A stretch of 64,000 nt of DNA from Fimbriimonadaceae bacterium (GTDB lineage Bacteria > Armatimonadota > Fimbriimonadia > Fimbriimonadales > Fimbriimonadaceae). Numbering within the stretch: the first letter of the stretch is position 1; every line of letters starts with the position of its first letter. Both the position numbers and the translations under genes were made by a program. The DNA is taken from NCBI GenBank assembly GCA_019638775.1, contig JAHBTD010000003.1, positions 186,001 to 250,000 of the forward strand, written 5' to 3'. This document shows positions 1 to 64,000 of this stretch, piece after piece. The notes beneath the pieces were generated by a model. That model was not told where the DNA came from and made no database searches. It saw nothing but the letters and a program-made list of their open reading frames with translations.

Positions 1-883
1 ATATCTGCTCGACAGCACTTCGCTTTACGCCGAGACAGGCTTACTCGTGCTTGGGATGACGTTCATCATCATTACGGGCAACATTGACCTTTCGGTGGCC
101 TCCAGCATGGCATTGGTGGCTTGTACAGTGGCAAAGCTCACCGACTCAGGGATGCCGATCCCGGCAGCGATGATCATTGGCCTTGCCGTCGGGGGGCTTC
201 TCGGCGCGTTCAATGGCCTGCTGGTAGCCTACGCCAAACTGCCTTCTTTCCTGGTGACTCTGGGAACGCTTGCCCTTTATCGCGGTATAGCTCAAGCCTG
301 GATGGGAGCTGCTTCGGTGCCGCTTCCAGCATCCTTTGTCGGGCTGGAGAAGCTGGATTTCCCTCTACTCGGCGTCCCGATGCCGATGGGGATTGTGTTG
401 ATGATCGCGCTGATTCTTGGGCTTGTCCTGCATCGAACCATCACAGGAAGGTGGATTTTCGCGGTCGGAATCAACGAGAATGCCGCTTACTTTGCCGCCG
501 TGCCAACCCAAGCGGTGAAATTCTGGGTGTTTGTAAATGCAGGATTTCTCGCTGCCGTCGCCGGCCTCCTTATCGATTCGCGGCTGGGCGTTGCGCGCTA
601 CGACGTCGCCCCTGGCTTGGAACTTGACGCGATCACTGCGACGGTCCTTGGTGGGACGAGCATCTACGGCGGGCGAGGGTCTGTTCTGGGCTCCATGCTC
701 GCGCTATTCTTAATTGCGATTATTCGGGTTCAGATGGGGTTGGCGAACATCTCTGCCGAGGTGCAGATGACAGTTGTGGGGACCCTTTTGATCGTGGCGG
801 TTGCCATCACTATGCTCACGAGTCGGCTTGGTGGCAACAGCCGTCGGGTTGTGGCAGGAGTGAAGGCCTCCTCTGGTGAATAA
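1..883 (+). CDS. Sugar ABC transporter permease, RbsC/RhaQ-like (5' truncated)
   Basis: Inner-membrane permease of a CUT2-type (ribose/rhamnose family) ABC importer. The frame is open from base 2, upstream of the first ATG at 47, so the gene is cut by the window edge. The visible part holds the family hallmark GNIDLSVAS near the start, repeated hydrophobic segments, and the conserved LDAITATVLGGTSIYGGRGS stretch near residue 210. Its stop overlaps the start of the binding-protein gene by 8 bases, so the two are translated together. The rhamnose assignment is inferred from the downstream RhaS-like protein; the ATPase and any second permease would lie upstream, outside the window. Confidence 0.9.
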   Translation, partial: YLLDSTSLYAETGLLVLGMTFIIITGNIDLSVASSMALVACTVAKLTDSGMPIPAAMIIGLAVGGLLGAFNGLLVAYAKLPSFLVTLGTLALYRGIAQAWMGAASVPLPASFVGLEKLDFPLLGVPMPMGIVLMIALILGLVLHRTITGRWIFAVGINENAAYFAAVPTQAVKFWVFVNAGFLAAVAGLLIDSRLGVARYDVAPGLELDAITATVLGGTSIYGGRGSVLGSMLALFLIAIIRVQMGLANISAEVQMTVVGTLLIVAVAITMLTSRLGGNSRRVVAGVKASSGE

Positions 884-1949
884 TAAGCGCAGCATGCGAA
901 AACTGTTGCTCCTTTTGCCGATCGCCGCGCTTGTCCTGGCTGCGTGCCAACGCCCCGCCGACGAACTGAAATCTTCGACATCCGGCACACCAACCGCCGG
1001 TCAAAAGCTGAAGATCGTCTTCATCCCGAAAAACTCTGGCAATCCCTACTTCGACCAGGTCTCGGCGGGATTCGAAGAGGCGGCAAAGGCAGCGGGTTGT
1101 GAGTTCACGACTGTCGCTCCGGCAAAAGGTGATGCGACTTCTCAAATCCCGATCATCAAGGAGCAGATCCAGCGCAAAGTGGACGTGATCGCGCTTTCGG
1201 CAAACAGTCCAGACGCTCTAAACGTGGTCTTGGACGAGGCGAAGGCAGCCGGAATTTTGGTTGTAACCGTCGATTCTGACCTCACCCGAAACGAGTCGCA
1301 TCGAGAGGCATGTGTTCTTTCTCCCGATGCCAAGCAGATCGGCGAGAGCCAAGTGGAGCTTTTAGGTTCACAAATCGGCTACGAAGGCGACATCGCAATT
1401 TTGAGCGCCACCCACGACGCCCCCAACCAAAATGCTTGGATCGCCGTCATGCAAGAGGCGCTGAAGCAGCCCAAGTACGCGAAGATGAAGCTGGTGGATA
1501 CGGTTTATGGTGACGATCAGCCGGAAAAGAGCGCGACCGAGTTTGAGGCTTTGCTTTCCAAACATTCGAATCTGCGTGGTGTGATCTCACCCACCAGCGT
1601 CGGTCTTGCCGCCGCCGCCCAGGCCTTAGAGACATCCGGCAAGTTTCCGGGTGGACCGAAGGCCTCGGGAGCCGGCCTCTTCTTGACCGGCCTCAGCACC
1701 CCGAACCAGCTAAAGAAGTTTGTAGAAGGCGGCGTGATCCAGGCGTTTCAGCTTTGGAGTCCGCGCGATATGGGCGTGCTTTGCTGCAACGTCGCAATCG
1801 CGATCAAGCAGGGCAAGCTCACTCCAGGTGATGGCGTGGAGTTTGACGATCCGAAGCTGGGCAAGCAGAAGTTCGGCACGAATAATGTGATCAACATCAG
1901 CCCGCTGACGACGTTTGACAAGTCAAACATCGCAAATTTTGACTTTTGA
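876..1949 (+). CDS. rhaS: Periplasmic sugar-binding lipoprotein, RhaS-like
   Basis: Substrate-binding protein of the ABC importer whose permease gene it overlaps. The GTG at 876 gives an 8-base overlap; an ATG at 894 is an alternative. A signal peptide with lipobox LAAC puts the lipidated Cys at residue 24 (from the GTG). The mature part is a type I periplasmic-binding fold (KIVFIPKNSGNPYFDQ at the N-terminus). The segments TVYGDDQPEKSATE, GVISPTSVGLAAAAQ and FQLWSPRDMG match what I know of rhamnose-binding RhaS proteins better than ribose-binding RbsB. The family call is firm; rhamnose as the ligand is inference. Confidence 0.8.
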   Translation: MNNKRSMRKLLLLLPIAALVLAACQRPADELKSSTSGTPTAGQKLKIVFIPKNSGNPYFDQVSAGFEEAAKAAGCEFTTVAPAKGDATSQIPIIKEQIQRKVDVIALSANSPDALNVVLDEAKAAGILVVTVDSDLTRNESHREACVLSPDAKQIGESQVELLGSQIGYEGDIAILSATHDAPNQNAWIAVMQEALKQPKYAKMKLVDTVYGDDQPEKSATEFEALLSKHSNLRGVISPTSVGLAAAAQALETSGKFPGGPKASGAGLFLTGLSTPNQLKKFVEGGVIQAFQLWSPRDMGVLCCNVAIAIKQGKLTPGDGVEFDDPKLGKQKFGTNNVINISPLTTFDKSNIANFDF

Positions 1950-1962
1950 TTGGTGAGGATGA

Positions 1963-2514
1963 ATGTCTTCGTATAACGTGAGGTTAAGTCAGCAAGACTT
2001 GGCCTCATATTGTTCACGCTACTCTTACCCGTTAGAAGAAAGCGTTTCTGCACTTGTACCTGCTGTGAAATCTCGCGGCTGTCTCACACTTGACGACCTC
2101 AAAACGGTCGGCAACTGGAAATCACCTCGTATTCGCCCCAAGATCGCTCGAAACACCGATGCGCTTGTCCAAGAAGTTACACGAAGCATGCTGCAGACTA
2201 AGTCAATTCGGCTGGCTGTGTACATCCCTCAAGCATTGGTCGGAGTGGGCATGCCGGTCGCGTCAACCCTTCTCCACTGGTTCCATGATGACCCCTACCC
2301 GATTCTTGACTTTCGCGCTCTGTGGAGTATGGGCTTTGACGACGGGACCGTCTACTCGCTTGACTTTTGGGAGTCTTACGTCAACTCAGTCAGGCAGCTT
2401 GCCCAAGACTGGAACGTAGACATGCGCACTCTAGACCGAGCGCTTTGGCAGTACTCCAATGAGCATCAGCCAGCGCAAGCGAACGCAGTGAAGGTCCGGC
2501 CTGGAAATCCATAG
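1963..2514 (+). CDS. Unknown protein, 183 aa
   Basis: I do not recognise this protein. The ATG is preceded by GGTGAGGA at good spacing and lies 13 bases after the rhaS stop, so it could be cotranscribed. It has no signal peptide or membrane segment. The C-terminal half has the pattern LLHWFHDDPYPILDFRALWSMG followed by an aromatic-rich stretch and MRTLDRALWQYS. This faintly recalls helix-hairpin-helix, OGG-like glycosylase-fold proteins, but no catalytic Lys/Asp pair can be assigned by eye. Confidence 0.7.
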   Translation: MSSYNVRLSQQDLASYCSRYSYPLEESVSALVPAVKSRGCLTLDDLKTVGNWKSPRIRPKIARNTDALVQEVTRSMLQTKSIRLAVYIPQALVGVGMPVASTLLHWFHDDPYPILDFRALWSMGFDDGTVYSLDFWESYVNSVRQLAQDWNVDMRTLDRALWQYSNEHQPAQANAVKVRPGNP

Positions 2515-2589
2515 AATCAAACACGTTTTGTACGCCACGTTATTCCTATATTCAATTTCGAGCAGCAATAAAAAATGAACTAGCTGTTG

Positions 2590-2616
2590 TTCTCCTACGA
2601 TTGCGCGTAAGGAGAA
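2590..2616 (+). promoter_or_regulatory. Inverted repeat before the copper-storage gene
   Basis: TTCTCCT (2590-2596) and AGGAGAA (2610-2616) form a 7-bp inverted repeat with a 13-base spacer. The right arm contains the Shine-Dalgarno of the leader ORF at 2621, so in RNA the fold would hide that site; as DNA it could be an operator. Confidence 0.4.
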
Positions 2617-2620
2617 GTAA

Positions 2621-2653
2621 GTGCGTCGGGCGGCCGACGCAAGGAGAAAATAA
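2621..2653 (+). CDS. Leader mini-ORF, 10 codons
   Basis: GTG at 2621 opens a 10-codon frame (MRRAADARRK). AAGGAG at 2609-2614 lies 6 bases upstream. Its TAA overlaps the ATG of the copper-storage gene as TAATG. A perfect 8-bp hairpin (TGCGTCGG 2622-2629, CCGACGCA 2634-2641) lies wholly within the mini-ORF and ends at the Shine-Dalgarno of the main gene. This arrangement suggests translational coupling: ribosomes reading the leader would melt the hairpin. It is inference from spacing only. Confidence 0.45.
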   Translation: MRRAADARRK

Positions 2654-2979
2654 TGGCAAATACAGCTACTCTTGACCGATGTATCGAGTCCTGTACGAGT
2701 TGTGAAAAGGAATGCCGATCCTGCGCCTCGGAGTGTCGAGGCATGACCGACAAGCCAGAGATGGTTGATTGCGCTCGTGCATGCGAGATGTGCGCTTCGG
2801 AATGTGCGCGAACCGTTCAGGCGATGGAGCGGGGCTCTAACGACAATTGTTCAAAGTGCGCTTCGATGTGCGAAAAATGCGCTGCCGAGTGTGATAAGTA
2901 CGACCACGAGATGTGCAAGCATTGCGCTCAGAGCTGCCGAGACTGCGCGGAAATTTGCCGCGAATCGGCAGCTGCATGA
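2653..2979 (+). CDS. Four-helix-bundle copper-storage protein (Csp, DUF326)
   Basis: Small Cys-rich protein of the Csp/DUF326 family, whose members bind many Cu(I) ions inside a four-helix bundle through CxxxC motifs. The 108 residues hold about 20 cysteines in CxxxC or CxxC spacing along each predicted helix (CIESCTSCEKECRSCASEC, CARACEMCASEC, CSKCASMCEKCAAEC, CKHCAQSCRDCAEIC). There is no signal or Tat sequence, so it is probably the cytosolic Csp3-like type. AGGAGA at 2642-2647 is well placed for the ATG at 2653. It stands alone with its leader ORF; no copper ATPase or CueR/CsoR gene is adjacent. Confidence 0.9.
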   Translation: MANTATLDRCIESCTSCEKECRSCASECRGMTDKPEMVDCARACEMCASECARTVQAMERGSNDNCSKCASMCEKCAAECDKYDHEMCKHCAQSCRDCAEICRESAAA

Positions 2980-2994
2980 TCGTGAATCTGCCAC

Positions 2995-3024
2995 GGGGAG
3001 GCATGCTGTCCATCCTGCCTCCCC
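2995..3024 (+). terminator. Hairpin after the copper-storage gene
   Basis: GGGGAGGC (2995-3002) pairs perfectly with GCCTCCCC (3017-3024) 16 bases after the stop. No T-run follows, so termination is only a possible role. Confidence 0.35.
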
Positions 3025-3118
3025 CACAATCATAGGCAATTAGCCGGAGGAGCTGATCCGGCGAATGCAGGCTACTGCCTGCGACTACGCATTCATGTGA
3101 TCTTGTTTCAACTTACTC

Positions 3119-3152
3119 TTGACAAGATATGTTGCTATTTAGTAACATATCT
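3119..3152 (+). promoter_or_regulatory. Promoter with overlapping palindromic operator for the ArsR gene
   Basis: A consensus -35 TTGACA (3119-3124) and a -10 TAACAT (3143-3148) are 18 bases apart. Over them lies a 28-bp palindrome: AGATATGTT (3125-3133) mirrors AACATATCT (3144-3152), and the inner bases also pair with one mismatch. The size and position fit an ArsR operator and predict autorepression. The start codon is only 9 bases after the -10, so the transcript should be almost leaderless. Confidence 0.75.
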
Positions 3153-3157
3153 GTGCG

Positions 3158-3496
3158 ATGGCGGAGGATGTCTGGAAGGCACTGGCCGATCCGACACGGC
3201 GCGCGATTTTGGACCAGTTACGCGATGAGCCACGGACGACCGGTGAGCTTGTCGAAGCTTTTCCGAACCTGGATCGATGCACGGTAATGAAACACCTTGA
3301 GATCTTGGTTCGGTGTGGACTTGTGCTCCCGCGCAAGCAGGGAAGGGTACGGCAGAACTATCTGAATCCAGCCCCATTGCAGGCGATCGTGGAGCGGTGG
3401 GTTCACGGGCACACTGCTCGAATTGCCGAAGCCGCGTTTAGGCTCAAACGCATCGCGGAGGAAGAGAATGGAACAGGCAGTCATCAAACAGATTGA
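3158..3496 (+). CDS. ArsR-family winged-helix repressor
   Basis: A 112-residue HTH protein of the ArsR/SmtB family. It begins with the typical WKALADPTRRAILDQLRDEPRTTGELVE, followed by a recognition-helix region (DRCTVMKHLEILVRCGLV) and a basic wing (PRKQGRVRQNYLNPAPL). No metal-binding Cys pair is evident, which fits the subgroup that pairs with AHSA1/SRPBCC proteins rather than the metal sensors. The downstream SRPBCC gene overlaps it by 29 bases. The palindrome at 3125-3152 is the probable operator. Confidence 0.92.
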   Translation: MAEDVWKALADPTRRAILDQLRDEPRTTGELVEAFPNLDRCTVMKHLEILVRCGLVLPRKQGRVRQNYLNPAPLQAIVERWVHGHTARIAEAAFRLKRIAEEENGTGSHQTD

Positions 3497-3917
3497 ACTT
3501 GAACTCGACATTAATGCCCCAATCGGGCGGGTTTGGAACTCCTTGCTCAACGAGCTACCGGTCTGGTGGCCGGGCGACTTTTTGGGTTATCCCGAGGGTG
3601 GTCCAATAAAATTTGAGCCACATGTCGGCGGACGATTGTATGAACAGACTGAGGACGGCAAGAGCCTTCTTTGGTCGACGGTGATCGCCATTGCGCCTGA
3701 AAAGTCGATGGACTTCATCGGATACATGACCCCTGCGTTTGGTGGCCCCACGCTGACAATGCTGCATCTAGAGCTCGAAGCGGATGGGGACGCAAAGACG
3801 AAGTTTAAGATGACGGACTCGCTTCTGGGTCGAGTCTCAGAGGAGGGCGAAGCCAGCATGAATCAGGGCTGGAGCTATCTGTTCGGAGCATTTAAGGCGC
3901 ACTGCGAGAAGGGCTAG
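3468..3917 (+). CDS. SRPBCC/AHSA1-domain protein
   Basis: A 149-residue START-like domain protein (AHSA1/activator of Hsp90 ATPase homologue family). I chose the ATG at 3468, which follows GGAGGAAGAG, over an in-frame codon at 3423. The domain begins IELELDINAPIGRVWNSL and ends with a C-terminal helix (SMNQGWSYLFGAFKAHCEKG) that would close the hydrophobic cavity. ArsR-SRPBCC gene pairs are common; the ligand is generally unknown, and none can be inferred here. The 29-base overlap implies coupled translation. Confidence 0.85.
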   Translation: MEQAVIKQIELELDINAPIGRVWNSLLNELPVWWPGDFLGYPEGGPIKFEPHVGGRLYEQTEDGKSLLWSTVIAIAPEKSMDFIGYMTPAFGGPTLTMLHLELEADGDAKTKFKMTDSLLGRVSEEGEASMNQGWSYLFGAFKAHCEKG

Positions 3918-3964
3918 AGTGTTTCCCCTTCCAGATCAATCCTTTGGATTGGCGAGGCAGGGGA

Positions 3965-3990
3965 AATCCAAAATCTAAAATCCAAAATCG
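3965..3990. repeat. A-rich dispersed repeat, copy 1
   Basis: A run built of the unit ATCCAAA(A/T)C, three near-copies, just downstream of tRNA-Ser. A second, similar run lies at 35909-35941. Both are intergenic and both flank the 3' end of a gene. Confidence 0.5.
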
Positions 3991-3993
3991 GAG

Positions 3994-4082
<89 letters not shown>

Positions 4083-4228
4083 GAGGGCAGATTATGGCAG
4101 ACTCTCTTGCAAAATTCACCCCAGGGGGACTCTCTGTTCGCGAAACTTGAGCGCCCATTGAGAACACCGACCGTTGAAGCGTGCTTCACTGTTCACAAGA
4201 AGCTGAGTGTGAGGTGGAAAAGCAAACC

Positions 4229-6319
4229 CTACCTTGTCGGAAGCCTAAGGCGTGCGGGCATTTCGCGCACTGCTTGATCGACCGTCATAGGTCCAGTCAC
4301 TTTATCGCCAGAGATGACATAGACGCCGGGCTTACGCTTTTGAAGGTCAGGCCGAACATCGCCGGTTGCGGGTGCGACAAGCCGACTCGGCCTGCGCATG
4401 AAGAGCTCTTTTGCAAGCGAGACGGACTGTGGCCCAACTGTAATGGCGTGTTCATCATCCATGAGCCCAAGGGAGGCGCAGAAGTAGCCAGACCCAAAGA
4501 ACGCGATCTGTTCGGAGAGTCCAGCGAATCGAGTCATCGTGTTAAAAGCCGTCTGACTCAGGTGAAAAGCCGTCCTCACACGGTCACTGTCCGGAGCTAG
4601 GTCTGCATCTCGATAAAGCCGTGAGTAGCTGTTGCACAGTCGGATCGCGGTTGCCGTGCAAGACTCTTTATAGGTGTCGAGGATTTCTGGTGTCATCACA
4701 TCGACCGGTCCGGGTTGTTCGGGAGCCTGAATCATAAGGTTCCAAACGCCGCTTGAGCTTACGAAAACCTCTTTTGCACGGAGCAGTACGCGCAACCCGT
4801 TTTGAAATGCTTGCGGGTCCCCCGTCGAGAGAAAAACCTGCAATGCGGCGTCGGCATAAGCCAGATAATCGCCAAGATAGGCACGCGGCGGGTCTTCTCG
4901 GCCTATCGTACGGACCACATCGTCGGCAACTCTGAACCTGTCGATGTTCATCCAAAATGGCAGGGTGCGCTGAAGGCGGTCGTCGTCGCCGATCATGCGG
5001 GCGGTTTGCAGCATCCGGGCCAGCACGGTTGCGTTGACATCAAGATAAAGCTCTCCTGTGCTTTTGGGCTCTTTGCTGCGTGCGGAGCGCAGCTTGCTGA
5101 GAACCGGTTCAAATCGCGCAGATTCCAGAGCCGCTCGTGGATCACGCAATACGAGCGTCATCGCAGGGTTCGTCTCTACTCGGAGGCCGAGGACGTCGCG
5201 GGCAAAGTCAAGATCGCTTCCTTTGAGAGTTTCTCGCAAAAGCCGGGGCGGGAAACTCACGCTTGGACTTCTTCCATCAGCACGTACGTCAGAAAGCCGC
5301 GATGCCCACACAAAGCCTTGCGAATCCCATTGCGCCTGAAACTGATCGTAGGTGCTCAGCGCTAACCGCCGATAGAGTCCTTCACCGAAGAGTGCTGATG
5401 CCAGACCAAGCACCTGCATCATTTCAGCGTTTTCAAGAGAATTTTTTTCGAAGTCGGGCCGAACCAATCCGTTCGAGTTATTGAGGGCGACAAAAAACCC
5501 GCCGTCCATCCAATCGACAATAGAACTGGTGAGCAAGGGATCCATCCAAGCTCGGAAGGCGTTTTCATCGTCGAGAAGGCAGATGTACCGAAAGGCGCCG
5601 ACACGCAAAGTCGTACGCCCAAAAACCGGGAATCCGCCATTCTTGATGTCTGCCAGCGCAGAGATAGCGCTGGCCTGTGCCTGAAAGTCAGGCAAGCCGA
5701 CCTGGGGTGTATGAGTCAGAAGCTCTATGTCGCGCTGATGCGGCGATGTCACCTCTGTTTGAGGAGTTGTTGATGCACGTTCCGAATACTTATCGAGTTG
5801 GCCTTCGAGAAGGTCAAGCAAAGCAGGCCAAACCGCAGGAACGGTTGTTCCAAAGTTAGCTGCGCTGTCGAAATAGCGCCCATCGGGGGTTAAAAACCAG
5901 ATTTGGTATCCCCTCTGAAGCCCTGTTTGTGCCCTGCTAAGGGGGAGGTATGTGCTCAACCACTGCGGCGAGTCCTGGGAGTCGATTCGGACGCAGACAA
6001 AGTGTCGATTGATAAAACTCGCCACGTCGGTATCGGTGAAGATTTGGTTTTCGATGGTCCAACCAAGGCTTGATGACGAGACCCCAATCACAAGCATGAT
6101 GGGCTTCCCCTCACGACGGGCCTTTGCGAAAGCTTCCTCAGACATCGGGTGCCAGTCGATGATGGAGCGCATCGCTTGGCGGAGGAAGGGTGCGGATTCG
6201 TCTTGGAGGCGGTTCGTGGGGAGAGGCGGCACAAAGGGTTCTAACCAACGAACCATCATGCCGATGCCAAAGAGCATGCATAGGCACAGGGTCATCACTC
6301 CAAAATTCGGTTTCCGCAT
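4229..6319 (-). CDS. Membrane-anchored DUF255/thioredoxin-like protein without CxxC
   Basis: A 696-residue protein with one N-terminal membrane segment (about residues 8-25) and then a thioredoxin-like domain of the DUF255 (YyaL/SPATA20) type. The stretch IDWHPMSEEAFAKARREGKPIMLVIG, followed by VRIDSQDSPQWLSTYLP, parallels the family sequence around the active site. Where the family has CHWCH, this protein has SSSLGW, so the redox-active cysteines are absent. The C-terminal 500 residues are probably the helical barrel found in that family. It is probably a periplasmic-facing, catalytically altered relative. A perfect TATAAT lies 12 bases upstream of the ATG. Confidence 0.7.
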   Translation of the reverse strand: MRKPNFGVMTLCLCMLFGIGMMVRWLEPFVPPLPTNRLQDESAPFLRQAMRSIIDWHPMSEEAFAKARREGKPIMLVIGVSSSSLGWTIENQIFTDTDVASFINRHFVCVRIDSQDSPQWLSTYLPLSRAQTGLQRGYQIWFLTPDGRYFDSAANFGTTVPAVWPALLDLLEGQLDKYSERASTTPQTEVTSPHQRDIELLTHTPQVGLPDFQAQASAISALADIKNGGFPVFGRTTLRVGAFRYICLLDDENAFRAWMDPLLTSSIVDWMDGGFFVALNNSNGLVRPDFEKNSLENAEMMQVLGLASALFGEGLYRRLALSTYDQFQAQWDSQGFVWASRLSDVRADGRSPSVSFPPRLLRETLKGSDLDFARDVLGLRVETNPAMTLVLRDPRAALESARFEPVLSKLRSARSKEPKSTGELYLDVNATVLARMLQTARMIGDDDRLQRTLPFWMNIDRFRVADDVVRTIGREDPPRAYLGDYLAYADAALQVFLSTGDPQAFQNGLRVLLRAKEVFVSSSGVWNLMIQAPEQPGPVDVMTPEILDTYKESCTATAIRLCNSYSRLYRDADLAPDSDRVRTAFHLSQTAFNTMTRFAGLSEQIAFFGSGYFCASLGLMDDEHAITVGPQSVSLAKELFMRRPSRLVAPATGDVRPDLQKRKPGVYVISGDKVTGPMTVDQAVREMPARLRLPTR

Positions 6320-6331
6320 GGGTAGGCGTCC

Positions 6332-6337
6332 ATTATA
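6332..6337 (-). promoter_or_regulatory. -10 box of the DUF255-like gene
   Basis: On the minus strand TATAAT is followed by 12 bases and the ATG at 6319, predicting a 5' leader of about five bases without room for a Shine-Dalgarno. No good -35 is visible. Confidence 0.5.
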
Positions 6338-6391
6338 GGTGACGCGCGAGGCAGCCTCGACGTGCCTGAGTTGGTCCCAGGATGAGCCTCA

Positions 6392-6520
6392 TTGACAATG
6401 TGCCTCCACTCAGGTACTATTTCGACCCAAGGCCACCGATGATGGTTGCCGTTGTATGGAGTCACTTGAGAGTGGTTGCATAGAGCGGCATCGAACTGGG
6501 GGCCTTGAGACAGACGGAGG
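6392..6520 (+). promoter_or_regulatory. Promoter and structured leader of rpsO
   Basis: TTGACA (6392-6397), a 17-base spacer and TACTAT (6415-6420) form a near-ideal sigma-70 promoter. The roughly 110-base leader is closed by CAAGGCC (6428-6434) pairing with GGCCTTG (6501-6507). GGAGG (6516-6520) is 15 bases from the ATG and could pair with CTTCC (6525-6529). This fits a leader for S15 autoregulation, which is known in several bacteria with unrelated structures; the mechanism here is inference. Confidence 0.7.
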
Positions 6521-6535
6521 CTAACTTCCTACAGA

Positions 6536-6817
6536 ATGCCGCTGGAAAAGCAACAAAAGTCACAGATCATTAGCGAACACGCCGTGAAACCCGGCGACAC
6601 TGGTTCTGCAGAAGTGCAGATCGCTGTGATGCACGCTCGTATCCAACAGATTACGGGACACCTTCAGAAGAACCCGAAGGACTTTCATAGTCGTCGAGGT
6701 CTCATGATATTGGTCGGTAAACGCCGACGTCTTGAAGGCTATCTCAAAGCAAAGGATATTACGAAGTATCGCGAACTGATCAAGACTCTAGGTATTCGTG
6801 AAGTCAAGCCTCGTTAG
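6536..6817 (+). CDS. rpsO: Ribosomal protein S15
   Basis: Primary 16S rRNA-binding protein of the small-subunit platform. The 93 residues contain the family core GDTGSAEVQIAV and HSRRGLMILVGKRRRLEGYLK; usual length is about 89, the extra residues being N-terminal. The pnp gene follows after 9 bases, the classic rpsO-pnp order, so both are driven by the promoter at 6392. The Shine-Dalgarno at 6516-6520 is unusually distant and may be held in a small hairpin. Confidence 0.97.
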   Translation: MPLEKQQKSQIISEHAVKPGDTGSAEVQIAVMHARIQQITGHLQKNPKDFHSRRGLMILVGKRRRLEGYLKAKDITKYRELIKTLGIREVKPR

Positions 6818-6826
6818 GAGGCTCCA

Positions 6827-9310
6827 TTGATTCACAGTCATTCATTCGAGGTTGAGGGAAAGACCCTTAACATCGAAACCGGTCGCGTAGCCAAGCAGGC
6901 AGGCGGCTCCGTTTTGTTCGGAATGGGCGAAACGGTTGTCTTGGCTACGGCCACTATGTCCCGCAATGCTAAGGAAGGCATTGATTTCCTTCCTCTTGTT
7001 TGCGATTTTGAAGAGCGCAAGTACGCTGTCGGCAAAATCCCTGGCGGATTTAACAAGCGCGGCGGACGTCCGAGCGACAAAGCTATTCTCACCAGCCGGT
7101 TGATCGACCGTCCTATCCGACCGCTCTTCCCGAAAGGCCTGCGAAACGACGTTCAAGTCATCGCGATGCCGTTTTCGGTCGATCCTGAGTGTCCGCCGGA
7201 CGTTCTTGCAATCTGTGCCGCTGGCTGTGCCCTCGCGATTTCCGATATTCCGTTCCGAGGAGCGGTTGCCGGCGTCCGTGTAGGCCGTATCGACGGCAAG
7301 TTCATTCTTTTCCCAAGCCACGCCGAAATTGCGGAGTCCGATCTCGACCTTTGTGTCGCCGGACATAAGGAAGCGATTTCGATGGTGGAGTGCGGCTCCA
7401 ACGAAGTGTCCGAGGCCGATATGGTCAAGGCGCTCAAATTTGCTCAAGACGCGATCCGAGTGATCTGCCTTGAGTTCGAAGAGTTCGCCAAGACAGCGGG
7501 CAAGCCGAAGCGCGAAGTCACCCTTTACGAAACCGACGAGGCGATGGTCGCCAAGATCGAAAAGGCAGAGAGCAAGTCCATCAAGGCCGCTCTCATCAAC
7601 CCCGACAAGGCCACTCGCGAATCCGCGCTCGACGACATCATCAAAGAGATCGTCGCCAAGTACAAACCGGAATACGAAGACAAGCCCGAGCTTCAGAAGC
7701 AGCTTCCCGAAGCCGCCGACAAGGTTGTCAAAAAGATGGTGCGCAAGCTCATCATCGAAGAAGACACGCGTCCGGACGGTCGTGGACTGGATGAGATCCG
7801 AAATCTGGAAGCAGCCGCTGGAATGCTGCCGAGAGTCCACGGTTCGGGTCTGTTCACACGTGGCCAGACACAGGTCATGACGGTTTTGACGATGGGTATG
7901 CCAAAGGATGCTCAACTCGTCGATGCTCTTGAGGACAACTACGAGAAGCGCTATATGCACTTCTATAACTTCCCGCCCTATTCGGTCGGCGAAGTTCGGA
8001 TGTTGCGCGGCGCAGGCCGACGCGAAGTAGGCCACGGCGCACTTGCCGAGAGAGCGCTCATTCCCGTGCTCCCGTTTGACGATCCTGAATTCCCGTACAC
8101 GCTTCACCTCGTGAGCGATGTGCTCGAGTCCAACGGTTCGACGTCGATGGCGTCGGTCTGCGGTTCGACCCTCGCCCTCATGGATGCAGGCGTTCCGATC
8201 AAGGCCGCTGTCGCTGGAATCGCGATGGGCTTGATGTCGGACGGTAAGAAGTTCAAAGTTCTTACGGACATCATGGGAATGGAGGACTTCTGCGGCGACA
8301 TGGACTTCAAGGTCGCTGGAACGCGAGACGGCATTACCGCTTTGCAGCTTGATACCAAGCTCGATGGAATTCCTGAGAAGGTTCTTTCCGATGCGCTTGC
8401 TCAAGCGAAGAAAGCGAGAATGCAGATCCTCGACGTGATCGACGCTGAGATCGCTCAGCCGCGATCCGAATATGCAGCTTCTGCTCCTCGCGTTGTGACC
8501 CTGACGATCAACCCCGAGAAGATCGGCGCTTTGATCGGACCGGGAGGCGCGACGATCCGCAAGATCACAAGCACCACCGGAGTCGAGATCGACGTTCAGC
8601 AGGATGGTCGAGTTCTCGTCGCAAGCACGACCGGAACCGCTTCCGACGAGGCGATTTCGATTATCAAGTCGCTGACCGACGAAGTTACCGTAGGCTCCGA
8701 GTTCATGGGAACGGTTTCACGACTCATGGGCCGTGGCGCGATGGTCGAGTACATCGCAGGCCGAGAGGGCATGGTCCTCTTGGAGCAGCTTACGCCGAAC
8801 CCAATCCGAAGGCCGGAAGATGTCGTCAACGTTGGCGATAAGGTCCGAGTTAAGGTTCACGAGGTCGACAGCATGGGCCGCATCAACTTGACGGCGATCG
8901 GCGTTCCGCAGGAACTGCCTTCCCTTGCCGACAACGAGGCAGCAACGCCTCCTCCTCCCGGTAGCGGCGGCGGAGATCGTGGCGGACGCGGTGGAGATCG
9001 CGGAGGCCGAGGCGGCGGAGACCGAGGTGGACGCGGCGGTTATGATCGCGGTGGAGACCGAGGTGGACGTGGCGGAGATCGCGGCGGACGCGGTGGTGGA
9101 TTTGACCGTGGCGATCGTGGAGATCGGGGCGGCGACCGTGGTGGAGATCGCGGTGGTCGAGACCGAGACCGAGCGCCCGTAGAATCGAGCGAGCCGAAAG
9201 CCGAGTTCCGAAGCGCTGAGCCGAAGACCCCCGAAGTTCCGAGCAGCTTCCCCAAGAAGAGCCGTGGTGACGACGAAGATGTGAACACACGCTTCCGTCC
9301 GCGACGGTAA
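6827..9310 (+). CDS. pnp: Polyribonucleotide nucleotidyltransferase (PNPase) with RGG-rich tail
   Basis: Phosphorolytic 3'-5' exoribonuclease and degradosome component. The start is TTG at 6827 behind TAGGAGG. In order: two RNase PH-like domains (first from residue 1; second with RPDGRGLDEIRNLEAAAGMLPRVHGSGLFTRGQTQ), a KH domain (GALIGPGGATIRKI, about residue 567) and an S1 domain (about 620-700). After S1, residues about 712-783 are almost entirely Gly, Arg and Asp in GGDRGGRGG repeats, followed by a charged end. The usual protein ends near residue 700-710, so the tail of about 115 residues is additional; RGG tracts commonly bind RNA or promote condensates, which is inference here. Confidence 0.97.
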   Translation: MIHSHSFEVEGKTLNIETGRVAKQAGGSVLFGMGETVVLATATMSRNAKEGIDFLPLVCDFEERKYAVGKIPGGFNKRGGRPSDKAILTSRLIDRPIRPLFPKGLRNDVQVIAMPFSVDPECPPDVLAICAAGCALAISDIPFRGAVAGVRVGRIDGKFILFPSHAEIAESDLDLCVAGHKEAISMVECGSNEVSEADMVKALKFAQDAIRVICLEFEEFAKTAGKPKREVTLYETDEAMVAKIEKAESKSIKAALINPDKATRESALDDIIKEIVAKYKPEYEDKPELQKQLPEAADKVVKKMVRKLIIEEDTRPDGRGLDEIRNLEAAAGMLPRVHGSGLFTRGQTQVMTVLTMGMPKDAQLVDALEDNYEKRYMHFYNFPPYSVGEVRMLRGAGRREVGHGALAERALIPVLPFDDPEFPYTLHLVSDVLESNGSTSMASVCGSTLALMDAGVPIKAAVAGIAMGLMSDGKKFKVLTDIMGMEDFCGDMDFKVAGTRDGITALQLDTKLDGIPEKVLSDALAQAKKARMQILDVIDAEIAQPRSEYAASAPRVVTLTINPEKIGALIGPGGATIRKITSTTGVEIDVQQDGRVLVASTTGTASDEAISIIKSLTDEVTVGSEFMGTVSRLMGRGAMVEYIAGREGMVLLEQLTPNPIRRPEDVVNVGDKVRVKVHEVDSMGRINLTAIGVPQELPSLADNEAATPPPPGSGGGDRGGRGGDRGGRGGGDRGGRGGYDRGGDRGGRGGDRGGRGGGFDRGDRGDRGGDRGGDRGGRDRDRAPVESSEPKAEFRSAEPKTPEVPSSFPKKSRGDDEDVNTRFRPRR

Positions 9311-9331
9311 GCATAGGTTCAAAAAAAACGA

Positions 9332-9365
9332 AAAGAGCCTCCGATCATTCGGGGGCTCTTTTTCT
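9332..9365 (+). terminator. Rho-independent terminator of rpsO-pnp
   Basis: AAAGAGCC-T-CCGA, loop TCAT, then TCGG-G-GGCTCTTT followed by more T. It lies about 20 bases after the pnp stop. Confidence 0.9.
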
Positions 9366-9421
9366 TGGCTAATCGTCCCTTTCACGACAGCGACGTGGCC
9401 AACCGGAACTCCACCCCCTTG

Positions 9422-9461
9422 CCCCCTCCTCATCAAGCCTTCGGCGTTGACGAGGAGGGGG
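9422..9461. repeat. Large intergenic inverted repeat
   Basis: CCCCCTCCTC (9422-9431) pairs with GAGGAGGGGG (9452-9461), and the inner bases TCAAGCC and GGC(G)TTGA pair too. It lies between convergent pnp and the GNAT gene. It lacks a T-run and looks like a REP-type dispersed element; compare 51727-51780. Confidence 0.6.
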
Positions 9462-9473
9462 AGAAAGGCAAGG

Positions 9474-10439
9474 TCACAGCATCTTCTGGACCAGGATGTA
9501 ATCGGTGAAGTACTTGAACCCGAGGTCCAGGTTGAGCTGATACATCGGATTGTTCTCTTCGTTGTCCGTCGTGACCGTCTTGATCCCTTTGCTCTTCGCA
9601 CAGGCGAGCGAGTTCGCTTTCAGCGCGGTGGCGATCCCACGACGTCGATAATCCCGTCGCATCCCCGTCAAGCCCGTGGTAGCGAGCTTAGAATCGACAA
9701 GATTCGGGTGAATCTGCGTCCCACCGGTAACCACATCGCCATCCATCGCAACCCACAGGGAGTTGTAGTCAAGGGCGGGGTCGGCAAGTTGCTTCAAGAA
9801 GGCCTCAAAAGGCGTGTCCTTCCAGGGCTCGGGAAGCGGCACGTCGCTCATCAGGTCGCTATCCAACCGCCAATACTGATGCTGCCAAGTGTCAGGATAG
9901 CGGTCCTTAAACTGATTGAGCGTAATCAGCTCAATGCCCTGCTTTTGGACACGTTCGATAGCGCCAGAGAACCGCGAAGGATCAAACTCATCGAGTTCAA
10001 GTTTGCTTCCGGGGCACTTGAGAGTCACGCTAAAGCCCTGACCTTCGAACCAATCGCCAAACTCTGGCTTGTCGGAACGCCAATGTGAAGAGATTCGCTT
10101 TGCCCCTTCGGCAACGGCAATCTCCGAGAGCTTCTCGAAAAACTCCGCGTGTCGCTCCATGTAGCCAGGCTCCGTCAAACAAGAGACCTGGACGTTATAA
10201 ATCTTTTCGACCTCTTGCCAATAAGCCTCGTGAACGGTGCCGTAAGCAACCGCTCTATCTCCATCGAACATCAGCAGCCGCTTTGAGAAGGTCCCCTCGG
10301 GCTGCATCTCCCTCCAAGACTTGGCTTGAGTGACGGTAATGGGAGAATAGATCTCCTTGGTGTTGCGAATCTTGATCGCAACTTCCCAATCTTCCAACGT
10401 TTCTAATTCACGGAATTTCAATAATGTGTTAGCGGACAT
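9474..10439 (-). CDS. Tandem GNAT-fold acetyltransferase
   Basis: A 321-residue protein with two GNAT-like halves. The C-terminal half carries the acetyl-CoA loop signature as TGMRRDYRRRGIATALKANSLACAK and the later NNPMYQLNLDLGFKYF motif typical of an active GNAT domain. The N-terminal half (FRELETLEDWEVAIKIRN to DWFEGQGFSV) is more diverged. I prefer the ATG at 10439, preceded by AAAGGGG, over one six codons upstream. The substrate is unknown. A leader peptide gene precedes it in the same transcript (10529-10579), and the ABC-F gene is divergent. Confidence 0.85.
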   Translation of the reverse strand: MSANTLLKFRELETLEDWEVAIKIRNTKEIYSPITVTQAKSWREMQPEGTFSKRLLMFDGDRAVAYGTVHEAYWQEVEKIYNVQVSCLTEPGYMERHAEFFEKLSEIAVAEGAKRISSHWRSDKPEFGDWFEGQGFSVTLKCPGSKLELDEFDPSRFSGAIERVQKQGIELITLNQFKDRYPDTWQHQYWRLDSDLMSDVPLPEPWKDTPFEAFLKQLADPALDYNSLWVAMDGDVVTGGTQIHPNLVDSKLATTGLTGMRRDYRRRGIATALKANSLACAKSKGIKTVTTDNEENNPMYQLNLDLGFKYFTDYILVQKML

Positions 10440-10528
10440 AGTGACCCCTTTGGGCATTGTCGGGCAGCCAAAAAAGGCTGTAGTAAGGCGTGGAAATAAG
10501 GGGGCGAGAAGCCCTCAATCAGCGCGTG

Positions 10529-10579
10529 TCAACGGTTTGCGCTGTTGGAGGCGGTTGTGTTTAGTTTGGTTTTCATCAT
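10529..10579 (-). CDS. Leader peptide upstream of the GNAT gene, 16 codons
   Basis: Minus-strand frame MMKTKLNTTASNSANR with an excellent GGAGG (10588-10592) 8 bases upstream of the ATG, and a perfect TATAAT (10610-10615 on the plus strand as ATTATA) about 18 bases further up. It ends about 90 bases before the GNAT ATG. The region between can form small hairpins (AGCC-TTTTT-GGCT near 10475; GGGC/GCCC near 10510). The layout resembles attenuation leaders; there is no direct evidence of regulation. Confidence 0.45.
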   Translation of the reverse strand: MMKTKLNTTASNSANR

Positions 10580-10609
10580 CTTTGGCACCTCCGAAAAGTT
10601 GGTGGAGAG

Positions 10610-10615
10610 ATTATA
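10610..10615 (-). promoter_or_regulatory. -10 box of the leader-GNAT transcript
   Basis: Perfect TATAAT on the minus strand, within the 230-base divergent region between the GNAT and ABC-F genes. No strong -35 is seen 17 bases upstream. Confidence 0.5.
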
Positions 10616-10669
10616 GCCGAACTTGTGAGTTTGCGTAAGCCTTAGGGTCCCAACAGGCTCGCCGGTAAA

Positions 10670-12580
10670 ATGAGCCCCGTGCTGCTCAACGTCTCCAGCA
10701 TCCAAAAAGCGTTTGGCCCCGATGAAATACTTCGGGATGCTACGTTTCGCCTGGACCATCGCAGCAAAGTCGCCTTGGTCGGGCGGAACGGGGCTGGCAA
10801 AACAACGCTTCTGCGCATTCTCATCGGGGAAGAAATCAAAGACGGCGGCAACATTACGTGGGCAAAGGGCGCGCGCTGGGGCTACCTTCGTCAGCAGCAC
10901 GACGATGAGCCCGATCAAAGCGTCTTGGAGGCGGCTTCGGAGGCGCGGAAGCACTTGCTTGACCTCAAAACCCGCCTTGATGAACTTCAGGTGCGAATTG
11001 AGGACAACCCGACCCCGGAAGAGTTGGAAGAGTATTCGGTTCTTCATGAGCACTTTATCGAGCAGGACGGCTACGATGCCGAGCGGCAAGTTCTGAATAT
11101 GCTGGAGCACTTTGGCTTCAAGCCCAGTGAATTTGAAAAGCGGGTCTCGATGTTAAGCGGGGGCGAACGGACGCGTCTTAACCTGGCGCGACTACTTCTC
11201 GAAGAGCCCGATGTTCTCATCCTCGACGAGCCAACGAACCACCTGGATATGGACGCGGCCGAGTGGCTGGAAGGGTGGATTCGGGAGTATCGCGGTTCGG
11301 TGCTGATCGTTTCGCACGATCGCACATTCCTCAACAACACCGCCGAGCACGTCGTCGAACTATCCGAGGGCAAGACAAAGACCTACGTGGGCAACTACGA
11401 CCGCTTTGAGGTGCTGAAGGCCGAAGAGATTGCGCGACAAGGAGAGGTAGCCCGACGCCAGCAACAGCAAATCGGGAAGATGGATGAGTTTGTGCGGCGG
11501 TTTATGAACTCCCAGCGGACCGCTCAAGCCCGAGGTCGCGAAAAGCTCATGAACCGGCTCAAGTCGCAGATGGCGGAAACGCCACAGCAGGAAAGCGCGA
11601 TGGCGGCGGGGTTTGCCCAGGTCGCACGGAGTGGGGATATCGTACTCGAAGCAAAGAAATTAGGCTTTGCCTTCCCGGATGAAGAGCTTTTTCATGGCCT
11701 GGATTGGACGGTGCGCTGGCAGGAGCGATGGGGGATCATCGGTCCGAACGGGAGTGGAAAATCCACGCTGACCAAGATTGCCCAGGGTGAGCTTCCTCCG
11801 ACGGTTGGCTCAATTCGAACCGGAACAAAGGTCGTTGTGGGCTGGTTTCGGCAGGACGCCGAAGATTTGGACACTGAGGCGACACCCTTGGAGACATTGG
11901 TTGACGTGTGCGGCCTTGGAGCCGCCGAAGCTCGGACAGTGTTGGGCAGGTTTCTGATCTCCGATGACGACGCGTTACGCCCGGTTCGAACGCTCAGCGG
12001 AGGAGAACGGAACAAGCTCCAACTCGCGGCAATCACGGTGATGCGGCCCAACTTGTTGATTCTCGATGAGCCGACTAACCACCTGGACATAGCTTCGCGT
12101 GAGGCTCTCGCAAAGGTGTTGAAGGACTATCAGGGGACGTTGATTCTGGTCTCCCACGACCGTTGGTTGCTCGGTGAGGTCACGAACAACATTCTTGACC
12201 TCCAGCCGTCGGGACCGAAGCTGTATCCCGGCGGCTTTAACGACTACCGGGCACGGTCGGGAGGGCAACGCTCCGTCGTTGCCGAATCCAAACAGGCACG
12301 GCAACAACAAAGCGTAGCCCGCCCAACCCTGTCCCCCCATGAGATTAGCAAGGAGATAGGGCGGCAAACGGATGCCTTGGCCAAGGCTGAACAAGCCGTA
12401 TTCGATGCTGAGGCGGACCTTGCCAAGCTTGAAAGCCAAATGGCGAACCCTGACCCCAATGCCGATTTTCACGCGCTCGGGAAAAGGCATGGTGAGCTAA
12501 AGCAAGCCGTCGATGAAGCTACGGAGAAGTGGATCGCTACCGGAGAGCGGTTGGACGAACTGAAGGCAATGCAGGGCTAG
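10670..12580 (+). CDS. ABC-F family ATPase
   Basis: Soluble protein with two ABC ATPase domains and no membrane segments, as in the ABC-F translation factors and ribosome-protection proteins. Walker A motifs are GRNGAGKTT (residues 38-46) and GPNGSGKST (about 357-365); signatures LSGGERTR (about 162) and LSGGERNK (about 442); Walker B LDEPTNHLD twice (about 184 and 464). The linker (about 250-310) is rich in Arg, Gln and Lys. The C-terminal 90 residues form a predicted coiled coil, as in Uup/YfmR-type members. The subfamily cannot be settled by eye. It is divergent from the GNAT gene. Confidence 0.93.
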   Translation: MSPVLLNVSSIQKAFGPDEILRDATFRLDHRSKVALVGRNGAGKTTLLRILIGEEIKDGGNITWAKGARWGYLRQQHDDEPDQSVLEAASEARKHLLDLKTRLDELQVRIEDNPTPEELEEYSVLHEHFIEQDGYDAERQVLNMLEHFGFKPSEFEKRVSMLSGGERTRLNLARLLLEEPDVLILDEPTNHLDMDAAEWLEGWIREYRGSVLIVSHDRTFLNNTAEHVVELSEGKTKTYVGNYDRFEVLKAEEIARQGEVARRQQQQIGKMDEFVRRFMNSQRTAQARGREKLMNRLKSQMAETPQQESAMAAGFAQVARSGDIVLEAKKLGFAFPDEELFHGLDWTVRWQERWGIIGPNGSGKSTLTKIAQGELPPTVGSIRTGTKVVVGWFRQDAEDLDTEATPLETLVDVCGLGAAEARTVLGRFLISDDDALRPVRTLSGGERNKLQLAAITVMRPNLLILDEPTNHLDIASREALAKVLKDYQGTLILVSHDRWLLGEVTNNILDLQPSGPKLYPGGFNDYRARSGGQRSVVAESKQARQQQSVARPTLSPHEISKEIGRQTDALAKAEQAVFDAEADLAKLESQMANPDPNADFHALGKRHGELKQAVDEATEKWIATGERLDELKAMQG

Positions 12581-13218
12581 CCTTTCTTGGCGGGCAGCAG
12601 GTTCTTGAAGTCGATGATGACGCGTGGGGCGTCGCTCTTGTCCTTAGCCTTGTCCGTAAAGTCGAAAACCGCCCGCGGTTTTTGGTGGGTCATGACTGAG
12701 TCGATGCTGTGCTGGTCTTTGGCATCATGCCAAGTCAGCTTTGCCATCACTTCGCCCTTTGTTTCGCTGCGGAGCTCAATGCTGATGTGAAGGCCGTTCG
12801 CACGGTCGTCTAGGCTCACCAGCGCACCATTGTTGACGATCAGCGACATGTTTTCGACGATATCCCGATCCTTTACTTCGAGCTTTATATCAAGCTGGAT
12901 TTTGACGGGCTCGACATCGAACCGCTTGACCAGCTCTTCAAGAGCCTTCAAGTCCTCCTCATTGCCTCGGGCGATGATGCTGTTGTCGGTTGGGTCGTGA
13001 CTGATGAAATCGACAGACCCAAGGTTTGCCTGATTGATCACTTTAACTAGTGTGCGATAGACGGAGTTGGCGGTTGTTCGACTAACGCGGATCTTCTTAA
13101 ACTGTTTTGACTGCTGGCTGGTCTCCAGTTCCGTTTTGAAAGCAACCGCAGGCGCAGGTCCGGGATTGCCCGAACTTACGGCGACGGCGACGCATGCAAC
13201 GATTGTAGTGATCAGCAT
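12577..13218 (-). CDS. Exported protein with a secretin N-domain
   Basis: A 213-residue protein with an N-terminal signal sequence (cleavage probably after VAVSSG or in PAPAVAF). The middle, VYRTLVKVINQANLGSVDFISHDPTDNSIIARGNEEDLKALEELVKRFDVEPVKIQLDIKLEV (about residues 50-115), is the pattern of the secretin N1/NolW-like domain that precedes secretin channels. The channel itself is absent. Its last codons overlap the convergent ABC-F gene by 4 bases. It could be a periplasmic partner of a secretin, or simply a small domain protein. Confidence 0.65.
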   Translation of the reverse strand: MLITTIVACVAVAVSSGNPGPAPAVAFKTELETSQQSKQFKKIRVSRTTANSVYRTLVKVINQANLGSVDFISHDPTDNSIIARGNEEDLKALEELVKRFDVEPVKIQLDIKLEVKDRDIVENMSLIVNNGALVSLDDRANGLHISIELRSETKGEVMAKLTWHDAKDQHSIDSVMTHQKPRAVFDFTDKAKDKSDAPRVIIDFKNLLPAKKG

Positions 13219-13273
13219 AAAACCCTCACTAACTGGAGGGATTCTACGCTGCTAAAGTTCGCTGCTGACGTCA

Positions 13274-13327
13274 GGGTGCAGGCATCCTTCCTGCGCCAAA
13301 AGCGGCGCTGAAACGCCGCACTCCATA
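13274..13327. repeat. Double-hairpin intergenic repeat
   Basis: GCAGG-CATCCTT-CCTGC (13278-13294) and then GCGGCG-CTGAAA-CGCCGC (13302-13319) between two minus-strand genes. The GC-rich paired-hairpin layout resembles the element at 52702-52773 in style, not sequence. Confidence 0.45.
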
Positions 13328-13331
13328 AGCG

Positions 13332-14141
13332 CTACCTCTTTGCAAATCCCTGTTTCTGAATAAATTCCTTCAACACCATGCGCCCAGACATGCTTCGCTC
13401 GCTGCCGTTGACCCTCTTGCCCGACCGCATCGACCAGGTCACCTCTCCCTTCATGCCTTGGCTCTCATAAAACGCCTGCATCCGCGCATCATATTCGGAC
13501 ACATCCACATCGCTTTGATAAGCCTCACGGAACCAAACGGCATCCGGGCTGAGCTTGGGCTTGATCTCAGCGGTCAAGGGCTCCTCGGGCCAACCGACAC
13601 AAAGCCCAAACGGGGAAAAGACGTGCTCGGGGAGATTTAGGAGTTGCTGGACTCCGGGCGGATCATTGCGCATCGCACCGATATAACAGATGCCCAATCC
13701 AAGCGATTCGGCGGCGCAGACCATCCTCTCTGCGGCGAGGGCCACATCGACCAAGGCCATGATAAAGAACTCTTCGTAGTCCAGACCTGCCGGGTCTTCA
13801 CCTACTTGTTTTGCCGCTTCGATGAGGCGGTGATGATCGGCAAGGAATGCAAAGAACCAAGCTGCTTCCCGTACCTGGCTCTGGTCGGCGCAGAGCTTGG
13901 CAATCGCCTCGCGGCGTTCCGGCTCTTGTACGCTGACCACGGACCACAATTGCAGATTGCTGCTCGTTGCCGCGCTTTGAGCTGCCGCGATCAAGCCTTG
14001 GACGGTGGCTTCTGGCACCGGATCGGGCTTGTATTTGCGCACAGAGCGGTGGTTTAAGAACTTGCCTAGATCGGGAAGGTCTGGGGGCGGATCGGTGCCG
14101 AGGCGAGCGTTCCACGCCGCTTGAGGAGTTTCGTCGAACAT
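13332..14141 (-). CDS. Nitroreductase-family FMN oxidoreductase (NfsA-like)
   Basis: A 269-residue flavoprotein of the NfsA/FRP type. The N-terminal FMN phosphate-binding pattern FLNHRSVRKYKPDPVPEATV is clear, followed by AAQSAATSSNLQLWSVVSV (Ser/Asn flavin contacts) and LGLGICYIGAMRNDP; the C-terminal part holds FGLCVGWPEE, as in NADPH-dependent nitro/flavin reductases. The chosen start is the ATG at 14141; the longer open frame upstream has no Shine-Dalgarno and no family similarity. It is 26 bases downstream of an anchored small protein on the same strand. Confidence 0.9.
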   Translation of the reverse strand: MFDETPQAAWNARLGTDPPPDLPDLGKFLNHRSVRKYKPDPVPEATVQGLIAAAQSAATSSNLQLWSVVSVQEPERREAIAKLCADQSQVREAAWFFAFLADHHRLIEAAKQVGEDPAGLDYEEFFIMALVDVALAAERMVCAAESLGLGICYIGAMRNDPPGVQQLLNLPEHVFSPFGLCVGWPEEPLTAEIKPKLSPDAVWFREAYQSDVDVSEYDARMQAFYESQGMKGEVTWSMRSGKRVNGSERSMSGRMVLKEFIQKQGFAKR

Positions 14142-14167
14142 CTGCCTAGAATTGTGGCACGGACGGG

Positions 14168-14647
14168 TTAGTTGAACTGCTCGGCTGTTGCGGGGAGATC
14201 GCCCACGGCTATATCCACAATCCTCCAGTCGTTCTCTCCGTTGCGTCGAAGCGTTAGTACCAGCAGTGCGTTCTTGTAGGCACACTGCATCTCGGCCCTG
14301 TACTTAAAATCGACTTTGGTGCCTTCCCCAGGCTTTAGGGCGACGCTGACACGCTTTTGGGTGACGGAGCCATAGGTGCCGTTCCACTCGGCGAATTTTT
14401 GACCATTCTCGGGCGCGCTCCACGAGGATTGAACTGACGGATCAAGAGCAGACTGCAAGTTCTCAAAGTTCCAGTTAGTAAAGATGTCGGCCACGTACTT
14501 CGACCCGGCCTCTCGCGCCTCACGCATATATGCCGCGTTGTCTTTAAATCCGACGATCTTATCCTTGATTGTTTGATAATTGACGGCAACGATAAGGATA
14601 GCGCCGAGAATGAGCGACCAGAGGATTATGCGTTTGGCGAGGGACAT
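14168..14647 (-). CDS. Membrane-anchored small protein, tandem family member 1
   Basis: A 159-residue protein with an N-terminal transmembrane anchor (about residues 5-24) and a soluble domain. It is a distant member of the four-gene array 14168-16399. It shares the anchor, a YVADIFTNWNFENLQSALDP block matching the KIAQPWD...LLDP block of its neighbours, and an NDWRIVDIAVG ending matching their NWYFNTFRI ending. The helix-then-sheet layout resembles NTF2-like (DUF4878/DUF4440-type) domains; the fold is inference and the function unknown. Confidence 0.7.
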   Translation of the reverse strand: MSLAKRIILWSLILGAILIVAVNYQTIKDKIVGFKDNAAYMREAREAGSKYVADIFTNWNFENLQSALDPSVQSSWSAPENGQKFAEWNGTYGSVTQKRVSVALKPGEGTKVDFKYRAEMQCAYKNALLVLTLRRNGENDWRIVDIAVGDLPATAEQFN

Positions 14648-14728
14648 TGTTCTGCGTCTCCGATTAGAACTTGCTTCTCATGCTATTACTTTTGTCAATG
14701 TTGTGCAACAGGCGAACGCCAAATGAAC

Positions 14729-15223
14729 CTACAAGGAAGTCTCGCTGCTCCCGGTAGAGTCCAAAACCCTCAGATCGTAAATCGACCACTTGTCACCACG
14801 CTTGCGCAGAATCATGTTCATATGCGCAACCTTCTTTTGAAAGACAACACCCGCAGAATAAGCCACTTCAGTGTAGGTGCCTTCCTCGGTCGTCGATTTA
14901 AACCTGTAGGCCATGGTTGAGCCGGAGAAGGAAACGGCTGATCCATATTCCGAGTTGAGCTCTTCAACGATCGGTTGAATGGTTTCCAAGGTATAGCGAC
15001 CCTTGACCGATTCATCAAGCATGTCAAAAATTGCCTGTGCGCTCCAGGGTTGAGCGACTTTCCTAAGGATGGTGTCACCCTCGGCCTGTGCCTCCTGCAT
15101 GACCTTGCCGCCACGATTGGCCATGATATAGGCACCTCCACCAAAGATGGCGGCCACCCCGCAGCAGCCAAAGACAAGCACTCCGGCAATGATCCAAAGG
15201 ACTAGCGCATTCGATTTTTGCAT
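14729..15223 (-). CDS. Membrane-anchored small protein, tandem family member 2
   Basis: A 164-residue paralogue. The N-terminal anchor is ALVLWIIAGVLVFGCCGVAAIFGGGAYIM. It is followed by ILRKVAQPWSAQAIFDMLDESVKG, a Tyr/Ser-rich middle and the final KRGDKWSIYDLRVLDS. The domain faces the periplasm if the positive N-terminus stays inside. Spacing to the next family gene is about 90 bases, so these may be separate units rather than one tight operon. Confidence 0.75.
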   Translation of the reverse strand: MQKSNALVLWIIAGVLVFGCCGVAAIFGGGAYIMANRGGKVMQEAQAEGDTILRKVAQPWSAQAIFDMLDESVKGRYTLETIQPIVEELNSEYGSAVSFSGSTMAYRFKSTTEEGTYTEVAYSAGVVFQKKVAHMNMILRKRGDKWSIYDLRVLDSTGSSETSL

Positions 15224-15311
15224 TGCTTCAAAAAGACGGACTGTGTGGTTTCACAGAGGGTTGCAAACACCTCGCAAACACGCTATCCGAAAGTACTGAC
15301 AACAGACTTTC

Positions 15312-15803
15312 TCACAGGCTGCCTTTCGTTGAGTTGGGCCCCATCACGCTAACCGATTCTAAGTACCAGTTACTGCCTCTCTTAGTCAAAATAAGCAGCA
15401 CTTGGGCTTGAGACTTCTCGAACAGAGCTTCGCCTATGTACTCCGCCTCAGAGAAAGAACCTCCGGCATCCAATAGATCGGTATAGCTATTGATATCCCC
15501 TTTAATCGAAACCAGCGCCCCAAACTCTTTTTCATAGGCGACAGCAATCTTTTGGGCTTTCTCAAGTACCATCGGATTCGCTGAGTAGGGGTCGGCCATT
15601 GACGCCATCTTCTGCGCATCCCAAGGTTTGGCAATCTTCATCATGATGTCGTTGCCAACGTTATATGCTGAGCTTACGGCAGAGCCTCGATTGTATAAGA
15701 CAAAACCAATGATTCCAATGAAGAGGCAAAACCCGAAGGCTAATGTTCCAACTATGACCCAAATTAGAGTATTATTTCTTGGCTTCACGATCAACTTCCG
15801 CAA
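15312..15803 (-). CDS. Membrane-anchored small protein, tandem family member 3
   Basis: A 163-residue paralogue, closest to member 2 in the anchor (NTLIWVIVGTLAFGFCLFIGIIGFVLYNRG) and to member 4 in the core. The conserved blocks are IMMKIAKPWDAQKMASMADP, FGALVSIKGDINSY, AEYIGEALFEK and TKRGSNWYLESVSVMGP. No catalytic residues can be assigned. Confidence 0.75.
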   Translation of the reverse strand: MRKLIVKPRNNTLIWVIVGTLAFGFCLFIGIIGFVLYNRGSAVSSAYNVGNDIMMKIAKPWDAQKMASMADPYSANPMVLEKAQKIAVAYEKEFGALVSIKGDINSYTDLLDAGGSFSEAEYIGEALFEKSQAQVLLILTKRGSNWYLESVSVMGPNSTKGSL

Positions 15804-15940
15804 AAAACGCTACGTTATCTTAGCCTAAGAAATTTAGAATACAAAATGTTTTCGCTCGTGTATTGCTTGTTCAGGTTCTGAGGGACCGACCAAGTCTTCT
15901 TTAATCAAGCATCATACTGCTTGAGTTGCAACTGCTCTTA

Positions 15941-16399
15941 CTAAGAGCCAGGCGGATTAATCCTGAACGTGTTGAAGTACCAATTGCCATCGCGCTGAAT
16001 CAAAGTCATTCCAATCTTTACTCGTCCCTTTTCGAATTCGGCATCACCTATATACTGGGCGTCGATGTGGGGTCCGTTCATGTCGCTTAGTTTTGAAATG
16101 TCCTTGATCTCACCCTTTACCGACTTTAGAGAACCATAGGTCTTGTCCATAGAGGAGGCAAAGTTTACGCAACCCCCAAGTGCCCACGGTAGAGGAGTTT
16201 TGGGATCTAACAATGAGTACATTTGCAGTCCATCCCAGGGTTGAGCTATTTTGGTCAAAAGCTCATCACCAGCGTTGATCGCGGCTCGTTCTGTGGCGTA
16301 CTCCGGCAATACTAAAAAGCCAATGACACCGCTGATAATGCCAAGCCCAACTGCTATGCCGATACAAACTTGTACAACTGGAGACTTGCCCTGCGACAT
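15941..16399 (-). CDS. Membrane-anchored small protein, tandem family member 4
   Basis: A 152-residue paralogue. The anchor spans about residues 8-30, then come LLTKIAQPWDGLQMYSLLDP, TYGSLKSVKGEIKDISKL, AQYIGDAEFEKG and QRDGNWYFNTFRINPPGS. The block order is the same as in member 3, so the two are the most recent duplicates by eye. The gene lies 31 bases downstream of selD on the same strand. Confidence 0.75.
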   Translation of the reverse strand: MSQGKSPVVQVCIGIAVGLGIISGVIGFLVLPEYATERAAINAGDELLTKIAQPWDGLQMYSLLDPKTPLPWALGGCVNFASSMDKTYGSLKSVKGEIKDISKLSDMNGPHIDAQYIGDAEFEKGRVKIGMTLIQRDGNWYFNTFRINPPGS

Positions 16400-16429
16400 A
16401 CCGTTACCCTAATCGTATGCTAACACAGA

Positions 16430-17422
16430 TTAGCGGATCGATATCGTTGGCTCTGAACTTCTTAAGACCTCTCCAATACAATCGTAACCTTCGATCGGAG
16501 TTTTGCTGAAGAGAGCAAGCCCTCCGCTGGTCTGAGGGTCGCAAACGAGAGCTCGCATCGTGTCGGAGATTTCCGCTTGAAAGTCCAAGGCTTTGCCAAT
16601 AAACTCTGCGTTCTTTCTTGCGCCGCCCGTCGTATGCCCCCGCTCGATCATGCCTATCACGCCAGGCAGGATCGGCAAGGACGCTGAATCAATCTGGATG
16701 TGAACGCTTGAGGCTCGTGCGATATTGTAGAGGTGTCCCGCAAGACCGAAGCCTGTGATATCTGTCGCGCAAGATACACCGGCGGCAGCACCCCTTTCGC
16801 TGGCGTCCTTGTTCAAGGTGGACATCCAGCGGATGGCTTCGTCAAGCTCTTCCTTTGTGCAGTCGTCGGACTTGGCGGCTGTTGTAACGACGCCCGTTCC
16901 AAGCGGTTTGCTTAAATAGATCTTGTCGCCTGGAGAAGCAGTGTCGTTCGTGAACATCTTTTTGGGGTCAACAAGCCCGGTTACGGCCATGCCAAACTTG
17001 GGTTGATCGTCTTCAACGCTGTGCCCACCCATGACAACCGCTCCGGCTTCCACAGTCTTCTCGAATGCGCCGAGAAGAATATCGGCCCATACTTCAGGTG
17101 GGGCGGCGGTGGGGTTGAAGCAAGCGATATTGAGCACCGTTAAGGGCTTGCCTCCCATGGCATAGATGTCGCTCAGGGCGTTCGCCGCCGCAATCGCTCC
17201 GTAGGAATAAGGGTCGTCAACGATGGGAGTAAAGAAGTCGACTGTCTGGACCAGAGCTTGATGTTCAGACAGCGCGAAGACACCCGCATCGTCCCGGGTT
17301 TCAAAACCCACGAGCAGGCCAGGGTGAGTCACGGATGGGAGTCGTCGGAGCACGTCCGACAGTTGGGTCGGGCCCAACTTACTCGCTCAACCGGCGCAAT
17401 TGACCATGTGCGTTAATCGCAT
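16430..17422 (-). CDS. selD: Selenide, water dikinase; probable selenoprotein with in-frame TGA
   Basis: Makes selenophosphate from selenide and ATP for selenocysteine and selenouridine synthesis. A start at the TTG at 17377 would lack the N-terminal catalytic segment. Reading upstream in frame through the TGA at 17387-17389 gives MRLTHMVNCAGUASK, the family active-site motif with Sec at the catalytic Cys position and Lys three residues later, as in C17/K20 of E. coli SelD. The rest is canonical: ETRDDAGV, VQTVDFFTPIVDDPYSYG, GGHSVEDDQPKFGMAVTG, DPQTSGGL. Total is 330 residues counting Sec. The ATG at 17422 has no Shine-Dalgarno; a short upstream ORF may supply ribosomes. No selA, selB or selC lies in the window. 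Confidence 0.9.
17361..17379 (-). promoter_or_regulatory. Candidate bacterial SECIS hairpin of selD
   Basis: Beginning 8 bases after the selD TGA, AGTTGGG-CCCGA-CCCAACT folds into a perfect 7-bp stem with a 5-base loop. The loop is about 15-19 bases from the TGA, at the near edge of what bacterial SECIS elements use. It is within the coding sequence, as expected for bacteria. Confidence 0.6.
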
Positions 17423-17432
17423 CGGGTTGAGT

Positions 17433-17468
17433 TTACTGCTTAATCGGAGTGTCGGGCTTGTAAGACAT
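17433..17468 (-). CDS. Mini-ORF upstream of selD, 11 codons
   Basis: ATG at 17468 reads MSYKPDTPIKQ and stops 10 bases before the selD ATG, in another frame. A GGGAGA lies about 10 bases before its ATG, while selD itself has none, so selD could be reached by reinitiation. It could also be chance. Confidence 0.3.
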   Translation of the reverse strand: MSYKPDTPIKQ

Positions 17469-17469
17469 G

Positions 17470-17510
17470 GCGGCTGTCTCTCCCTTGGCTAACAATGGTG
17501 AGACAGCCGC
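17470..17510 (-). terminator. Strong hairpin between the coiled-coil gene and selD
   Basis: GCGGCTGTCTC (17470-17480) and GAGACAGCCGC (17500-17510) form a perfect 11-bp stem with a 19-base loop. No T-run follows in the direction of transcription, so it may be a Rho-independent-like block, an attenuator of selD or a processing site. Confidence 0.45.
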
Positions 17511-17521
17511 ACTAAGACTTC

Positions 17522-18118
17522 CTACACTCTGGTACGTTCGCGTGTCGTATTGACTAAAGCAACGGGTTCAATCGGGCGGTCAAGCTCAGCTTTGCCACGA
17601 TCAATCGCGGTGACAACCTTGCCGACAACACCCTCAAGTTTGGAGAGCACGTCGTAGGCGTAGTTTTCTGCTCCGCGCCGCACGGCTGCAGCATCTTTGT
17701 CGGCGGAGTTTCGTATCTCTTCGGCCTGCGCCTTTGAAAGCTTTAGTATTTCGCTCTCAGAGACCATACGCTCCTGCTGCTGTCTGCCCTGCTCGATCGC
17801 GCGATCTGCCTCCACGCGCCCTTCGGCGATGATGCGCTCAGCCTCTTTCCGTGCGTCAGCCAAGGCACGTTCAGCCTCACGCCGAGCCACTTCAACCGTT
17901 TGGTCGGCATCGTGCTTGGCGGTGTCGACGATCCTTTCGGACTCGCGAACGCGCGCTACTGCTTGCTTCAGCTCGGTAGGCAGGGAGGCGCGGATCTTGG
18001 CGATCTGCATCTGGATCTCCTCTTGATCGAGGCCCCAGTAAAGTTTCGTGCCCAAGATTTGTTTCGGCCGCTCGACGGCCATATCGTTGAGCTGTTCGAG
18101 CATTCTTAAGATGTCCAC
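17522..18118 (-). CDS. Coiled-coil protein of the MDILRML type
   Basis: A 198-residue soluble protein. The GTG start reads MDILRMLEQLNDM and sits behind GGGGAAC. After a conserved N-terminal block (residues 1-50, with a DQEEIQMQIAKIRASLPTELKQA core), residues about 55-145 form a long Ala/Glu/Arg coiled coil like those of DivIVA or ATP-synthase b subunits. The same N-terminal block is widespread in Firmicutes, Chloroflexi and Armatimonadota as an uncharacterised cytosolic protein. I assign no function. Confidence 0.75.
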   Translation of the reverse strand: MDILRMLEQLNDMAVERPKQILGTKLYWGLDQEEIQMQIAKIRASLPTELKQAVARVRESERIVDTAKHDADQTVEVARREAERALADARKEAERIIAEGRVEADRAIEQGRQQQERMVSESEILKLSKAQAEEIRNSADKDAAAVRRGAENYAYDVLSKLEGVVGKVVTAIDRGKAELDRPIEPVALVNTTRERTRV

Positions 18119-18265
18119 AATAATGTTCCCCAGAAAGCTCCCGTGAGTTCGGTGTTCAGGTTATTTTGCCACCCTAGAGACGAAACCGCGCCAACAATCT
18201 TTCCACCTTGGGACGAAAGCTGTGGAAAACACCAGTACGGACAAGGATGATATCGAGTTGCAGAC

Positions 18266-18880
18266 TCACTGCTCCGAGTCATCCTTCGAATCAGGCTTAC
18301 GCTTTCGTACGCCCCGAAGTTTGAAACAGTTCCGACACCGGGCCTCGTAACTCTCGGTGGCGCCGATAAGAACAATGGGATCGTCAATGTGCGCTGGCTG
18401 CCCGTCAACGATCCGGTAGGTGTGGCTCGCGGGATTGCCGCAATTCACACAGATCGCACGAAGCTTAATGACTTCATCTGCTACGGCGAGCAACTTGGGC
18501 ATCGGGCCAAATGGCTTCCTGCGAAAGTCTTGGTCTAGCCCGGCGCAGACGACGTGCTTCCCCTTGTCGGCAAGTTCGACGCATAGATCAACTATGGAGT
18601 CATCGAAGAACTGTGCCTCTTCGATACAGATGACTTGTGACTCCTGAGCAATCTTGTTCTCAAGTTCGGCAATGGAGGACACGGGGATAGCCTCAAGTTT
18701 GACGCCCATGTGGGTGACGACCATGGATTCGTGATAACGGGCGTCGATGACTGGCTTAAAGACTTGAACCTTCTTTTTGGCGTAGAGTGCCCTGCGAGCC
18801 AAGCGAATCAGCTCTTCGGATTTGCCCGCAAACATGCTTCCGCAAACGACTGTGATCTGGCCTACGGGCTTACTCTTCAT
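18266..18880 (-). CDS. tdk: Thymidine kinase (type II)
   Basis: Phosphorylates thymidine to dTMP in pyrimidine salvage. The 204-residue protein from the ATG at 18880 has the P-loop GSMFAGKS (residues 14-21), the [15 protein letters not shown] Walker B/catalytic Glu segment, the lasso-like [19 protein letters not shown], and structural zinc cysteines CVNC and CRNC. Upstream in-frame codons have no family similarity and overlap the FmdB-type gene. The start overlaps that gene's end by 11 bases, suggesting coupled translation. Confidence 0.96.
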
Positions 18881-19199
18881 CGTCGAGCTTGCCCTCCATA
18901 TCGGCTTCGAACATCGCCTCAAGGTCTTCCGACATGTCGTCGTCCATGGCCTTGCCCATCTCTTTGGCAAGAGTTCGCATTTGTGAGGGGCTGTCTGGTT
19001 CCCCCATCGTTTCCAGATGGTCGGCGATCTCGTCAACCCGAGCATCCTCCGAACGGCCCCGTATAAAACGGCTCACGAGACGGGCAACGTCACGGCTGTC
19101 GCAGTGGGGACAGGCTTCGTCGTCAGGTTCGGCGGTCATGCCGATCAACGCTTGAAACCGCTTTCCGCAGGCTTGGCATCGGTATTCGTAGATAGGCAT
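18870..19199 (-). CDS. FmdB-family zinc-ribbon protein
   Basis: A 109-residue protein with the N-terminal FmdB/CxxC_CxxC ribbon: [20 protein letters not shown] then CPHCDS. The ribbon is followed by RLVSRF and a long acidic, helical tail. The family is named putative regulatory protein but its role is undefined. A minus-strand TATATT (19211-19216) precedes the ATG by about 11 bases. Confidence 0.9.
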
Positions 19200-19210
19200 G
19201 GAGAGAACTC

Positions 19211-19216
19211 AATATA
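19211..19216 (-). promoter_or_regulatory. -10 box for the fmdB-tdk pair
   Basis: TATATT on the minus strand, 11 bases from the ATG at 19199; the -35 is weak. Transcription of rng starts in the opposite direction from the same intergenic region. Confidence 0.4.
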
Positions 19217-19397
19217 CCGCCGAATTCTGGGCCTAAATGAGGATGGAGGTTGACAGGTAGAATGCACACGACTGGCACAAGAAGAGTGCGATTGAGGACT
19301 GTAGCGATTTCGGCCAAAACCAGACCTCTCGTGCTCGGGGAACGATCTCCGCTAAATCCCCTGCCCGCCAAAAACTATAACGAATTTGAGGCATACC

Positions 19398-21227
19398 ATG
19401 CGCAATCAGCGCACCACAAACAAGACAAAGCAAACTGCCCGATCAGGGCGATCTACTCGGCAACCCAGACGAACTCCGGTCGTTCGAACTCCCGCACTCA
19501 ACCCAAAGGTCGAGATCGTTGTCAACTGCACCGATCGTGAAACACGCATCGCGATGCTTGAAGACGGCAACTTGATGGAGTATCGCGTCGAGCGAGAAGA
19601 GCGCGTTGTCGGCTCCATCTTTAAGGGAATCGTACAGAATGTTCTCCCCGGCATGGACGCCGCCTTCGTCGATATCGGCCTGGAGCGAAACGCGTTCCTT
19701 TACGTTGCCGACATTATTCCTGAGGATTTGAGTGACAACTCCCCCGCGTCAATGAAGCGATCTGAGCTTCGACGCCGCAAGATCGCTGACCTTCTCCGAT
19801 CTGGCCAGCAGCTGATGGTTCAGGTCACGAAGGGCCCTCGCGGCACCAAAGGCGCTCGCGTGACAACAAGAATTTCTTTGCCAGGCCGTTACGTTGTGCT
19901 GATGCCCGAGGCTCTGCATGTTGGAGTGAGCCGAAAAATCGAAGACCGGTCCGAGCGAGATCGCCTGAAAAGGGTCGGCGAGAAGATCTGTCCGGAAGGG
20001 TACGGGCTCATCATGCGCACCGAGTGCGAAGGCCGCACTGAGACCGAGCTGAAGCAGGATACTTATTATCTCGTCCAGCTCTGGCAGCAGGTCATGGTGA
20101 ATGCCAAGCGCGTCCATGCTCCAGCATCGGTTCACAAAGATCAGACTTTGCTTTACCGGACCATCCGCGACATGTTTGGCGATGAGATGGACCGGATGGT
20201 GCTGGACGATCCCGACGAGTACGAAAAGGTTCACCTCGTCAGTAGTTTGGTCGCCCCCAACTTGCGCGACAAGATTGATCTCTACGACAAGGACGCTCCC
20301 ATTTTTGATGCCTACGGGATCGAGAATGAGTTAGACAGGCTCCTTCAGCATAAGGTTTGGCTTCGGTCCGGCGCTTACCTCGTTGTCGACGAGATGGAAG
20401 CCCTCACTGCTATTGACATCAACACAGGCAAGCAAGTGGGTTCGACGTCGCTCAACGACACGATCCTCCGCGCAAACCTTGAGGCCGCAGAAGAGGTTTG
20501 CCGTCAACTCCGATTGCGCGACCTCGGTGGCATCATCGTCATCGACTTTATCGACATGGAGTCGGAAGAGGATCGCAAGCGAGTCATTGAGCATTTTAAG
20601 GCCATGCTCGCGAGGGATCGTGCACGAACGCGTGTGGGCCGGATTTCTTCCCTTGGACTAGTTGAGATCACTCGCAAGCGAACAGGCGAATCAGTAACGG
20701 AGTCAACGACCGAAGAGTGTCCGATGTGCATCGGACGCGGTCGTATTCCTTCAAAGGAGACGGTTTCAATCTGGATTGAGCGTGATATGTGGCGCAAGAT
20801 CACCGACCCGGGCAACGCATTCCTTGTCGAATGCCACCCTGCGGTAGTCGAGGCTCTGATCGGCATAGACGGCGAGAACGTTGAAGAGATGGAGCACGAG
20901 ATGCGACGAGGCATTTTCATCCGTGCAAACTTCGACATGGAGTACGAGGAGTACGAAATCACCTCAACGACACTCGATAAGGTTGAGCGGAAGTATATGG
21001 GCTATCGACGGGCGCAGGTGGTCGAATGCAACGTCCGCCGATCCGCCTTTGAAGCCACCAACAAGATCGTGGGTTGGACCGATAACGGGTACTACATCGA
21101 ACTGATGGAAGCCCAGGATTACATCGGTCAGCGGGCCAAGGTCTGTTTGCAGGATATCCGGCGTTCGTTTGCGGTTGCCGACGTCATCCTGCCGGGTGTG
21201 CCGACCCAGAGCCGCAGCATCACTTAG
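19398..21227 (+). CDS. rng: Ribonuclease G/E
   Basis: Endoribonuclease of the RNase E/G family for rRNA maturation and mRNA decay. From the ATG at 19398 (GAGG 7 bases upstream) it is 609 residues: a basic N-terminal extension of about 40 residues, the S1 domain (GSIFKGIVQNVLPGMDAAFVDIG), the catalytic DNase I-like region with the two Mg-binding Asp in TAIDINTGK (about 338) and IIVIDFIDM (about 381), and the zinc-link CPMC (about 441). There is no long C-terminal degradosome scaffold as in E. coli RNase E, so it is RNase G-like in size. The basic extension could bind RNA. Confidence 0.95.
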   Translation: MRNQRTTNKTKQTARSGRSTRQPRRTPVVRTPALNPKVEIVVNCTDRETRIAMLEDGNLMEYRVEREERVVGSIFKGIVQNVLPGMDAAFVDIGLERNAFLYVADIIPEDLSDNSPASMKRSELRRRKIADLLRSGQQLMVQVTKGPRGTKGARVTTRISLPGRYVVLMPEALHVGVSRKIEDRSERDRLKRVGEKICPEGYGLIMRTECEGRTETELKQDTYYLVQLWQQVMVNAKRVHAPASVHKDQTLLYRTIRDMFGDEMDRMVLDDPDEYEKVHLVSSLVAPNLRDKIDLYDKDAPIFDAYGIENELDRLLQHKVWLRSGAYLVVDEMEALTAIDINTGKQVGSTSLNDTILRANLEAAEEVCRQLRLRDLGGIIVIDFIDMESEEDRKRVIEHFKAMLARDRARTRVGRISSLGLVEITRKRTGESVTESTTEECPMCIGRGRIPSKETVSIWIERDMWRKITDPGNAFLVECHPAVVEALIGIDGENVEEMEHEMRRGIFIRANFDMEYEEYEITSTTLDKVERKYMGYRRAQVVECNVRRSAFEATNKIVGWTDNGYYIELMEAQDYIGQRAKVCLQDIRRSFAVADVILPGVPTQSRSIT

Positions 21228-21519
21228 ACAAAGAAAAGGGCCGACACTCCCCAAACCAATCTCTGAAAGAGATTGCCGCGAAGCGTGCCGGCCTGATGTT
21301 GCGTTCACCGCCTCCCCTTGGGGTGAACTCTGCAGTCTGCAGAACATCTTGAGCAGGATTAGCGTATCCCAGGATTTGGCGTTTGCCAACGGTTTGCATG
21401 CAAGTCCGTCAAATAAGTACAAAGATTCTTTGATTGGGGCATCTTTGACCGTCGTGTGACCCTCCCGCTGACCCTATTTAGGACTGTCCTCGAACCCGAA
21501 TCGAGTATCCTTAACCGCG
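21228..21519. other. Non-coding gap with small hairpins
   Basis: About 290 bases between rng and the Doc-like gene. It contains AATCTCT-GAA-AGAGATT (21259-21275), GTTCACC and GGTGAAC arms (about 21302-21328), and CTGCAG twice around one T. I see no ORF with a ribosome site, no tRNA fold and no T-run terminator. Confidence 0.4.
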
Positions 21520-21984
21520 ATGGATTCGATGCACTATCTGACCGTTCAGGACGTTCTGTGGATCAACTACCAAGTCACGAAAAAGGTCCAGACCTTTGCG
21601 TATGCCAAGTTAGAAGAGGCCACTTTTTATCAGTACGGCTACGGCGCATCGAAAAACTTGCGAGGGCAAGCGGCACGATTTATCGAAGGCTTCCTCAAAA
21701 TGGCTCCGCTGGAAGCGGGCAACGAGGCAACCGCATTCATTGGCCTGCTCGCGTTTGTGAGAATGAACGGCCACAACCTGAAGCTATCGGACGCTCAAGG
21801 CGCTGATTGGCTAAAGGCAATCGCATCGGGTCAGACGAAGGCTATAGATGCGCTGGAATCCGCCATTTCCCAATCTACAGACGGGCATCATGGGCTCCAG
21901 CCGGATGCTCATGCCATTTGCGAAGCCATCATCGAAGAGTTTCCGCAAACCATCGCCAGCCTAACCCCCACGAATGTCGTGTGA
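21520..21984 (+). CDS. Doc/Fic-fold protein with degenerate active site
   Basis: A 154-residue protein similar to Doc (death-on-curing) toxins: MHYLTVQDVLWINYQV at the start and FLKMAPLEAGNEATAFIGLLAFVRMNG where Doc has NHPFxDGNKRTAxxxxxxFLxxNG. The Fic motif HPFxxGNxxR is changed to APLEAGNEAT: the catalytic His and the phosphate-binding Arg are lost, while Gly-Asn remain. It is therefore unlikely to transfer nucleotide or phosphate. No Phd-like antitoxin is adjacent. An ATG at 21529 is an alternative start. Confidence 0.75.
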   Translation: MDSMHYLTVQDVLWINYQVTKKVQTFAYAKLEEATFYQYGYGASKNLRGQAARFIEGFLKMAPLEAGNEATAFIGLLAFVRMNGHNLKLSDAQGADWLKAIASGQTKAIDALESAISQSTDGHHGLQPDAHAICEAIIEEFPQTIASLTPTNVV

Positions 21985-22017
21985 TTGCCGATCGCGGTAG
22001 CTGACCGAATTATTTCC

Positions 22018-22092
22018 TGGAGCGGGTGACGAGATTCGAACTCGCAACATCAACCTTGGGAAGGTCGCGCTCTACCATTGAACTACACCCGC
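22018..22092 (-). tRNA. tRNA-Gly(CCC)
   Basis: Minus-strand tRNA with acceptor GCGGGTG/CACCCGC, discriminator T and encoded CCA (plus-strand TGG at 22018-22020). The anticodon loop TTCCCAA gives CCC; the T arm holds GCGAG-TTCGAAT-CTCGT. It reads GGG codons. Confidence 0.96.
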
Positions 22093-22126
22093 TCAGAGTC
22101 TTATTCTATACGATTTGAAGAGTGTC

Positions 22127-22639
22127 TTAGAACCCCGAAAATCCCGAGAACCCGGACGCTGTTCCGGCAAGTTCGTCAAGCGATTCACTGGGTACACGAA
22201 CGTTCTTAAGCCGCCATTGCTTGCCTGGAATAATGAGCCATCGTGTTGTCGTTTCCTTTTCAAACTCCATCTCGACATTTTTGACGGTGAGCGCCATTCC
22301 TGGGAGGCCAAAGCTCACCTTTGCATCAGCGGTGATCAAAGCGCGTTCTCCATTGATGGAAGGCTCTTGATTCGAAAACTCGACGTCAGGCTTCTTTTCT
22401 CGGACGTATCGGGCGATTTGGGACATGTTGACCTGCATGGAGTCATTGACCGTCATCTCTTTGCTCATCAGGTCAACAACGCTGCCAGGGCGGCCTTCCT
22501 TTCCGGCGAGAACAGCCTCTGCTAGAGCGGCACGGATCAACTCTTTGTCGGAGGATTGGGGCGCGAAAACGACGAATCGGAGAAGTAAGACAACAGCTAC
22601 CGTCGAAGCGATCATCCAGAACAGCTTGCTTTTGTTCAT
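22127..22639 (-). CDS. Membrane-anchored small protein (NTF2-like-looking)
   Basis: A 170-residue protein with an N-terminal anchor (LFWMIASTVAVVLLLRFVVF) and a domain that begins ELIRAALAEAVLAGKEGRPGSVVDLMSK, like the first helices of DUF4878/NTF2-like folds, and ends with KQWRLKNVRVP. The tail is Gly/Ser/Phe-rich (SGFSGFSGF). It has the same architecture as the array at 14168-16399 and the pair at 40726-41607, but little sequence identity by eye. It lies 3 bases downstream of ribF, probably in the same transcript. Confidence 0.7.
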   Translation of the reverse strand: MNKSKLFWMIASTVAVVLLLRFVVFAPQSSDKELIRAALAEAVLAGKEGRPGSVVDLMSKEMTVNDSMQVNMSQIARYVREKKPDVEFSNQEPSINGERALITADAKVSFGLPGMALTVKNVEMEFEKETTTRWLIIPGKQWRLKNVRVPSESLDELAGTASGFSGFSGF

Positions 22640-22642
22640 CGA

Positions 22643-23554
22643 TTAACCAGCGATGCGCGCTAATGCCACATCGCTCTCCATCTGTACTTTTAACGCTTCA
22701 ACGGAGTCAAATCGTTCTTCGTTGCGAAGTCTTTTTAGAAACCTAAGCGACATTGATGTTCCGTATAGGCTGGTTCCGGGGAAATCAAGCAAGTAGGCTT
22801 CGATTGTTCGCTGCCCATCGGATTCGATGGTTGGGCGGACGCCGATACCAACGGCAGCACGGAAAACGCCAAAATCGGTTTGGGCTTCGCAGGCATAGAC
22901 GCCATCGCGAGGAACTGCTTGATTGAATGAGCGAGCGAGGTTTGCAGTGGGGTAGCCGATCGTCCGACCTAATCTCTGTCCCGGCACAACCACGCCAAAT
23001 AGCTCGAACGGTCTCCCCAGCCAGCGTCTGGCATGCTCAACCCTCCCATCCAAAATCGCAGCGCGAATCGCACTACTGCTTACCCGCAAACCATCAAGCT
23101 CAAACGGAGGGACAATGGTGGTCTCGATACGCTCCTTGAGCCATTCTGCGGTACCAAGACGCCCGTGCCCAAATGCAAAGTCGTGTCCGACAACTATCGC
23201 GCTCGCTCGCAGCTTATTCACCAAGATTGTCTGATAAAAATCTTCGGCGGAGGTCTGGCTTAGATCGTACGTAAAGGGGAGCATGACGGTGACGGCAACG
23301 CTCAGGCTCTCAAACATTCTCAGATTGGCTGGGATTGAAGCGATGGCAGGTGGGCAACGCTCGGGTGCGAGAACGGCAGCGGGATGTCGGTCAAAGGTAA
23401 CGAGGATCGCGGGCTCTTGGGCTTCGCGGGCGTGGCTCACCGACTGCCGTATGACCGCTTGGTGTCCGAGATGGACCCCATCGAACGTACCCACACAGAC
23501 AAGAGCTTTTGGCCACTCCGCCTGAAGTTGGTCGACACCGAAGTGAACCTGCAT
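22643..23554 (-). CDS. ribF: Bifunctional riboflavin kinase / FAD synthetase
   Basis: Converts riboflavin to FMN and FMN to FAD. The 303-residue protein has the nucleotidyl-transferase domain with GTFDGVHLGHQAV (HxGH at residues 28-31), the ISSS-type motif as RVSSSAIRAAI, and the C-terminal kinase domain with GYPTANL and GVYACEAQ. It is downstream of csrA and a membrane protein, and 3 bases upstream of an anchored small protein. Confidence 0.96.
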   Translation of the reverse strand: MQVHFGVDQLQAEWPKALVCVGTFDGVHLGHQAVIRQSVSHAREAQEPAILVTFDRHPAAVLAPERCPPAIASIPANLRMFESLSVAVTVMLPFTYDLSQTSAEDFYQTILVNKLRASAIVVGHDFAFGHGRLGTAEWLKERIETTIVPPFELDGLRVSSSAIRAAILDGRVEHARRWLGRPFELFGVVVPGQRLGRTIGYPTANLARSFNQAVPRDGVYACEAQTDFGVFRAAVGIGVRPTIESDGQRTIEAYLLDFPGTSLYGTSMSLRFLKRLRNEERFDSVEALKVQMESDVALARIAG

Positions 23555-23566
23555 GCAGGCACGATT

Positions 23567-24010
23567 TTACCGAGACTTGCGCGAAAGCCACACGCGCTGC
23601 AGGATGAGGACAATACCCAGGAAGCCGACTTGAACAAAAAGAGTCGCTATTAGAGTGTCCCAACGATGCCAGATGTAGAGCGTTTTCCCAAGCTCGCTCA
23701 CAACCTGAATCGAGTCCTTCGAGGTAGTCGCCATGGAGACGATCATTGCCATTAACGCGATGTGCATGGGTGGCAAGAGCAACAGGTGCCAGCGATTCAA
23801 CCGCCTGGGTTCGAACATTGGTCTCATCAGGCTGCTGAGAAGTGCAACGGCGCAGCTGCCAGCTCCGGGAACGGTGATAGAGAGGAGCAATGATTGATCT
23901 GTGAGGCCGGAGATTTCCGCGCGAAGCGACCACCATGCGACTGGGATACTTGCGATGAGCAAGACAATGGATAACGCAACGGCAAAACCCAACCCGTGGT
24001 CTTGCTTCAT
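23567..24010 (-). CDS. Unknown membrane protein, 147 aa
   Basis: I do not recognise it. Four hydrophobic segments are visible (about residues 8-28, 40-60, 75-95 and 118-138), with a short basic C-terminus WLSRKSR. It lies between csrA and ribF, 6 bases from csrA and 12 from ribF, so it is probably cotranscribed with both. Confidence 0.75.
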   Translation of the reverse strand: MKQDHGLGFAVALSIVLLIASIPVAWWSLRAEISGLTDQSLLLSITVPGAGSCAVALLSSLMRPMFEPRRLNRWHLLLLPPMHIALMAMIVSMATTSKDSIQVVSELGKTLYIWHRWDTLIATLFVQVGFLGIVLILQRVWLSRKSR

Positions 24011-24016
24011 CCGTGT

Positions 24017-24223
24017 TTACTCCGGAACATCGTCGGGGCTGACTTCGGTGGATTGCACGTTCTCGACCTGAATCTGATCGTAAATCTCTTTGCGATGGAC
24101 GGCAACATTTTTCGGAGCGCGTATCCCAAGCCGGACCTGTTCGCCACGGACTTCAAGCACGACAACTTCTACTTCGTCTCCGATGATAATGCTCTGATGT
24201 ACTTTTCGCGTCAGAACCAGCAT
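24017..24223 (-). CDS. csrA: Carbon storage regulator CsrA
   Basis: Small RNA-binding dimer that blocks translation by binding GGA motifs; in flagellated Gram-positives and spirochaetes it is antagonised by FliW and controls flagellin. The 68 residues begin [20 protein letters not shown] and contain [19 protein letters not shown], with the RNA-contacting Leu4 and Arg residues. The C-terminus is extended and acidic, as in the FliW-regulated type. It has its own promoter and palindrome (24268-24299). Confidence 0.97.
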
Positions 24224-24267
24224 GCTCGTTCGCCCTCCGTGGCTGTAGTGAGCCGGAACCGCTCCAA

Positions 24268-24299
24268 GCTCAGTCCTTACACTATACTCCGGACTGAGC
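24268..24299 (-). promoter_or_regulatory. csrA promoter flanked by a palindrome
   Basis: GCTCAGTCC (24268-24276) and GGACTGAGC (24291-24299) form a perfect 9-bp inverted repeat. On the minus strand a TATAGT -10 (24281-24286) lies inside it. Either an operator or, in the RNA, a hairpin partly made of the 5' end. Confidence 0.5.
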
Positions 24300-24310
24300 C
24301 TGGCTAGGTT

Positions 24311-24331
24311 GAAAAACCGCTACGCAGCGGT
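24311..24331 (-). terminator. Terminator at the end of fliW
   Basis: On the minus strand ACCGCT-GCGT-AGCGGT followed by TTTTC; the stem includes the fliW stop codon. It would end or attenuate the flagellar transcript before csrA. Confidence 0.75.
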
Positions 24332-24781
24332 AACAGCAGGCTGTTTTTGAGACGCCTGGAGTGTAACACTGCTCGTCTCGACGACGAACTGTCGGCCTTG
24401 CCGATTCTCGAGGTTGATGACGATTGGCCCAGCAAGGTTGAGCGTGAGCTTGTCTGGCTCGCCCTTGGGGATGGAGACAGTCGTGAGAAGCATCATTGAT
24501 GTCTCCGCTGTGATCTGCATCTCAAACGTGTCTTCATCCTCAATCTCGACGGAATAGCCGTCGATAAACTGCGACGGATCCGCAACCAAAAAGGCGATAG
24601 CCGGTTCCTCGATGGACTGTAGCCATCGGAACTTGCTCTCAGGTTTGTGAGAGACGATAAGAAAGTGTGTGAGGTGATCGAATCCAATCATTCCGCGATC
24701 AAACTCGATCACGTCTTCATTGAGATATTCGACACTTCCGAAACGTGTGCCGCTAAGTTGATTTATGCTCATGGTTATCAC
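24320..24781 (-). CDS. fliW: Flagellar assembly factor FliW
   Basis: Flagellin-binding protein that sequesters CsrA until flagellin is used. The 153 residues contain the family block RFGSVEYLNEDVIEFDRGMIGF, FRWLQSIEEPAIAFLVADP, and LTLNLAGPIVINLENRQGRQFV. The GTG at 24781 overlaps the flgL stop (GTGA); an ATG three codons on is an alternative. The C-terminus is longer by a dozen Ala/Gln/Thr residues. A terminator overlaps its stop. Confidence 0.95.
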   Translation of the reverse strand: MITMSINQLSGTRFGSVEYLNEDVIEFDRGMIGFDHLTHFLIVSHKPESKFRWLQSIEEPAIAFLVADPSQFIDGYSVEIEDEDTFEMQITAETSMMLLTTVSIPKGEPDKLTLNLAGPIVINLENRQGRQFVVETSSVTLQASQKQPAVTAA

Positions 24782-25659
24782 TGAATAAAGTCCATCAGAC
24801 TGAGCCTAAATCCCTGGCTCGCGACATTGAGGGCCGCGGTGTACGCGGTTTCGGCGGCTTGATACTTCATGATCGCCTCCGCCATGTCGACTTCTTCCGT
24901 GTCGGAAATCGCTTTTGTAAATTCGTCGGACCGGCGTTGCATCATTGCGAGACCAGTTTCGACTTCTTTGAGCTTTGCGCCCACCTTTCCACGCTCATAG
25001 TTAAAGCCATCCATCGCGCCTTGAAGCGCAGGAATGTCTATTCCGCTCAGAGCGCCTGTGTCACCCGAGGTGAGGTGATTCTTGAGCTCTTCGAGATTGT
25101 TGTAGGCATCCGCCATCTTTTGAGCAACGACCGAGTTGATCTGGATCGTCTGCCCTGGCGCACTCTCGACAAAGACTTGCGTATTGCCTCCGTTCACTTG
25201 GACGACACCGCCAACCAGTGTCAAGGGTTGTTGATCGGAGGTCTGTCCCGCAAAGAGATACTTTCCGTTCGGTCCACGACTGTTTGCCGTATCCAAGAGC
25301 CTCTTCTGGATCTGTTGAATCTCTTCAACCATACCAACTCTGCTTGTCTGATCGGTAGCGCCGTTCGCTCCTGATACGGCGAGTTGATAGGCACGGCGCA
25401 AACCGGTGACGGTTTCCTCAAGCGCGCTTTCCGTGAACTTCATGAAGGTCGCTCCTGTTTGGAGGTTCTTCATGTACTGATTCGAGGCGTCGCGCATGTT
25501 TCCGAGCTTGAGGATATTGCCGGTACCGAACGGATCGTCGCTTGGCTGGTTCACCCGCTTTCCAGTGGTCACGGCACGTTGGGCGGCAAGATAGCTCTCT
25601 TGCGCCTTCGCGATGTCTCGCGAGTACGTTTCGTATTGGTATGCCGTAGAAATTCTCAT
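24778..25659 (-). CDS. flgL: Flagellar hook-filament junction protein FlgL
   Basis: Flagellin-like protein joining hook to filament. The 293 residues have the flagellin N-terminal pattern MRISTAYQYETYSRDIAKAQESYLAAQRAVTTGKRVNQPSDDP and a C-terminal helix ending KYQAAETAYTAALNVASQGFRLSLMDFIQ. It is followed directly by fliW with a 4-base overlap and preceded by flgK after 24 bases. Confidence 0.95.
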   Translation of the reverse strand: MRISTAYQYETYSRDIAKAQESYLAAQRAVTTGKRVNQPSDDPFGTGNILKLGNMRDASNQYMKNLQTGATFMKFTESALEETVTGLRRAYQLAVSGANGATDQTSRVGMVEEIQQIQKRLLDTANSRGPNGKYLFAGQTSDQQPLTLVGGVVQVNGGNTQVFVESAPGQTIQINSVVAQKMADAYNNLEELKNHLTSGDTGALSGIDIPALQGAMDGFNYERGKVGAKLKEVETGLAMMQRRSDEFTKAISDTEEVDMAEAIMKYQAAETAYTAALNVASQGFRLSLMDFIQ

Positions 25660-25683
25660 TGCTTACCCCAGTGAAATTACCGG

Positions 25684-27057
25684 TTACCGGACCATATTGA
25701 TAATATCTTCGGTTACTTGGTCGAGGATTGAGAGGGTCTTGGCTGCAGCTTGGTAGCTTCGCTGAAGTTTGAGCATGTTTGCCATCTCATCATCGAGCGA
25801 TACTCCGCTGATGCTTTGTATCTGCGTTTGGATTTGCGCGATCACTGCCCCTTGAGTTCCGTAGGCCGACGCAGCGGCTTGACTATCGCGTCCGACTTGG
25901 GCCACGTAGTCACTGTAGAACCCTCCAAAGGTGAGGTTTCCAAGCCCCGCTTGGGTGGCGTCTCGGAGCTGAGACAACGAAAGGGCAAGGTAGCCATCTC
26001 CGAGATTTCCAGAGGTTCCGCTGGAGATATTGTTCGGATCGTTTTGGATGAGTTTTTCGAGCTTAAAGTCCATCGCTCCCGTCGAAGCAGGATCGAAGAA
26101 GGCGATATTGGTCGTGCCATTCGGGTTGGTGCCCGCGAGGTGCATGGAATTAACCCGATCACGAAGCTCGTTTGCGAAGGTATCCAGTTTTCCTTGGTAG
26201 CTCGCAACCTGGTTGAGGGTATCGAAGATGCCCCTGAGCTTTCCAGACTTCACGGCAAACGACGTCATCCCGTTCGAGACGGTGTTTGTCGAGAGGTCAT
26301 AGGTTCTTGGTATTCCATGAGCCCCACCAGCATCGACCAACGAGAATTGGCCCATGTACACCACGTAAGAGCCGTCATCCTGCTCGAATGTGTTGACGGG
26401 CACGAGTTTCCCAAGTTGCTCGACAGCCTGATCACGCTGATCGAGGAGGTCACTGGCTGCGCCATTCACGCCTCCCTTCTGCTTAATTTCAAGGTTGAGC
26501 TGGGAAATCCGCTTTGCCAAGTCGTCGATTTGGTTAAAGGTTGAGTTCAGTTCGCCAATCGCCTGAGTGCTTACTCGGCTGTAGTCATTCGAGAGATTGC
26601 GAATGCGCATGGACAGGGTGTCGCCCGCAGTCTGAACCTGTCGTCGTGCCTCGGCGTCGCTCGGGTTTGAGGCGAGCCCCGACCAAGCGTTCCAGAACTT
26701 GTTCAGTGCATCGTTGATCCCGTTCGGCCCAGGCTCGTTGAGCAGTGGCTCGATCTGCTGCATCGACGATGCGAGCGTTTGGTAACGTCCCAAGTCCGCC
26801 TGTGCACCAACGCTTCTCTCTTGCAAAAACATATCGCGAATGCGATTAACACCGCTAATGGTAATGCCATTGCCGAGCCCGAATGGCTGCCCCGCTCCGA
26901 AGAACGTCGTTGGCTGCATCTGGGCGTACTCGACCGTTTGTCGCGAATAGCCAACGGTGTTGACGTTCGCGATGTTGTGGCCGGTGACATCGAGGCCGCG
27001 CTGGAAAGCCCGGAGCGCCTGCGACATCATCCCTATTCCGTGAAATGCATTGGGCAT
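25684..27057 (-). CDS. flgK: Flagellar hook-associated protein FlgK
   Basis: First hook-filament junction protein. The N-terminus AFQRGLDVTGHNIANVNTVGYSRQ is the flagellar rod/hook family motif, and the C-terminus MLKLQRSYQAAAKTLSILDQVTEDIINMVR is the matching helix. At 457 residues it is shorter than the enteric protein (about 550), with a reduced central domain. Confidence 0.96.
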   Translation of the reverse strand: MPNAFHGIGMMSQALRAFQRGLDVTGHNIANVNTVGYSRQTVEYAQMQPTTFFGAGQPFGLGNGITISGVNRIRDMFLQERSVGAQADLGRYQTLASSMQQIEPLLNEPGPNGINDALNKFWNAWSGLASNPSDAEARRQVQTAGDTLSMRIRNLSNDYSRVSTQAIGELNSTFNQIDDLAKRISQLNLEIKQKGGVNGAASDLLDQRDQAVEQLGKLVPVNTFEQDDGSYVVYMGQFSLVDAGGAHGIPRTYDLSTNTVSNGMTSFAVKSGKLRGIFDTLNQVASYQGKLDTFANELRDRVNSMHLAGTNPNGTTNIAFFDPASTGAMDFKLEKLIQNDPNNISSGTSGNLGDGYLALSLSQLRDATQAGLGNLTFGGFYSDYVAQVGRDSQAAASAYGTQGAVIAQIQTQIQSISGVSLDDEMANMLKLQRSYQAAAKTLSILDQVTEDIINMVR

Positions 27058-27072
27058 GGCAGTCTCCTTGGC

Positions 27073-27543
27073 TTAAGCCGCCTGGTTGATGAGAACGGCG
27101 GCGTGTGTCGGCTTCTCGTAAGGTGTCTTCGTTTCCGAAGCGGTCTTGGCGATCAGCGTCAGCGTTCCGTTCACATAGGTCAGTTCGTTCTGAATCAGGG
27201 TCTTGTTCTTCGCGAAAACGTTCTGCACGTTTCGGGAAGCGACGATGACTCGGTTTGCGAGAGCTTGAACCTGCTGCGCTTCGGCCTGTTCCAGGACCTG
27301 CACCAAGCTTCGAAGATTGGGCTCGGCGCCCGCTTCTTCGGCCAGCTTCTTTGCGCAAGTTGCAGCTTGTTCGTCGATGGCTCGCATCTTTTCTGTCAGA
27401 GTGTCGAGTTCGGGTTGAATTCTCTCCACGCGTTCGACGTCACGGAGCGTTAGCGCCGCAGTCTGTTCATGTAGCGAACGGAGCAATCGCTCCGAAGTGC
27501 TGAGCCAATCCCACCACAGTGTTTGTAGTTCACGCGTTTGCAT
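27073..27543 (-). CDS. flgN: Flagellar export chaperone FlgN-like
   Basis: A 156-residue, mostly helical protein, with a coiled coil over about residues 10-110. It has the typical small FlgN layout (start LQTLWWDWLSTSERLLRSLHEQTAALTLRDVERVERIQPELDTL). It is identified mainly from position between flgJ and flgK and from length. No flgM (anti-sigma) gene is present beside it, unlike in many bacteria. Confidence 0.75.
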   Translation of the reverse strand: MQTRELQTLWWDWLSTSERLLRSLHEQTAALTLRDVERVERIQPELDTLTEKMRAIDEQAATCAKKLAEEAGAEPNLRSLVQVLEQAEAQQVQALANRVIVASRNVQNVFAKNKTLIQNELTYVNGTLTLIAKTASETKTPYEKPTHAAVLINQAA

Positions 27544-27566
27544 GTCTTCTCCTTGTTCTCCTGCCG

Positions 27567-28001
27567 TTACCGGCCCGACGTAGAAATCTTGATTGGGACG
27601 CCGACAGCTTTTTCAGCTTCGTCGACAAGGTCACGGACCGCGGTGTTCACGGTCGCTTTAGCACGCTGGACGGCTTTCATCGTCTCAGCCTTTGCAGCGG
27701 CGGCAAACTTCTCTGCCTCCGCCTGAAGGATCGCAGGCTTCATGGTCTCCATCATCATCTTGCTGATGCCGAGAGAGCCCTTCTTAGCCATGTTCTCCGA
27801 GAGAGCCTGGTCTAGCATGTCGTAATAAATGTCGCTTCCTGGCATAGGCTTGTCGGTCTTGAGGACAGACTTGCGCATGATTCCGAGAAGGTCTTTGAGG
27901 AACATCGCCTCTACGCCCTCCGTTGCCTTGGCGAGCTTCTGTATTTGAGGCTCAGCCTGCTTGGCGATCAGGGCATCTTTGAGGGCAATCTTAATCTGCA
28001 T
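27567..28001 (-). CDS. flgJ: Rod-binding protein FlgJ (N-terminal type)
   Basis: A 144-residue protein equal to the rod-capping half of FlgJ, without the C-terminal muramidase domain. The typical region is LAKATEGVEAMFLKDLLGIMRKSV with DIYYDMLDQALSENMAKKGSLGISKMM. Peptidoglycan must be opened by another enzyme. Its start overlaps the flgI stop by one base. Confidence 0.9.
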   Translation of the reverse strand: MQIKIALKDALIAKQAEPQIQKLAKATEGVEAMFLKDLLGIMRKSVLKTDKPMPGSDIYYDMLDQALSENMAKKGSLGISKMMMETMKPAILQAEAEKFAAAAKAETMKAVQRAKATVNTAVRDLVDEAEKAVGVPIKISTSGR

Positions 28002-29272
28002 TAGTTCACCTTCACCCTTGCTTTGAGCGCACCCTGCGACTGCAGGTCTTGCAGGATCGCAATGGCGTCTCTCGGCGTAACTTTGAGTGCTTGGAAGAGC
28101 TTGGCAAGGTCGAAGACGGTCGTCGTTGGTCCCATAATCGCCACTTGTGCCGTGTCCTCTTCGGCGGTAACGGTGGTTTGTTCCGTCACGACGGTTTGTC
28201 CCAGTGTCAGTGGGTTCGGCTGGCTAATGACCGGGTCTTTGGTGATGCGAATGTTTAGGCTGCCCTTGATGACTACTGACGGCCCGATCTTGATGTTGCC
28301 ACCGAGCGTGATCGTGCCCGTTCGCTCGTTGATCACGACAATTGCAGGAACGTCGGCGTAGACCGTTGTCAGTTCGATCTCGCTCATCGCTTCAATCGGT
28401 GCCTTGCCAACCGGCAAGCTAACCTCAATCGTGCCACCGTTGAGCGGCCGAGTCTGATAGTTCGGGAACGCTTGCCCGAGCTTGTCGCTCACGCGCTGTG
28501 CCGTCGTTAGGTCCTGATCGTCGAGCTCAATGTAGAGCTTGCCGTCGAACACGAACTTGGTTGGCGCCGGCGTCTCGACGATGCCACCGGAGGGGATTCG
28601 CCCTACTGTGGAGTGGTTCTTCTGAACACTGTTGCCTCCGCTGCCGATATTGAATCCGCCGATGCTAATCGGCCCTTGAGCGACGGCATAGACCGTCTCC
28701 TTGCTGTTTGCCGCGTAAAGCGGGGCTTGCAAGAGGGTGCCGCCCTGCAGACTCTTAGCGTCTCCGATCGACTGGACGGTGACATCAATATCGTTGCCCG
28801 GCACCGTAAACGGCGGGAGGTCGGCTGTGATCGCGACAACGGCTACATTGCGCAACTTCAGTGAATTCGGGTCCACTTGCGTTCCCCAATTCTTGAGGGC
28901 GTTCGCGAGCAAAGTCTGGGTAAAGGGTGTGCTCTTGGAGTCGCCAGTACCCTCAAGGCCAACGATCAGACCGTAGCCGAGGAGTTGGTTTCCACGGACT
29001 CCTCGAAATCGAGCAATGTCCTTAATGCGGACTTCGACGCCGTTCTTCTCGGAGTTAATGAATTCTTGTCGCCACTTCTGCTCATTCTCGCTCAGTTGCT
29101 TTAGGCGCTCCATCTCCTCTTTGGTGAGCTGTCCGCCTTGACCATTGCCCTGTCCTGTGCCCTGGGTTTTGGGCGGGTTATTGCCATTGCCTGAGCCTTG
29201 GGGTCCTCCGCCTTGAGCGGCGGCAAAGCTGATGGCTGCGACAGATAGGATAGATAAAATCGTGTTCTTCAT
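28001..29272 (-). CDS. flgI: Flagellar P-ring protein FlgI, with low-complexity N-terminus
   Basis: Periplasmic P-ring subunit. A signal peptide (MKNTILSILSVAAISFAAAQ) is followed by about 30 residues rich in Gly, Asn and Gln and a charged helix before the FlgI core starts with VRIKDIARFRGVRGNQLLGYGLIVGLEGTGD (about residue 80). The core is normal to its end (LFQALKVTPRDAIAILQDLQSQGALKARV). The N-terminal insert is longer than in the proteobacterial protein. Confidence 0.95.
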   Translation of the reverse strand: MKNTILSILSVAAISFAAAQGGGPQGSGNGNNPPKTQGTGQGNGQGGQLTKEEMERLKQLSENEQKWRQEFINSEKNGVEVRIKDIARFRGVRGNQLLGYGLIVGLEGTGDSKSTPFTQTLLANALKNWGTQVDPNSLKLRNVAVVAITADLPPFTVPGNDIDVTVQSIGDAKSLQGGTLLQAPLYAANSKETVYAVAQGPISIGGFNIGSGGNSVQKNHSTVGRIPSGGIVETPAPTKFVFDGKLYIELDDQDLTTAQRVSDKLGQAFPNYQTRPLNGGTIEVSLPVGKAPIEAMSEIELTTVYADVPAIVVINERTGTITLGGNIKIGPSVVIKGSLNIRITKDPVISQPNPLTLGQTVVTEQTTVTAEEDTAQVAIMGPTTTVFDLAKLFQALKVTPRDAIAILQDLQSQGALKARVKVN

Positions 29273-29284
29273 GGCTTTACCTCG

Positions 29285-29887
29285 TTAGAAAATCCAGTCC
29301 AGGATTCGGCTGAGGAATCCACGTCGCTGGCGGTCGCTGATCGCGCCCTTGCCATCGACTTTGATTTCAGCTTCAGCGATGTTCTCGCTGAGCACGGTGT
29401 TGTCGCTCCGAATATCGTCAAGCCGGACGATCCCGCTCAGTTTGAAAGTCTGTGTTTCTTTGTTCACTTGCACCGACCGCGTGCCTTCGATGACCATCGT
29501 GCCGTTCTCCATGACCTTTTTCACGATCACGGTCATCTTTGCCACGAGCTTGCCGTTCTGGCTAGTTGTGCCTTTGCCGTCGGATGACAGGTCCCCACTC
29601 GTTCCGAGTGCAGGGAGGAAGCCACCGATGATCGGAATGTTCAGGCGAGCGACGTTGTTTGCTTCCTTCTTGCTCGTCGTCGTGCCTGCATTGAACTGAG
29701 CGGCTGACGTTTCGCTGATCAGGACCGTTAAGATGTCGCCCTCCGTTCTAGCCGTTCGGTCGAGAAGAGGATTCTTGTAGCTCTTGGGCCATAGCGAGCC
29801 GGGATATTCATCGTTCAACCCTTGGGAGAACGAGCTTGCGCTGAGGAGCGCGAGCGTTGTCAAACAAAAAAGCTTTCGTGTGTTCAT
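29285..29887 (-). CDS. flgH: Flagellar L-ring protein FlgH
   Basis: Outer-membrane L-ring subunit, evidence of a diderm envelope. The core GDILTVLISETSAAQFNAGTTTSKK, VKKVMENGTMVIEGTRSVQVNKETQTFKLSGIVR and the C-terminal DRQRRGFLSRILDWIF are typical. The signal peptide ends SSFSQGLND, with no lipobox cysteine, so unlike the enteric protein it is probably not a lipoprotein. Confidence 0.94.
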   Translation of the reverse strand: MNTRKLFCLTTLALLSASSFSQGLNDEYPGSLWPKSYKNPLLDRTARTEGDILTVLISETSAAQFNAGTTTSKKEANNVARLNIPIIGGFLPALGTSGDLSSDGKGTTSQNGKLVAKMTVIVKKVMENGTMVIEGTRSVQVNKETQTFKLSGIVRLDDIRSDNTVLSENIAEAEIKVDGKGAISDRQRRGFLSRILDWIF

Positions 29888-31059
29888 AGCTTTACCTCCA
29901 CGATTCCGTTGCCAACGACGGTCGCCGCGTGGCTTGTAGTTGATCCGGGGCCGTCGTACTGCACGGTCACTTCGACCGTCTGTCCCAACATTCCGTTTTG
30001 TCGCGAGCGTCCGCTAATCTCTGCTACATAGCCAGAGGTGATAAAGCGAACCTTGACAAGCTGTCCGGCTTTGACGCCTGCCGTGAGGCCTTCGCCGTCG
30101 AGCTTAATCGTCCGTGAGTTGAGCCGCTTGCCGTCCACAAACACCGCCATGACGACCTGCATTTGCGCGTCCTTGGGTGACATGGATTCCATGCGAAGCT
30201 GGAGCACTCCCTTGGGTGCGTGAAAGTCAGGTCCTGCCGAATCTCCAGAAAGCGGGATGGCAACGCCAAGTCTTTCTTGCACGAACTTGATGGCTGCTTC
30301 CAAGAACTGCGCCTGGGTGATGATCTGACCCTCTCTGTGAACCGTTATGGTTTGGGGAGATTTGAGATCAAGAGTAGCTGTGTTGTAGCCAAGCCTTTTG
30401 ACTTGGTAAAGGATCGTTTCGCGGCTAATGCGAAGTGGGATACCCGGCTGTGGCGTCGTGCCAAGATCGATTTCCCGGAGTCTGGCGAACTCAGCTTCCT
30501 TGGCTGAAATCGTGGCGATGTCTCCAAGCTTGATGCGATCAGCGGAGGTCATCACGGTCTCTGAGATTTCGATGCGGATGAGTCCAGTAGCCACGGGTTG
30601 CGTTTGCGGTGGCGTGTTCGAGGGCTCGGTTCGAGCTGGGCTTACGTCGTTGCCGCCCTGGACCCGCACAACCCCTGCCATCCTTTCGCCGGGATCGAGA
30701 AGCTGTGGTCTTGATCGTGCGATCAAGAACTCTCCCTGCTTTGTCAGAGTGGGCTCTGACTCAAAGTAGGCAAGGACAATACGTCCGATGATCCTCTTTT
30801 CACCACGGATCGTTGCGCTTATGTGACCCTCAAGATCGGAGCCTAAGCGTTCGGTGTTTGCTGGCACCTCGACGGAGGGCAGCAGCACTTGTCCGCTTGT
30901 GTGGGCAAGGCGTCCGCTTTCGTTGACGGTCAGCTTGGCCTCTTTGGAGTAGACAACACGACCGCGATCGCCAAAGCGAAGGTAGCCATCGCCGTCGATA
31001 CTGACGCCGAGTGTAGGCCCTTGTCCGAGCAGGATGGTGGTGAGGAGAGTGACGATCAT
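29884..31059 (-). CDS. flgA: P-ring assembly chaperone FlgA
   Basis: Periplasmic chaperone for FlgI. The 391-residue protein has a signal sequence, an N-terminal region of about 150 residues that is not typical, and a C-terminal FlgA/SAF domain (ISRETILYQVKRLGY, then LDGEGLTAGVKAGQLVKVRFITSGYVAEISGRSRQNGMLGQTVEVTV, near residues 310-375). It overlaps flgH by 4 bases. Confidence 0.9.
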   Translation of the reverse strand: MIVTLLTTILLGQGPTLGVSIDGDGYLRFGDRGRVVYSKEAKLTVNESGRLAHTSGQVLLPSVEVPANTERLGSDLEGHISATIRGEKRIIGRIVLAYFESEPTLTKQGEFLIARSRPQLLDPGERMAGVVRVQGGNDVSPARTEPSNTPPQTQPVATGLIRIEISETVMTSADRIKLGDIATISAKEAEFARLREIDLGTTPQPGIPLRISRETILYQVKRLGYNTATLDLKSPQTITVHREGQIITQAQFLEAAIKFVQERLGVAIPLSGDSAGPDFHAPKGVLQLRMESMSPKDAQMQVVMAVFVDGKRLNSRTIKLDGEGLTAGVKAGQLVKVRFITSGYVAEISGRSRQNGMLGQTVEVTVQYDGPGSTTSHAATVVGNGIVEVKL

Positions 31060-31066
31060 CTAACTC

Positions 31067-31858
31067 CTACCTCTTGAGCTGGTTGAGCGTGCCGAGCATC
31101 TCGTCGGCTGTCTGCACGGCCTTGGAGTTGATTTCGTAGGCACGCTGGGCGGTAATCATCCGAACCATTTCTTCGACGATCTGGACGTTTGAGCCTTCGA
31201 TAAATCCTGATTGAATGAATCCCGATCCTTGCTCGCCAGGGGTCACGACTTGAGGCTCACCGCTAGATCCGCCGCCTTGCATCAGATTGTTTCCGATGCG
31301 CGTAAGACCAGCGGGGTTGGGGAACACGGCTACGGTAATTTGTCCGAGCTGTGTAACCTCATTCTGACCCGGCTGAACGCCGCTGACGATTCCCGATTGA
31401 GAAACAGTGAGGGCGGTTGTACCGGCAGGGACTGTAATGTTCGGGGAAACCTTGAAGCCCATGCTCGTGACGATATTGCCGTCGCCGTCAACCTTGAAAT
31501 TGCCGTCGCGCGTATAAAGGGTTTCGCCGGTGCTCGGGCTTTCGATCTGGAAATAGCCCGCGCCGTTGACCATCATCTCCAGCGGGTTGCCCGTATTGAT
31601 GGGCGCGCCCACGTTTCCGTTGACGGACGTTGCCGAGAACCGTGCACCGAGACCGACCTGAATCGGCACCGCTTGGCGTGCGTCGCCCGCAGTTCCTGCG
31701 CCCGATGCGCCTAATGTTTGGTAGACGAGGTCTTCAAACTCTGCGCGCTGTTCCTTAAAAGCTGTTGTATTGACGTTTGCCAGGTTGTTGGCAATCGTGT
31801 CCAGATTAAACTGTTGGGCGACCATACCGGTCCCCGCTGTCGTTAACGCTCGCATCAT
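31067..31858 (-). CDS. flgG: Flagellar distal rod protein FlgG
   Basis: The 263 residues begin MRALTTAGTGMVAQQFNLDTIANNLANVNTTAFKEQRAEFEDLVYQ, the classic FlgG signature, and end ITAQRAYEINSKAVQTADEMLGTLNQLKR. Length is as usual (about 260). It lies 7 bases upstream of flgA and 129 bases downstream of the flgF-like gene. Confidence 0.96.
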   Translation of the reverse strand: MMRALTTAGTGMVAQQFNLDTIANNLANVNTTAFKEQRAEFEDLVYQTLGASGAGTAGDARQAVPIQVGLGARFSATSVNGNVGAPINTGNPLEMMVNGAGYFQIESPSTGETLYTRDGNFKVDGDGNIVTSMGFKVSPNITVPAGTTALTVSQSGIVSGVQPGQNEVTQLGQITVAVFPNPAGLTRIGNNLMQGGGSSGEPQVVTPGEQGSGFIQSGFIEGSNVQIVEEMVRMITAQRAYEINSKAVQTADEMLGTLNQLKR

Positions 31859-31987
31859 GGCGTCGATATCTCCCTTGCGCTTCTGCGCATGTTATCGTTC
31901 GCCTTCCTTGACCCTTCGTCGGAATCACATCCTGGATTCCGTGCCGCCTCCTACGTCGCCCTTGCGAGCTCCGATCGGTCCAGCGCT

Positions 31988-32752
31988 TTATCGGTCTTGA
32001 AGGCTTTGTATCAGTCGTCCTGTCATGTCGTCCTGCTGTTGGATCGACCGTTGCGACAGTTCGAAACTTCGATTCAGCGTGATCATCTCCAGCATCACAC
32101 TGACGGCTTGAACGTTGGAACCCTCGACCGCGCCGTTTTTGATTTGAACGCTGTTGTTGGGGTCCGTCATGTCTATGGGTTGAGCATTCGTGCTCTTCCA
32201 GAGTCCTGTACCAATCTCCTTAAAATCTCCGTCAAACACGCCGACTTGGCCGACATCCCGTCCATCGACGGTTATCGTGCCATCTATGCCAACCATCACG
32301 GTGCCAAGCGGCACCTGTATGGGTTGGAGGTCGCTTCCGAGAACAGCTCTTCCGTCAGCAGTACGAAGGACTCCGCCTTCGTCGGTGATGAAAGTGCCGT
32401 TCCGGGTGTACGAGATCTTCCGGTTGCCGGTCAGGTCCGGCGTTTCCTCTTCCACTGCGAAGAGCCCCTTCGTGCCGCGAATCGCCATATTGAGCGGCTC
32501 ACCGGTCATAAGTAGTGGGCCCTCCTCAAAGACAGCAAACTCTCCTTTCTCAACTGCGCCGCTGCCTAGGGTTCCCAGAACGCGGCCTTTGCCGCCATCT
32601 GCCTGGAGGAGTCTTTCGTAGGATTCCGCGAATGCGACGGCCTGTCGCTTATAGCCAACGGTACTGAGGTTGGCCAAGTTATGGGCATTGACTTCGAGCG
32701 CACGTTGCGCCGACATCATTCCCGTTGCTGTCGCATAAATTCCTCGGTTCAT
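31988..32752 (-). CDS. flgF: Flagellar rod protein FlgF/FlgG-like
   Basis: Second rod protein, 254 residues from the ATG at 32752 (MNRGIYATATGMMSAQRALEVNAHNLANLSTVGYKRQAV); eight further codons upstream lack family similarity. The C-terminus MLEMITLNRSFELSQRSIQQQDDMTGRLIQSL is normal. Position next to flgG identifies it as the proximal rod protein FlgF or FlhO. Confidence 0.9.
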   Translation of the reverse strand: MNRGIYATATGMMSAQRALEVNAHNLANLSTVGYKRQAVAFAESYERLLQADGGKGRVLGTLGSGAVEKGEFAVFEEGPLLMTGEPLNMAIRGTKGLFAVEEETPDLTGNRKISYTRNGTFITDEGGVLRTADGRAVLGSDLQPIQVPLGTVMVGIDGTITVDGRDVGQVGVFDGDFKEIGTGLWKSTNAQPIDMTDPNNSVQIKNGAVEGSNVQAVSVMLEMITLNRSFELSQRSIQQQDDMTGRLIQSLQDR

Positions 32753-32781
32753 CCCACCATGTCTTTCGGCAGGCATGTTTA

Positions 32782-32804
32782 CGAGGTTTAGGTTTCAAAC
32801 CTCG
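32782..32804. promoter_or_regulatory. Inverted repeat upstream of the flagellar cluster
   Basis: CGAGGTTT (32782-32789), spacer AGGTTTC, AAACCTCG (32797-32804). The same TTTAGGTTT unit recurs at 32814-32822. It may be an operator, or a hairpin after the R3H gene on the minus strand. Confidence 0.45.
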
Positions 32805-32933
32805 CAATCGACTTTAGGTTTGTGTGATTTGAACCTGAGGATGTGGAAAAAGGGGCAATTTGGCGTGGGGCGTTAGGGCATTGTGGGTCCGATCCTCGAA
32901 AACGAAATGCCTCGATAACCTCGACGAAAAGCT

Positions 32934-34553
32934 CTATGCCAGTCTCACAGGGAGTACACGGATGCGTCTGTGCGGCTCTTCACCCACCGCTTCGCTCGCC
33001 AACTTCTTCGATTCCGTGACTTGGTGCTGCATCTTGCGAATCGTCGCAGGCTGGGGGGTGAGGTCGTACGGCTTACCGGTCTGCATCACGGTTTCAATCG
33101 CCTTTTGAACTTCGTCGAGGGCTTCGATCTCGTGATCTTTCGATTCTCCAGCGCCCTTGAGGATATCGTCGAGGCCTTGTGCAATCTGGCTGTATGTGTT
33201 CGACTTGACGACAACGGTTGGCACGTTACGACCCGCCAGGTCGCGCAGTTTACGCGGCTTGGCTTGATAGGTGGAGCGAATCGCCATGATCGCGTCGGCC
33301 TGATGGATATCACCGGTGACGTAGGCGGCGGCGCGCTTTTCGCGGATGGCGCGCTCAAGGCGCGTTCGAGCGATGCCGTAGGGGAAGATGCGGATCAGTC
33401 CTGGCTTCGCACCATTATCGGGGATGTTTCCGTTGGAAGCGCCCGATTTGGTTGAGGCCGTGTCAGGAGCAACTTCGCCCGGTTGGCGTGAGAGTGACGG
33501 ATATTTTTTGTTGAACGTAGGATCGTCCAACTCACCGGCGAGCTCATGCTGCACGACTTCGATGCTGCCTGCGTCGGTCCGCACCCGAACTTCTGGCCTT
33601 GGTGGGACACCCCGCAGAAGAAGATCGACAGTCTTTTGGACATTGGAGTGGACGGCGAGGCGTTCAAAGTCGATCAGCTCAATCACCACGTCGAAAGTCG
33701 GCGGGGCTTTTCGTTCAAGGACCGTTTTTTGGGTGCCTCGGCGTCGCGCTTCATCGTCGGAAAGTGTGACCGCCTGGATGCCACCAATAAGGTCGCAGAG
33801 CGACGGATTCAGCATCAAATTCTCAAGAGTCTGCCCGTGCGCGGTGCCGATAAGCTGCACGCCGCGCTCATTGATTGTCCGGGCGGCTAGAGCCTCCGCT
33901 TCAGTACCGATCTCGTCGATAACGATGACTTCGGGCATGTGGTTTTCAACGGCCTCAATCATCACCGCATGTTGTTCAACAGGCGTCCTGACCTGCATAC
34001 GGCGAGACGACCCGATCCCAGGATGCGGGACATCGCCGTCCCCGGCGATCTCGTTTGAAGTATCGACGATGACAACCCGCTTTGAAACCTCATCGGCAAG
34101 GACGCGGGCGATTTCGCGAAGCTTGGTGGTCTTTCCCGTCCCTGGTCTTCCCAGAAGAAGAATCGAAGCGCCCGAGCGGACGAGATCGTCGATCATGTCA
34201 ATGGTGCCTTCGAGGGCACGTCCGACACGGCACGTCAATCCAATCACCTTTTCATGGCGATTACGGATACATGAGATTCTGTGGAGCGTGCGCTCAATGC
34301 CAGCTCGGTTGTCTACGCCAAACTCACCGATAGAACGCGTAACAAAGTCGATGTCGTGTTCAGACACGACAACGTCTTCCCATCGATCGACATGATCGCG
34401 GTACCTTGCTTCGGCAGGGCGTCCGTAATCAAGCACAACCTCGATGAGCGTTTCGAGTTTTCCGGTCCTTTCAAGCCTCTCCCTGACCACTGCGGGCAGA
34501 ACTTCGAGAAACTCCTTGAGACCGTCGTATAAACCTGACATATCAATGTTCAT
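32934..34553 (-). CDS. SpoIIIAA-like AAA ATPase with C-terminal R3H domain
   Basis: A 539-residue protein. The ATPase part has Walker A LLLGRPGTGKTTKLREIARVLAD and the motif VIVDTSNEIAGDGDVPHPGIGSSRRMQV, then PEVIVIDEIGTEAEALAARTINERGVQLIGTAHG, as in SpoIIIAA and plastid Ycf45. After a Ser/Pro-rich linker comes LIRIFPYGIARTRLERAIREKRAAAYVTGDIHQADAIMAIRSTY and a C-terminal R3H-like segment (residues about 495-539, SEAVGEEPHRRIRVLP) that should bind single-stranded nucleic acid. The family is widespread in cyanobacteria and Terrabacteria; its cellular role is not settled. It is probably upstream of the flagellar operon by chance. Confidence 0.9.
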   Translation of the reverse strand: MNIDMSGLYDGLKEFLEVLPAVVRERLERTGKLETLIEVVLDYGRPAEARYRDHVDRWEDVVVSEHDIDFVTRSIGEFGVDNRAGIERTLHRISCIRNRHEKVIGLTCRVGRALEGTIDMIDDLVRSGASILLLGRPGTGKTTKLREIARVLADEVSKRVVIVDTSNEIAGDGDVPHPGIGSSRRMQVRTPVEQHAVMIEAVENHMPEVIVIDEIGTEAEALAARTINERGVQLIGTAHGQTLENLMLNPSLCDLIGGIQAVTLSDDEARRRGTQKTVLERKAPPTFDVVIELIDFERLAVHSNVQKTVDLLLRGVPPRPEVRVRTDAGSIEVVQHELAGELDDPTFNKKYPSLSRQPGEVAPDTASTKSGASNGNIPDNGAKPGLIRIFPYGIARTRLERAIREKRAAAYVTGDIHQADAIMAIRSTYQAKPRKLRDLAGRNVPTVVVKSNTYSQIAQGLDDILKGAGESKDHEIEALDEVQKAIETVMQTGKPYDLTPQPATIRKMQHQVTESKKLASEAVGEEPHRRIRVLPVRLA

Positions 34554-34615
34554 GGCTCGCGGCGAGCCTTACAATCATTCCGACGATAAGGGCGAGACAA
34601 ATGCTCCTTGAATTC

Positions 34616-35755
34616 TCATTCACTTAACGTGATGGTAACGGTTTTTGTAGAACCGCGGGACCAGTATTTTAGCGAGACCTGATCCCCAATTCGCTTGCCA
34701 AAGAGACCTTTGACATAGTCGAGAGGCTCAACGAGCTTCTTTCCGTCCATCTCAAGAAGGATGTCGCCGGGTTGAATGCCCGCTTTGGTGGCGGCGCTGT
34801 TACGGAAAACAGATCGGATGGCGAGCCCGTATGACTGCTTTGGTGGCATGGATCCAATGCGCTCGTTAATGAAACTGCGGAACTCGTCGCTTTCGAGCAA
34901 ACCGGCCTGATTGAACAGCCGTACGCCCACCTCGCCATAACGGACGCGTCCGTTGGTGACGATCTCGTCGGCGACCCGTTTGACTGTGTTGATGGGGATG
35001 GCGAACCCGAGACCGATACTGCCTCCGGTGTTGCTGATGATGGCGGTGTTGATGCCGACGATCTGACCGGAGGCGTTGGCTAAAGCCCCTCCGGAGTTGC
35101 CTTGGTTGATGGCTGCATCTGTCTGTATCGCATCCACGAGGAGGCTTGAGCCGTTGGTGCTGAGGGTACGGTTGAGGTTGCTGACAACTCCAACGCTCAC
35201 GGTGTTGTCGTAGCCGAGCGGATTGCCGATCGCAATCACCCATTCCCCGACTTCGAGTCTGCTGTTATCGCCGAGTTGTGCCGGTGTCAGATTTGTCGCC
35301 TCTATTTTGAGGACGGCAACGTCGGATCGAGGATCGGTGCCGACGACCTTGGCCTGGAACGATCTGCCGTCACCGAGACGGACCCGAACGGCTTGTGCCC
35401 CTTCCACAACGTGGTTGTTCGTGACCACATATCCCTTCGAGCTGATAATCACACCGGAGCCGGTTGCGGCGCGCTCAAGGCGGCTGTCGTCGAAGGAGAA
35501 ATAGGACGACATGTAGTTGTCGACTGAGACCACGGACGGAGCAAGCTTCTTGGCAGCGAGCCGGAAGTCGCCGGGGGTGGCAACGGCGCCTTCTGTGCTG
35601 ACCGGGATGGCGCCATCGAAAGCGTCCCGCTTGCCATCAAGCGTGAGCGTTGGCGGCTTGTTATTCATGGCCCGGTCCAGTTGCACAGCCAAGAATGCTC
35701 CGGCAAACACCGCCGTCAGGACACCCACAAACCCTAAAATCCAACTCTTCTTCAC
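34616..35755 (-). CDS. HtrA/DegP-type serine protease with PDZ domain
   Basis: Envelope quality-control protease, 379 residues, tethered by an N-terminal membrane segment (about 7-25). The trypsin-like domain has the catalytic triad His115 (TNNHVV), Asp145 (RSDVAVLK) and Ser221 (QGNSGGA). One PDZ domain follows (about 285-375, with ATKAGIQPGDILLEMDGKKL). The single PDZ and the anchor match the DegS or HtrA-of-Gram-positive type rather than DegP. Confidence 0.95.
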   Translation of the reverse strand: MKKSWILGFVGVLTAVFAGAFLAVQLDRAMNNKPPTLTLDGKRDAFDGAIPVSTEGAVATPGDFRLAAKKLAPSVVSVDNYMSSYFSFDDSRLERAATGSGVIISSKGYVVTNNHVVEGAQAVRVRLGDGRSFQAKVVGTDPRSDVAVLKIEATNLTPAQLGDNSRLEVGEWVIAIGNPLGYDNTVSVGVVSNLNRTLSTNGSSLLVDAIQTDAAINQGNSGGALANASGQIVGINTAIISNTGGSIGLGFAIPINTVKRVADEIVTNGRVRYGEVGVRLFNQAGLLESDEFRSFINERIGSMPPKQSYGLAIRSVFRNSAATKAGIQPGDILLEMDGKKLVEPLDYVKGLFGKRIGDQVSLKYWSRGSTKTVTITLSE

Positions 35756-35845
35756 AGCATTGTCCTCTTTCTTTTGGATACAGATTTGCTAACGTCTGGT
35801 GTTCCGAAGTGGTTCACGGGACCCAGGTGGAGCGCAGATAAAGAA

Positions 35846-35879
35846 ATGACCTGTTGGACCAATCCGTCCAACAGGTCAT
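35846..35879 (-). terminator. Terminator of serC
   Basis: GACCTGTTGGAC (35848-35859) and GTCCAACAGGTC (35866-35877) form a perfect 12-bp stem extended by two A-T pairs, loop of 6. On the minus strand ATTTCTTTAT follows. Confidence 0.85.
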
Positions 35880-35908
35880 ATTTTGAGCGTGCACGTTTCT
35901 GCACTTTC

Positions 35909-35941
35909 AATCCAAAATCCAGAATCTTAAATCCAAAATCG
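35909..35941. repeat. A-rich dispersed repeat, copy 2
   Basis: ATCCAAAATC-type units like those at 3965-3990, ending a few bases before the serC stop. Orientation is the same on the plus strand. Confidence 0.5.
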
Positions 35942-35943
35942 TA

Positions 35944-37050
35944 TCAGCCGTTGCGCTTTGCAAAGTCCGCCATGAACTCTGCCATCACTTGGCAACCTTC
36001 CAGTGGGAAGGCGTTGTAGATGCTGGCGCGGATCCCGCCGAGCGACCGGTGTCCCTTCAGGCCATTGAGCTTGACGGCATCGGCTTCCTTCACAAAAGTA
36101 GAGAGCAGTTCTTCAGTCGGAAGCTGGAAAGTGACGTTCATGTTCGACCGGCAATCGGCTTTAGCGTGTCCAGCATAGAAACCGGCGGAAGCATCGATGG
36201 CATCGTAAAGCACCTTGGCCTTGGCTTCGTTGCGCTTTTGGATCGCCGTTAGCCCGCCTTCTTTCTTCACCCACTTATAAACCAATCCGCACACGTAGAT
36301 CGCAAAGCACGGTGGGGTGTTGAACATGGAACCGTTGTCCGAAATCGCTTTGTAGCTGAGCATGGGGTGGAACGGCTCGGGTGTGCGAGCAAGCAGGTCT
36401 TCCCGCAGGATCACGAGCGTAGCGCCTGCGGGGCCCATGTTCTTCTGTGCTCCCGCATAGATCATGGCGTACTTGCTGACATCAACCGGACGGCTCATGA
36501 TGTTTGAGCTCATGTCGCATACCGAGGTCACAGGCAGGTCGGGATCGCTCTTGAACTCGACTCCGTGGATGGTCTCGTTGCTCACCCAGTGAACGTAAGA
36601 TGCGTTGGGTGAATAGTCGAGCTTTGTGAGGTCGGGCACCTCCGAATAGTTGTGGGGTTTGCCGTCGTAGATGACCTTGCATTCGCCGACGAGCGGCGCT
36701 TGTTGGCTGGTCTTCTTGCCCCAATATCCGGTGACGACGTAGTCGCCCACGCCTTCCCCGAGCAGGTTCATCGCATGAGCGGTGTTTTGAAGAGTCGCGC
36801 CGCCCTGCATGAAGAACGTTTTGTAGTTCTCGGGCACGTTGAACACGCGGCGGAAGGTCTCCAGCGTCTCGTCAAGGATGTCCATGAACTCTTTGCTGCG
36901 GTGGCTCATCTCCATGACGGACATGCCCTTGCCCTTGTAGTTCATCAGGTCGTCGCGGATCTCTTCGAGCACCTCAACAGGGAGGGTGCACGGTCCGGCG
37001 GAGAAGTTAAAAACGCGGTCGTACGCGGTCTTGACGGCGGTGACGCTCAT
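35944..37050 (-). CDS. serC: Phosphoserine aminotransferase
   Basis: Converts 3-phosphohydroxypyruvate and glutamate to phosphoserine in serine biosynthesis (also used for pyridoxal phosphate). The 368-residue protein has FNFSAGPCTLPVEVLEE at the N-terminus, the PLP-binding lysine in AGAQKNMGPAG (Lys203), and RSNMNVTFQLP with GHRSLGGIRASIYNAFPLEG near the C-terminus. On the minus strand a TAAAAT box ends only 6 bases before the ATG, with no Shine-Dalgarno, so translation may be leaderless. Confidence 0.97.
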   Translation of the reverse strand: MSVTAVKTAYDRVFNFSAGPCTLPVEVLEEIRDDLMNYKGKGMSVMEMSHRSKEFMDILDETLETFRRVFNVPENYKTFFMQGGATLQNTAHAMNLLGEGVGDYVVTGYWGKKTSQQAPLVGECKVIYDGKPHNYSEVPDLTKLDYSPNASYVHWVSNETIHGVEFKSDPDLPVTSVCDMSSNIMSRPVDVSKYAMIYAGAQKNMGPAGATLVILREDLLARTPEPFHPMLSYKAISDNGSMFNTPPCFAIYVCGLVYKWVKKEGGLTAIQKRNEAKAKVLYDAIDASAGFYAGHAKADCRSNMNVTFQLPTEELLSTFVKEADAVKLNGLKGHRSLGGIRASIYNAFPLEGCQVMAEFMADFAKRNG

Positions 37051-37105
37051 AGCGTTATTTTAGCATGGGGGACCCTCCATTTATCAGACTGTTGAACCCC
37101 GTGGA

Positions 37106-38140
37106 TCAATCCTCATATCTTTGCCCTAAACGAAAGTCGGGACCAGTTTCGAGAAACAACTTGAGAGTTTCGCTGTGCGTAGGATGTGGGAAAACCACGA
37201 ACGGCTTCTCTGGGGAGCGTGTGGCGAGTATCAGTGCTGAACACCACGCATTCTGAACCCCAAAATAGCCATTGCCAGCGGTCGTCCATCCTACACCCGA
37301 TGGGTCCGCTTTGAACACCGCGCTTCCATACAGTGCCTGCCATAAACAATCCTCTTCAAACAACGACAACATGGGCAATTCAATGACGATAATATTTAGT
37401 TGATCAGAGCTTGCTTTGGGCGCAAAACTCGGCTTTGCTTTTTTGAAGCGCGTAGACAAGGAATCGCGCAAGTCGTCTTCGCGCACTTCTTGCGCGAATC
37501 CCAAAGTGTCCACTGGAGCCCAGGTGGTTCCTCGCTTGACACCCTTTTTTTCTTGGTTGGTCAATGTTATCTGGACATAACAGTTAGTACTGGCATCCAG
37601 CCAATCTACATGCAGGCCAACTGGTAACTGATCTATATTCTGAGAAAACCATCGTTTAAGACGTTCAAAAGCCTCTTCATCCAAGTCCCGTTCTACGGCT
37701 ATATCAAGTACCAAGCCAGGTTCTCTTTCACAGTATTTCTTCTCGCACCATGATAGGAATCGTTCAAGCCAAAGCTCGTTTGAGAGATTTAGAACAGCCT
37801 TGCACTGAAAGTTGATCCTTGCTGTGCCTTGCCAGACGACCAAATCAGGAGGCGATGTTGCAGGCGGACAAGGTGGAGGCTCATACTCGATTTTTGCTTC
37901 AGGAAAACTACGGCATAGCCGTTCGGCTAGACTGACCTCAAGCAAGTCCCCCTGGACTTTGGTCAAAGAGGACATTTGTGCCAGGAGCCGATCCACGAGT
38001 TTTCCCAAACCGCGCTGATCAAGAGTTTGTATTGTTTTGCACAACCATCCGTGCGCCTCGTTCTCCGGATTCTTGAGTCCCGAAAGAGTTGGGTGCATTC
38101 CCTCGTGAATGAGTGATGATAAACTCGTCGGATTACGCAC
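37106..38140 (-). CDS. Unknown protein with PD-(D/E)XK-like signature
   Basis: A 344-residue soluble protein that I do not recognise as a whole. Residues 64-115 show the order seen in PD-(D/E)XK nuclease folds: a helix with Glu (GDLLEVSLAERL), then PDLVVWQGTARINFQCKAV with Asp99 and the Q-x-K pair Gln112/Lys114. The C-terminal half is a mixed alpha/beta region with many Trp and Phe. It lies alone between serC and tgt; no methylase or antitoxin is adjacent. The call is inference and needs a structure-based comparison. Confidence 0.5.
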   Translation of the reverse strand: MRNPTSLSSLIHEGMHPTLSGLKNPENEAHGWLCKTIQTLDQRGLGKLVDRLLAQMSSLTKVQGDLLEVSLAERLCRSFPEAKIEYEPPPCPPATSPPDLVVWQGTARINFQCKAVLNLSNELWLERFLSWCEKKYCEREPGLVLDIAVERDLDEEAFERLKRWFSQNIDQLPVGLHVDWLDASTNCYVQITLTNQEKKGVKRGTTWAPVDTLGFAQEVREDDLRDSLSTRFKKAKPSFAPKASSDQLNIIVIELPMLSLFEEDCLWQALYGSAVFKADPSGVGWTTAGNGYFGVQNAWCSALILATRSPEKPFVVFPHPTHSETLKLFLETGPDFRLGQRYED

Positions 38141-38177
38141 GCTAAGCCTCCCAGCAAATTCTATCGCGATCTTTAGT

Positions 38178-39278
38178 ATGAGCCAGAATTTCCGCTACGA
38201 ACTTCTCTCCACCTGCCAGCGCACAGGCGCGCGCCGGGGACGCATCCACACGCACCACGGAACGGTCGAAACCCCGTGTTTCATGCCGGTGGGTACGCAG
38301 GGCACTGTCAAGACCGTCGGCAGCGAAGACCTGGAGGCCCTTGGCTTCGAGCTCATCCTCAGCAACACTTATCACCTTGGCCTGCGCCCCGGCAGCGACC
38401 TCATCGACCGCTTCGGGGGGCTGCACAAGTTCATGAGTTGGAAGGGGGCGATCCTCACCGATTCCGGCGGCTACCAAGTGATGAGCCTTTCCGATATGCG
38501 AAAGATCACCGACGAAGGTGTCAAATTCAAGTCGCACCTCGACGGAACGGAGATGTTCCTCACGCCTGAGCAGTCGATGAAGATTCAGGACGAGCTGGGC
38601 GTGGATATCGCCATGGCTCTGGATGTCTGCCCGCCCTATCCTTGCACCCGTGACGAAGCCGTCGCTGCCATGCACCAAACCCACCGCTGGGCCGGACGAT
38701 GTTTGGAATCCAGGAAAAAGGGTGCGCTGTTTGGGATCGTCCAGGGAGGAGTGCATGAAGACCTGCGCCAAGAATCCGCCGATTTCATCACCAAACTCCC
38801 GTTCGATGGTTTTGCCATCGGCGGTGTGAGTGTTGGCGAGCCGACTGAGATGCAGCGCCCCGTCGTCAAGTTTGCCTCGCCTCTGCTGCCCAAGGACAAG
38901 CCCCGCTACCTGATGGGCGTCGGCCATCCTCAAGACATCATTCACGCGGTGCGATGTGGGATCGACATGTTCGACTGTGTCCTCCCAACCCGCCAAGCAC
39001 GGCATCATTCGTTGTACACGATGCAGGGCCGGGTGAACGCCATGGCGTTAAAATGGGCCGAGCACGACGGACCGATTGATCCGATGAGTATCTTTCCAGG
39101 AACGGAACGTTATTCAGCGGCTTACTTAAGGCATCTCTTTAAGGCTAAGGAGGCACTTGGGGCAAGGATTGCAAGCCTCCACAACCTTGCTTTTTACGCA
39201 AGACTGATGGAGGAGATCCGAAAGGCGATCGAGAACGACGCATGGGCTGAGCTAGAGGAACGGTACGCAAAGGCGTAA
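38178..39278 (+). CDS. tgt: tRNA-guanine transglycosylase lacking the zinc cysteines
   Basis: Exchanges the wobble guanine for preQ1 in the first step of queuosine formation. The 366-residue protein from the ATG at 38178 keeps the core: GTVETPCFMPVGTQGTVK, TDSGGYQVMSL (general acid Asp), ALDVCPPY, FGIVQGGVHEDLR, GGVSVGEP and MFDCVLPTR (nucleophile Asp). The structural zinc site, normally CxCxxC followed by a His, is not present: PIDP is followed by MSIFPGTERYSAAYL instead of xCDCYTCRNYSRAYL, although LHNL remains. It may be a zinc-free or functionally shifted Tgt. No other queuosine genes are nearby. Confidence 0.93.
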   Translation: MSQNFRYELLSTCQRTGARRGRIHTHHGTVETPCFMPVGTQGTVKTVGSEDLEALGFELILSNTYHLGLRPGSDLIDRFGGLHKFMSWKGAILTDSGGYQVMSLSDMRKITDEGVKFKSHLDGTEMFLTPEQSMKIQDELGVDIAMALDVCPPYPCTRDEAVAAMHQTHRWAGRCLESRKKGALFGIVQGGVHEDLRQESADFITKLPFDGFAIGGVSVGEPTEMQRPVVKFASPLLPKDKPRYLMGVGHPQDIIHAVRCGIDMFDCVLPTRQARHHSLYTMQGRVNAMALKWAEHDGPIDPMSIFPGTERYSAAYLRHLFKAKEALGARIASLHNLAFYARLMEEIRKAIENDAWAELEERYAKA

Positions 39279-39330
39279 GTCGGCTATGAAGTGCGGTGTC
39301 TTACTCGTAACACCTTCGCTTCATCCTTCC

Positions 39331-39364
39331 AGAAAACAAGACCCGACTTTTGGCCGGGCCTTGT
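39331..39364 (-). terminator. Bidirectional hairpin between tgt and the DUF1501 gene
   Basis: ACAAG-A-CCCG (39336-39345) pairs with CGGG-C-CTTGT (39355-39364) with one mismatch. On the minus strand it is followed by TTTTC, so it should end the DUF1501 transcript. Confidence 0.7.
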
Positions 39365-39407
39365 GTGTGGATATTCCCCTGGCCCGAAAGGACAGTAGGA
39401 AAGCGTT

Positions 39408-40640
39408 TTACTTAAACACGGGCAACGGAGTGAATTTCTGCCCAAGCACGATTTCGGAGTCTCCGCCAACCCAGTTGTCCAGGGCTGTGGCGTAGACCTC
39501 ACGGAAGTCGACGTTGTGCTTAAGGTCGCCGTTCTGCAGGTTCACCAAATCCGGCGCTCCTCCATAAAGACCACCTTTGATCTTGTTGCCCACCAGGAAC
39601 ATCAAACCGCCTGCACCGTGATCGGTACCTGCGCTTGCGTTCTCGTAACAGCGTCGTCCGAACTCTGAGAAGACCAGAACGATGACCTTATCGGCTCGCC
39701 CGGCTGCTTCCATCTCCTTTTGGAATGCGTTTACGGCGTCGCCAAAGCCCTTCAACAGCCGATCATGGCTTTCCGCTTGCTTCGCGTGAGTATCGAAGCC
39801 GCCAGCGCTGAAGTAGACCACTCGGGTGGCGGGGGAAGTCGCCACGATCTGGGCGATCTGCTGGAACCCTCGCCCAAACGGATCGTTGGCGTAAGTCTGC
39901 TTTGTCTTGTACGTGGCGAGTTGAACTTTGAGCGCGGCGATCGCATCAAGGGCGGCTTTATTGGCTTGCTGAACGATACGAGCGTTCGAGCCTTGTGCCG
40001 CATCAGGACCCTGGATCTGCCGAAGCATGCGTTCCATATCGGGGTCGCCTACCATCGACTGGATGTCGGCGAGGCTTGCAAAGCAGGGGATGCTTGCATT
40101 CTTTGCCGAGAGCGAACGTGGCTTTTCGGTAGATAACCCAAGAGCGACTACGGGATTGAGAGGACCGGTAAGGGCTTGCTGGTCAAAGTGTCGGCCAACC
40201 CAACCGTATTTTAGCGATAGGTCAGGGCTTGCCGATTGCCAGATATCCATGCTCTTAAAGTGCGAGCGGTTAGGATTTGGGTATCCAACGTTGTCGACGA
40301 TGGCGACTTTGCCCGCTTTATAAAGCTCTTCCAGCCCGGTCAAGTTGGGGTGAAACCCGACTTCGTTGGAGATCTTCAGCACCTTGTCTTCGGTGATGCC
40401 GATGGTCGGGCGTAGTTCGTAATATTTCTTGTTGGCGTATGGAACGACGGTGTTCAGTCCGTCGTTGCCACCCGAGAGCTGACAAACAACCAGCACAGTA
40501 TCACTTAGGGCTTTGCTGCCCTTAGCCTGCCGTATGACCTCTGCATGGGCGAGGGTGCTAAGCCAACGTGGGGCCGTCAGGCCGATGGCAATCATGCCGC
40601 CGACACGGAAAAGGTCTCTTCTCGTTAATAGGTCGCTCAT
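39408..40640 (-). CDS. DUF1501 protein, Tat-exported
   Basis: A 410-residue protein of the DUF1501 family (sulfatase/alkaline phosphatase-like fold), abundant in Planctomycetota and related groups. The N-terminus has a twin-arginine signal: RRDLFRVGGMIAIGLTAPRWLSTLAHA. The body has VVCQLSGGNDGLNTVVPY, the IVDNVGYPNPNRSHFKSMDIWQSA block and VLVFSEFGRRCYENASAGTDHGAGGLMFLVG. Function is unknown; often found with DUF1800 genes, none here. It is divergent from an anchored small protein. Confidence 0.93.
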   Translation of the reverse strand: MSDLLTRRDLFRVGGMIAIGLTAPRWLSTLAHAEVIRQAKGSKALSDTVLVVCQLSGGNDGLNTVVPYANKKYYELRPTIGITEDKVLKISNEVGFHPNLTGLEELYKAGKVAIVDNVGYPNPNRSHFKSMDIWQSASPDLSLKYGWVGRHFDQQALTGPLNPVVALGLSTEKPRSLSAKNASIPCFASLADIQSMVGDPDMERMLRQIQGPDAAQGSNARIVQQANKAALDAIAALKVQLATYKTKQTYANDPFGRGFQQIAQIVATSPATRVVYFSAGGFDTHAKQAESHDRLLKGFGDAVNAFQKEMEAAGRADKVIVLVFSEFGRRCYENASAGTDHGAGGLMFLVGNKIKGGLYGGAPDLVNLQNGDLKHNVDFREVYATALDNWVGGDSEIVLGQKFTPLPVFK

Positions 40641-40725
40641 CGCTTTCCCCTCACAGATATCGTCTGGTTAGACAGACGTGCCTGCTGAGTCCAAGTTCAG
40701 TAGAAATGGTACATTGAATTTGGCC

Positions 40726-41142
40726 ATGAATGGCAAACAAAGTGCAGCAAGTCTTCCCGCAGCCGCCGTTTTGACGCTACTGACCCTAAGCGTTTTTTAT
40801 CTGTTGCGTGATTTCGGTCCTGAGAGCGCGGTTAGGAAATTCCATCGTGCTGTCCTCAGCCGCGACTTTGCCAAGGTCCAAGAGTCGATTCGGCCGGAGA
40901 CAAACCAGGAGTCGCTGGACTTTCTGGCAAGAGGAGTCTGGAACTTTGCCCGTGCCGATGGGCGTTTCCAAATTCGATCCCTCCAGAGAAACACCAACCA
41001 AGTCACTGCCGAAGTGGAGTACAGCTTTCCTGATAGATCGCTCGTCGCGACAACACTTTGGTTGGTCGAAAAGGACCAAACCGGTTGGAAGGTCAACGTA
41101 AATGCCACCGAAAGACTCTGGAGGGACGGGATGATTCCGTAA
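40726..41142 (+). CDS. Membrane-anchored small protein (NTF2-like-looking)
   Basis: A 138-residue protein from the ATG at 40726. It has an N-terminal anchor (AAAVLTLLTLSVFYLLRDF), then SAVRKFHRAVLSRDFAKVQESIRPE, resembling the first helices of DUF4878-type domains, and an end with TTLWLVEKDQTGWKVNVNATERLW. The neighbouring gene 33 bases on has the same plan. Confidence 0.65.
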   Translation: MNGKQSAASLPAAAVLTLLTLSVFYLLRDFGPESAVRKFHRAVLSRDFAKVQESIRPETNQESLDFLARGVWNFARADGRFQIRSLQRNTNQVTAEVEYSFPDRSLVATTLWLVEKDQTGWKVNVNATERLWRDGMIP

Positions 41143-41175
41143 AGGAACGCTCGAGTCGGGTTAAATAGGTGTCGG

Positions 41176-41607
41176 ATGCTGCGTGCTGGTCGTCTTAATA
41201 TTGTTTTGGCTCTTGGATTAGCCAGCGTCATCGTTCTAGCTGTATTGCTAGTCATGACTCGAAGCTCCCCTTCAGTCACCGTTGGCAACTTTCTCACCGC
41301 CCTTGCGAAGGCTGATGTCGATCAGCTTGTCGAGTTGAGCCACTACGACGGCGATAAAGCTGAATTACGCAAACAATGGGAGTTTTGTGTGAAGGAGGCG
41401 GCCCCCCATGTTCGGTTCGTGTGGACAATGGTTGGGTCGAGGGAGATAAGCGACACAAGCGCCTCCGTCAACATCCTTTGGACAAAAGACTTGGGAAATC
41501 AAGGGTATGAAAAACGATACGAAATCCCCTGTGTGAAAGAGGATGGACAGTGGAAAGTAGACATCGTTGCCGTTGCTCGGGACATGTTCCCAGCCCTGCC
41601 GCGGTAG
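41176..41607 (+). CDS. Membrane-anchored small protein (NTF2-like-looking)
   Basis: A 143-residue protein with an anchor (LNIVLALGLASVIVLAVLLVM), a TVGNFLTALAKADVDQLVELSHYDGD helix region, and an end EDGQWKVDIVAVARDMF. It has the same order as 40726-41142, of which it may be a distant duplicate. The ATG has no good Shine-Dalgarno; TTAAAT lies 9 bases before it. Confidence 0.7.
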   Translation: MLRAGRLNIVLALGLASVIVLAVLLVMTRSSPSVTVGNFLTALAKADVDQLVELSHYDGDKAELRKQWEFCVKEAAPHVRFVWTMVGSREISDTSASVNILWTKDLGNQGYEKRYEIPCVKEDGQWKVDIVAVARDMFPALPR

Positions 41608-41652
41608 GCACGGACAACTCCTTAACCTTTCTCGACGTCATTAATAAGTGAA

Positions 41653-42156
41653 GTGAACCGTCGTCGAGGCAGACTCCGATTAATCTCAATCCCAAATGGC
41701 TATCGCCTTTTTGGTCCGTCACGCCTGTTTCGATGCCTCACCTGGCTGAGTTTTTTGTTCGGAACCGCGCTCTTTGCCGTCGCAGTTGCGATCTGGCGTG
41801 ATTCCAATTCGGCGGGCTGGCTCGGATTCGACGCCGCGAGCGTCATCTTGGGTGCAATCGGACTCTATCATTGGTCACTTTCCGTTTATTACTTCGCCAA
41901 CGGTCCAGACCGGATGCTTGGCGAGATCAACCAGAAACGGGTCAAGCTTGACCGGTGCCGAACCTTTGCTGCGGAGAATGTCCAGGCCGTGCTGATCGAC
42001 GACTTTGGAGATATCGCTTCCATGCTGGGCTTTCGGATCGACGGGAAGGAGATTTTCCTTGGCGAACTCACTGCCGTTGAGGATGTCGGTGACGTCGCTG
42101 GGCGTATCGCCGAGCTGCTGGATGTCCCCGTTCTCAGACGCCAACAGGTAGTCTGA
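41653..42156 (+). CDS. Unknown two-helix membrane protein, 167 aa
   Basis: A GTG start gives a basic N-terminus (MNRRRGRLRLIS), then two membrane segments (about residues 28-48 and 55-80) and a soluble C-terminal half with no recognised motif. It may be cotranscribed with the AhpD-like gene, which begins 6 bases later. Confidence 0.65.
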   Translation: MNRRRGRLRLISIPNGYRLFGPSRLFRCLTWLSFLFGTALFAVAVAIWRDSNSAGWLGFDAASVILGAIGLYHWSLSVYYFANGPDRMLGEINQKRVKLDRCRTFAAENVQAVLIDDFGDIASMLGFRIDGKEIFLGELTAVEDVGDVAGRIAELLDVPVLRRQQVV

Positions 42157-42161
42157 ACTTC

Positions 42162-42533
42162 ATGCGTAAGAAGGCTGTCGAGACTCGGAAGTATCGGCTG
42201 GACATGAATGAGAAGATCCTGAACTCAGGCCACAAAGAGTTCAACAAGTTCTTCGCCCTGGACACCAATGCCTACCAAGAAGGCGCGATCAGCGTCCCGA
42301 ATAAGGAGTTGATGGGTCTGGTCGGCTCCATGGTTTTGCGCTGCAACGACTGCATCTTCTATCACCTTGATCGCTGTGTTACGGAAGGCTGCTCACGCGA
42401 AGAGATACATGAGGCGATGAACATCGCCTTGGTCATCGGCGGCTCGATCGTGATTCCACATCTGCGCTACGCATTCGATGTGCTGGATGAGCTGTTCGCG
42501 GAAGGCATGCCACCAGCTCCAAACCTAGTCTGA
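42162..42533 (+). CDS. Carboxymuconolactone decarboxylase/AhpD-like protein
   Basis: A 123-residue helical protein with the AhpD-type redox motif CNDCIFYH (C-x2-C-x3-H), in the context of SMVLRCNDCIFYHLDRCVTEGCSREEIHEAMNIALVIGG. Such proteins act as peroxidase or disulfide-reductase partners, or have unknown roles. Its 3' end overlaps the 3' end of convergent maf by 67 bases. Confidence 0.92.
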   Translation: MRKKAVETRKYRLDMNEKILNSGHKEFNKFFALDTNAYQEGAISVPNKELMGLVGSMVLRCNDCIFYHLDRCVTEGCSREEIHEAMNIALVIGGSIVIPHLRYAFDVLDELFAEGMPPAPNLV

Positions 42534-43102
42534 AGGGCTTGCATAAGCGCTTCGGTGGGGAGACCAACAACGTTGTCGAAAGAGCCTTCAATGCTCGCAA
42601 TGAAGCCATTTGAGGAGTCTTGCGCCCCATAAGCTCCTGCTTTGTCCATCGGCTCACCTGTGGAGATATAAGACCAAATCTGCTCGTCCACGAGGTCGTT
42701 GAAGGTGACTTTGGAGGTGTCGGCAAAAATGTGCTGTCCGCCGGGCCAAAAGAGCGCGATACCAGTGATGACTAAGTGCGTCCGCCCGCTGAGTTGTCTC
42801 AGGATACGGTGGGCATCTCCTTCGTCCTCAGGTTTGGCAAGTTGCTCAAACTTGTCTTCCCCAATCGGCAGAGCCACGACGGTATCCCCCCCGATAACGA
42901 GGGAATCGGGCCGCTGAGAGAATATAATCCCGGCTTTTGCTGCAGCGAGCGCTTCCGCTGTCGCGAAGGGATCAGAAGTGGTCAGAGCGCCCTCATCCAG
43001 GTCGGCGTGTAAGATGTCGAATTCGGTGATAAGCTTATTGAGCAGTTGCTTTCGGCGTGGAGACGCGCTTGCCAGGATGACTGGATAAGGGATTGAGAGC
43101 AC
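42467..43102 (-). CDS. maf: Maf-family nucleotide pyrophosphatase
   Basis: Hydrolyses non-canonical nucleoside triphosphates; related to septum inhibition when overproduced. The 211-residue protein has ILASASPRRKQLL, SLVIGGDTVVAL, EGDAHRILRQLSG and PMDKAGAYGAQDSSNGFIASIEGSFDNVVGLP. The C-terminal tail of about 15 residues (MPSANSSSSTSNA) is translated from the region overlapping the AhpD-like gene and looks low-complexity. Confidence 0.95.
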   Translation of the reverse strand: MLSIPYPVILASASPRRKQLLNKLITEFDILHADLDEGALTTSDPFATAEALAAAKAGIIFSQRPDSLVIGGDTVVALPIGEDKFEQLAKPEDEGDAHRILRQLSGRTHLVITGIALFWPGGQHIFADTSKVTFNDLVDEQIWSYISTGEPMDKAGAYGAQDSSNGFIASIEGSFDNVVGLPTEALMQALQTRFGAGGMPSANSSSSTSNA

Positions 43103-43212
43103 AAGAAGATTATGTCCGTTCGCACCGTTTGCTTCTTTGGATTCATGCTCGCGACTGGAGTTGCTTCAAGCTTAGTCGTCGAACCTCGTAGGCCAATTCT
43201 GGATGGAGTTTT

Positions 43213-43722
43213 CTATTTGCCTTCAATAAGCGAGGACAGTATCTGCGCAAATTCCGTGAAATTGTTTGCGATCGTAACAACTCTGACTTCCTCGGTATCT
43301 ACCCAGATTACTGGCGGCTCCCCGCTGTCAAAGGATTTTCGGTAGTCCAGCATGACAGCCGTATGTCCGTCGCCTCCGAGTACGATCCCAGGCGAGGGAT
43401 AGTCCCATTCTTCAATCATGTAGGCGGAACCGGTGTCACTATCAATCCCGTTCTCATAGCCGATGCCCGATATTGACCTGAAAGAAACCTCACAGGCATT
43501 GATCACGAAGAATTCGCCTCTGACGAATCCTCCGTTGACCACGCGGCAGAACTCAAGATAACTGTGGGGTAGTTGGAGTCCTAGCTTTTGCTCAGCAACC
43601 GCTATCATTCTGTCGGTAAGAGGAGGTCCGTAATAAGGCTTCAAGTGCTCGATGCTGTTGATGGCGCTCAGTGAGATAGCAAGGTCAAGCGGCTCAATAA
43701 TCTTTTCAGCAAGCGTTTTCAT
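43213..43722 (-). CDS. SMI1/KNR4 (SUKH) family protein
   Basis: A 169-residue protein with the SUKH fold signature: PLTDRMIAVAEQKLGLQLPHSYLEFCRVVNGG near residues 35-66, and VLGGDGHTAVMLDYRK later. In bacteria these proteins are often immunity proteins for contact-dependent toxins. No toxin gene is adjacent, so the role is open. Confidence 0.85.
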   Translation of the reverse strand: MKTLAEKIIEPLDLAISLSAINSIEHLKPYYGPPLTDRMIAVAEQKLGLQLPHSYLEFCRVVNGGFVRGEFFVINACEVSFRSISGIGYENGIDSDTGSAYMIEEWDYPSPGIVLGGDGHTAVMLDYRKSFDSGEPPVIWVDTEEVRVVTIANNFTEFAQILSSLIEGK

Positions 43723-44253
43723 CTCGACTCTGCTGAAGATAGCTTACTGCGCAAGTAGCATAGATAGGCAAATCTATCCCGACAGCCAAAAACCGGGCCT
43801 ATCGACCCTGGTGTGGGACCACTGTCCCGAGAGCTGGGACCACTCTTGGGACCCGTTTCAGATTCAATTTCAGAAATTGTTTGCGAAAGGCCAAAAGTCC
43901 GATTGCTACCCGTAATTTCACAGGCCACACTTTTCCCAGCGCCTAAAGCGCAAAGAAGGAGAGCTGAAGAACATTGCGATCACGATGGCTTTTTGTTTGA
44001 GCTGCTCTGCACTGGTTACAGTGCAGGCAACCCATCAAAAGCCAAACCCTCCGTGTCGATGACGCATTGAGGAGCAAGCTTCGCAAGTGCATCTTCGTTT
44101 TGGATGGACGCCCCAGCCGCATTCTGCGGCTGGGCTCGGTTCATCCATATGACCAGGTTTAGGCCCATGGCGCTCGGCACGGAAACCCATGTTGAGCTTT
44201 GAATTCGGGCACGACTCATTACCATCAAAAATGCTCGACCCAGAGAATCAACC
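43723..44253. other. Non-coding stretch with direct repeats and two perfect hairpins
   Basis: About 530 bases with no supported gene. It holds GGGACCACT twice (about 43816 and 43839), CTGCACTG-GTTA-CAGTGCAG (44007-44026) and a perfect 10-bp hairpin CCCAGCCGCA-TTC-TGCGGCTGGG (about 44112-44134). Neither hairpin has a T-run. It looks like decayed sequence or a structured non-coding region. Confidence 0.4.
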
Positions 44254-45006
44254 ATGAAAAACACAATGCTCATGATCTGTGCCGTTCTGCCTGCCGTTAG
44301 TTTCGGGCAGAATCTGGCGCAGGACAAACCCACGATCCTCACTGACCGACCGGCTTTTACAGACTCGGCAGCAGTCGTTCCACTTCGCTGGCTTCAGATC
44401 GAATCCGGCCTGACCTATCAGCGGATCCCAGGGGGCTCTGTCGTAAACGGACCGGAAGCGCTTCTGCGCTACGGATAGTCCCCACGAACCGAACTTCGTG
44501 TCGGGCTGCCCGATTACGCTCGCCTCGTCATCTACGGCAATAAGCTGAGCGGATACGGCGATGGCAGTCTCGGATTCAAATTTGAAGCGCCGGAACGAGT
44601 GCTCGGCTTCAATGTTGCCGCAACGATTGAGACATCCATCCCAACCCGCGACGAGTTTTCGACGCGAACGTACGATCCCACAGTCAAGGTAGCGTATTCG
44701 AGAAGCCTCGGCTCTATGTGGACGCTCTCAGCAATGACCGCGGGGACGTGGAGCGACGAAGGCGGCGATCGCAAGCTCTATGTGCAGCAGTCCGTGTCGA
44801 TCGGACGCCAGCTTCGTCAAGGTGTCGGCGCTTTCGTTGAGTACTCAGGCATCTTCAATCGGACGGCATTGCCCGATCATATCGCGCACGCCGGATTGTC
44901 CTGGAAGCTTGATAACAACCGCCAAGTGGATCTCCACTTTGGATACTTCGTGTCTGGCAGTGACCGCATGCCGTTCGTTGGAGCGGGCTACTCAATTCGG
45001 TTCTAA
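44254..45006 (+). pseudogene. Outer-membrane barrel gene broken by an amber codon
   Basis: Paralogue of the barrel gene at 45984-46733, with similar sequence along its whole length: DRPAFTDSAAVVPLRWLQIESGLTYQ, SGYGDGSLGFKFE, and the C-terminal DRMPFVGAGYSIRF ending in an aromatic residue as in outer-membrane barrels. An in-frame TAG at 44476-44478 sits where the paralogue has ATG (RYG-TAG-SPRTELRVG against RYGMAPRSELRIG); both halves are in the same frame. It has a signal peptide at its start. It is either a recent pseudogene, or read through at low level; a sequencing error must be excluded. Confidence 0.8.
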
Positions 45007-45014
45007 CATTTGCA

Positions 45015-45072
45015 GGCGGAGGTTCAATGGCACAAAAAAGTGCTTACAACGAACCTCCGCCAACTCTAATAT
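45015..45072 (+). promoter_or_regulatory. Promoter inside an 11-bp inverted repeat
   Basis: TTACAA (45044-45049), a 17-base spacer and TAATAT (45067-45072) precede the hydrolase gene, 15 bases before its ATG. GGCGGAGGTTC (45015-45025) and GAACCTCCGCC (45051-45061) flank the -35, with GCAC/GTGC inside. The hairpin could end the upstream transcript and the palindrome could bind a regulator. Confidence 0.55.
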
Positions 45073-45087
45073 GTCTATCCTAACACG

Positions 45088-45819
45088 ATGAGATTTGCTG
45101 CGCTTCTTCTAACTCTGTTTGTATGCACGCTTTCGGTTGCCCAAACCAAAGACGTCACCCTTACAGCCGCTGACGGCAAAAAGGTCTTTGGCAAGTACTA
45201 CAAGGCCACAGGCAAGGTGAAGGGCGCTGTCCTCATGTTCCATCAGGCACGGTCGAACATGGAGGAGTATTCCAACATTGCTCCCCGGGTAGCAAAGCTG
45301 GGCTACGATTGTATGACCATCGACCAGCGCTCCGGCGGCGAAATGTGGGGGGTGAAGAACAAAACAGCAGCACAATATCCCGCCTCTCAGAACTTCCTCC
45401 AAGCCTACGCCGACCTTGAAGCTGCCTTTAACTGGGCAAAGACAAACAAGTACAAAAAGATTGTGGCCTGGGGCAGCAGCTACAGCTCTTCACTGGCCCT
45501 CAAACTTGGCGCTGAGCACTCCGAAGTGAGCGCGGTTCTTGCCTTTTCTCCCGGCGAATACTTTGGACAAAAGGGGCTTGTAGGCGGTTGGAATTCAAAG
45601 ATGAAAGCACGCGCTCTATTCGCTTTTACCAAGGACGAGGCGATCAAAGGCGGCATCGACCTTTATGACACTGCGGGCAATTTTCCAAACCGAAAGTACG
45701 ATGTGATGGCAGTTCACAAGGACGGTCTTCACGGGAGTTCAACCCTTCGCAAGGACAAGAACACCAAGAGCCTTGAGTACTACTGGACGATGGTCGAAGA
45801 GTTTCTCAAGAACCTCTGA
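45088..45819 (+). CDS. Exported alpha/beta-hydrolase
   Basis: A 243-residue protein with a signal peptide (cleavage after VAQ, residue 19) and an alpha/beta-hydrolase fold like dienelactone hydrolase: VLMFHQARSNMEEYSNIAPRVAKLGYDCMTIDQR, nucleophile region VAWGSSYSSSLAL, and the presumed catalytic His in KDGLHGSS. The nucleophile motif is GSSYS rather than GxSxG. Substrate unknown. The ATG has no Shine-Dalgarno. Confidence 0.85.
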   Translation: MRFAALLLTLFVCTLSVAQTKDVTLTAADGKKVFGKYYKATGKVKGAVLMFHQARSNMEEYSNIAPRVAKLGYDCMTIDQRSGGEMWGVKNKTAAQYPASQNFLQAYADLEAAFNWAKTNKYKKIVAWGSSYSSSLALKLGAEHSEVSAVLAFSPGEYFGQKGLVGGWNSKMKARALFAFTKDEAIKGGIDLYDTAGNFPNRKYDVMAVHKDGLHGSSTLRKDKNTKSLEYYWTMVEEFLKNL

Positions 45820-45903
45820 CCGCGCCCGCAAAGCCTGTTTTCAACGGTCAAGTTTCCCGATTCAAGGTGATGCCTCACCTACAGGACCTAGGGAAAGCAT
45901 CAA

Positions 45904-45973
45904 AGTTTAGCCATGGTTACACTTTTGTGGTTTTGCTGTGCTACACTTTCTAAATGTAGCCAAGGCTACATTT
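45904..45973 (+). promoter_or_regulatory. Two metalloregulator-type operators before the metal operon
   Basis: The second site (45952-45973) is a perfect 22-bp palindrome AAATGTAGCC-AA-GGCTACATTT. The first (45904-45925) is a near copy AAGTTTAGCC-AT-GGTTACACTT. A half-site, GCTACACTT, lies between them (about 45940-45948). The layout recalls MntR/DtxR-family operators and lies just before an outer-membrane barrel and a TroA-type metal ABC operon. The promoter must overlap the sites; no consensus -35/-10 pair stands out. Confidence 0.7.
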
Positions 45974-45983
45974 TTTGAAAGCC

Positions 45984-46733
45984 ATGAAAATCGTCCCTTT
46001 ACTGACTTGTTTCGCTCTCGCGACTGTTGCGTTTGCTCAAGACAAAGCCACCCCGCAAGGTCCGATTGTGACCGATCGCCCAGACTTCACCGAATCTGCA
46101 AACGTAGTGCCATTGAGGTGGCTGCAGTTCGAGTCCGGCTTTACCTACCAAGGGATTCGCGGAGGCTCCTCCATAAGCGGTCCCGAAGCTCTCATCCGCT
46201 ATGGTATGGCCCCTCGATCAGAACTGAGAATCGGCATCCCCGATTACGGTCGCCTCGTGCTCTTAGGCAACTCCGAAGTTGGATTCGCCGACGGCAGTCT
46301 TGGATTTAAGTTTGAAACAGAAAAGCCGGTGCTTGGCTTCGACGTGGCCGTGATCGTTGAGACGTCGATCCCCACGCGGGGAGCATTCTCATCCGACTCT
46401 TCAGAACCTGCCGTTAAGCTCTGTTACGCACGCGATTTTAGTTCTGGATGGAGTCTTTCGGCGATGAGCGTTGGCGTTTGGACGAAAGATGACGGAAACC
46501 GGACCATCCTTCAACAAACAGTTGCCCTCGCTCGCGAACTCTCTGGCGGCCTCGGATTCTTCATCGAATATGCTGGCACCTATCACAAGTCGATGAAATC
46601 GGAGCATGTCGCCCACGGCGGGTTTGCTTATCAGCTAAGCAACGACCGTCAAATTGATCTTCACTTCGGCACTTCGCTTTCGGGCAATGACCGAATGCCG
46701 TTCATAGGAGTAGGGTATGCGGTCCGATTTTAA
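45984..46733 (+). CDS. Outer-membrane barrel of the MetA_deg type, head of the metal operon
   Basis: A 249-residue exported protein of the PF13557 type, with a signal peptide (MKIVPLLTCFALATVAFAQ). The family-like N-terminal motif is TDRPDFTESANVVPLRWLQFESGFTYQ; alternating beta strands and a terminal aromatic (AVRF) suit an outer-membrane channel. I start at the ATG at 45984; a TTG lies three codons upstream. It is followed by mntA with a 17-base overlap, so it may admit the metal through the outer membrane. The operators are immediately upstream. Confidence 0.8.
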   Translation: MKIVPLLTCFALATVAFAQDKATPQGPIVTDRPDFTESANVVPLRWLQFESGFTYQGIRGGSSISGPEALIRYGMAPRSELRIGIPDYGRLVLLGNSEVGFADGSLGFKFETEKPVLGFDVAVIVETSIPTRGAFSSDSSEPAVKLCYARDFSSGWSLSAMSVGVWTKDDGNRTILQQTVALARELSGGLGFFIEYAGTYHKSMKSEHVAHGGFAYQLSNDRQIDLHFGTSLSGNDRMPFIGVGYAVRF

Positions 46734-47685
46734 CCTTCGTGTACGGTTTGCCGTACTCGCGGCGATCCTGGTAACTGCGCTCGTCACCGCCCTTGGCTGT
46801 GGGCCCGATGACACCACATCAGGCTCGAAAAGCGGGGAACGGCGTGATGGTCCAGTGAGGATCGTAGCGACGACAGGCATGGTCGGAGACCTTGCTCGGC
46901 GCGTTGGCGGTGAACACGTCACCGTTGATGTCCTCATGGGAGCAGGCGTCGATCCACATTTGTATAAAGCCTCTCCAGGCGACATCACGAAGCTCACGAG
47001 TGCGGACCTGGTGCTCTACAGCGGGCACCACCTCGAAGGGAAGATGGCGGACGTTCTTGTCCAGGTCGGGCGAAAGCGCCCCGTTCTCGCCGTAACCGAG
47101 CGCATTCCGGAGGACCAGCTACTTAGCGATGTTGTAAACACAGAATTCCCGGACCCCCACCTTTGGTTCGATGTGGCGCTGTGGTCGAAGGGATTGGACC
47201 CGGTTGCCGAGATCCTGAGTGAAGTCGATCCCGCAAATGCAGAGGCCTATAGGGCGAATGCCGAGGGCTATCGCAAAGAGCTGCTTGAGCTCGACGCAGA
47301 GATTCGGGCACAGGTTGCCACCATCCCAAAACCTCGGCGTCTCCTAATCACCGCTCACGACGCTTTTCGATACTATGGGCGGGCGTATGGCATCGAAGTT
47401 CGGGGCATCCAAGGCATCAGCACCGAATCGGAAGCTGGCCTGAGCGAGATCAACCGTCTTGTCGATTTGATCGCAACACGCAAGGTCACAGCGGTCTTTG
47501 TCGAGACTTCGGTGTCGGCCAAGAATGTTCAGGCTTTGATCGAAGGCGCGCAGCAGCGTGGGCTGAAGGTGCGCATCGGCGGAAACTTGTTCAGTGACGC
47601 GATGGGCGCGCCCGGAACTCCGGAAGGAACCTATCAGGGAATGGTACGCCACAATACAAAACAGATTGTACAGGCATTACGATGA
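46717..47685 (+). CDS. mntA: Metal-binding protein of a TroA/MntA-type ABC importer
   Basis: Periplasmic metal-binding lipoprotein, 322 residues. It has a signal with lipobox-like TALGC (Cys28). Cluster A-I ligands are visible: DPHLYK (His81), SGHHLEG, DPHLWFD (His149) and TAHDAF. The C-terminal [31 protein letters not shown] matches the TroA/manganese-iron branch rather than the His-rich-loop ZnuA branch. Manganese is therefore likely, with zinc or iron possible. It overlaps the barrel gene by 17 bases and mntB by 4. Confidence 0.9.
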
Positions 47686-48434
47686 TCGCTTTTGAAGTCC
47701 GAAACTTGACCGTTGTCTATGACCGCAAGCCGGTCCTGCAAGACGTATCTCTCGTCATTCCCGCAAACGAACTCGTGGCAATCGTCGGTCCGAACGGGGC
47801 TGGCAAAAGCACGCTGATCAAGGCGGCTCTTGGGCTGGTGCCTCGTCTTAGTGGGGCCTTTCAGGCCTTCGGGCAGCCACTCGAAGGCCACGACAAACGC
47901 ATCGGCTATGTGCCGCAGCGTGAAAGCGTTGACTGGGATTTTCCCGTCAGCGTGATGGACGTCGTGATGATGGGCACCTATGGGCGCGTGGGCTGGTTCC
48001 GCCGTCCGGGCAAAGCTGAAAAGGAGTCTGCCGAATCTGCGCTGGACGCGGTCGGCATGTTGGACTATCGCCATAGGCAGATCAGCCAACTCTCTGGTGG
48101 CCAGCAGCAGCGAGTTTTCCTTGCCCGAGCTCTTGCGCAAGAGGCAACCTTCTATTTTATGGATGAGCCGTTCGCCGGTGTCGATGCTGCGACCGAACAG
48201 GCAATCGTCGAAATCCTCCGTCGAATCCGTCAAAGCGGTGGAACGGTGGTGATGGTTCATCACGACTTGGAGACAGTGCCGGAGTATTTTGATTCCGTCG
48301 TGCTGTTGAATAAGTGCGTGATCGCCCAAGGTGCGGTCAAGCAAACGTTTACCGACGACAACCTCAAGCGCACCTACGGTGGCAAATTGCTTTCGCTCGG
48401 GACGCTTGGGCTCGGGGGAGCCGCCGCCGGTTGA
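47682..48434 (+). CDS. mntB: Metal ABC importer ATPase
   Basis: A 250-residue ATPase of the TroB/MntB/ZnuC type. Walker A is GPNGAGKST (residues 36-44), signature [15 protein letters not shown] (about 137), Walker [13 protein letters not shown], and the H-loop is in VMVHHDLE. The start overlaps mntA (ATGA). Confidence 0.95.
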
Positions 48435-49498
48435 CATACAACACACTCATTGTTTTGATTGGGGCTGCTCTGCTTGGTGCGCTTTGCGGTGGGGTAGGCA
48501 CGCTCACCGTTTTACGTCGGCGGGCCTTGCTCGGCGATGCCATCGCGCATGCGGCGTTGCCCGGAATAGGGCTTGGCTTTCTTATCTTCAAATCGAAATC
48601 TCTTCCTGTGTTGCTGCTCGGCGCGCTCGCTACCGGCTTGCTTGGGGTTTGGGTGATCGCGATGGTGCGCAGACATAGCCGAACCAAGGAGGATGCCGCT
48701 CTGGGGCTGGTGCTGTCGGTTTTTTTTGGCGCTGGCATTGCGCTTTCGAGGCACATCCAGAATGCCGTGCCGGACGGCAGTCAAGCGGGCTTGGATACCT
48801 ATCTCCTCGGAAAGGCCGCGGGCATTGTGCGTCAAGACGTCATGCTGGTCGCTCTCGTCAGCATTGTTTGTCTTGCGGTGTTGGTCGTTCTCTTCAAAGA
48901 GCTTCGTCTATTGAGCTTTGACCCAGACTACGCTCGTTCGCTCGGCTGGAATACAGTTGTCCTCGACTTTGCTGCGATGGCGATGGTGGCTTCGGCGGTG
49001 GTCGTGGGTTTACCGATGGTCGGGATCGTGCTCGTTGCTGCGTTGACGATTTTGCCAGCAGTCGCGGCTAGATTTTGGACGGAGAGCCTGAGCAAACTGA
49101 TGCTGATCGCCGCTGGTGTGGGAGCGGCGAGCGCCGCTTCAGGCGCTCTTCTGAGCGCATCATTTGACAAGATGCCAACCGGGCCTGTGATGATCCTCAT
49201 TGCCGGGGGATGTTTTGTTGTTTCCGCACTCGTCGCCCCAAATCGGGGATTGATCACTTACACGCTTCGTGAGCGTCGAGGAAGGCTGAGCCACGGCGCA
49301 CGTCTTACGGCCCGCTTGCTGATGGAATCCCCTGACGGGGTTCCCATAATGGTCGCGACAAAGACGCTGCAGAGCTATGGGGTTCGCGATCCCAGGCAGT
49401 CGCTGCTTGAGGCCTCACGCCGAGGATGGGTCGAGTTGAGCCGTGATGCTTACAAGCTCACTCCGGAAGGGATGGAGGCTGCGAATGTCGTGGATTGA
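48431..49498 (+). CDS. mntC: Metal ABC permease fused to a C-terminal winged-helix domain
   Basis: A 355-residue permease from a TTG at 48431 that overlaps the mntB stop (TTGA), with GGGGGAG in the expected place. It has about eight membrane segments ([42 protein letters not shown] and further). After the last segment, residues about 275-355 are soluble and read [56 protein letters not shown], a winged-helix pattern. Permeases with such extensions are known in the TroC/MntC branch. Confidence 0.85.
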
Positions 49499-50396
49499 CA
49501 ACCTCAGCCCCGAAGTACGCATGGCCTTCTGGACAATCCTCGTGGCCAGCATCTGCTCGATCATGTGTGCCCTGCTTGGGGTTTGGCTTGTGCTTCAAAG
49601 GATGAGCTTGACTGGCGATGCGATCAGCCACTCGGTACTGCCGGGGTTGGCGCTAACCTTTGTCTGGTTTGGCACTCGTGATCCCGTGCCAATGATGTTG
49701 GGAGCCGTTGTTGCCGGTGTGCTTACGGTGGTATTCACACGCGGCATTGGGAAGCTGACAAAAGTGCGTGAAGATGCTGGACTGGGGGTCGTTTTTACAA
49801 TTCTGTTTGCCATTGGTGTCTTCGTGATCACTCGCTATGCCGCTCAGATCGACCTCGACCCCGGCTGTGTCTTGTACGGATTGGTGGAGTTTGTTTCGAT
49901 CGACACGGCCCCGTTTGGTGGTACCGAGGTGCCTCGGGCGCTCATCACGATCTTGCCCGCATTTGCGGTTGTTGCCGCTGGCCTCTGGCTCTTCAAGCGC
50001 GAGATTGCCTTGATGGCATTTGATCCGGCGCTTTCCGCATCACTCGGCAAGAAACCCAACGCAATCTACTTCGGATTGATGGCCCTCGTCGCTATTGCCA
50101 CCGTTGCAAGCTTTGAAGCAGTCGGGGCGATCTTGGTCGTCGCAATGCTCATTGGTCCTGCAGCGACAGCTCAACTTCTCACGCGAAAGCTGCGAGCCAT
50201 GTTCGTCATCTCTGTGGTCTTGGCGGTCGTTTCGTCGGTTGGAGGCTATGCCCTTGCCGTACGATGGAATACGAGCGTGGCGGGAATGATGGCGGTGTGC
50301 ACGGGTTTGCTTTACGCTGGAGCTTTTCTCTGGTCGCTGGTGGAGCAGCGAATAAACCATCGTCGGGTTCTGCTTGGGGACACCATTTCTACGTAA
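49485..50396 (+). CDS. mntD: Second metal ABC permease
   Basis: A 303-residue permease from the ATG at 49485, behind GGAGG and overlapping mntC by 14 bases. About eight membrane segments, with GDAISHSVLPGLALTF and EDAGLGVVFTILFAIGVFVITRYAAQIDLDPGCVLYG as in TroD/MntD-type proteins. Together with mntC it forms a heterodimeric channel. The next gene (ccmA) starts 53 bases on. Confidence 0.9.
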   Translation: MSWIDNLSPEVRMAFWTILVASICSIMCALLGVWLVLQRMSLTGDAISHSVLPGLALTFVWFGTRDPVPMMLGAVVAGVLTVVFTRGIGKLTKVREDAGLGVVFTILFAIGVFVITRYAAQIDLDPGCVLYGLVEFVSIDTAPFGGTEVPRALITILPAFAVVAAGLWLFKREIALMAFDPALSASLGKKPNAIYFGLMALVAIATVASFEAVGAILVVAMLIGPAATAQLLTRKLRAMFVISVVLAVVSSVGGYALAVRWNTSVAGMMAVCTGLLYAGAFLWSLVEQRINHRRVLLGDTIST

Positions 50397-50449
50397 GCCA
50401 CTTGGCCTGTGCTCCAATACTTGAACCTCACCCTGCCATACTCATACCC

Positions 50450-51031
50450 ATGCTCAAGGTCGAGGGGCTCGGCAAGAGGTTTGGTCCGCGCTGGATTTTT
50501 CGCGGGCTTAACTTTGAGCTAGGTACCGGTGATGCCCTTATTGTTCTCGGGCAGAACGGGAGCGGCAAATCGACTCTTCTGAAGACGCTTTGTGGGCTGC
50601 TCAGCGCATCGGAGGGCAATGTCATTTTGCCCGACGGCGATCCAAGACTGACCCTTGGAGTGTCGGCGCTCGACATGGCGCTCTATCCGCATCTCACGCC
50701 CACCGAGCATTTGGAACTCTCTGCCGACCTTCGAGGATGCTCAGCTAACTCCGGGGAACTACTCAAGCGAGTGAACCTGACAAGCGCCGCCGACCGCCCT
50801 TGCGCCAAGCTCAGCACAGGAATGCGCAATCGGCTCAAGCTCGCGTTGGCGATCCAAACCGAACCCAAACTCTTGATGCTCGACGAACCGGGCGCAAGCC
50901 TCGACGAAGAGGGCCGCGCCTTGATCGAATCGATTTGTGAAGAGCAACGAATCCGGGGTGTGCTAGTCATCGCGACCAACGATCCAACAGAAAGGAGGCT
51001 CGGAAACCTTGAACTCCGGTTGGAAGCGTGA
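50450..51031 (+). CDS. ccmA: Heme exporter ATPase CcmA
   Basis: ATPase of the CcmABCD complex for cytochrome c maturation. The 193 residues carry Walker A GQNGSGKST (34-42), the non-canonical signature LSTGMRNRLKLA (121-132) and Walker B LLMLDEPGASLD. I start at the ATG at 50450; the longer open frame to 50264 overlaps mntD. Its position directly before ccmB-ccmC supports the call over another ABC type. It overlaps ccmB by 23 bases. Confidence 0.9.
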   Translation: MLKVEGLGKRFGPRWIFRGLNFELGTGDALIVLGQNGSGKSTLLKTLCGLLSASEGNVILPDGDPRLTLGVSALDMALYPHLTPTEHLELSADLRGCSANSGELLKRVNLTSAADRPCAKLSTGMRNRLKLALAIQTEPKLLMLDEPGASLDEEGRALIESICEEQRIRGVLVIATNDPTERRLGNLELRLEA

Positions 51032-51683
51032 GATCGTCGCGGTGCTTCGCAAAGAGGTCATGGCCGAGCTGCGCGGACGCTCGGGCTTGCTCACAAGTCT
51101 GCTGTTTAGCCTCGTCAGCATCGTCGCGATCGCTTATGCGACGGTGAATGTCGAGGTCACCGGGCGATTGGCGAGCGGGCTGCTTTGGGTTACGCTCCTT
51201 TTCAGCGCGGTGGTCGCACTGCCGAGAACGTTTATTGTTGAGGAGGAGCAAGGAACAGCCGACCTTTTACGGCTTTGGGCGCGGCCTCATGCTATCTATT
51301 GGGGCAAGCTGATTTTTAACTTCGTCCAGATGTTTGGAACTGCGCTCTTGCTGAGCATCTTGTTCTTCTTCTTGATGGGCATTGAGGTGCGTCAAGTGGC
51401 CTTGTACCTATTGGCGTTGGCATTCGGATGCGGGGCCTTGGCGGGAGCGGTAACCTTGTGTGGCGCGATCGTGGCGCAGGCATCCAATCGGGGGACTTTG
51501 GCGGGGGCGATTGCTCTGCCGCTTTTGGTTCCATTGGTGGCGATTCTGATCGCAGCGACGAAGTTTAGCCTAGGGGACGGTTTGGCCGAGATCAGTTGGC
51601 AGGCAACGGCGGGGCTTGGCTGTTACACGGTTGCGGCGCTGACTTTGGGGCCGTGGATATTCCAAGCGATTTGGAAGCCATGA
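51009..51683 (+). CDS. ccmB: Heme exporter permease CcmB
   Basis: A 224-residue protein with six membrane segments, TTG start (MNSGWKREIVAVLRKEVMAELRGRSGLLTSLLFSLVSIVAIAYATV). It contains VVALPRTFIVEEEQGTADLLRLWARPHAIYWGKLIFNF, as in CcmB. Confidence 0.92.
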   Translation: MNSGWKREIVAVLRKEVMAELRGRSGLLTSLLFSLVSIVAIAYATVNVEVTGRLASGLLWVTLLFSAVVALPRTFIVEEEQGTADLLRLWARPHAIYWGKLIFNFVQMFGTALLLSILFFFLMGIEVRQVALYLLALAFGCGALAGAVTLCGAIVAQASNRGTLAGAIALPLLVPLVAILIAATKFSLGDGLAEISWQATAGLGCYTVAALTLGPWIFQAIWKP

Positions 51684-51726
51684 CTATAGTTGTTGAGGAG
51701 CATTTCAATTCGCGTAAATGCAAAGT

Positions 51727-51780
51727 CTCCTCCCCCTTGAGGGGGGAGGCTGTGAGCGAAGCGAACTGGGTGGGGGTGAG
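51727..51780. repeat. REP-like GC-rich element between ccmB and ccmC
   Basis: CCTCCCCC-TTGA-GGGGGGAGG (about 51729-51749) followed by GCTGTGAGCGAAGCGAACTG and GGTGGGGGTGAG. This class of element recurs as dispersed repeats in many bacterial genomes. Similar in style to 9422-9461. Confidence 0.6.
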
Positions 51781-51825
51781 GCAAATCCGAACCTTCGGAC
51801 GAGTTAGGAAAGTGGTTCAAGTGCG

Positions 51826-52566
51826 ATGCTGAAGTGGCTTTACTTTTTAGCGGTCTCGGCGATGACGGTGTGGACGTTCTTCGTCCCGCCCGCCGAAGGC
51901 TTTCAGCGGCCCGAACTTGCCCGAATCGTCTTCTTCCACCTGCCCTGTGCCATCGGCAGCTCCATCTTCATGACGATGGGCGCGTACTTTGGCATTCGGT
52001 ACTTGGTGAAGAAAGATATCCATTGGTCGGTCCGCACGGAAGCGGCACTGGAGATGGGTTTGACGCTCGGCTTGCTGACGCTGTTTACCGGGATCATTTT
52101 TAGCAAGGTGCAATGGGGAGCATGGTGGAATTGGGACCCGCGACAGACCTCCTATCTCTTCGTGATGCTGATAATTGGAGCGTACTTCGCGATTCGGGCG
52201 GCGTTCTCCGACCGCGAGCGTGCGGCAGCGGCGTCTTGCAGTTACGTCGCAGCAGCGACGCTGCCGATGCTCTTCTTCGTTTTTGTGTATGCACGGTTGA
52301 AGTCGGTGACGACGCTGCACCCGGACGTCGTCCGGGACAATGGGTTTGATCCCACCTACAAGTACACGTTTTACAGCCTGTTCTTGCTTGTCTTTGTCGG
52401 GTGTTTTTGGATGTATCGGCTGCGCGTGAAGGCCGGTTTGATGGAGCTTGATCTGGAGGATTCTTATGGACAATTGGAAACTGATCGCGGCGGTTCCGCC
52501 GCTGCTGGTGTGGTTCGGCCTATTTCTGTATCTGCTGAGGATGGATCGGAAAGTCAAGGCGGTTGA
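51826..52566 (+). CDS. ccmC: Heme exporter/ligase CcmC
   Basis: Integral membrane protein delivering heme to CcmE, 246 residues with six membrane segments. It contains the family heme-handling motif WGAWWNWDPRQT near residue 103 and the two conserved His positions (HLPCAIG; TLHPDV). Its last about 33 codons run in another frame over ccmD and have low-complexity Gly/Ser/Glu content; the functional protein probably ends in the LEDSYGQL region. Confidence 0.94.
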   Translation: MLKWLYFLAVSAMTVWTFFVPPAEGFQRPELARIVFFHLPCAIGSSIFMTMGAYFGIRYLVKKDIHWSVRTEAALEMGLTLGLLTLFTGIIFSKVQWGAWWNWDPRQTSYLFVMLIIGAYFAIRAAFSDRERAAAASCSYVAAATLPMLFFVFVYARLKSVTTLHPDVVRDNGFDPTYKYTFYSLFLLVFVGCFWMYRLRVKAGLMELDLEDSYGQLETDRGGSAAAGVVRPISVSAEDGSESQGG

Positions 52567-52591
52567 GAGAGAGCTGAATCAGAGAAGCTGA
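52466..52591 (+). CDS. ccmD: CcmD-like small membrane protein overlapping ccmC
   Basis: A 41-residue protein starting at ATG 52466 behind CTGGAGGA. It has a membrane segment (LIAAVPPLLVWFGLFLYLLRM) and a basic/acidic tail (DRKVKAVERELNQRS), which is the CcmD topology. It overlaps the end of ccmC by 101 bases in another frame and lies where ccmD is found in ccm operons. Small size makes sequence evidence limited. Confidence 0.75.
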   Translation: MDNWKLIAAVPPLLVWFGLFLYLLRMDRKVKAVERELNQRS

Positions 52592-52701
52592 GGCCGTGCG
52601 TTTCGGGCGTAAACCATCGCCGACGGACGCAATATTTTAGTTGCCCATAGACGCGCCATCTGGAGTCTGTAGGCATAGTTTCTTTCGGTACCGAGCCCCC
52701 G

Positions 52702-52773
52702 GCTTGACATGCAAAGGCGGCAACGACGGAGCGTTGCCCTCCCGGGCTGTCAAGCTCCAGACTGGAAGTCTGG
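52702..52773. repeat. Nested-hairpin intergenic element
   Basis: GCTTGACA (52702-52709) pairs with TGTCAAGC (52748-52755), enclosing GGCAACG/CGTTGCC (52719-52725, 52732-52738), and is followed by CCAGAC-TGGAA-GTCTGG (52757-52773). It lies between ccmD and the nucleotidyltransferase pair. The nested layout suggests a REP-type repeat. Confidence 0.5.
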
Positions 52774-52809
52774 GGGCCATAGTTGTGGATCGTCTAAAAT
52801 CCCTAACCC

Positions 52810-53511
52810 ATGCCAAAGCAGTGGCCGCAGGATACGATCGAAACCCTTCATAGCCGGATCGTCTACCGATGTGTGATCGGGTCGCACGCTTATGGCCTGG
52901 ATACCGACGCCAGCGATACCGACATCCGCGGTTGCTTTCTTCCCCCGGCGAGCATGCACTGGTCGCTGGATGGAGTCCCCGAGCAGCTTGAAAACGACGA
53001 GCGGCAAGAGTGCTTCTGGGAGTTTGGGAAGTTCGTCAAGCTGGCATTGCAGAACAACCCGAACGTCTTGGAGTGCCTTTTCACCCCACTTTCCGAGCCA
53101 ATTGGGCCGGTTGGGAAAAGGCTCGTGCAGGCGCGTGACGCTTTCCCATCCAAACTCGCCCACGGTCGGTATCGCGGCTACGTCGAAGACCAGATGCGGC
53201 GGCTCGACAACAAGCTCAAAGCGTCGGGCGAAATTAAATGGCGGCATGCGATGCACATGATCCGGTTGCTGATCAGCGGACTCGATCTGATGGAGACGGG
53301 AAGGGTCCGGGTCGACGTCAGCGAGCACCGCGACGAGCTGCTGGCGATTAGGGCAGGGCAGGTGTCCTGGGAACTGGTGCTTGCCCGGGCCGATGAACTG
53401 AGCAGAAAGCTTGATGAAGCCTACAACACGACCTCGCTACCCGCCCAACCAGACTACGCGCTCGTCAATAACTTGCTGTTACAGGCACGAAGGGAGGCGC
53501 TCGATTTCTGA
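52810..53511 (+). CDS. RlaP-like nucleotidyltransferase, first of a pair
   Basis: A 233-residue member of the DNA polymerase beta superfamily of the PF10127/RlaP type. The active-site motif is GSHAYGLDTDASDTDIRG (residues 24-41), where the two Asp of SDTDIR should bind metal. A third acidic residue is not obvious by eye. The middle (LNNKLKASGEIKWRHAMHMIRLLISGLDLMETG) is typical of the family, whose members occur near RNA ligases and in phage RNA repair. No RNA ligase is in this window. The next gene overlaps by one base. Confidence 0.85.
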   Translation: MPKQWPQDTIETLHSRIVYRCVIGSHAYGLDTDASDTDIRGCFLPPASMHWSLDGVPEQLENDERQECFWEFGKFVKLALQNNPNVLECLFTPLSEPIGPVGKRLVQARDAFPSKLAHGRYRGYVEDQMRRLDNKLKASGEIKWRHAMHMIRLLISGLDLMETGRVRVDVSEHRDELLAIRAGQVSWELVLARADELSRKLDEAYNTTSLPAQPDYALVNNLLLQARREALDF

Positions 53512-54287
53512 TGGAGCATCGCCCGCTGCTGGAACAGATCGTGCGCGAGCACTCGTATCCGCTCATTTTTGCGACTGTGAGCGGCGCGCATCTTTATGGA
53601 TTCCCATCGGCAGACAGCGACATCGACCTGCGCGGGGCCCACGTCCTGCCCAAGGAGACGATGCTTGGCTTAGAGGTCGGCGATGAGACGGTCGAGGCCT
53701 CTTTCGTGCGAGAGGGTGTAGAGATGGACATCGTTTCGCACGATGCCCGCAAGTACTTTGCGATGCTGCTCAAGAGGAACGGGTACGTGCTGGAGCAGGT
53801 GCTTTCGCCCTTAGTGATCCATACCACCAAGGCTCATCAGGAGTTGATTCGCCTGGTACCTGGACTGCTTACGAAGCATCACGCGCACCACTATTTGGGC
53901 TTTGCGAGGACCGAATGGGGGCTTTTTGAGAAAGAGGTGAAGCCTCGAATCAAGCCCCTGCTTTACATCTATCGGGTGTTGCTTACGGGCATTCACCTCT
54001 TGCGGACGGGGGAGGTTGAAGCCAACCTTGCAACGCTAGCGCCTCTGTATGGCTTGGACGATATTCCTGAGCTCATTCAAATGAAAGTTGAAGGCACGGA
54101 AAGGGGCTCCGTCGAGGTCGATGTGGAGTTTCACAGACGTCGATATGGCGAGTTCATCGAGAGGCTGGAGAAGGAAAGGGACAGCTCCACGCTTTCTGAA
54201 TTCCCGGTGGGCCGGGAAGAGCTAAACAAGATCCTTCTTGGTTGTCGATTGGACCCCGAGACGTGGTTAAGCTCGCAAAACTCGTAA
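53511..54287 (+). CDS. RlaP-like nucleotidyltransferase, second of a pair
   Basis: A 258-residue paralogue. The active-site motif is SGAHLYGFPSADSDIDLRG (residues 24-42) with Asp37 and Asp39, and MDIVSHDARKYFAMLLKRNGYVLEQVLSPLVI resembles the second acidic segment. RIKPLLYIYRVLLTGIHLLRTGEVEANL is the helical core. It overlaps the first by one base, so both are made together. The two are not close by eye, so they probably act on different partners or as a heterodimer. Confidence 0.85.
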   Translation: MEHRPLLEQIVREHSYPLIFATVSGAHLYGFPSADSDIDLRGAHVLPKETMLGLEVGDETVEASFVREGVEMDIVSHDARKYFAMLLKRNGYVLEQVLSPLVIHTTKAHQELIRLVPGLLTKHHAHHYLGFARTEWGLFEKEVKPRIKPLLYIYRVLLTGIHLLRTGEVEANLATLAPLYGLDDIPELIQMKVEGTERGSVEVDVEFHRRRYGEFIERLEKERDSSTLSEFPVGREELNKILLGCRLDPETWLSSQNS

Positions 54288-54376
54288 AGCCTTGCTCTAT
54301 TCGATCCGCTAAGAATCCTATCAACATCTTTGCAAAGACCTGAGCATGGTCTAAAAAACCCAGTAAATATACCGAA

Positions 54377-55756
54377 ATGGACATTGGGCAGTTGTGTGCC
54401 CGATTGACCATGAACGCGCTCATTCAACTGGTATTCGGCCTTCTTTTAGCATTTCAGCAGACCGGGTCCGCCCCGATCAAGCTCAAAGTTGGCGATACGG
54501 TCACGATCGAAGCCCCGTCGGGCTATGGTGGAAGCTTTACGCTCCTCAACGATGGATCGATCTACGGCCGAGGATTTGGAAAAGTCGTTTTGGCGGGCAA
54601 GACTTGGGAAGAATCGGAGCAAGCCGTTAAGCAGGCCCTCAAGAGATTCGTCAAACCCGAAGATGTCCATCTTTACATTTCTTCTCAACGGGCCGAGCTT
54701 GTCTACCTCGTTGGGCTTGCCGGTGGCAAAGGGCCAGCAGCTTGGCGACCAGACTTAACGCTGCGCCAACTCCTCGCGAATTCGGATGTTGGCGAAAATC
54801 TGGACAAGGTTGAGGTTTCCGTCTTCCGAAGTGGCAGCAGTATTTATCAGGCTAACCTCGACAGCGTTCTCAAGGGTCAGGCTTCACAAGACCCGAAGCT
54901 CTCACCCGATGACGTGGTCACGATTACACCCATTGAGCACGTTCGGGTGTGGGTGAGTGGGGCAGTGCGGAATCCTGGCGAAGTGAGGATCCCCAAAGGG
55001 AGCGACCTTTACCGAGCGCTAACGGCAGCGGGCGGGCTTATCCAGAAGGAAGCTATCGACGACGAAGCAACGATCGTGGTGCGCCGAGGTCCGACGACAA
55101 AAGAGTATCCCGCACGAGAAATCGCAAGCCTTTCCCGAGTGAATCTCGAAGCGGGCGACGACATCTCGGTCGTGCTTCCTGAAGCGGTGCGTGTGTCGGT
55201 AATGGGCGAAGTTGCCTCTCCAGGAGAGTATTTGCTAACGGGCGGTCCAACCCTTTCTAAGGCGGTTGCCATCGCTGGAGGACCAACGACCAAAGGCACG
55301 CTCAGCAGGGTCATGGTCGTCCGGAACGGAGAAATGAGTCAGGTCGACGTCAGCAAGCCGGATGCCATTTACAGTTTGAAAGCGGGTGACCTTGTGGTCA
55401 TTCCGCGCAACGAGCGTGTTGTCTTTGTGATGGGCGAAGTCAACGAGCCCAAGCGACTCGATCTTGAGGACAATCGCGAGTACCGCGTCACGGATGCCTT
55501 GGCTCTTGCCGGTGGTCTGAGAAGTGGTGGAACTTACCGTAGGGTCTATCTGGCAAGGCCTGATAAGAACGGCAAGGTTCAGATCACTCAATTTAACCTC
55601 GACGAGTACCTGAAGGACGGCAAACTCGAAAGCAATCCTATCCTTCAGCCAGGTGACAGCCTTCTTTTCGGCCGTCCCAACGGCCTGAGCTTTGCGGCTG
55701 CCGGGCAGATCATTTCCAGTTTCATCCTCATCGACAGTCTGGGGAGAGGGCGCTAA
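54377..55756 (+). CDS. Polysaccharide export protein (Wza-like, SLBB repeats)
   Basis: Outer-membrane export channel family. A signal-like N-terminus (about residues 11-28) is followed by a polysaccharide-export domain (LKVGDTVTIEAPSGYGGSFTLLNDGSIYGRGFGKVVLAGKTWEESEQAVKQALK), then repeated SLBB-type segments VWVSGAVRNPGEVRIPKGSDLYRALTAAGG, VSVMGEVASPGEYLLTGGPTLSKAVAIAGG and VFVMGEVNEPKRLDLEDNREYRVTDALALAGG. No lipobox Cys is visible after the signal. The start at 54377 follows AATATACCGAA; an ATG at 54410 is an alternative. Confidence 0.88.
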   Translation: MDIGQLCARLTMNALIQLVFGLLLAFQQTGSAPIKLKVGDTVTIEAPSGYGGSFTLLNDGSIYGRGFGKVVLAGKTWEESEQAVKQALKRFVKPEDVHLYISSQRAELVYLVGLAGGKGPAAWRPDLTLRQLLANSDVGENLDKVEVSVFRSGSSIYQANLDSVLKGQASQDPKLSPDDVVTITPIEHVRVWVSGAVRNPGEVRIPKGSDLYRALTAAGGLIQKEAIDDEATIVVRRGPTTKEYPAREIASLSRVNLEAGDDISVVLPEAVRVSVMGEVASPGEYLLTGGPTLSKAVAIAGGPTTKGTLSRVMVVRNGEMSQVDVSKPDAIYSLKAGDLVVIPRNERVVFVMGEVNEPKRLDLEDNREYRVTDALALAGGLRSGGTYRRVYLARPDKNGKVQITQFNLDEYLKDGKLESNPILQPGDSLLFGRPNGLSFAAAGQIISSFILIDSLGRGR

Positions 55757-55759
55757 TCC

Positions 55760-57112
55760 ATGAGCGAACAGTTCTATTCCGACGAGCCAAAGGCGATCTG
55801 GGTGGCGATCTGGCACCAGCGCAAAGTCGTTGGCCTCACAATCCTCCTTGCTGTCACAGCGGGATGTGCATACACGTTCTTTGTCCCCCCAAAATGGGAG
55901 GCCAAAGCAACCATCGTCTTTCCAGTGCGCAACCCGAGCACCCTCGGCCCATCCGGCATGATGGAGCAGAATTCGCTCGCAGTCAGCTTGGGAACGGGGC
56001 CAACACCGCTCAAAGTGTATGAGGGCTTTCTCGACAGCGAAAGAACGCTCCGAAACGTAGCCGAAGGCGTCGGGCTCAAAAAGCGTGCCGTTCGTGAGAT
56101 GCGGCGACTCACTGACCAAGTAATGGAGAACAGCCTTACTATCTCCGCAGTCAATGAGAATCCTGATCTTGCCAAGCGCGTTGTTCAGCTTCACCTTGAC
56201 TCGCTAGCCGAGATCAATCACACCATCAACGATCCCTTGGTTGACGATGATCTGAAGGTATTAGCGGACAAAGTAAAGGAGCAGCAAAAAGTCGTCTCAG
56301 ACATCGAGCAGAAGCTGTTAGCATTCCAAAACGATGCAATGACGGCTCCGAGTGTTTCGGTGACCGGAAGCGGAAAAGAAGCAACCGTTGTTGGCAACCC
56401 AGCGCGCTGGCAAGAGCTGCAGCGTCAGCTTGAGATTGAATTGGGACGCGTGTCCAGCAGCATCTCTTCAGCGAACCGAAGCATCATGCGTTCGTCGAAC
56501 GCCAATCAGTTGCCGTCTAACATCCCTCCTGTTCGAAAGTGGCGTGAGCGGCTTGTGGACTTGGAGTATCAACTCAAGCTTAAAGAGATCGACTATGCCC
56601 CTGAAGCCCCGGAAGTGAAGAAGCTTCAAGAGGCTGTGAACACGACACGGGCAGAGATGGAGAAAGAGGTAGCCGCGTATGCCAAATCGGTAAGAAGCGG
56701 CATTATCGATCCCACAGCTCCAGAAGCCTCCTTGCCTGCGATGATTACGCAGAAAGTTGGAATCGAAGCACAGCTTGCAGCAGTTAAACGACTTGCCAAG
56801 CAGGCTCCTGCAGAATCCATGATCCTTGCGCGATTGACGCGCGATCTGGCGACGCAGAGCACGATTTTGCAGCAGCTTCAAGCACAAACCAAACTCGCCG
56901 AAGTTCAGGCTGCTCGCGAGCCAAACCGATGGCAAGTCCTAGATGACACCGAAGTCGATGAGAAGCCAGTAAATAAGAGTTACCTAAAGATGGGCGCCCT
57001 CTCGCTTATCCTGGGTACGTTCTTCGGGGTTTTGACCGGGCTAATCCGCGACGCGGCGGTAAGCAAAAAGAAGGTTGCCACTGAGCCACAAGAGCTGAGA
57101 GAGGCTGCTTAA
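55760..57112 (+). CDS. Polysaccharide chain-length protein (Wzz-like)
   Basis: A 450-residue inner-membrane protein with a membrane segment at each end (about 22-40 and 410-430) and a periplasmic coiled-coil region between. It contains the Wzz-type N-terminal pattern WVAIWHQRKVVGLTILLAVTAGCAYTFFVPPKWEAKATIVFPV and a long coiled coil (about 175-380). There is no C-terminal tyrosine-kinase domain. Confidence 0.87.
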   Translation: MSEQFYSDEPKAIWVAIWHQRKVVGLTILLAVTAGCAYTFFVPPKWEAKATIVFPVRNPSTLGPSGMMEQNSLAVSLGTGPTPLKVYEGFLDSERTLRNVAEGVGLKKRAVREMRRLTDQVMENSLTISAVNENPDLAKRVVQLHLDSLAEINHTINDPLVDDDLKVLADKVKEQQKVVSDIEQKLLAFQNDAMTAPSVSVTGSGKEATVVGNPARWQELQRQLEIELGRVSSSISSANRSIMRSSNANQLPSNIPPVRKWRERLVDLEYQLKLKEIDYAPEAPEVKKLQEAVNTTRAEMEKEVAAYAKSVRSGIIDPTAPEASLPAMITQKVGIEAQLAAVKRLAKQAPAESMILARLTRDLATQSTILQQLQAQTKLAEVQAAREPNRWQVLDDTEVDEKPVNKSYLKMGALSLILGTFFGVLTGLIRDAAVSKKKVATEPQELREAA

Positions 57113-57115
57113 ACG

Positions 57116-58618
57116 ATGAGTCGTCGGCGAGCCGCACTTGCTACGTTTACGGGCTCGTCACTCAGCACGCTCATCGCTGCTGCCCAGGCCATCTTGCTCT
57201 TGCCACTGTGCATCAGCTCGGTTGGCGATAGGCTGTATGGAAGCTGGCTGGCCACCGGTGAACTGCTTCTTTGTCTTTGTGCCTTCGATTTTGGACTTCC
57301 GAATCTGCTCATTCAAAGAGGCGGAGCTGCGCATGCCAAGCAGGACGATGCTACCGTAGGACGGTACTTTGCAACTGGCATGATCATGCTTTCAGGGATT
57401 GCTGCCGCCCTCGGCATTGGTTTGTACGTTGCTTCGCCTGCAATCTCCCACACTTTTACTCACGGAGACGCAGCAAATTCACAAGCGCTGATCTACGCGC
57501 TTCGCCTGGCTGTTGTGGCAACTGTGCTTACCATCTTGAACTATGGATTTCAAGGGCTTTCACGCGCGATACAACAAACTGTCTGGGTGAACGTTGCTTC
57601 TGTTGTCGGGTCAATCATCGGTTTCGGCGTGACCTTGGCGATGCTCCTTACAGGGAAAGGGCTGGAAGCCATCGCCTACGGCCTTGTGGTACGCAGTTCA
57701 ATCGGACTTGCCGGAAGCGTACTGTTTCTGCTCAGATCCAAGTCTACTGTCGTACTAAGGAAATCGCTTCATTGGAGCCCAGAAGTCTGGCGCGATTATG
57801 CAAAGCATTCCCCGGCTCTTTTTGCTTCCGGCGTGAGCTACGCACTCATGACGAACAGTCAAGTTGCGATAGCGGTTTTGCTGCTCAAGCCAGAGATAGC
57901 CGTTGTTTTTAGCGTGACTCGTCGAGCGGCAGAGTTCGGCAAAGCCTTCCTCGATATGATCGGATACGCGTCCGTTGGCGGGGTCGCTCACCTCACCGCC
58001 ACGGGCGATGAGTCACGGATTCGCAAGGTTTATCGCGAGCTGAATGCGACGTATTTTGCGGCGGCTATCGCGGTGATGTCGGCCTACATCGCAGGAAATT
58101 CGTCGTTTGTGAACGTCTGGATCGGTGACGCGTACTTTGGCGGACTGTTGCTGACGATTCTCATTGGAACCAGAACGATCGCCGTATGCTGGTCATACTT
58201 TGAGCTTAGCTTTCTGCGTGCTGCCGGTGAGATAAAGCTGGCGTCAGTTGCCATCATGGTGGAATGCGCCGTTAGATTGGCGCTGATGTTTGGCTTGACG
58301 CTGTGGCTGGGCCTGTACGGGCTCCCGTTAGCCGGATTGATTACGGGCGTTGCGAGCGGTTTTTGGGCGCGTCAGCGGCAGCAGGTGAAGCTTGACGAAC
58401 CAAAGTGGGTTCGGCTCAGATCGTTCGCGGCTCGTACTGCGCCTTTGGTCGCGGCAGCCGCAATTGCTCTCCTGATTCCGTCGGAGAGTTGGCTCGATCT
58501 TTTGATCACCGTGGTCGCAGCCGGTGGCATCTCGGTGGCGCTGTCACTTCTCTTCGAGAGCGCTCTTAGCTCGCATGTGCAGACACTGAGGACTCGGCTC
58601 ATTCGGAGGCCAGCATGA
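57116..58618 (+). CDS. Polysaccharide flippase (Wzx-like)
   Basis: A 500-residue protein with about 12-14 membrane segments of the MATE/MVF polysaccharide transporter type. It starts MSRRRAALATFTGSSLSTLIAAAQAILLLPLCISSVGDRLYGSWLATGELLL. It is 4 bases downstream of the Wzz-like gene and overlaps the polymerase gene by 4 bases. Confidence 0.85.
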   Translation: MSRRRAALATFTGSSLSTLIAAAQAILLLPLCISSVGDRLYGSWLATGELLLCLCAFDFGLPNLLIQRGGAAHAKQDDATVGRYFATGMIMLSGIAAALGIGLYVASPAISHTFTHGDAANSQALIYALRLAVVATVLTILNYGFQGLSRAIQQTVWVNVASVVGSIIGFGVTLAMLLTGKGLEAIAYGLVVRSSIGLAGSVLFLLRSKSTVVLRKSLHWSPEVWRDYAKHSPALFASGVSYALMTNSQVAIAVLLLKPEIAVVFSVTRRAAEFGKAFLDMIGYASVGGVAHLTATGDESRIRKVYRELNATYFAAAIAVMSAYIAGNSSFVNVWIGDAYFGGLLLTILIGTRTIAVCWSYFELSFLRAAGEIKLASVAIMVECAVRLALMFGLTLWLGLYGLPLAGLITGVASGFWARQRQQVKLDEPKWVRLRSFAARTAPLVAAAAIALLIPSESWLDLLITVVAAGGISVALSLLFESALSSHVQTLRTRLIRRPA

Positions 58619-59958
58619 GTCTGGTTTTGCAGACCCGTGTTTTGGCAGGGCCAAAGCCGAGGGCGATTCCCGACATCAGTTGGGGCAAGCGACTCTTCCC
58701 GCTTTTCTTACTCCAAGTGCATCTGTGGCTTTCGTTGGCGCTTTACGCCTTCGGACCGTGGCACTGGCCGATGCGGGACCCACAAAAACTGTTTGGATTC
58801 GTCATTGCATGTCATGTCGCGCTTGCCGCAGGATACTTCGCGGTGGCGCACTGTCGTCCGCGTGCCCTTTCCATACGATGGCGTGGCACAACGCTCGTAT
58901 ATTGGGGCATCGTAGCCTCCCTTCTCGTCTTGCCAATCACCTGCTATGCGCGAACGGGCCACTGGATGCCCGACCTTGCCAGCGCCATAGCCGACCCCGG
59001 AGAGGCGTATCTGCAGGCTCACCTCTATACGGCAAACAGTAGCAACGCCGCCGCTTATGTGCGGGTCTTGCTTAGCCCCTTGCTAGTCATGCTGTTTCCG
59101 ATGGCAGCATTCTATTGGAATCGGCTGTCTGGGATGATGCGCATCGCCGTCGTTGTTCTGGCGATCTGGGTTGTGCTGTTATCGATTGCTACTGGCCAAC
59201 GACGCGACATTGCCGACTTGATCGTCACAATCCCGTTTATCTGCATCGCAAGTCATTGGGCAAGGATCACCAGCATTAGCCGAGCTGCACGAACAATCAT
59301 GGTGACGTTGTTGATCGCACTAATTGGCGCATTCTTAACCTACTTCACCTATTCTCACATCAGTCGAGTGGGCGCTAACACAGCAACTTACGCAGCAAAC
59401 CCGGCAACGCAGCAACTCCCAGATCGTGACAATCCCATTCTGGGCACTATCCCGGATGATGCCCGACCCGGCTTTTTAGCATTTGCAAACTATCTGACGA
59501 CGGGTTATTACGGATTGAGTTTAAGCCTCGACCGCGAGCAGAAGCCAATGTACGGGATGGGGCACAGCATGTTTCTCACCCGAAACTACGAGCGATTCAC
59601 GGGCGACAAGTCGTTCGCGAAGAGGTCTCTTCCAGTCCAAATCTCGGATAAGGACGGCTTTAAATACCCTGTGTATTGGTGCACCGCCTATCCTTACATG
59701 ATCAATGATCTGGGGACCATAGGCACAGTGCTATTGATGTTTGGAGTGGGTGTTCTTTTTGCCCTCACATGGATAGACACATTGGGCGGGAAGAACCCGT
59801 TTGCAATCGTTCTCTTCTGGCTGCTCGCGATCTTTCTGTTCTATCTGCCCGCGACAAACCGGATGCTCCAGGATGGAGAAGGCGTAATCGCTTTTTACGT
59901 TTGGCTGGTGCTGTATCTCTACCATCGAATGAGCTACCGACGGAGGGCAGCAGAGTGA
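58615..59958 (+). CDS. O-antigen-type polymerase (Wzy-like)
   Basis: A 447-residue membrane protein with about 10-12 segments and a large periplasmic loop (about residues 255-355). No signature is clear, as usual for Wzy; the call rests on topology and position between the flippase and the glycosyltransferases. It overlaps neighbours by 4 and 1 bases. Confidence 0.7.
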   Translation: MSLVLQTRVLAGPKPRAIPDISWGKRLFPLFLLQVHLWLSLALYAFGPWHWPMRDPQKLFGFVIACHVALAAGYFAVAHCRPRALSIRWRGTTLVYWGIVASLLVLPITCYARTGHWMPDLASAIADPGEAYLQAHLYTANSSNAAAYVRVLLSPLLVMLFPMAAFYWNRLSGMMRIAVVVLAIWVVLLSIATGQRRDIADLIVTIPFICIASHWARITSISRAARTIMVTLLIALIGAFLTYFTYSHISRVGANTATYAANPATQQLPDRDNPILGTIPDDARPGFLAFANYLTTGYYGLSLSLDREQKPMYGMGHSMFLTRNYERFTGDKSFAKRSLPVQISDKDGFKYPVYWCTAYPYMINDLGTIGTVLLMFGVGVLFALTWIDTLGGKNPFAIVLFWLLAIFLFYLPATNRMLQDGEGVIAFYVWLVLYLYHRMSYRRRAAE

Positions 59959-61169
59959 TGCCAAAAAACAAAGAGCTTTCGATCCTCTATCTGGGAGCGT
60001 TCACTCCTGACCGGCCTGAATACAAGAACTCTGCGACAAGCACCGCTGGCAATATCTTCCAGCTCAACTTCTTGGCGGCGTTCAAACCCGCAGGACTTCC
60101 AGCCCCCGAAGTGTGCAGCTACAGACCGATGCCCTCATTCCCGAGATCGAAAAAGCTCTTCTATCTTGGCGGGAAGGATATTCTTAGCGACGGCACTCAG
60201 GTGCGATTTCTTGCGTTCTTGAACCTGGGAGCGCTGAAGATCATTACGCTCGGACTGTCGTCCTGCCTCCAGGTGATCCGATGGGGATTGCGTAACAGAG
60301 CGAGTAAGCGCCGAGTTGTCATTGCCTACAATCTCACCGCGCCACCCGCTTGGCCCATCTTCTGGGCATGCCGTCTCGTAGGGTGTGAATTCGTGCCTTT
60401 TATCGGCGACATCTATGTTCCGGGTGAGGTCGTTAAAGACACTTGGCTTCGTCGTCGGGAGTTTGCCGGGCAAAGGCGAATCATCCCGAAAGTCGACGGT
60501 CTACTCGTCGCGAACCAAGCGATCATCGAGGACTTCGCCCAAGGTCGGGATGCCCTGCTCATCGAAGGCGGTGTGCCGTCCGCTTTCGTTCAAAGATTTG
60601 CCTCTCGTCACAAGCAAGACGAAGATCATTTCAACATCGTCTTTGCCGGTCAATTGAGTGAGTTGAACGGCATTCCGCTGATCATTGAAGCGATGAAACG
60701 GCTTCAGGGCGACCGGTACCGGCTCTCAATTGCAGGGGGCGGCGAATATGCGGACGCCGTCAAGAAAGCTGCAGAGGCTGACCCACGCATCACCTACCAC
60801 GGTCTGATTCCTCATCACGAAGTGTTAGCGCTTTACGCCAAGGCAGATCTACTTCTTAGCCTCCGACGGACTCATTACCAAACTCATCGCTATGTCTTCC
60901 CGTCGAAAGTTGTCGAGTGCCTGGCGACGGGTTGTCCCTTGCTCACGACAGATACAGGCCACGCCCGCGAGGAGTTCGGCAGTTTTGTTATCTTGCTTGA
61001 GGACGAGACTCCCGAAGCCGTCGCAGACAAGATCGAAGAGATAGCAACTTGGTCGCCGGACAAACGGGCAAAACTCGGGAAAGCCGCGCAAGCATACGTT
61101 AAGGCGAACAGGTCGTGGGAGTCCAATGTCAAGAGGCTAAAAGACTATCTCGACCAGGTGGCAGCATGA
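59958..61169 (+). CDS. Glycosyltransferase (GT4-type)
   Basis: A 403-residue cytosolic transferase from the ATG at 59958, which overlaps the previous stop by one base. The C-terminal GT-B half has IVFAGQLSELNGIPLIIEAMKRLQG, YRLSIAGGGEYADAVK and DLLLSLRRTHYQTHRYVFPSKVVECLATGCPLLTTDTGHAREEFG, with the expected Glu-containing motif shifted. The sugar is unknown. Confidence 0.85.
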   Translation: MPKNKELSILYLGAFTPDRPEYKNSATSTAGNIFQLNFLAAFKPAGLPAPEVCSYRPMPSFPRSKKLFYLGGKDILSDGTQVRFLAFLNLGALKIITLGLSSCLQVIRWGLRNRASKRRVVIAYNLTAPPAWPIFWACRLVGCEFVPFIGDIYVPGEVVKDTWLRRREFAGQRRIIPKVDGLLVANQAIIEDFAQGRDALLIEGGVPSAFVQRFASRHKQDEDHFNIVFAGQLSELNGIPLIIEAMKRLQGDRYRLSIAGGGEYADAVKKAAEADPRITYHGLIPHHEVLALYAKADLLLSLRRTHYQTHRYVFPSKVVECLATGCPLLTTDTGHAREEFGSFVILLEDETPEAVADKIEEIATWSPDKRAKLGKAAQAYVKANRSWESNVKRLKDYLDQVAA

Positions 61170-62329
61170 AGAAAATCAAGATCCTTGCGATGGTCGATTA
61201 CTACTTGCCTGGATACAAGGGTGGAGGTCCGATCGTCTCCGTCAGCCGAATGGTGAGCGAGTTGCGAAGCGAGTTCGACTTCGTTGTATTTACTCGAGAC
61301 CGAGATCTTGGCGACGAGGCCCCCTATTCGGATATCGAACCTGGAAAGCTGAATGCGGAAAAGGATTGCCAAGTCTTTTATGCTCGTCCCGATCAGCTCA
61401 ATCTGCGCACGCTTCGTAAGCTTGTTGCGGAGGTAAACCCAGATGTCATCTACCTCAACAGTTACTTTTCCAAGCTCACAAGGCTTGCGCTGGCATTGCG
61501 CAAGCTCGGGCAAGCGAAAGGTATTCGTTATGTGATCGCGCCGAGAGGAGAGTTTTCTCCTGGGGCTCTTCAGCAAAAGGCGTGGAAGAAACGGGCATAC
61601 ATCCGAGCGGCCTCTACCGCAAGACTCCATGACAATCTTCTCTGGCACGTCTCCTCCGAGCTTGAGAAGAAAGAGGCCATTGATGCTCTTGAGAACAGGC
61701 TTGATGCTTACATCCTCGCTCCTGACCTGATGCAGGTCACGGTCGATCATGTGAACCATGCTGCAAGACCCCCAAAGCAAGTGGGCAGCGCATGCTTTGC
61801 ATGGATTTCGCGGATATCTCCCAAAAAGAATCTACTCGGTGCAATCGAGGCTTTGATGAGTTGTTCTGGCGAGGCGAGCTTGACCGTTTATGGACCGATT
61901 GAAGACGAAGCGTACTGGCAATCGTGTTGTGAGCGAGCCTCTAAGCTTCCGGATGGCGTCCGCTTTGAGCATAAAGGGGGAATCCCCTCCTCTCGTGTGG
62001 TCGAGGAGTTGTCGAAGCACCACTTCTTCTTGTTTCCCACCCTCGGAGAAAACTTTGGTCATGTAATCCCGGAAGCATTGGCGGCAGGCTGCCCAGTCTT
62101 AGTAAGCGATCAGACGCCTTGGCAAGACTTGAATCATCATGGCGCCGGTTGGGTTTTGCCGCTTGCACCGAGCAGTGGCTGGCAGGCGGTGGTACAGGAA
62201 TGTATCGACATGGACGCAGATACATTTGCGTGTCATCAAGATCGCTGCGCAGTTTATCTGGCTCAGCGATTGAAGGAAAGTGATCCGTCCAAAAGCGCGG
62301 GCCTGTTCATACAGGCTTTAGCTCCTTAA
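61166..62329 (+). CDS. Glycosyltransferase (GT4-type), second
   Basis: A 387-residue transferase from the ATG at 61166 (ATGA overlap). It begins KIKILAMVDYYLPGYKGGGPIVSVSRMVSEL, as group 1 transferases do, and contains FAWISRISPKKNLLGAIEALMSC and FFLFPTLGENFGHVIPEALAAGCPVLVSDQTPWQDL, with the conserved Glu in PEALAAG. The acceptor is unknown. Confidence 0.9.
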   Translation: MKKIKILAMVDYYLPGYKGGGPIVSVSRMVSELRSEFDFVVFTRDRDLGDEAPYSDIEPGKLNAEKDCQVFYARPDQLNLRTLRKLVAEVNPDVIYLNSYFSKLTRLALALRKLGQAKGIRYVIAPRGEFSPGALQQKAWKKRAYIRAASTARLHDNLLWHVSSELEKKEAIDALENRLDAYILAPDLMQVTVDHVNHAARPPKQVGSACFAWISRISPKKNLLGAIEALMSCSGEASLTVYGPIEDEAYWQSCCERASKLPDGVRFEHKGGIPSSRVVEELSKHHFFLFPTLGENFGHVIPEALAAGCPVLVSDQTPWQDLNHHGAGWVLPLAPSSGWQAVVQECIDMDADTFACHQDRCAVYLAQRLKESDPSKSAGLFIQALAP

Positions 62330-62391
62330 ATCGCAATTTTTGGAGTATGATTTACCTGTAAAAAGTACCTGGAAAATCCAATAACTAAAGT

Positions 62392-63300
62392 ATGGAGCAA
62401 GCGCGGCTGGATTCCCGGGTACTTGTCTTAGGCGCGACAGGAATGTTGGGTCATAAGGTTGTACAAACATTAAGCCCCTGCTTCGAGGCTTGGGCGACCT
62501 GCCGTAAGCCATATTCAGCTCTTGTCAGCTACGATATCTTCGACCAAGAGAGATTGATCACTGGCCTTGATGCGGCGTCTCTCGACGACGTTGACCGGGT
62601 CATAGAAGACGTTCAGCCGCAGTTTGTCATCAATTGCATCGGCATCGTGAAGCAACACCAGCTTGCCAATGACGCAGTAGCCTGCCTGACCGTAAACTCG
62701 CTCTTGCCACATCGCGCTGCAAAGGCCTGCGAAAGAGTCGGCGGCAAGTTTATTCACATCAGTACCGACTGCGTTTTTGACGGCAAAGGCGGCAATTACT
62801 CCGAATCGGATGTACCAACCGCTGAGGACCTATACGGACGCAGTAAGTGGATGGGTGAGGTCACTGAGGGAACGGCTCTAACTCTACGCACATCGATCAT
62901 TGGCCCGGAGTTGGATGGATGCTCCGGCCTGCTAGAGTGGTTTCTTTCTGAACATAAAGAGGTGAAAGGGTACACCAACGCTCTCTTCAGCGGCCTTACG
63001 ACAGTTGAGTTGGCCCGAGTGATAGCCAGATTAATCACTGAGCGCCCAGACCTGAAAGGCTTGTACCAAGTCGCTGGACCCGCGATTAGCAAGTACGACC
63101 TTTTACATTTGATCAAAGAAGCTTTTGGTCTTAAGACCATTATTACTCCCGATTCTCAGGTGCAAATCGACCGCACACTGAACGGGGAGAAGTTTGTTGC
63201 CGGAGCTGGTTATTCAGCTCCGTCTTGGCGTGAGATGATCCAAGAGATCACCGCGCACATGAAGTTGAAAGAGAGAGAACACTATGTACTTGCAGGATAA
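62392..63300 (+). CDS. RmlD-like SDR sugar-nucleotide reductase (WbvR-like)
   Basis: A 302-residue extended-SDR enzyme. It has the NAD(P)-binding GATGMLG motif (VLVLGATGMLGHKVVQTL), FVINCIGIVKQ, KFIHISTDCVFDGKGGNYSESDVPTAEDLYGRSKWMGE with the YxxxK catalytic pair (Tyr-Gly-Arg-Ser-Lys), and TLRTSIIGPEL. With the following WbjB/CapE-type gene it probably reduces a UDP-4-keto-6-deoxy-HexNAc intermediate, as in L-rhamnosamine or L-quinovosamine pathways. That is inference from pairing. Confidence 0.85.
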   Translation: MEQARLDSRVLVLGATGMLGHKVVQTLSPCFEAWATCRKPYSALVSYDIFDQERLITGLDAASLDDVDRVIEDVQPQFVINCIGIVKQHQLANDAVACLTVNSLLPHRAAKACERVGGKFIHISTDCVFDGKGGNYSESDVPTAEDLYGRSKWMGEVTEGTALTLRTSIIGPELDGCSGLLEWFLSEHKEVKGYTNALFSGLTTVELARVIARLITERPDLKGLYQVAGPAISKYDLLHLIKEAFGLKTIITPDSQVQIDRTLNGEKFVAGAGYSAPSWREMIQEITAHMKLKEREHYVLAG

Positions 63301-64000
63301 GCACGTCCTTGTTACGGGTGGCACGGGATCACTTGGGCAAACTATCGTACGCCGCATGCTGTCAATGGAAACCGGTGCGCCAGCGAGGGTCACGGTTTTT
63401 TCGCGTGACGAAGCCAAGCAACACTATTTGCGCCTCGAATACGCAAAGCCTAAGCCTGGGTTAAGTGAGCTCGCGGTTGAGCGGAGTCGCAACGTGCTCA
63501 AGTTCTCGATCGGAAACGTTCGCGATTACGACAGCGTTTGCCGAGTTCTGAAGGGTGTCGATATCGTCATCAACGCGGCTGCCTTGAAGCAGGTGCCAAG
63601 CTGTGAGCTTTTCCCGTATCAAGCGGTTCAGACAAACATCATCGGCGCACAGCATTTGATCAGCGCTATCCGTGACACCGCTCCGCAGATTGAGAGCGTG
63701 ATCGGCATCAGCACGGATAAGGCCTGCAAGCCGATCAACGTAATGGGCATGACGAAGGCCTTGATGGAGAGAATGTTCATCGAAGCTAACATTCAGTGCC
63801 CTGGCACACGTTTTTCGCTCGTGCGATACGGCAACGTTATCGCGTCCCGAGGATCGGTCGTGCCTTTGTTTGAGGAGCAGATTCGAAACGGCGGTCCGAT
63901 CACGATCACGACGCCAGATATGACCCGCTTTTTGCTCAGCCTTGAGCAAGCAGTGGACACGGTATTCGCCGCGCTAGTCCATGGAAATGCGGGTGAGACG
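63284..64000 (+). CDS. UDP-GlcNAc 4,6-dehydratase/epimerase-type enzyme (WbjB/CapE-like), 3' truncated
   Basis: Begins at the ATG at 63284, overlapping the previous gene by 17 bases, and stays open to the window end. The 239 visible residues show VLVTGGTGSLGQTIVRRML, FSIGNVRDYDSV, VINAAALKQVPSCELFPYQAVQTNIIGAQ, SVIGISTDKACKPINVMGMTKALMERMF and RYGNVIASRGSVVPLF. The M-x3-K in place of Y-x3-K is typical of the WbjB/CapE/FlaA1 group. It should make a UDP-4-keto-6-deoxy-aminosugar. Confidence 0.9.
   Translation, partial: MYLQDKHVLVTGGTGSLGQTIVRRMLSMETGAPARVTVFSRDEAKQHYLRLEYAKPKPGLSELAVERSRNVLKFSIGNVRDYDSVCRVLKGVDIVINAAALKQVPSCELFPYQAVQTNIIGAQHLISAIRDTAPQIESVIGISTDKACKPINVMGMTKALMERMFIEANIQCPGTRFSLVRYGNVIASRGSVVPLFEEQIRNGGPITITTPDMTRFLLSLEQAVDTVFAALVHGNAGET

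Follow-up and report, generated by a model that had tools for sequence, protein, structure and literature searches.

A minus-strand gene of a Fimbriimonadaceae bacterium almost certainly encodes a selenophosphate synthetase (selenide, water dikinase; SelD) with a catalytic selenocysteine (Sec), the in-frame UGA being decoded via SelB and a stem-loop at 17360-17344. The gene lies in a window of 64,000 nt, i.e., the whole stretch of DNA that we analysed (assembly GCA_019638775.1, contig JAHBTD010000003.1, positions 186,001-250,000 of the forward strand). At the level of the sequence, our analysis shows the protein family, the codon, its conservation, the Sec machinery and a covarying hairpin; the features are collected in Table 1.

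Table 1. Features of selD, its neighbours and related loci (window positions; loci prefixed G000 are given by contig and position in the genome)
Feature	Position	Strand	Remarks
selD, selenide, water dikinase (selenophosphate synthetase)	16430..17422	(-)	330 aa, Sec at residue 12
In-frame TGA, putative selenocysteine codon 12	17387..17389	(-)	translation, relatives, 3u0o alignment
ATG start codon	17420..17422	(-)	SelD homology from residue 1-2; -10 box position in relatives
TAAACT, TANNNT-type -10 element	17430..17435	(-)	7 nt before ATG
First hairpin, AGTTGGG-CCCGA-CCCAACT	17361..17379	(-)	7 bp, 5-nt loop; folding
Predicted bSECIS apical stem-loop, GTCGGA-CGTGC-TCCGAC	17344..17360	(-)	6 bp; model fit, covariation, synonymous null
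Four tandem small ORFs downstream of selD	15941-16399, 15312-15803, 14729-15223, 14168-14647	(-)	
TlpA/AhpC-TSA-like, FWUGPC (L149)	G000 C1:1200579-1200989		TGA at first Cys of redox motif
TlpA/AhpC-TSA-like, HWUGPC (L151)	G000 C1:696224-696586, also C1:696278	(-)	TGA at first Cys of redox motif
TlpA/AhpC-TSA-like, SWUGC (L156)	G000 C1:1241391-1241741		TGA at first Cys of redox motif
selA	G000 C2:1051755		
selB	G000 C4:182358		
tRNA-Sec	G000 C1:873986		
selD	G000 C3:202433		

The SelD reading frame, its relatives and the Sec machinery

The minus-strand frame from ATG 17422 to 16430 reads MRLTHMVNCAG-TGA-ASKLGPTQLSDVLRR... and contains only one TGA (17389-17387); re-reading the strand reproduced exactly the peptide MRLTHMVNCAGUASK, the frame and the TGA coordinates given by an earlier sequence-only reading of this DNA. 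We confirmed that 16430-17422 represents a full SelD if this TGA is read as selenocysteine. Aligning the extended protein to SelD, as that reading had proposed, gave a match of 364.8 bits to the TIGR00476 profile (cutoff 125) that covers nearly the whole model (positions 1-303 of 311). The Sec-frame protein also aligns over about 300 aa with the SelD of E. coli (3u0o, E = 2.7e-66) and with that of Aquifex (2yye). The former alignment places Sec12 on Cys17 and Lys15 on Lys20, so that the TGA does sit at the catalytic Cys position as had been claimed, and the U/CxxK motif in the N-terminal loop of SelD is present (U12, K15). Standard ORF finding starts the gene at TTG 17377 and returns 315 aa, losing the first 15 residues and the Sec residue with them, just as had been foreseen for a start at this codon. 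Downstream of selD, the four tandem small ORFs encode proteins of 152-164 aa that look like tandem paralogues and have a single hydrophobic segment each, near the N terminus; the three of them that were searched have no match in Pfam or NCBIfam.

A survey of 61 genomes belonging to the same family and order gave 35 selD genes. Among named relatives, the nearest one found is an Armatimonadetes MAG with 65% identity. The sequence-only reading had staked its claim on conservation of the TGA in close relatives, and the codon at the Sec site is indeed TGA in 32 of the 35 genes and TGC or TGT in the other three; the 11 residues upstream of it are likewise conserved. Furthermore, every one of the 34 genomes that have a substantial selD also has selA, and selA is absent from the remaining 27; one of these 27 is 74% complete and carries a fragment of selD at the end of a contig. 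In a maximum-likelihood tree with moderate supports, the Cys forms are nested within the Sec clade at two separate places, therefore, Sec probably changed to Cys in selD at least twice. The three Cys genes show that the SelD enzyme in this group can do without Sec.

The genome containing the window (4.3 Mb in 126 contigs, 99.9% complete) harbors the machinery that had been predicted to lie outside the window, namely, selA (TIGR00474, 490.9 bits) and selB (377.1 bits, with the winged helix PF09107), as well as a tRNA-Sec, anticodon TCA, that scores 70.8 bits (gathering score 47). PF12390, the SelA N-terminal domain, has no match in the genome; as the full selA model was matched, we regard this as a false negative due to the shortness of the domain. 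The four loci selA, selB, tRNA-Sec and selD lie on four separate contigs and share no common operon.

Two hairpins after the UGA and the alternatives they bear on

According to PMC13188914, the bSECIS model has a loop of 3-9 nt, a stem of 4-16 bp, a distance of 16-37 nt from the UGA, a G at loop position 1 or 2 and an MFE of at most -7.5 kcal/mol. The sequence-only reading had pointed to a hairpin of 7 bp with a 5-nt loop and had suggested a bSECIS search around it. That hairpin does exist, beginning at the 8th base past the TGA and spanning the gap up to the SECIS hairpin, but alone it falls outside the model, because its loop (CCCGA) lies 14 nt after the UGA and the first two loop bases are C. 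The search instead found a fitting element in the adjacent second hairpin, 17360-17344, which agrees with the model in loop (CGUGC), stem, spacing (32 nt after the UGA) and MFE (-8.1 kcal/mol, counting one further basal pair), and which is probably the SelB-binding site.

When the protein was kept and synonymous codons were resampled, the 50 nt after the TGA showed RNA structure above this synonymous null in the relatives; together with the conserved TGA, this places the observation as a whole above chance. The second hairpin reached p<0.05 in 28 of the 32 Sec genes (mean z -2.79), which are related and hence do not amount to 32 independent tests, and in none of the 3 Cys genes (mean z -0.30). 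This contrast between Sec and Cys genes is more informative than the count itself, though there are three Cys genes behind it. The signal of the first hairpin is weaker (8 of 32 Sec genes with p<0.05, mean z -1.24). Across both helices, 90% of the cells are paired in the 32 Sec genes, with 28 two-sided changes versus 11.7 in shuffles and a covariation score of 0.224 versus 0.104 in shuffled alignments, which no slid register comes near. The two-sided swaps (G-C, C-G, U-A) fall mostly in helix 2; the first hairpin has 91% of its cells paired and two pairs with two-sided changes. One subgroup of relatives retains the hairpin in a register shifted by one base, and the energies vary among genes, the perfect-stem energy of the SECIS hairpin being only -4.8 kcal/mol in one Sec relative (L040).

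These data bear on how else the TGA might be explained. It could be a true stop or a sequencing or assembly error, the gene then lacking the catalytic residue and starting at TTG 17377, where a standard 315-aa ORF is indeed available, or being a pseudogene. We consider this extremely unlikely, as the TGA recurs in separate genomes from related genera, 32 of 35, and the rest have Cys codons in its place; moreover, the residues upstream of it are conserved and a -10 box (next section) precedes the upstream start. It is also very improbable that the UGA is read through with a residue other than selenocysteine, by near-cognate readthrough or a recoded UGA. tRNAs other than tRNA-Sec are generally known to read UGA, but here selA, selB and a tRNA-Sec with the TCA anticodon are all present, relatives that deviate from TGA have TGC or TGT, and the hairpin is kept only alongside TGA.

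If Sec is the inserted residue, the first hairpin rather than the second might be the SelB-binding SECIS, or both might be jointly needed. The first hairpin is nearer the UGA and also conserved, as its paired cells indicate; its loop position and first loop bases, however, lie outside the published model, and it exceeds the synonymous null only weakly (mean z -1.24, against -2.79 for the second hairpin). We therefore regard this arrangement as unlikely and favour the stem-loop 17360-17344 as the SelB-binding element.

Start site and proposed decoding of the UGA

A TANNNT box stands 6-9 nt before the start codon in 31 of the 35 selD genes, versus 2.0 expected from shuffles, and no Shine-Dalgarno-like motif was flagged upstream of the Sec selD genes. 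In L043 and L047, the two Cys-SelD genes from the same family as this genome, the adjacent -10 box and the SECIS hairpin have both been lost, and a Shine-Dalgarno-like motif is present instead. A -10 box adjoining the start codon is a known signature of leaderless genes (PMC12340547 and PMC3160421). As the box adjoins the upstream start, we favour ATG 17422 over TTG 17377, and we infer that the selD mRNA is leaderless from this ATG. A similar TANNNT box is found before some other genes of the window.

In the mechanism we propose, RNA polymerase would initiate at or near ATG 17422 using the -10 box immediately upstream, and the ribosome would meet the UGA at codon 12. SelB with Sec-tRNA-Sec would then bind the stem-loop 17360-17344, leading to selenocysteine instead of termination; from the sequence evidence, we infer both actual Sec insertion and SelD enzyme activity. 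The product of SelD would be selenophosphate, which SelA would use to convert Ser-tRNA-Sec into Sec-tRNA-Sec, thus, SelD would support its own production as well as the synthesis of at least three TlpA-like selenoproteins. Rather tentatively, we also raise the possibility that the UGA, 12 codons from the 5' end of a leaderless message, is served by a compound SECIS of two hairpins to which the first contributes. That contribution, part of the same joint reading and no less speculative, might be, e.g., to spacing or pausing. If so, Sec supply would be controlled at the very start of a leaderless message.

Other candidate selenoproteins and comparison with known systems

The sequence-only reading had expected other selenoproteins in this genome, whose selenoproteome we sampled by family searches only. 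Among the AhpC-TSA-family matches we found three TlpA-like genes with a TGA in the redox motif, which are probable selenoproteins judging from their codons and motifs. Among the matches listed, three relatives have a close homologue of the FWUGPC gene that also bears a TGA (67-73% identity), and TGA-bearing members of the family occur in at least 14 genomes, 12 with selA and two only 73-74% complete. A strict perfect-stem bSECIS search found an element in one of the three genes, which was not significant, and none in the other two. No Sec formate dehydrogenase appeared among the molybdopterin-enzyme matches listed for this genome, where the one match flagged with a TGA (C3:441270) has it in the C-terminal part, away from the Sec site. 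Searches of the thioredoxin and CMD families yielded no further UGA genes, and the UGSC family search gave no match, nor did its control.

The searched passages of selenium surveys make no mention of this Armatimonadota order, and we found no literature on selenocysteine in Fimbriimonas. Our results indicate a widespread use of selenocysteine across this order, whose SelD would be truncated, and whose TlpA-like selenoproteins would be split, by standard gene calls. Moreover, because the hairpin is lost in step with the switches from Sec to Cys, these genes give the SECIS element a clean natural control.

The SWUGC gene resembles the "UGC-containing TlpA" type listed in PMC13188914, and the Lys three residues past the Sec of SelD corresponds to the UxxK motif in Table 1 of that source. 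The second hairpin resembles the bSECIS model in lying within 16-37 nt of the UGA and in its small loop with G then U near the 5' side, but the extra conserved hairpin that separates it from the UGA sets the element apart. Unlike E. coli SelD (3u0o), which has Cys17, the protein has Sec at this site, and in its U-A-S-K the second active-site Cys of the E. coli motif (CGC) is replaced. The motif AGUASK or AGUAAK without a second Cys is common to the SelD of Chloroflexi, Zixiibacteriota and others, and a Cys at the third residue ahead of the Sec (CAGU) occurs in most of the SelD proteins here, as in Chloroflexi and Zixiibacteriota. The protein shares with the Sec-containing SelD/SPS2 family (TIGR00476) its full-length homology, a Sec codon at the catalytic position, an in-frame UGA followed by a stem-loop, and a genome with Sec machinery. 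This family ranks among the largest bacterial selenoprotein families known, which makes the selD described here, although well supported, ordinary in kind.
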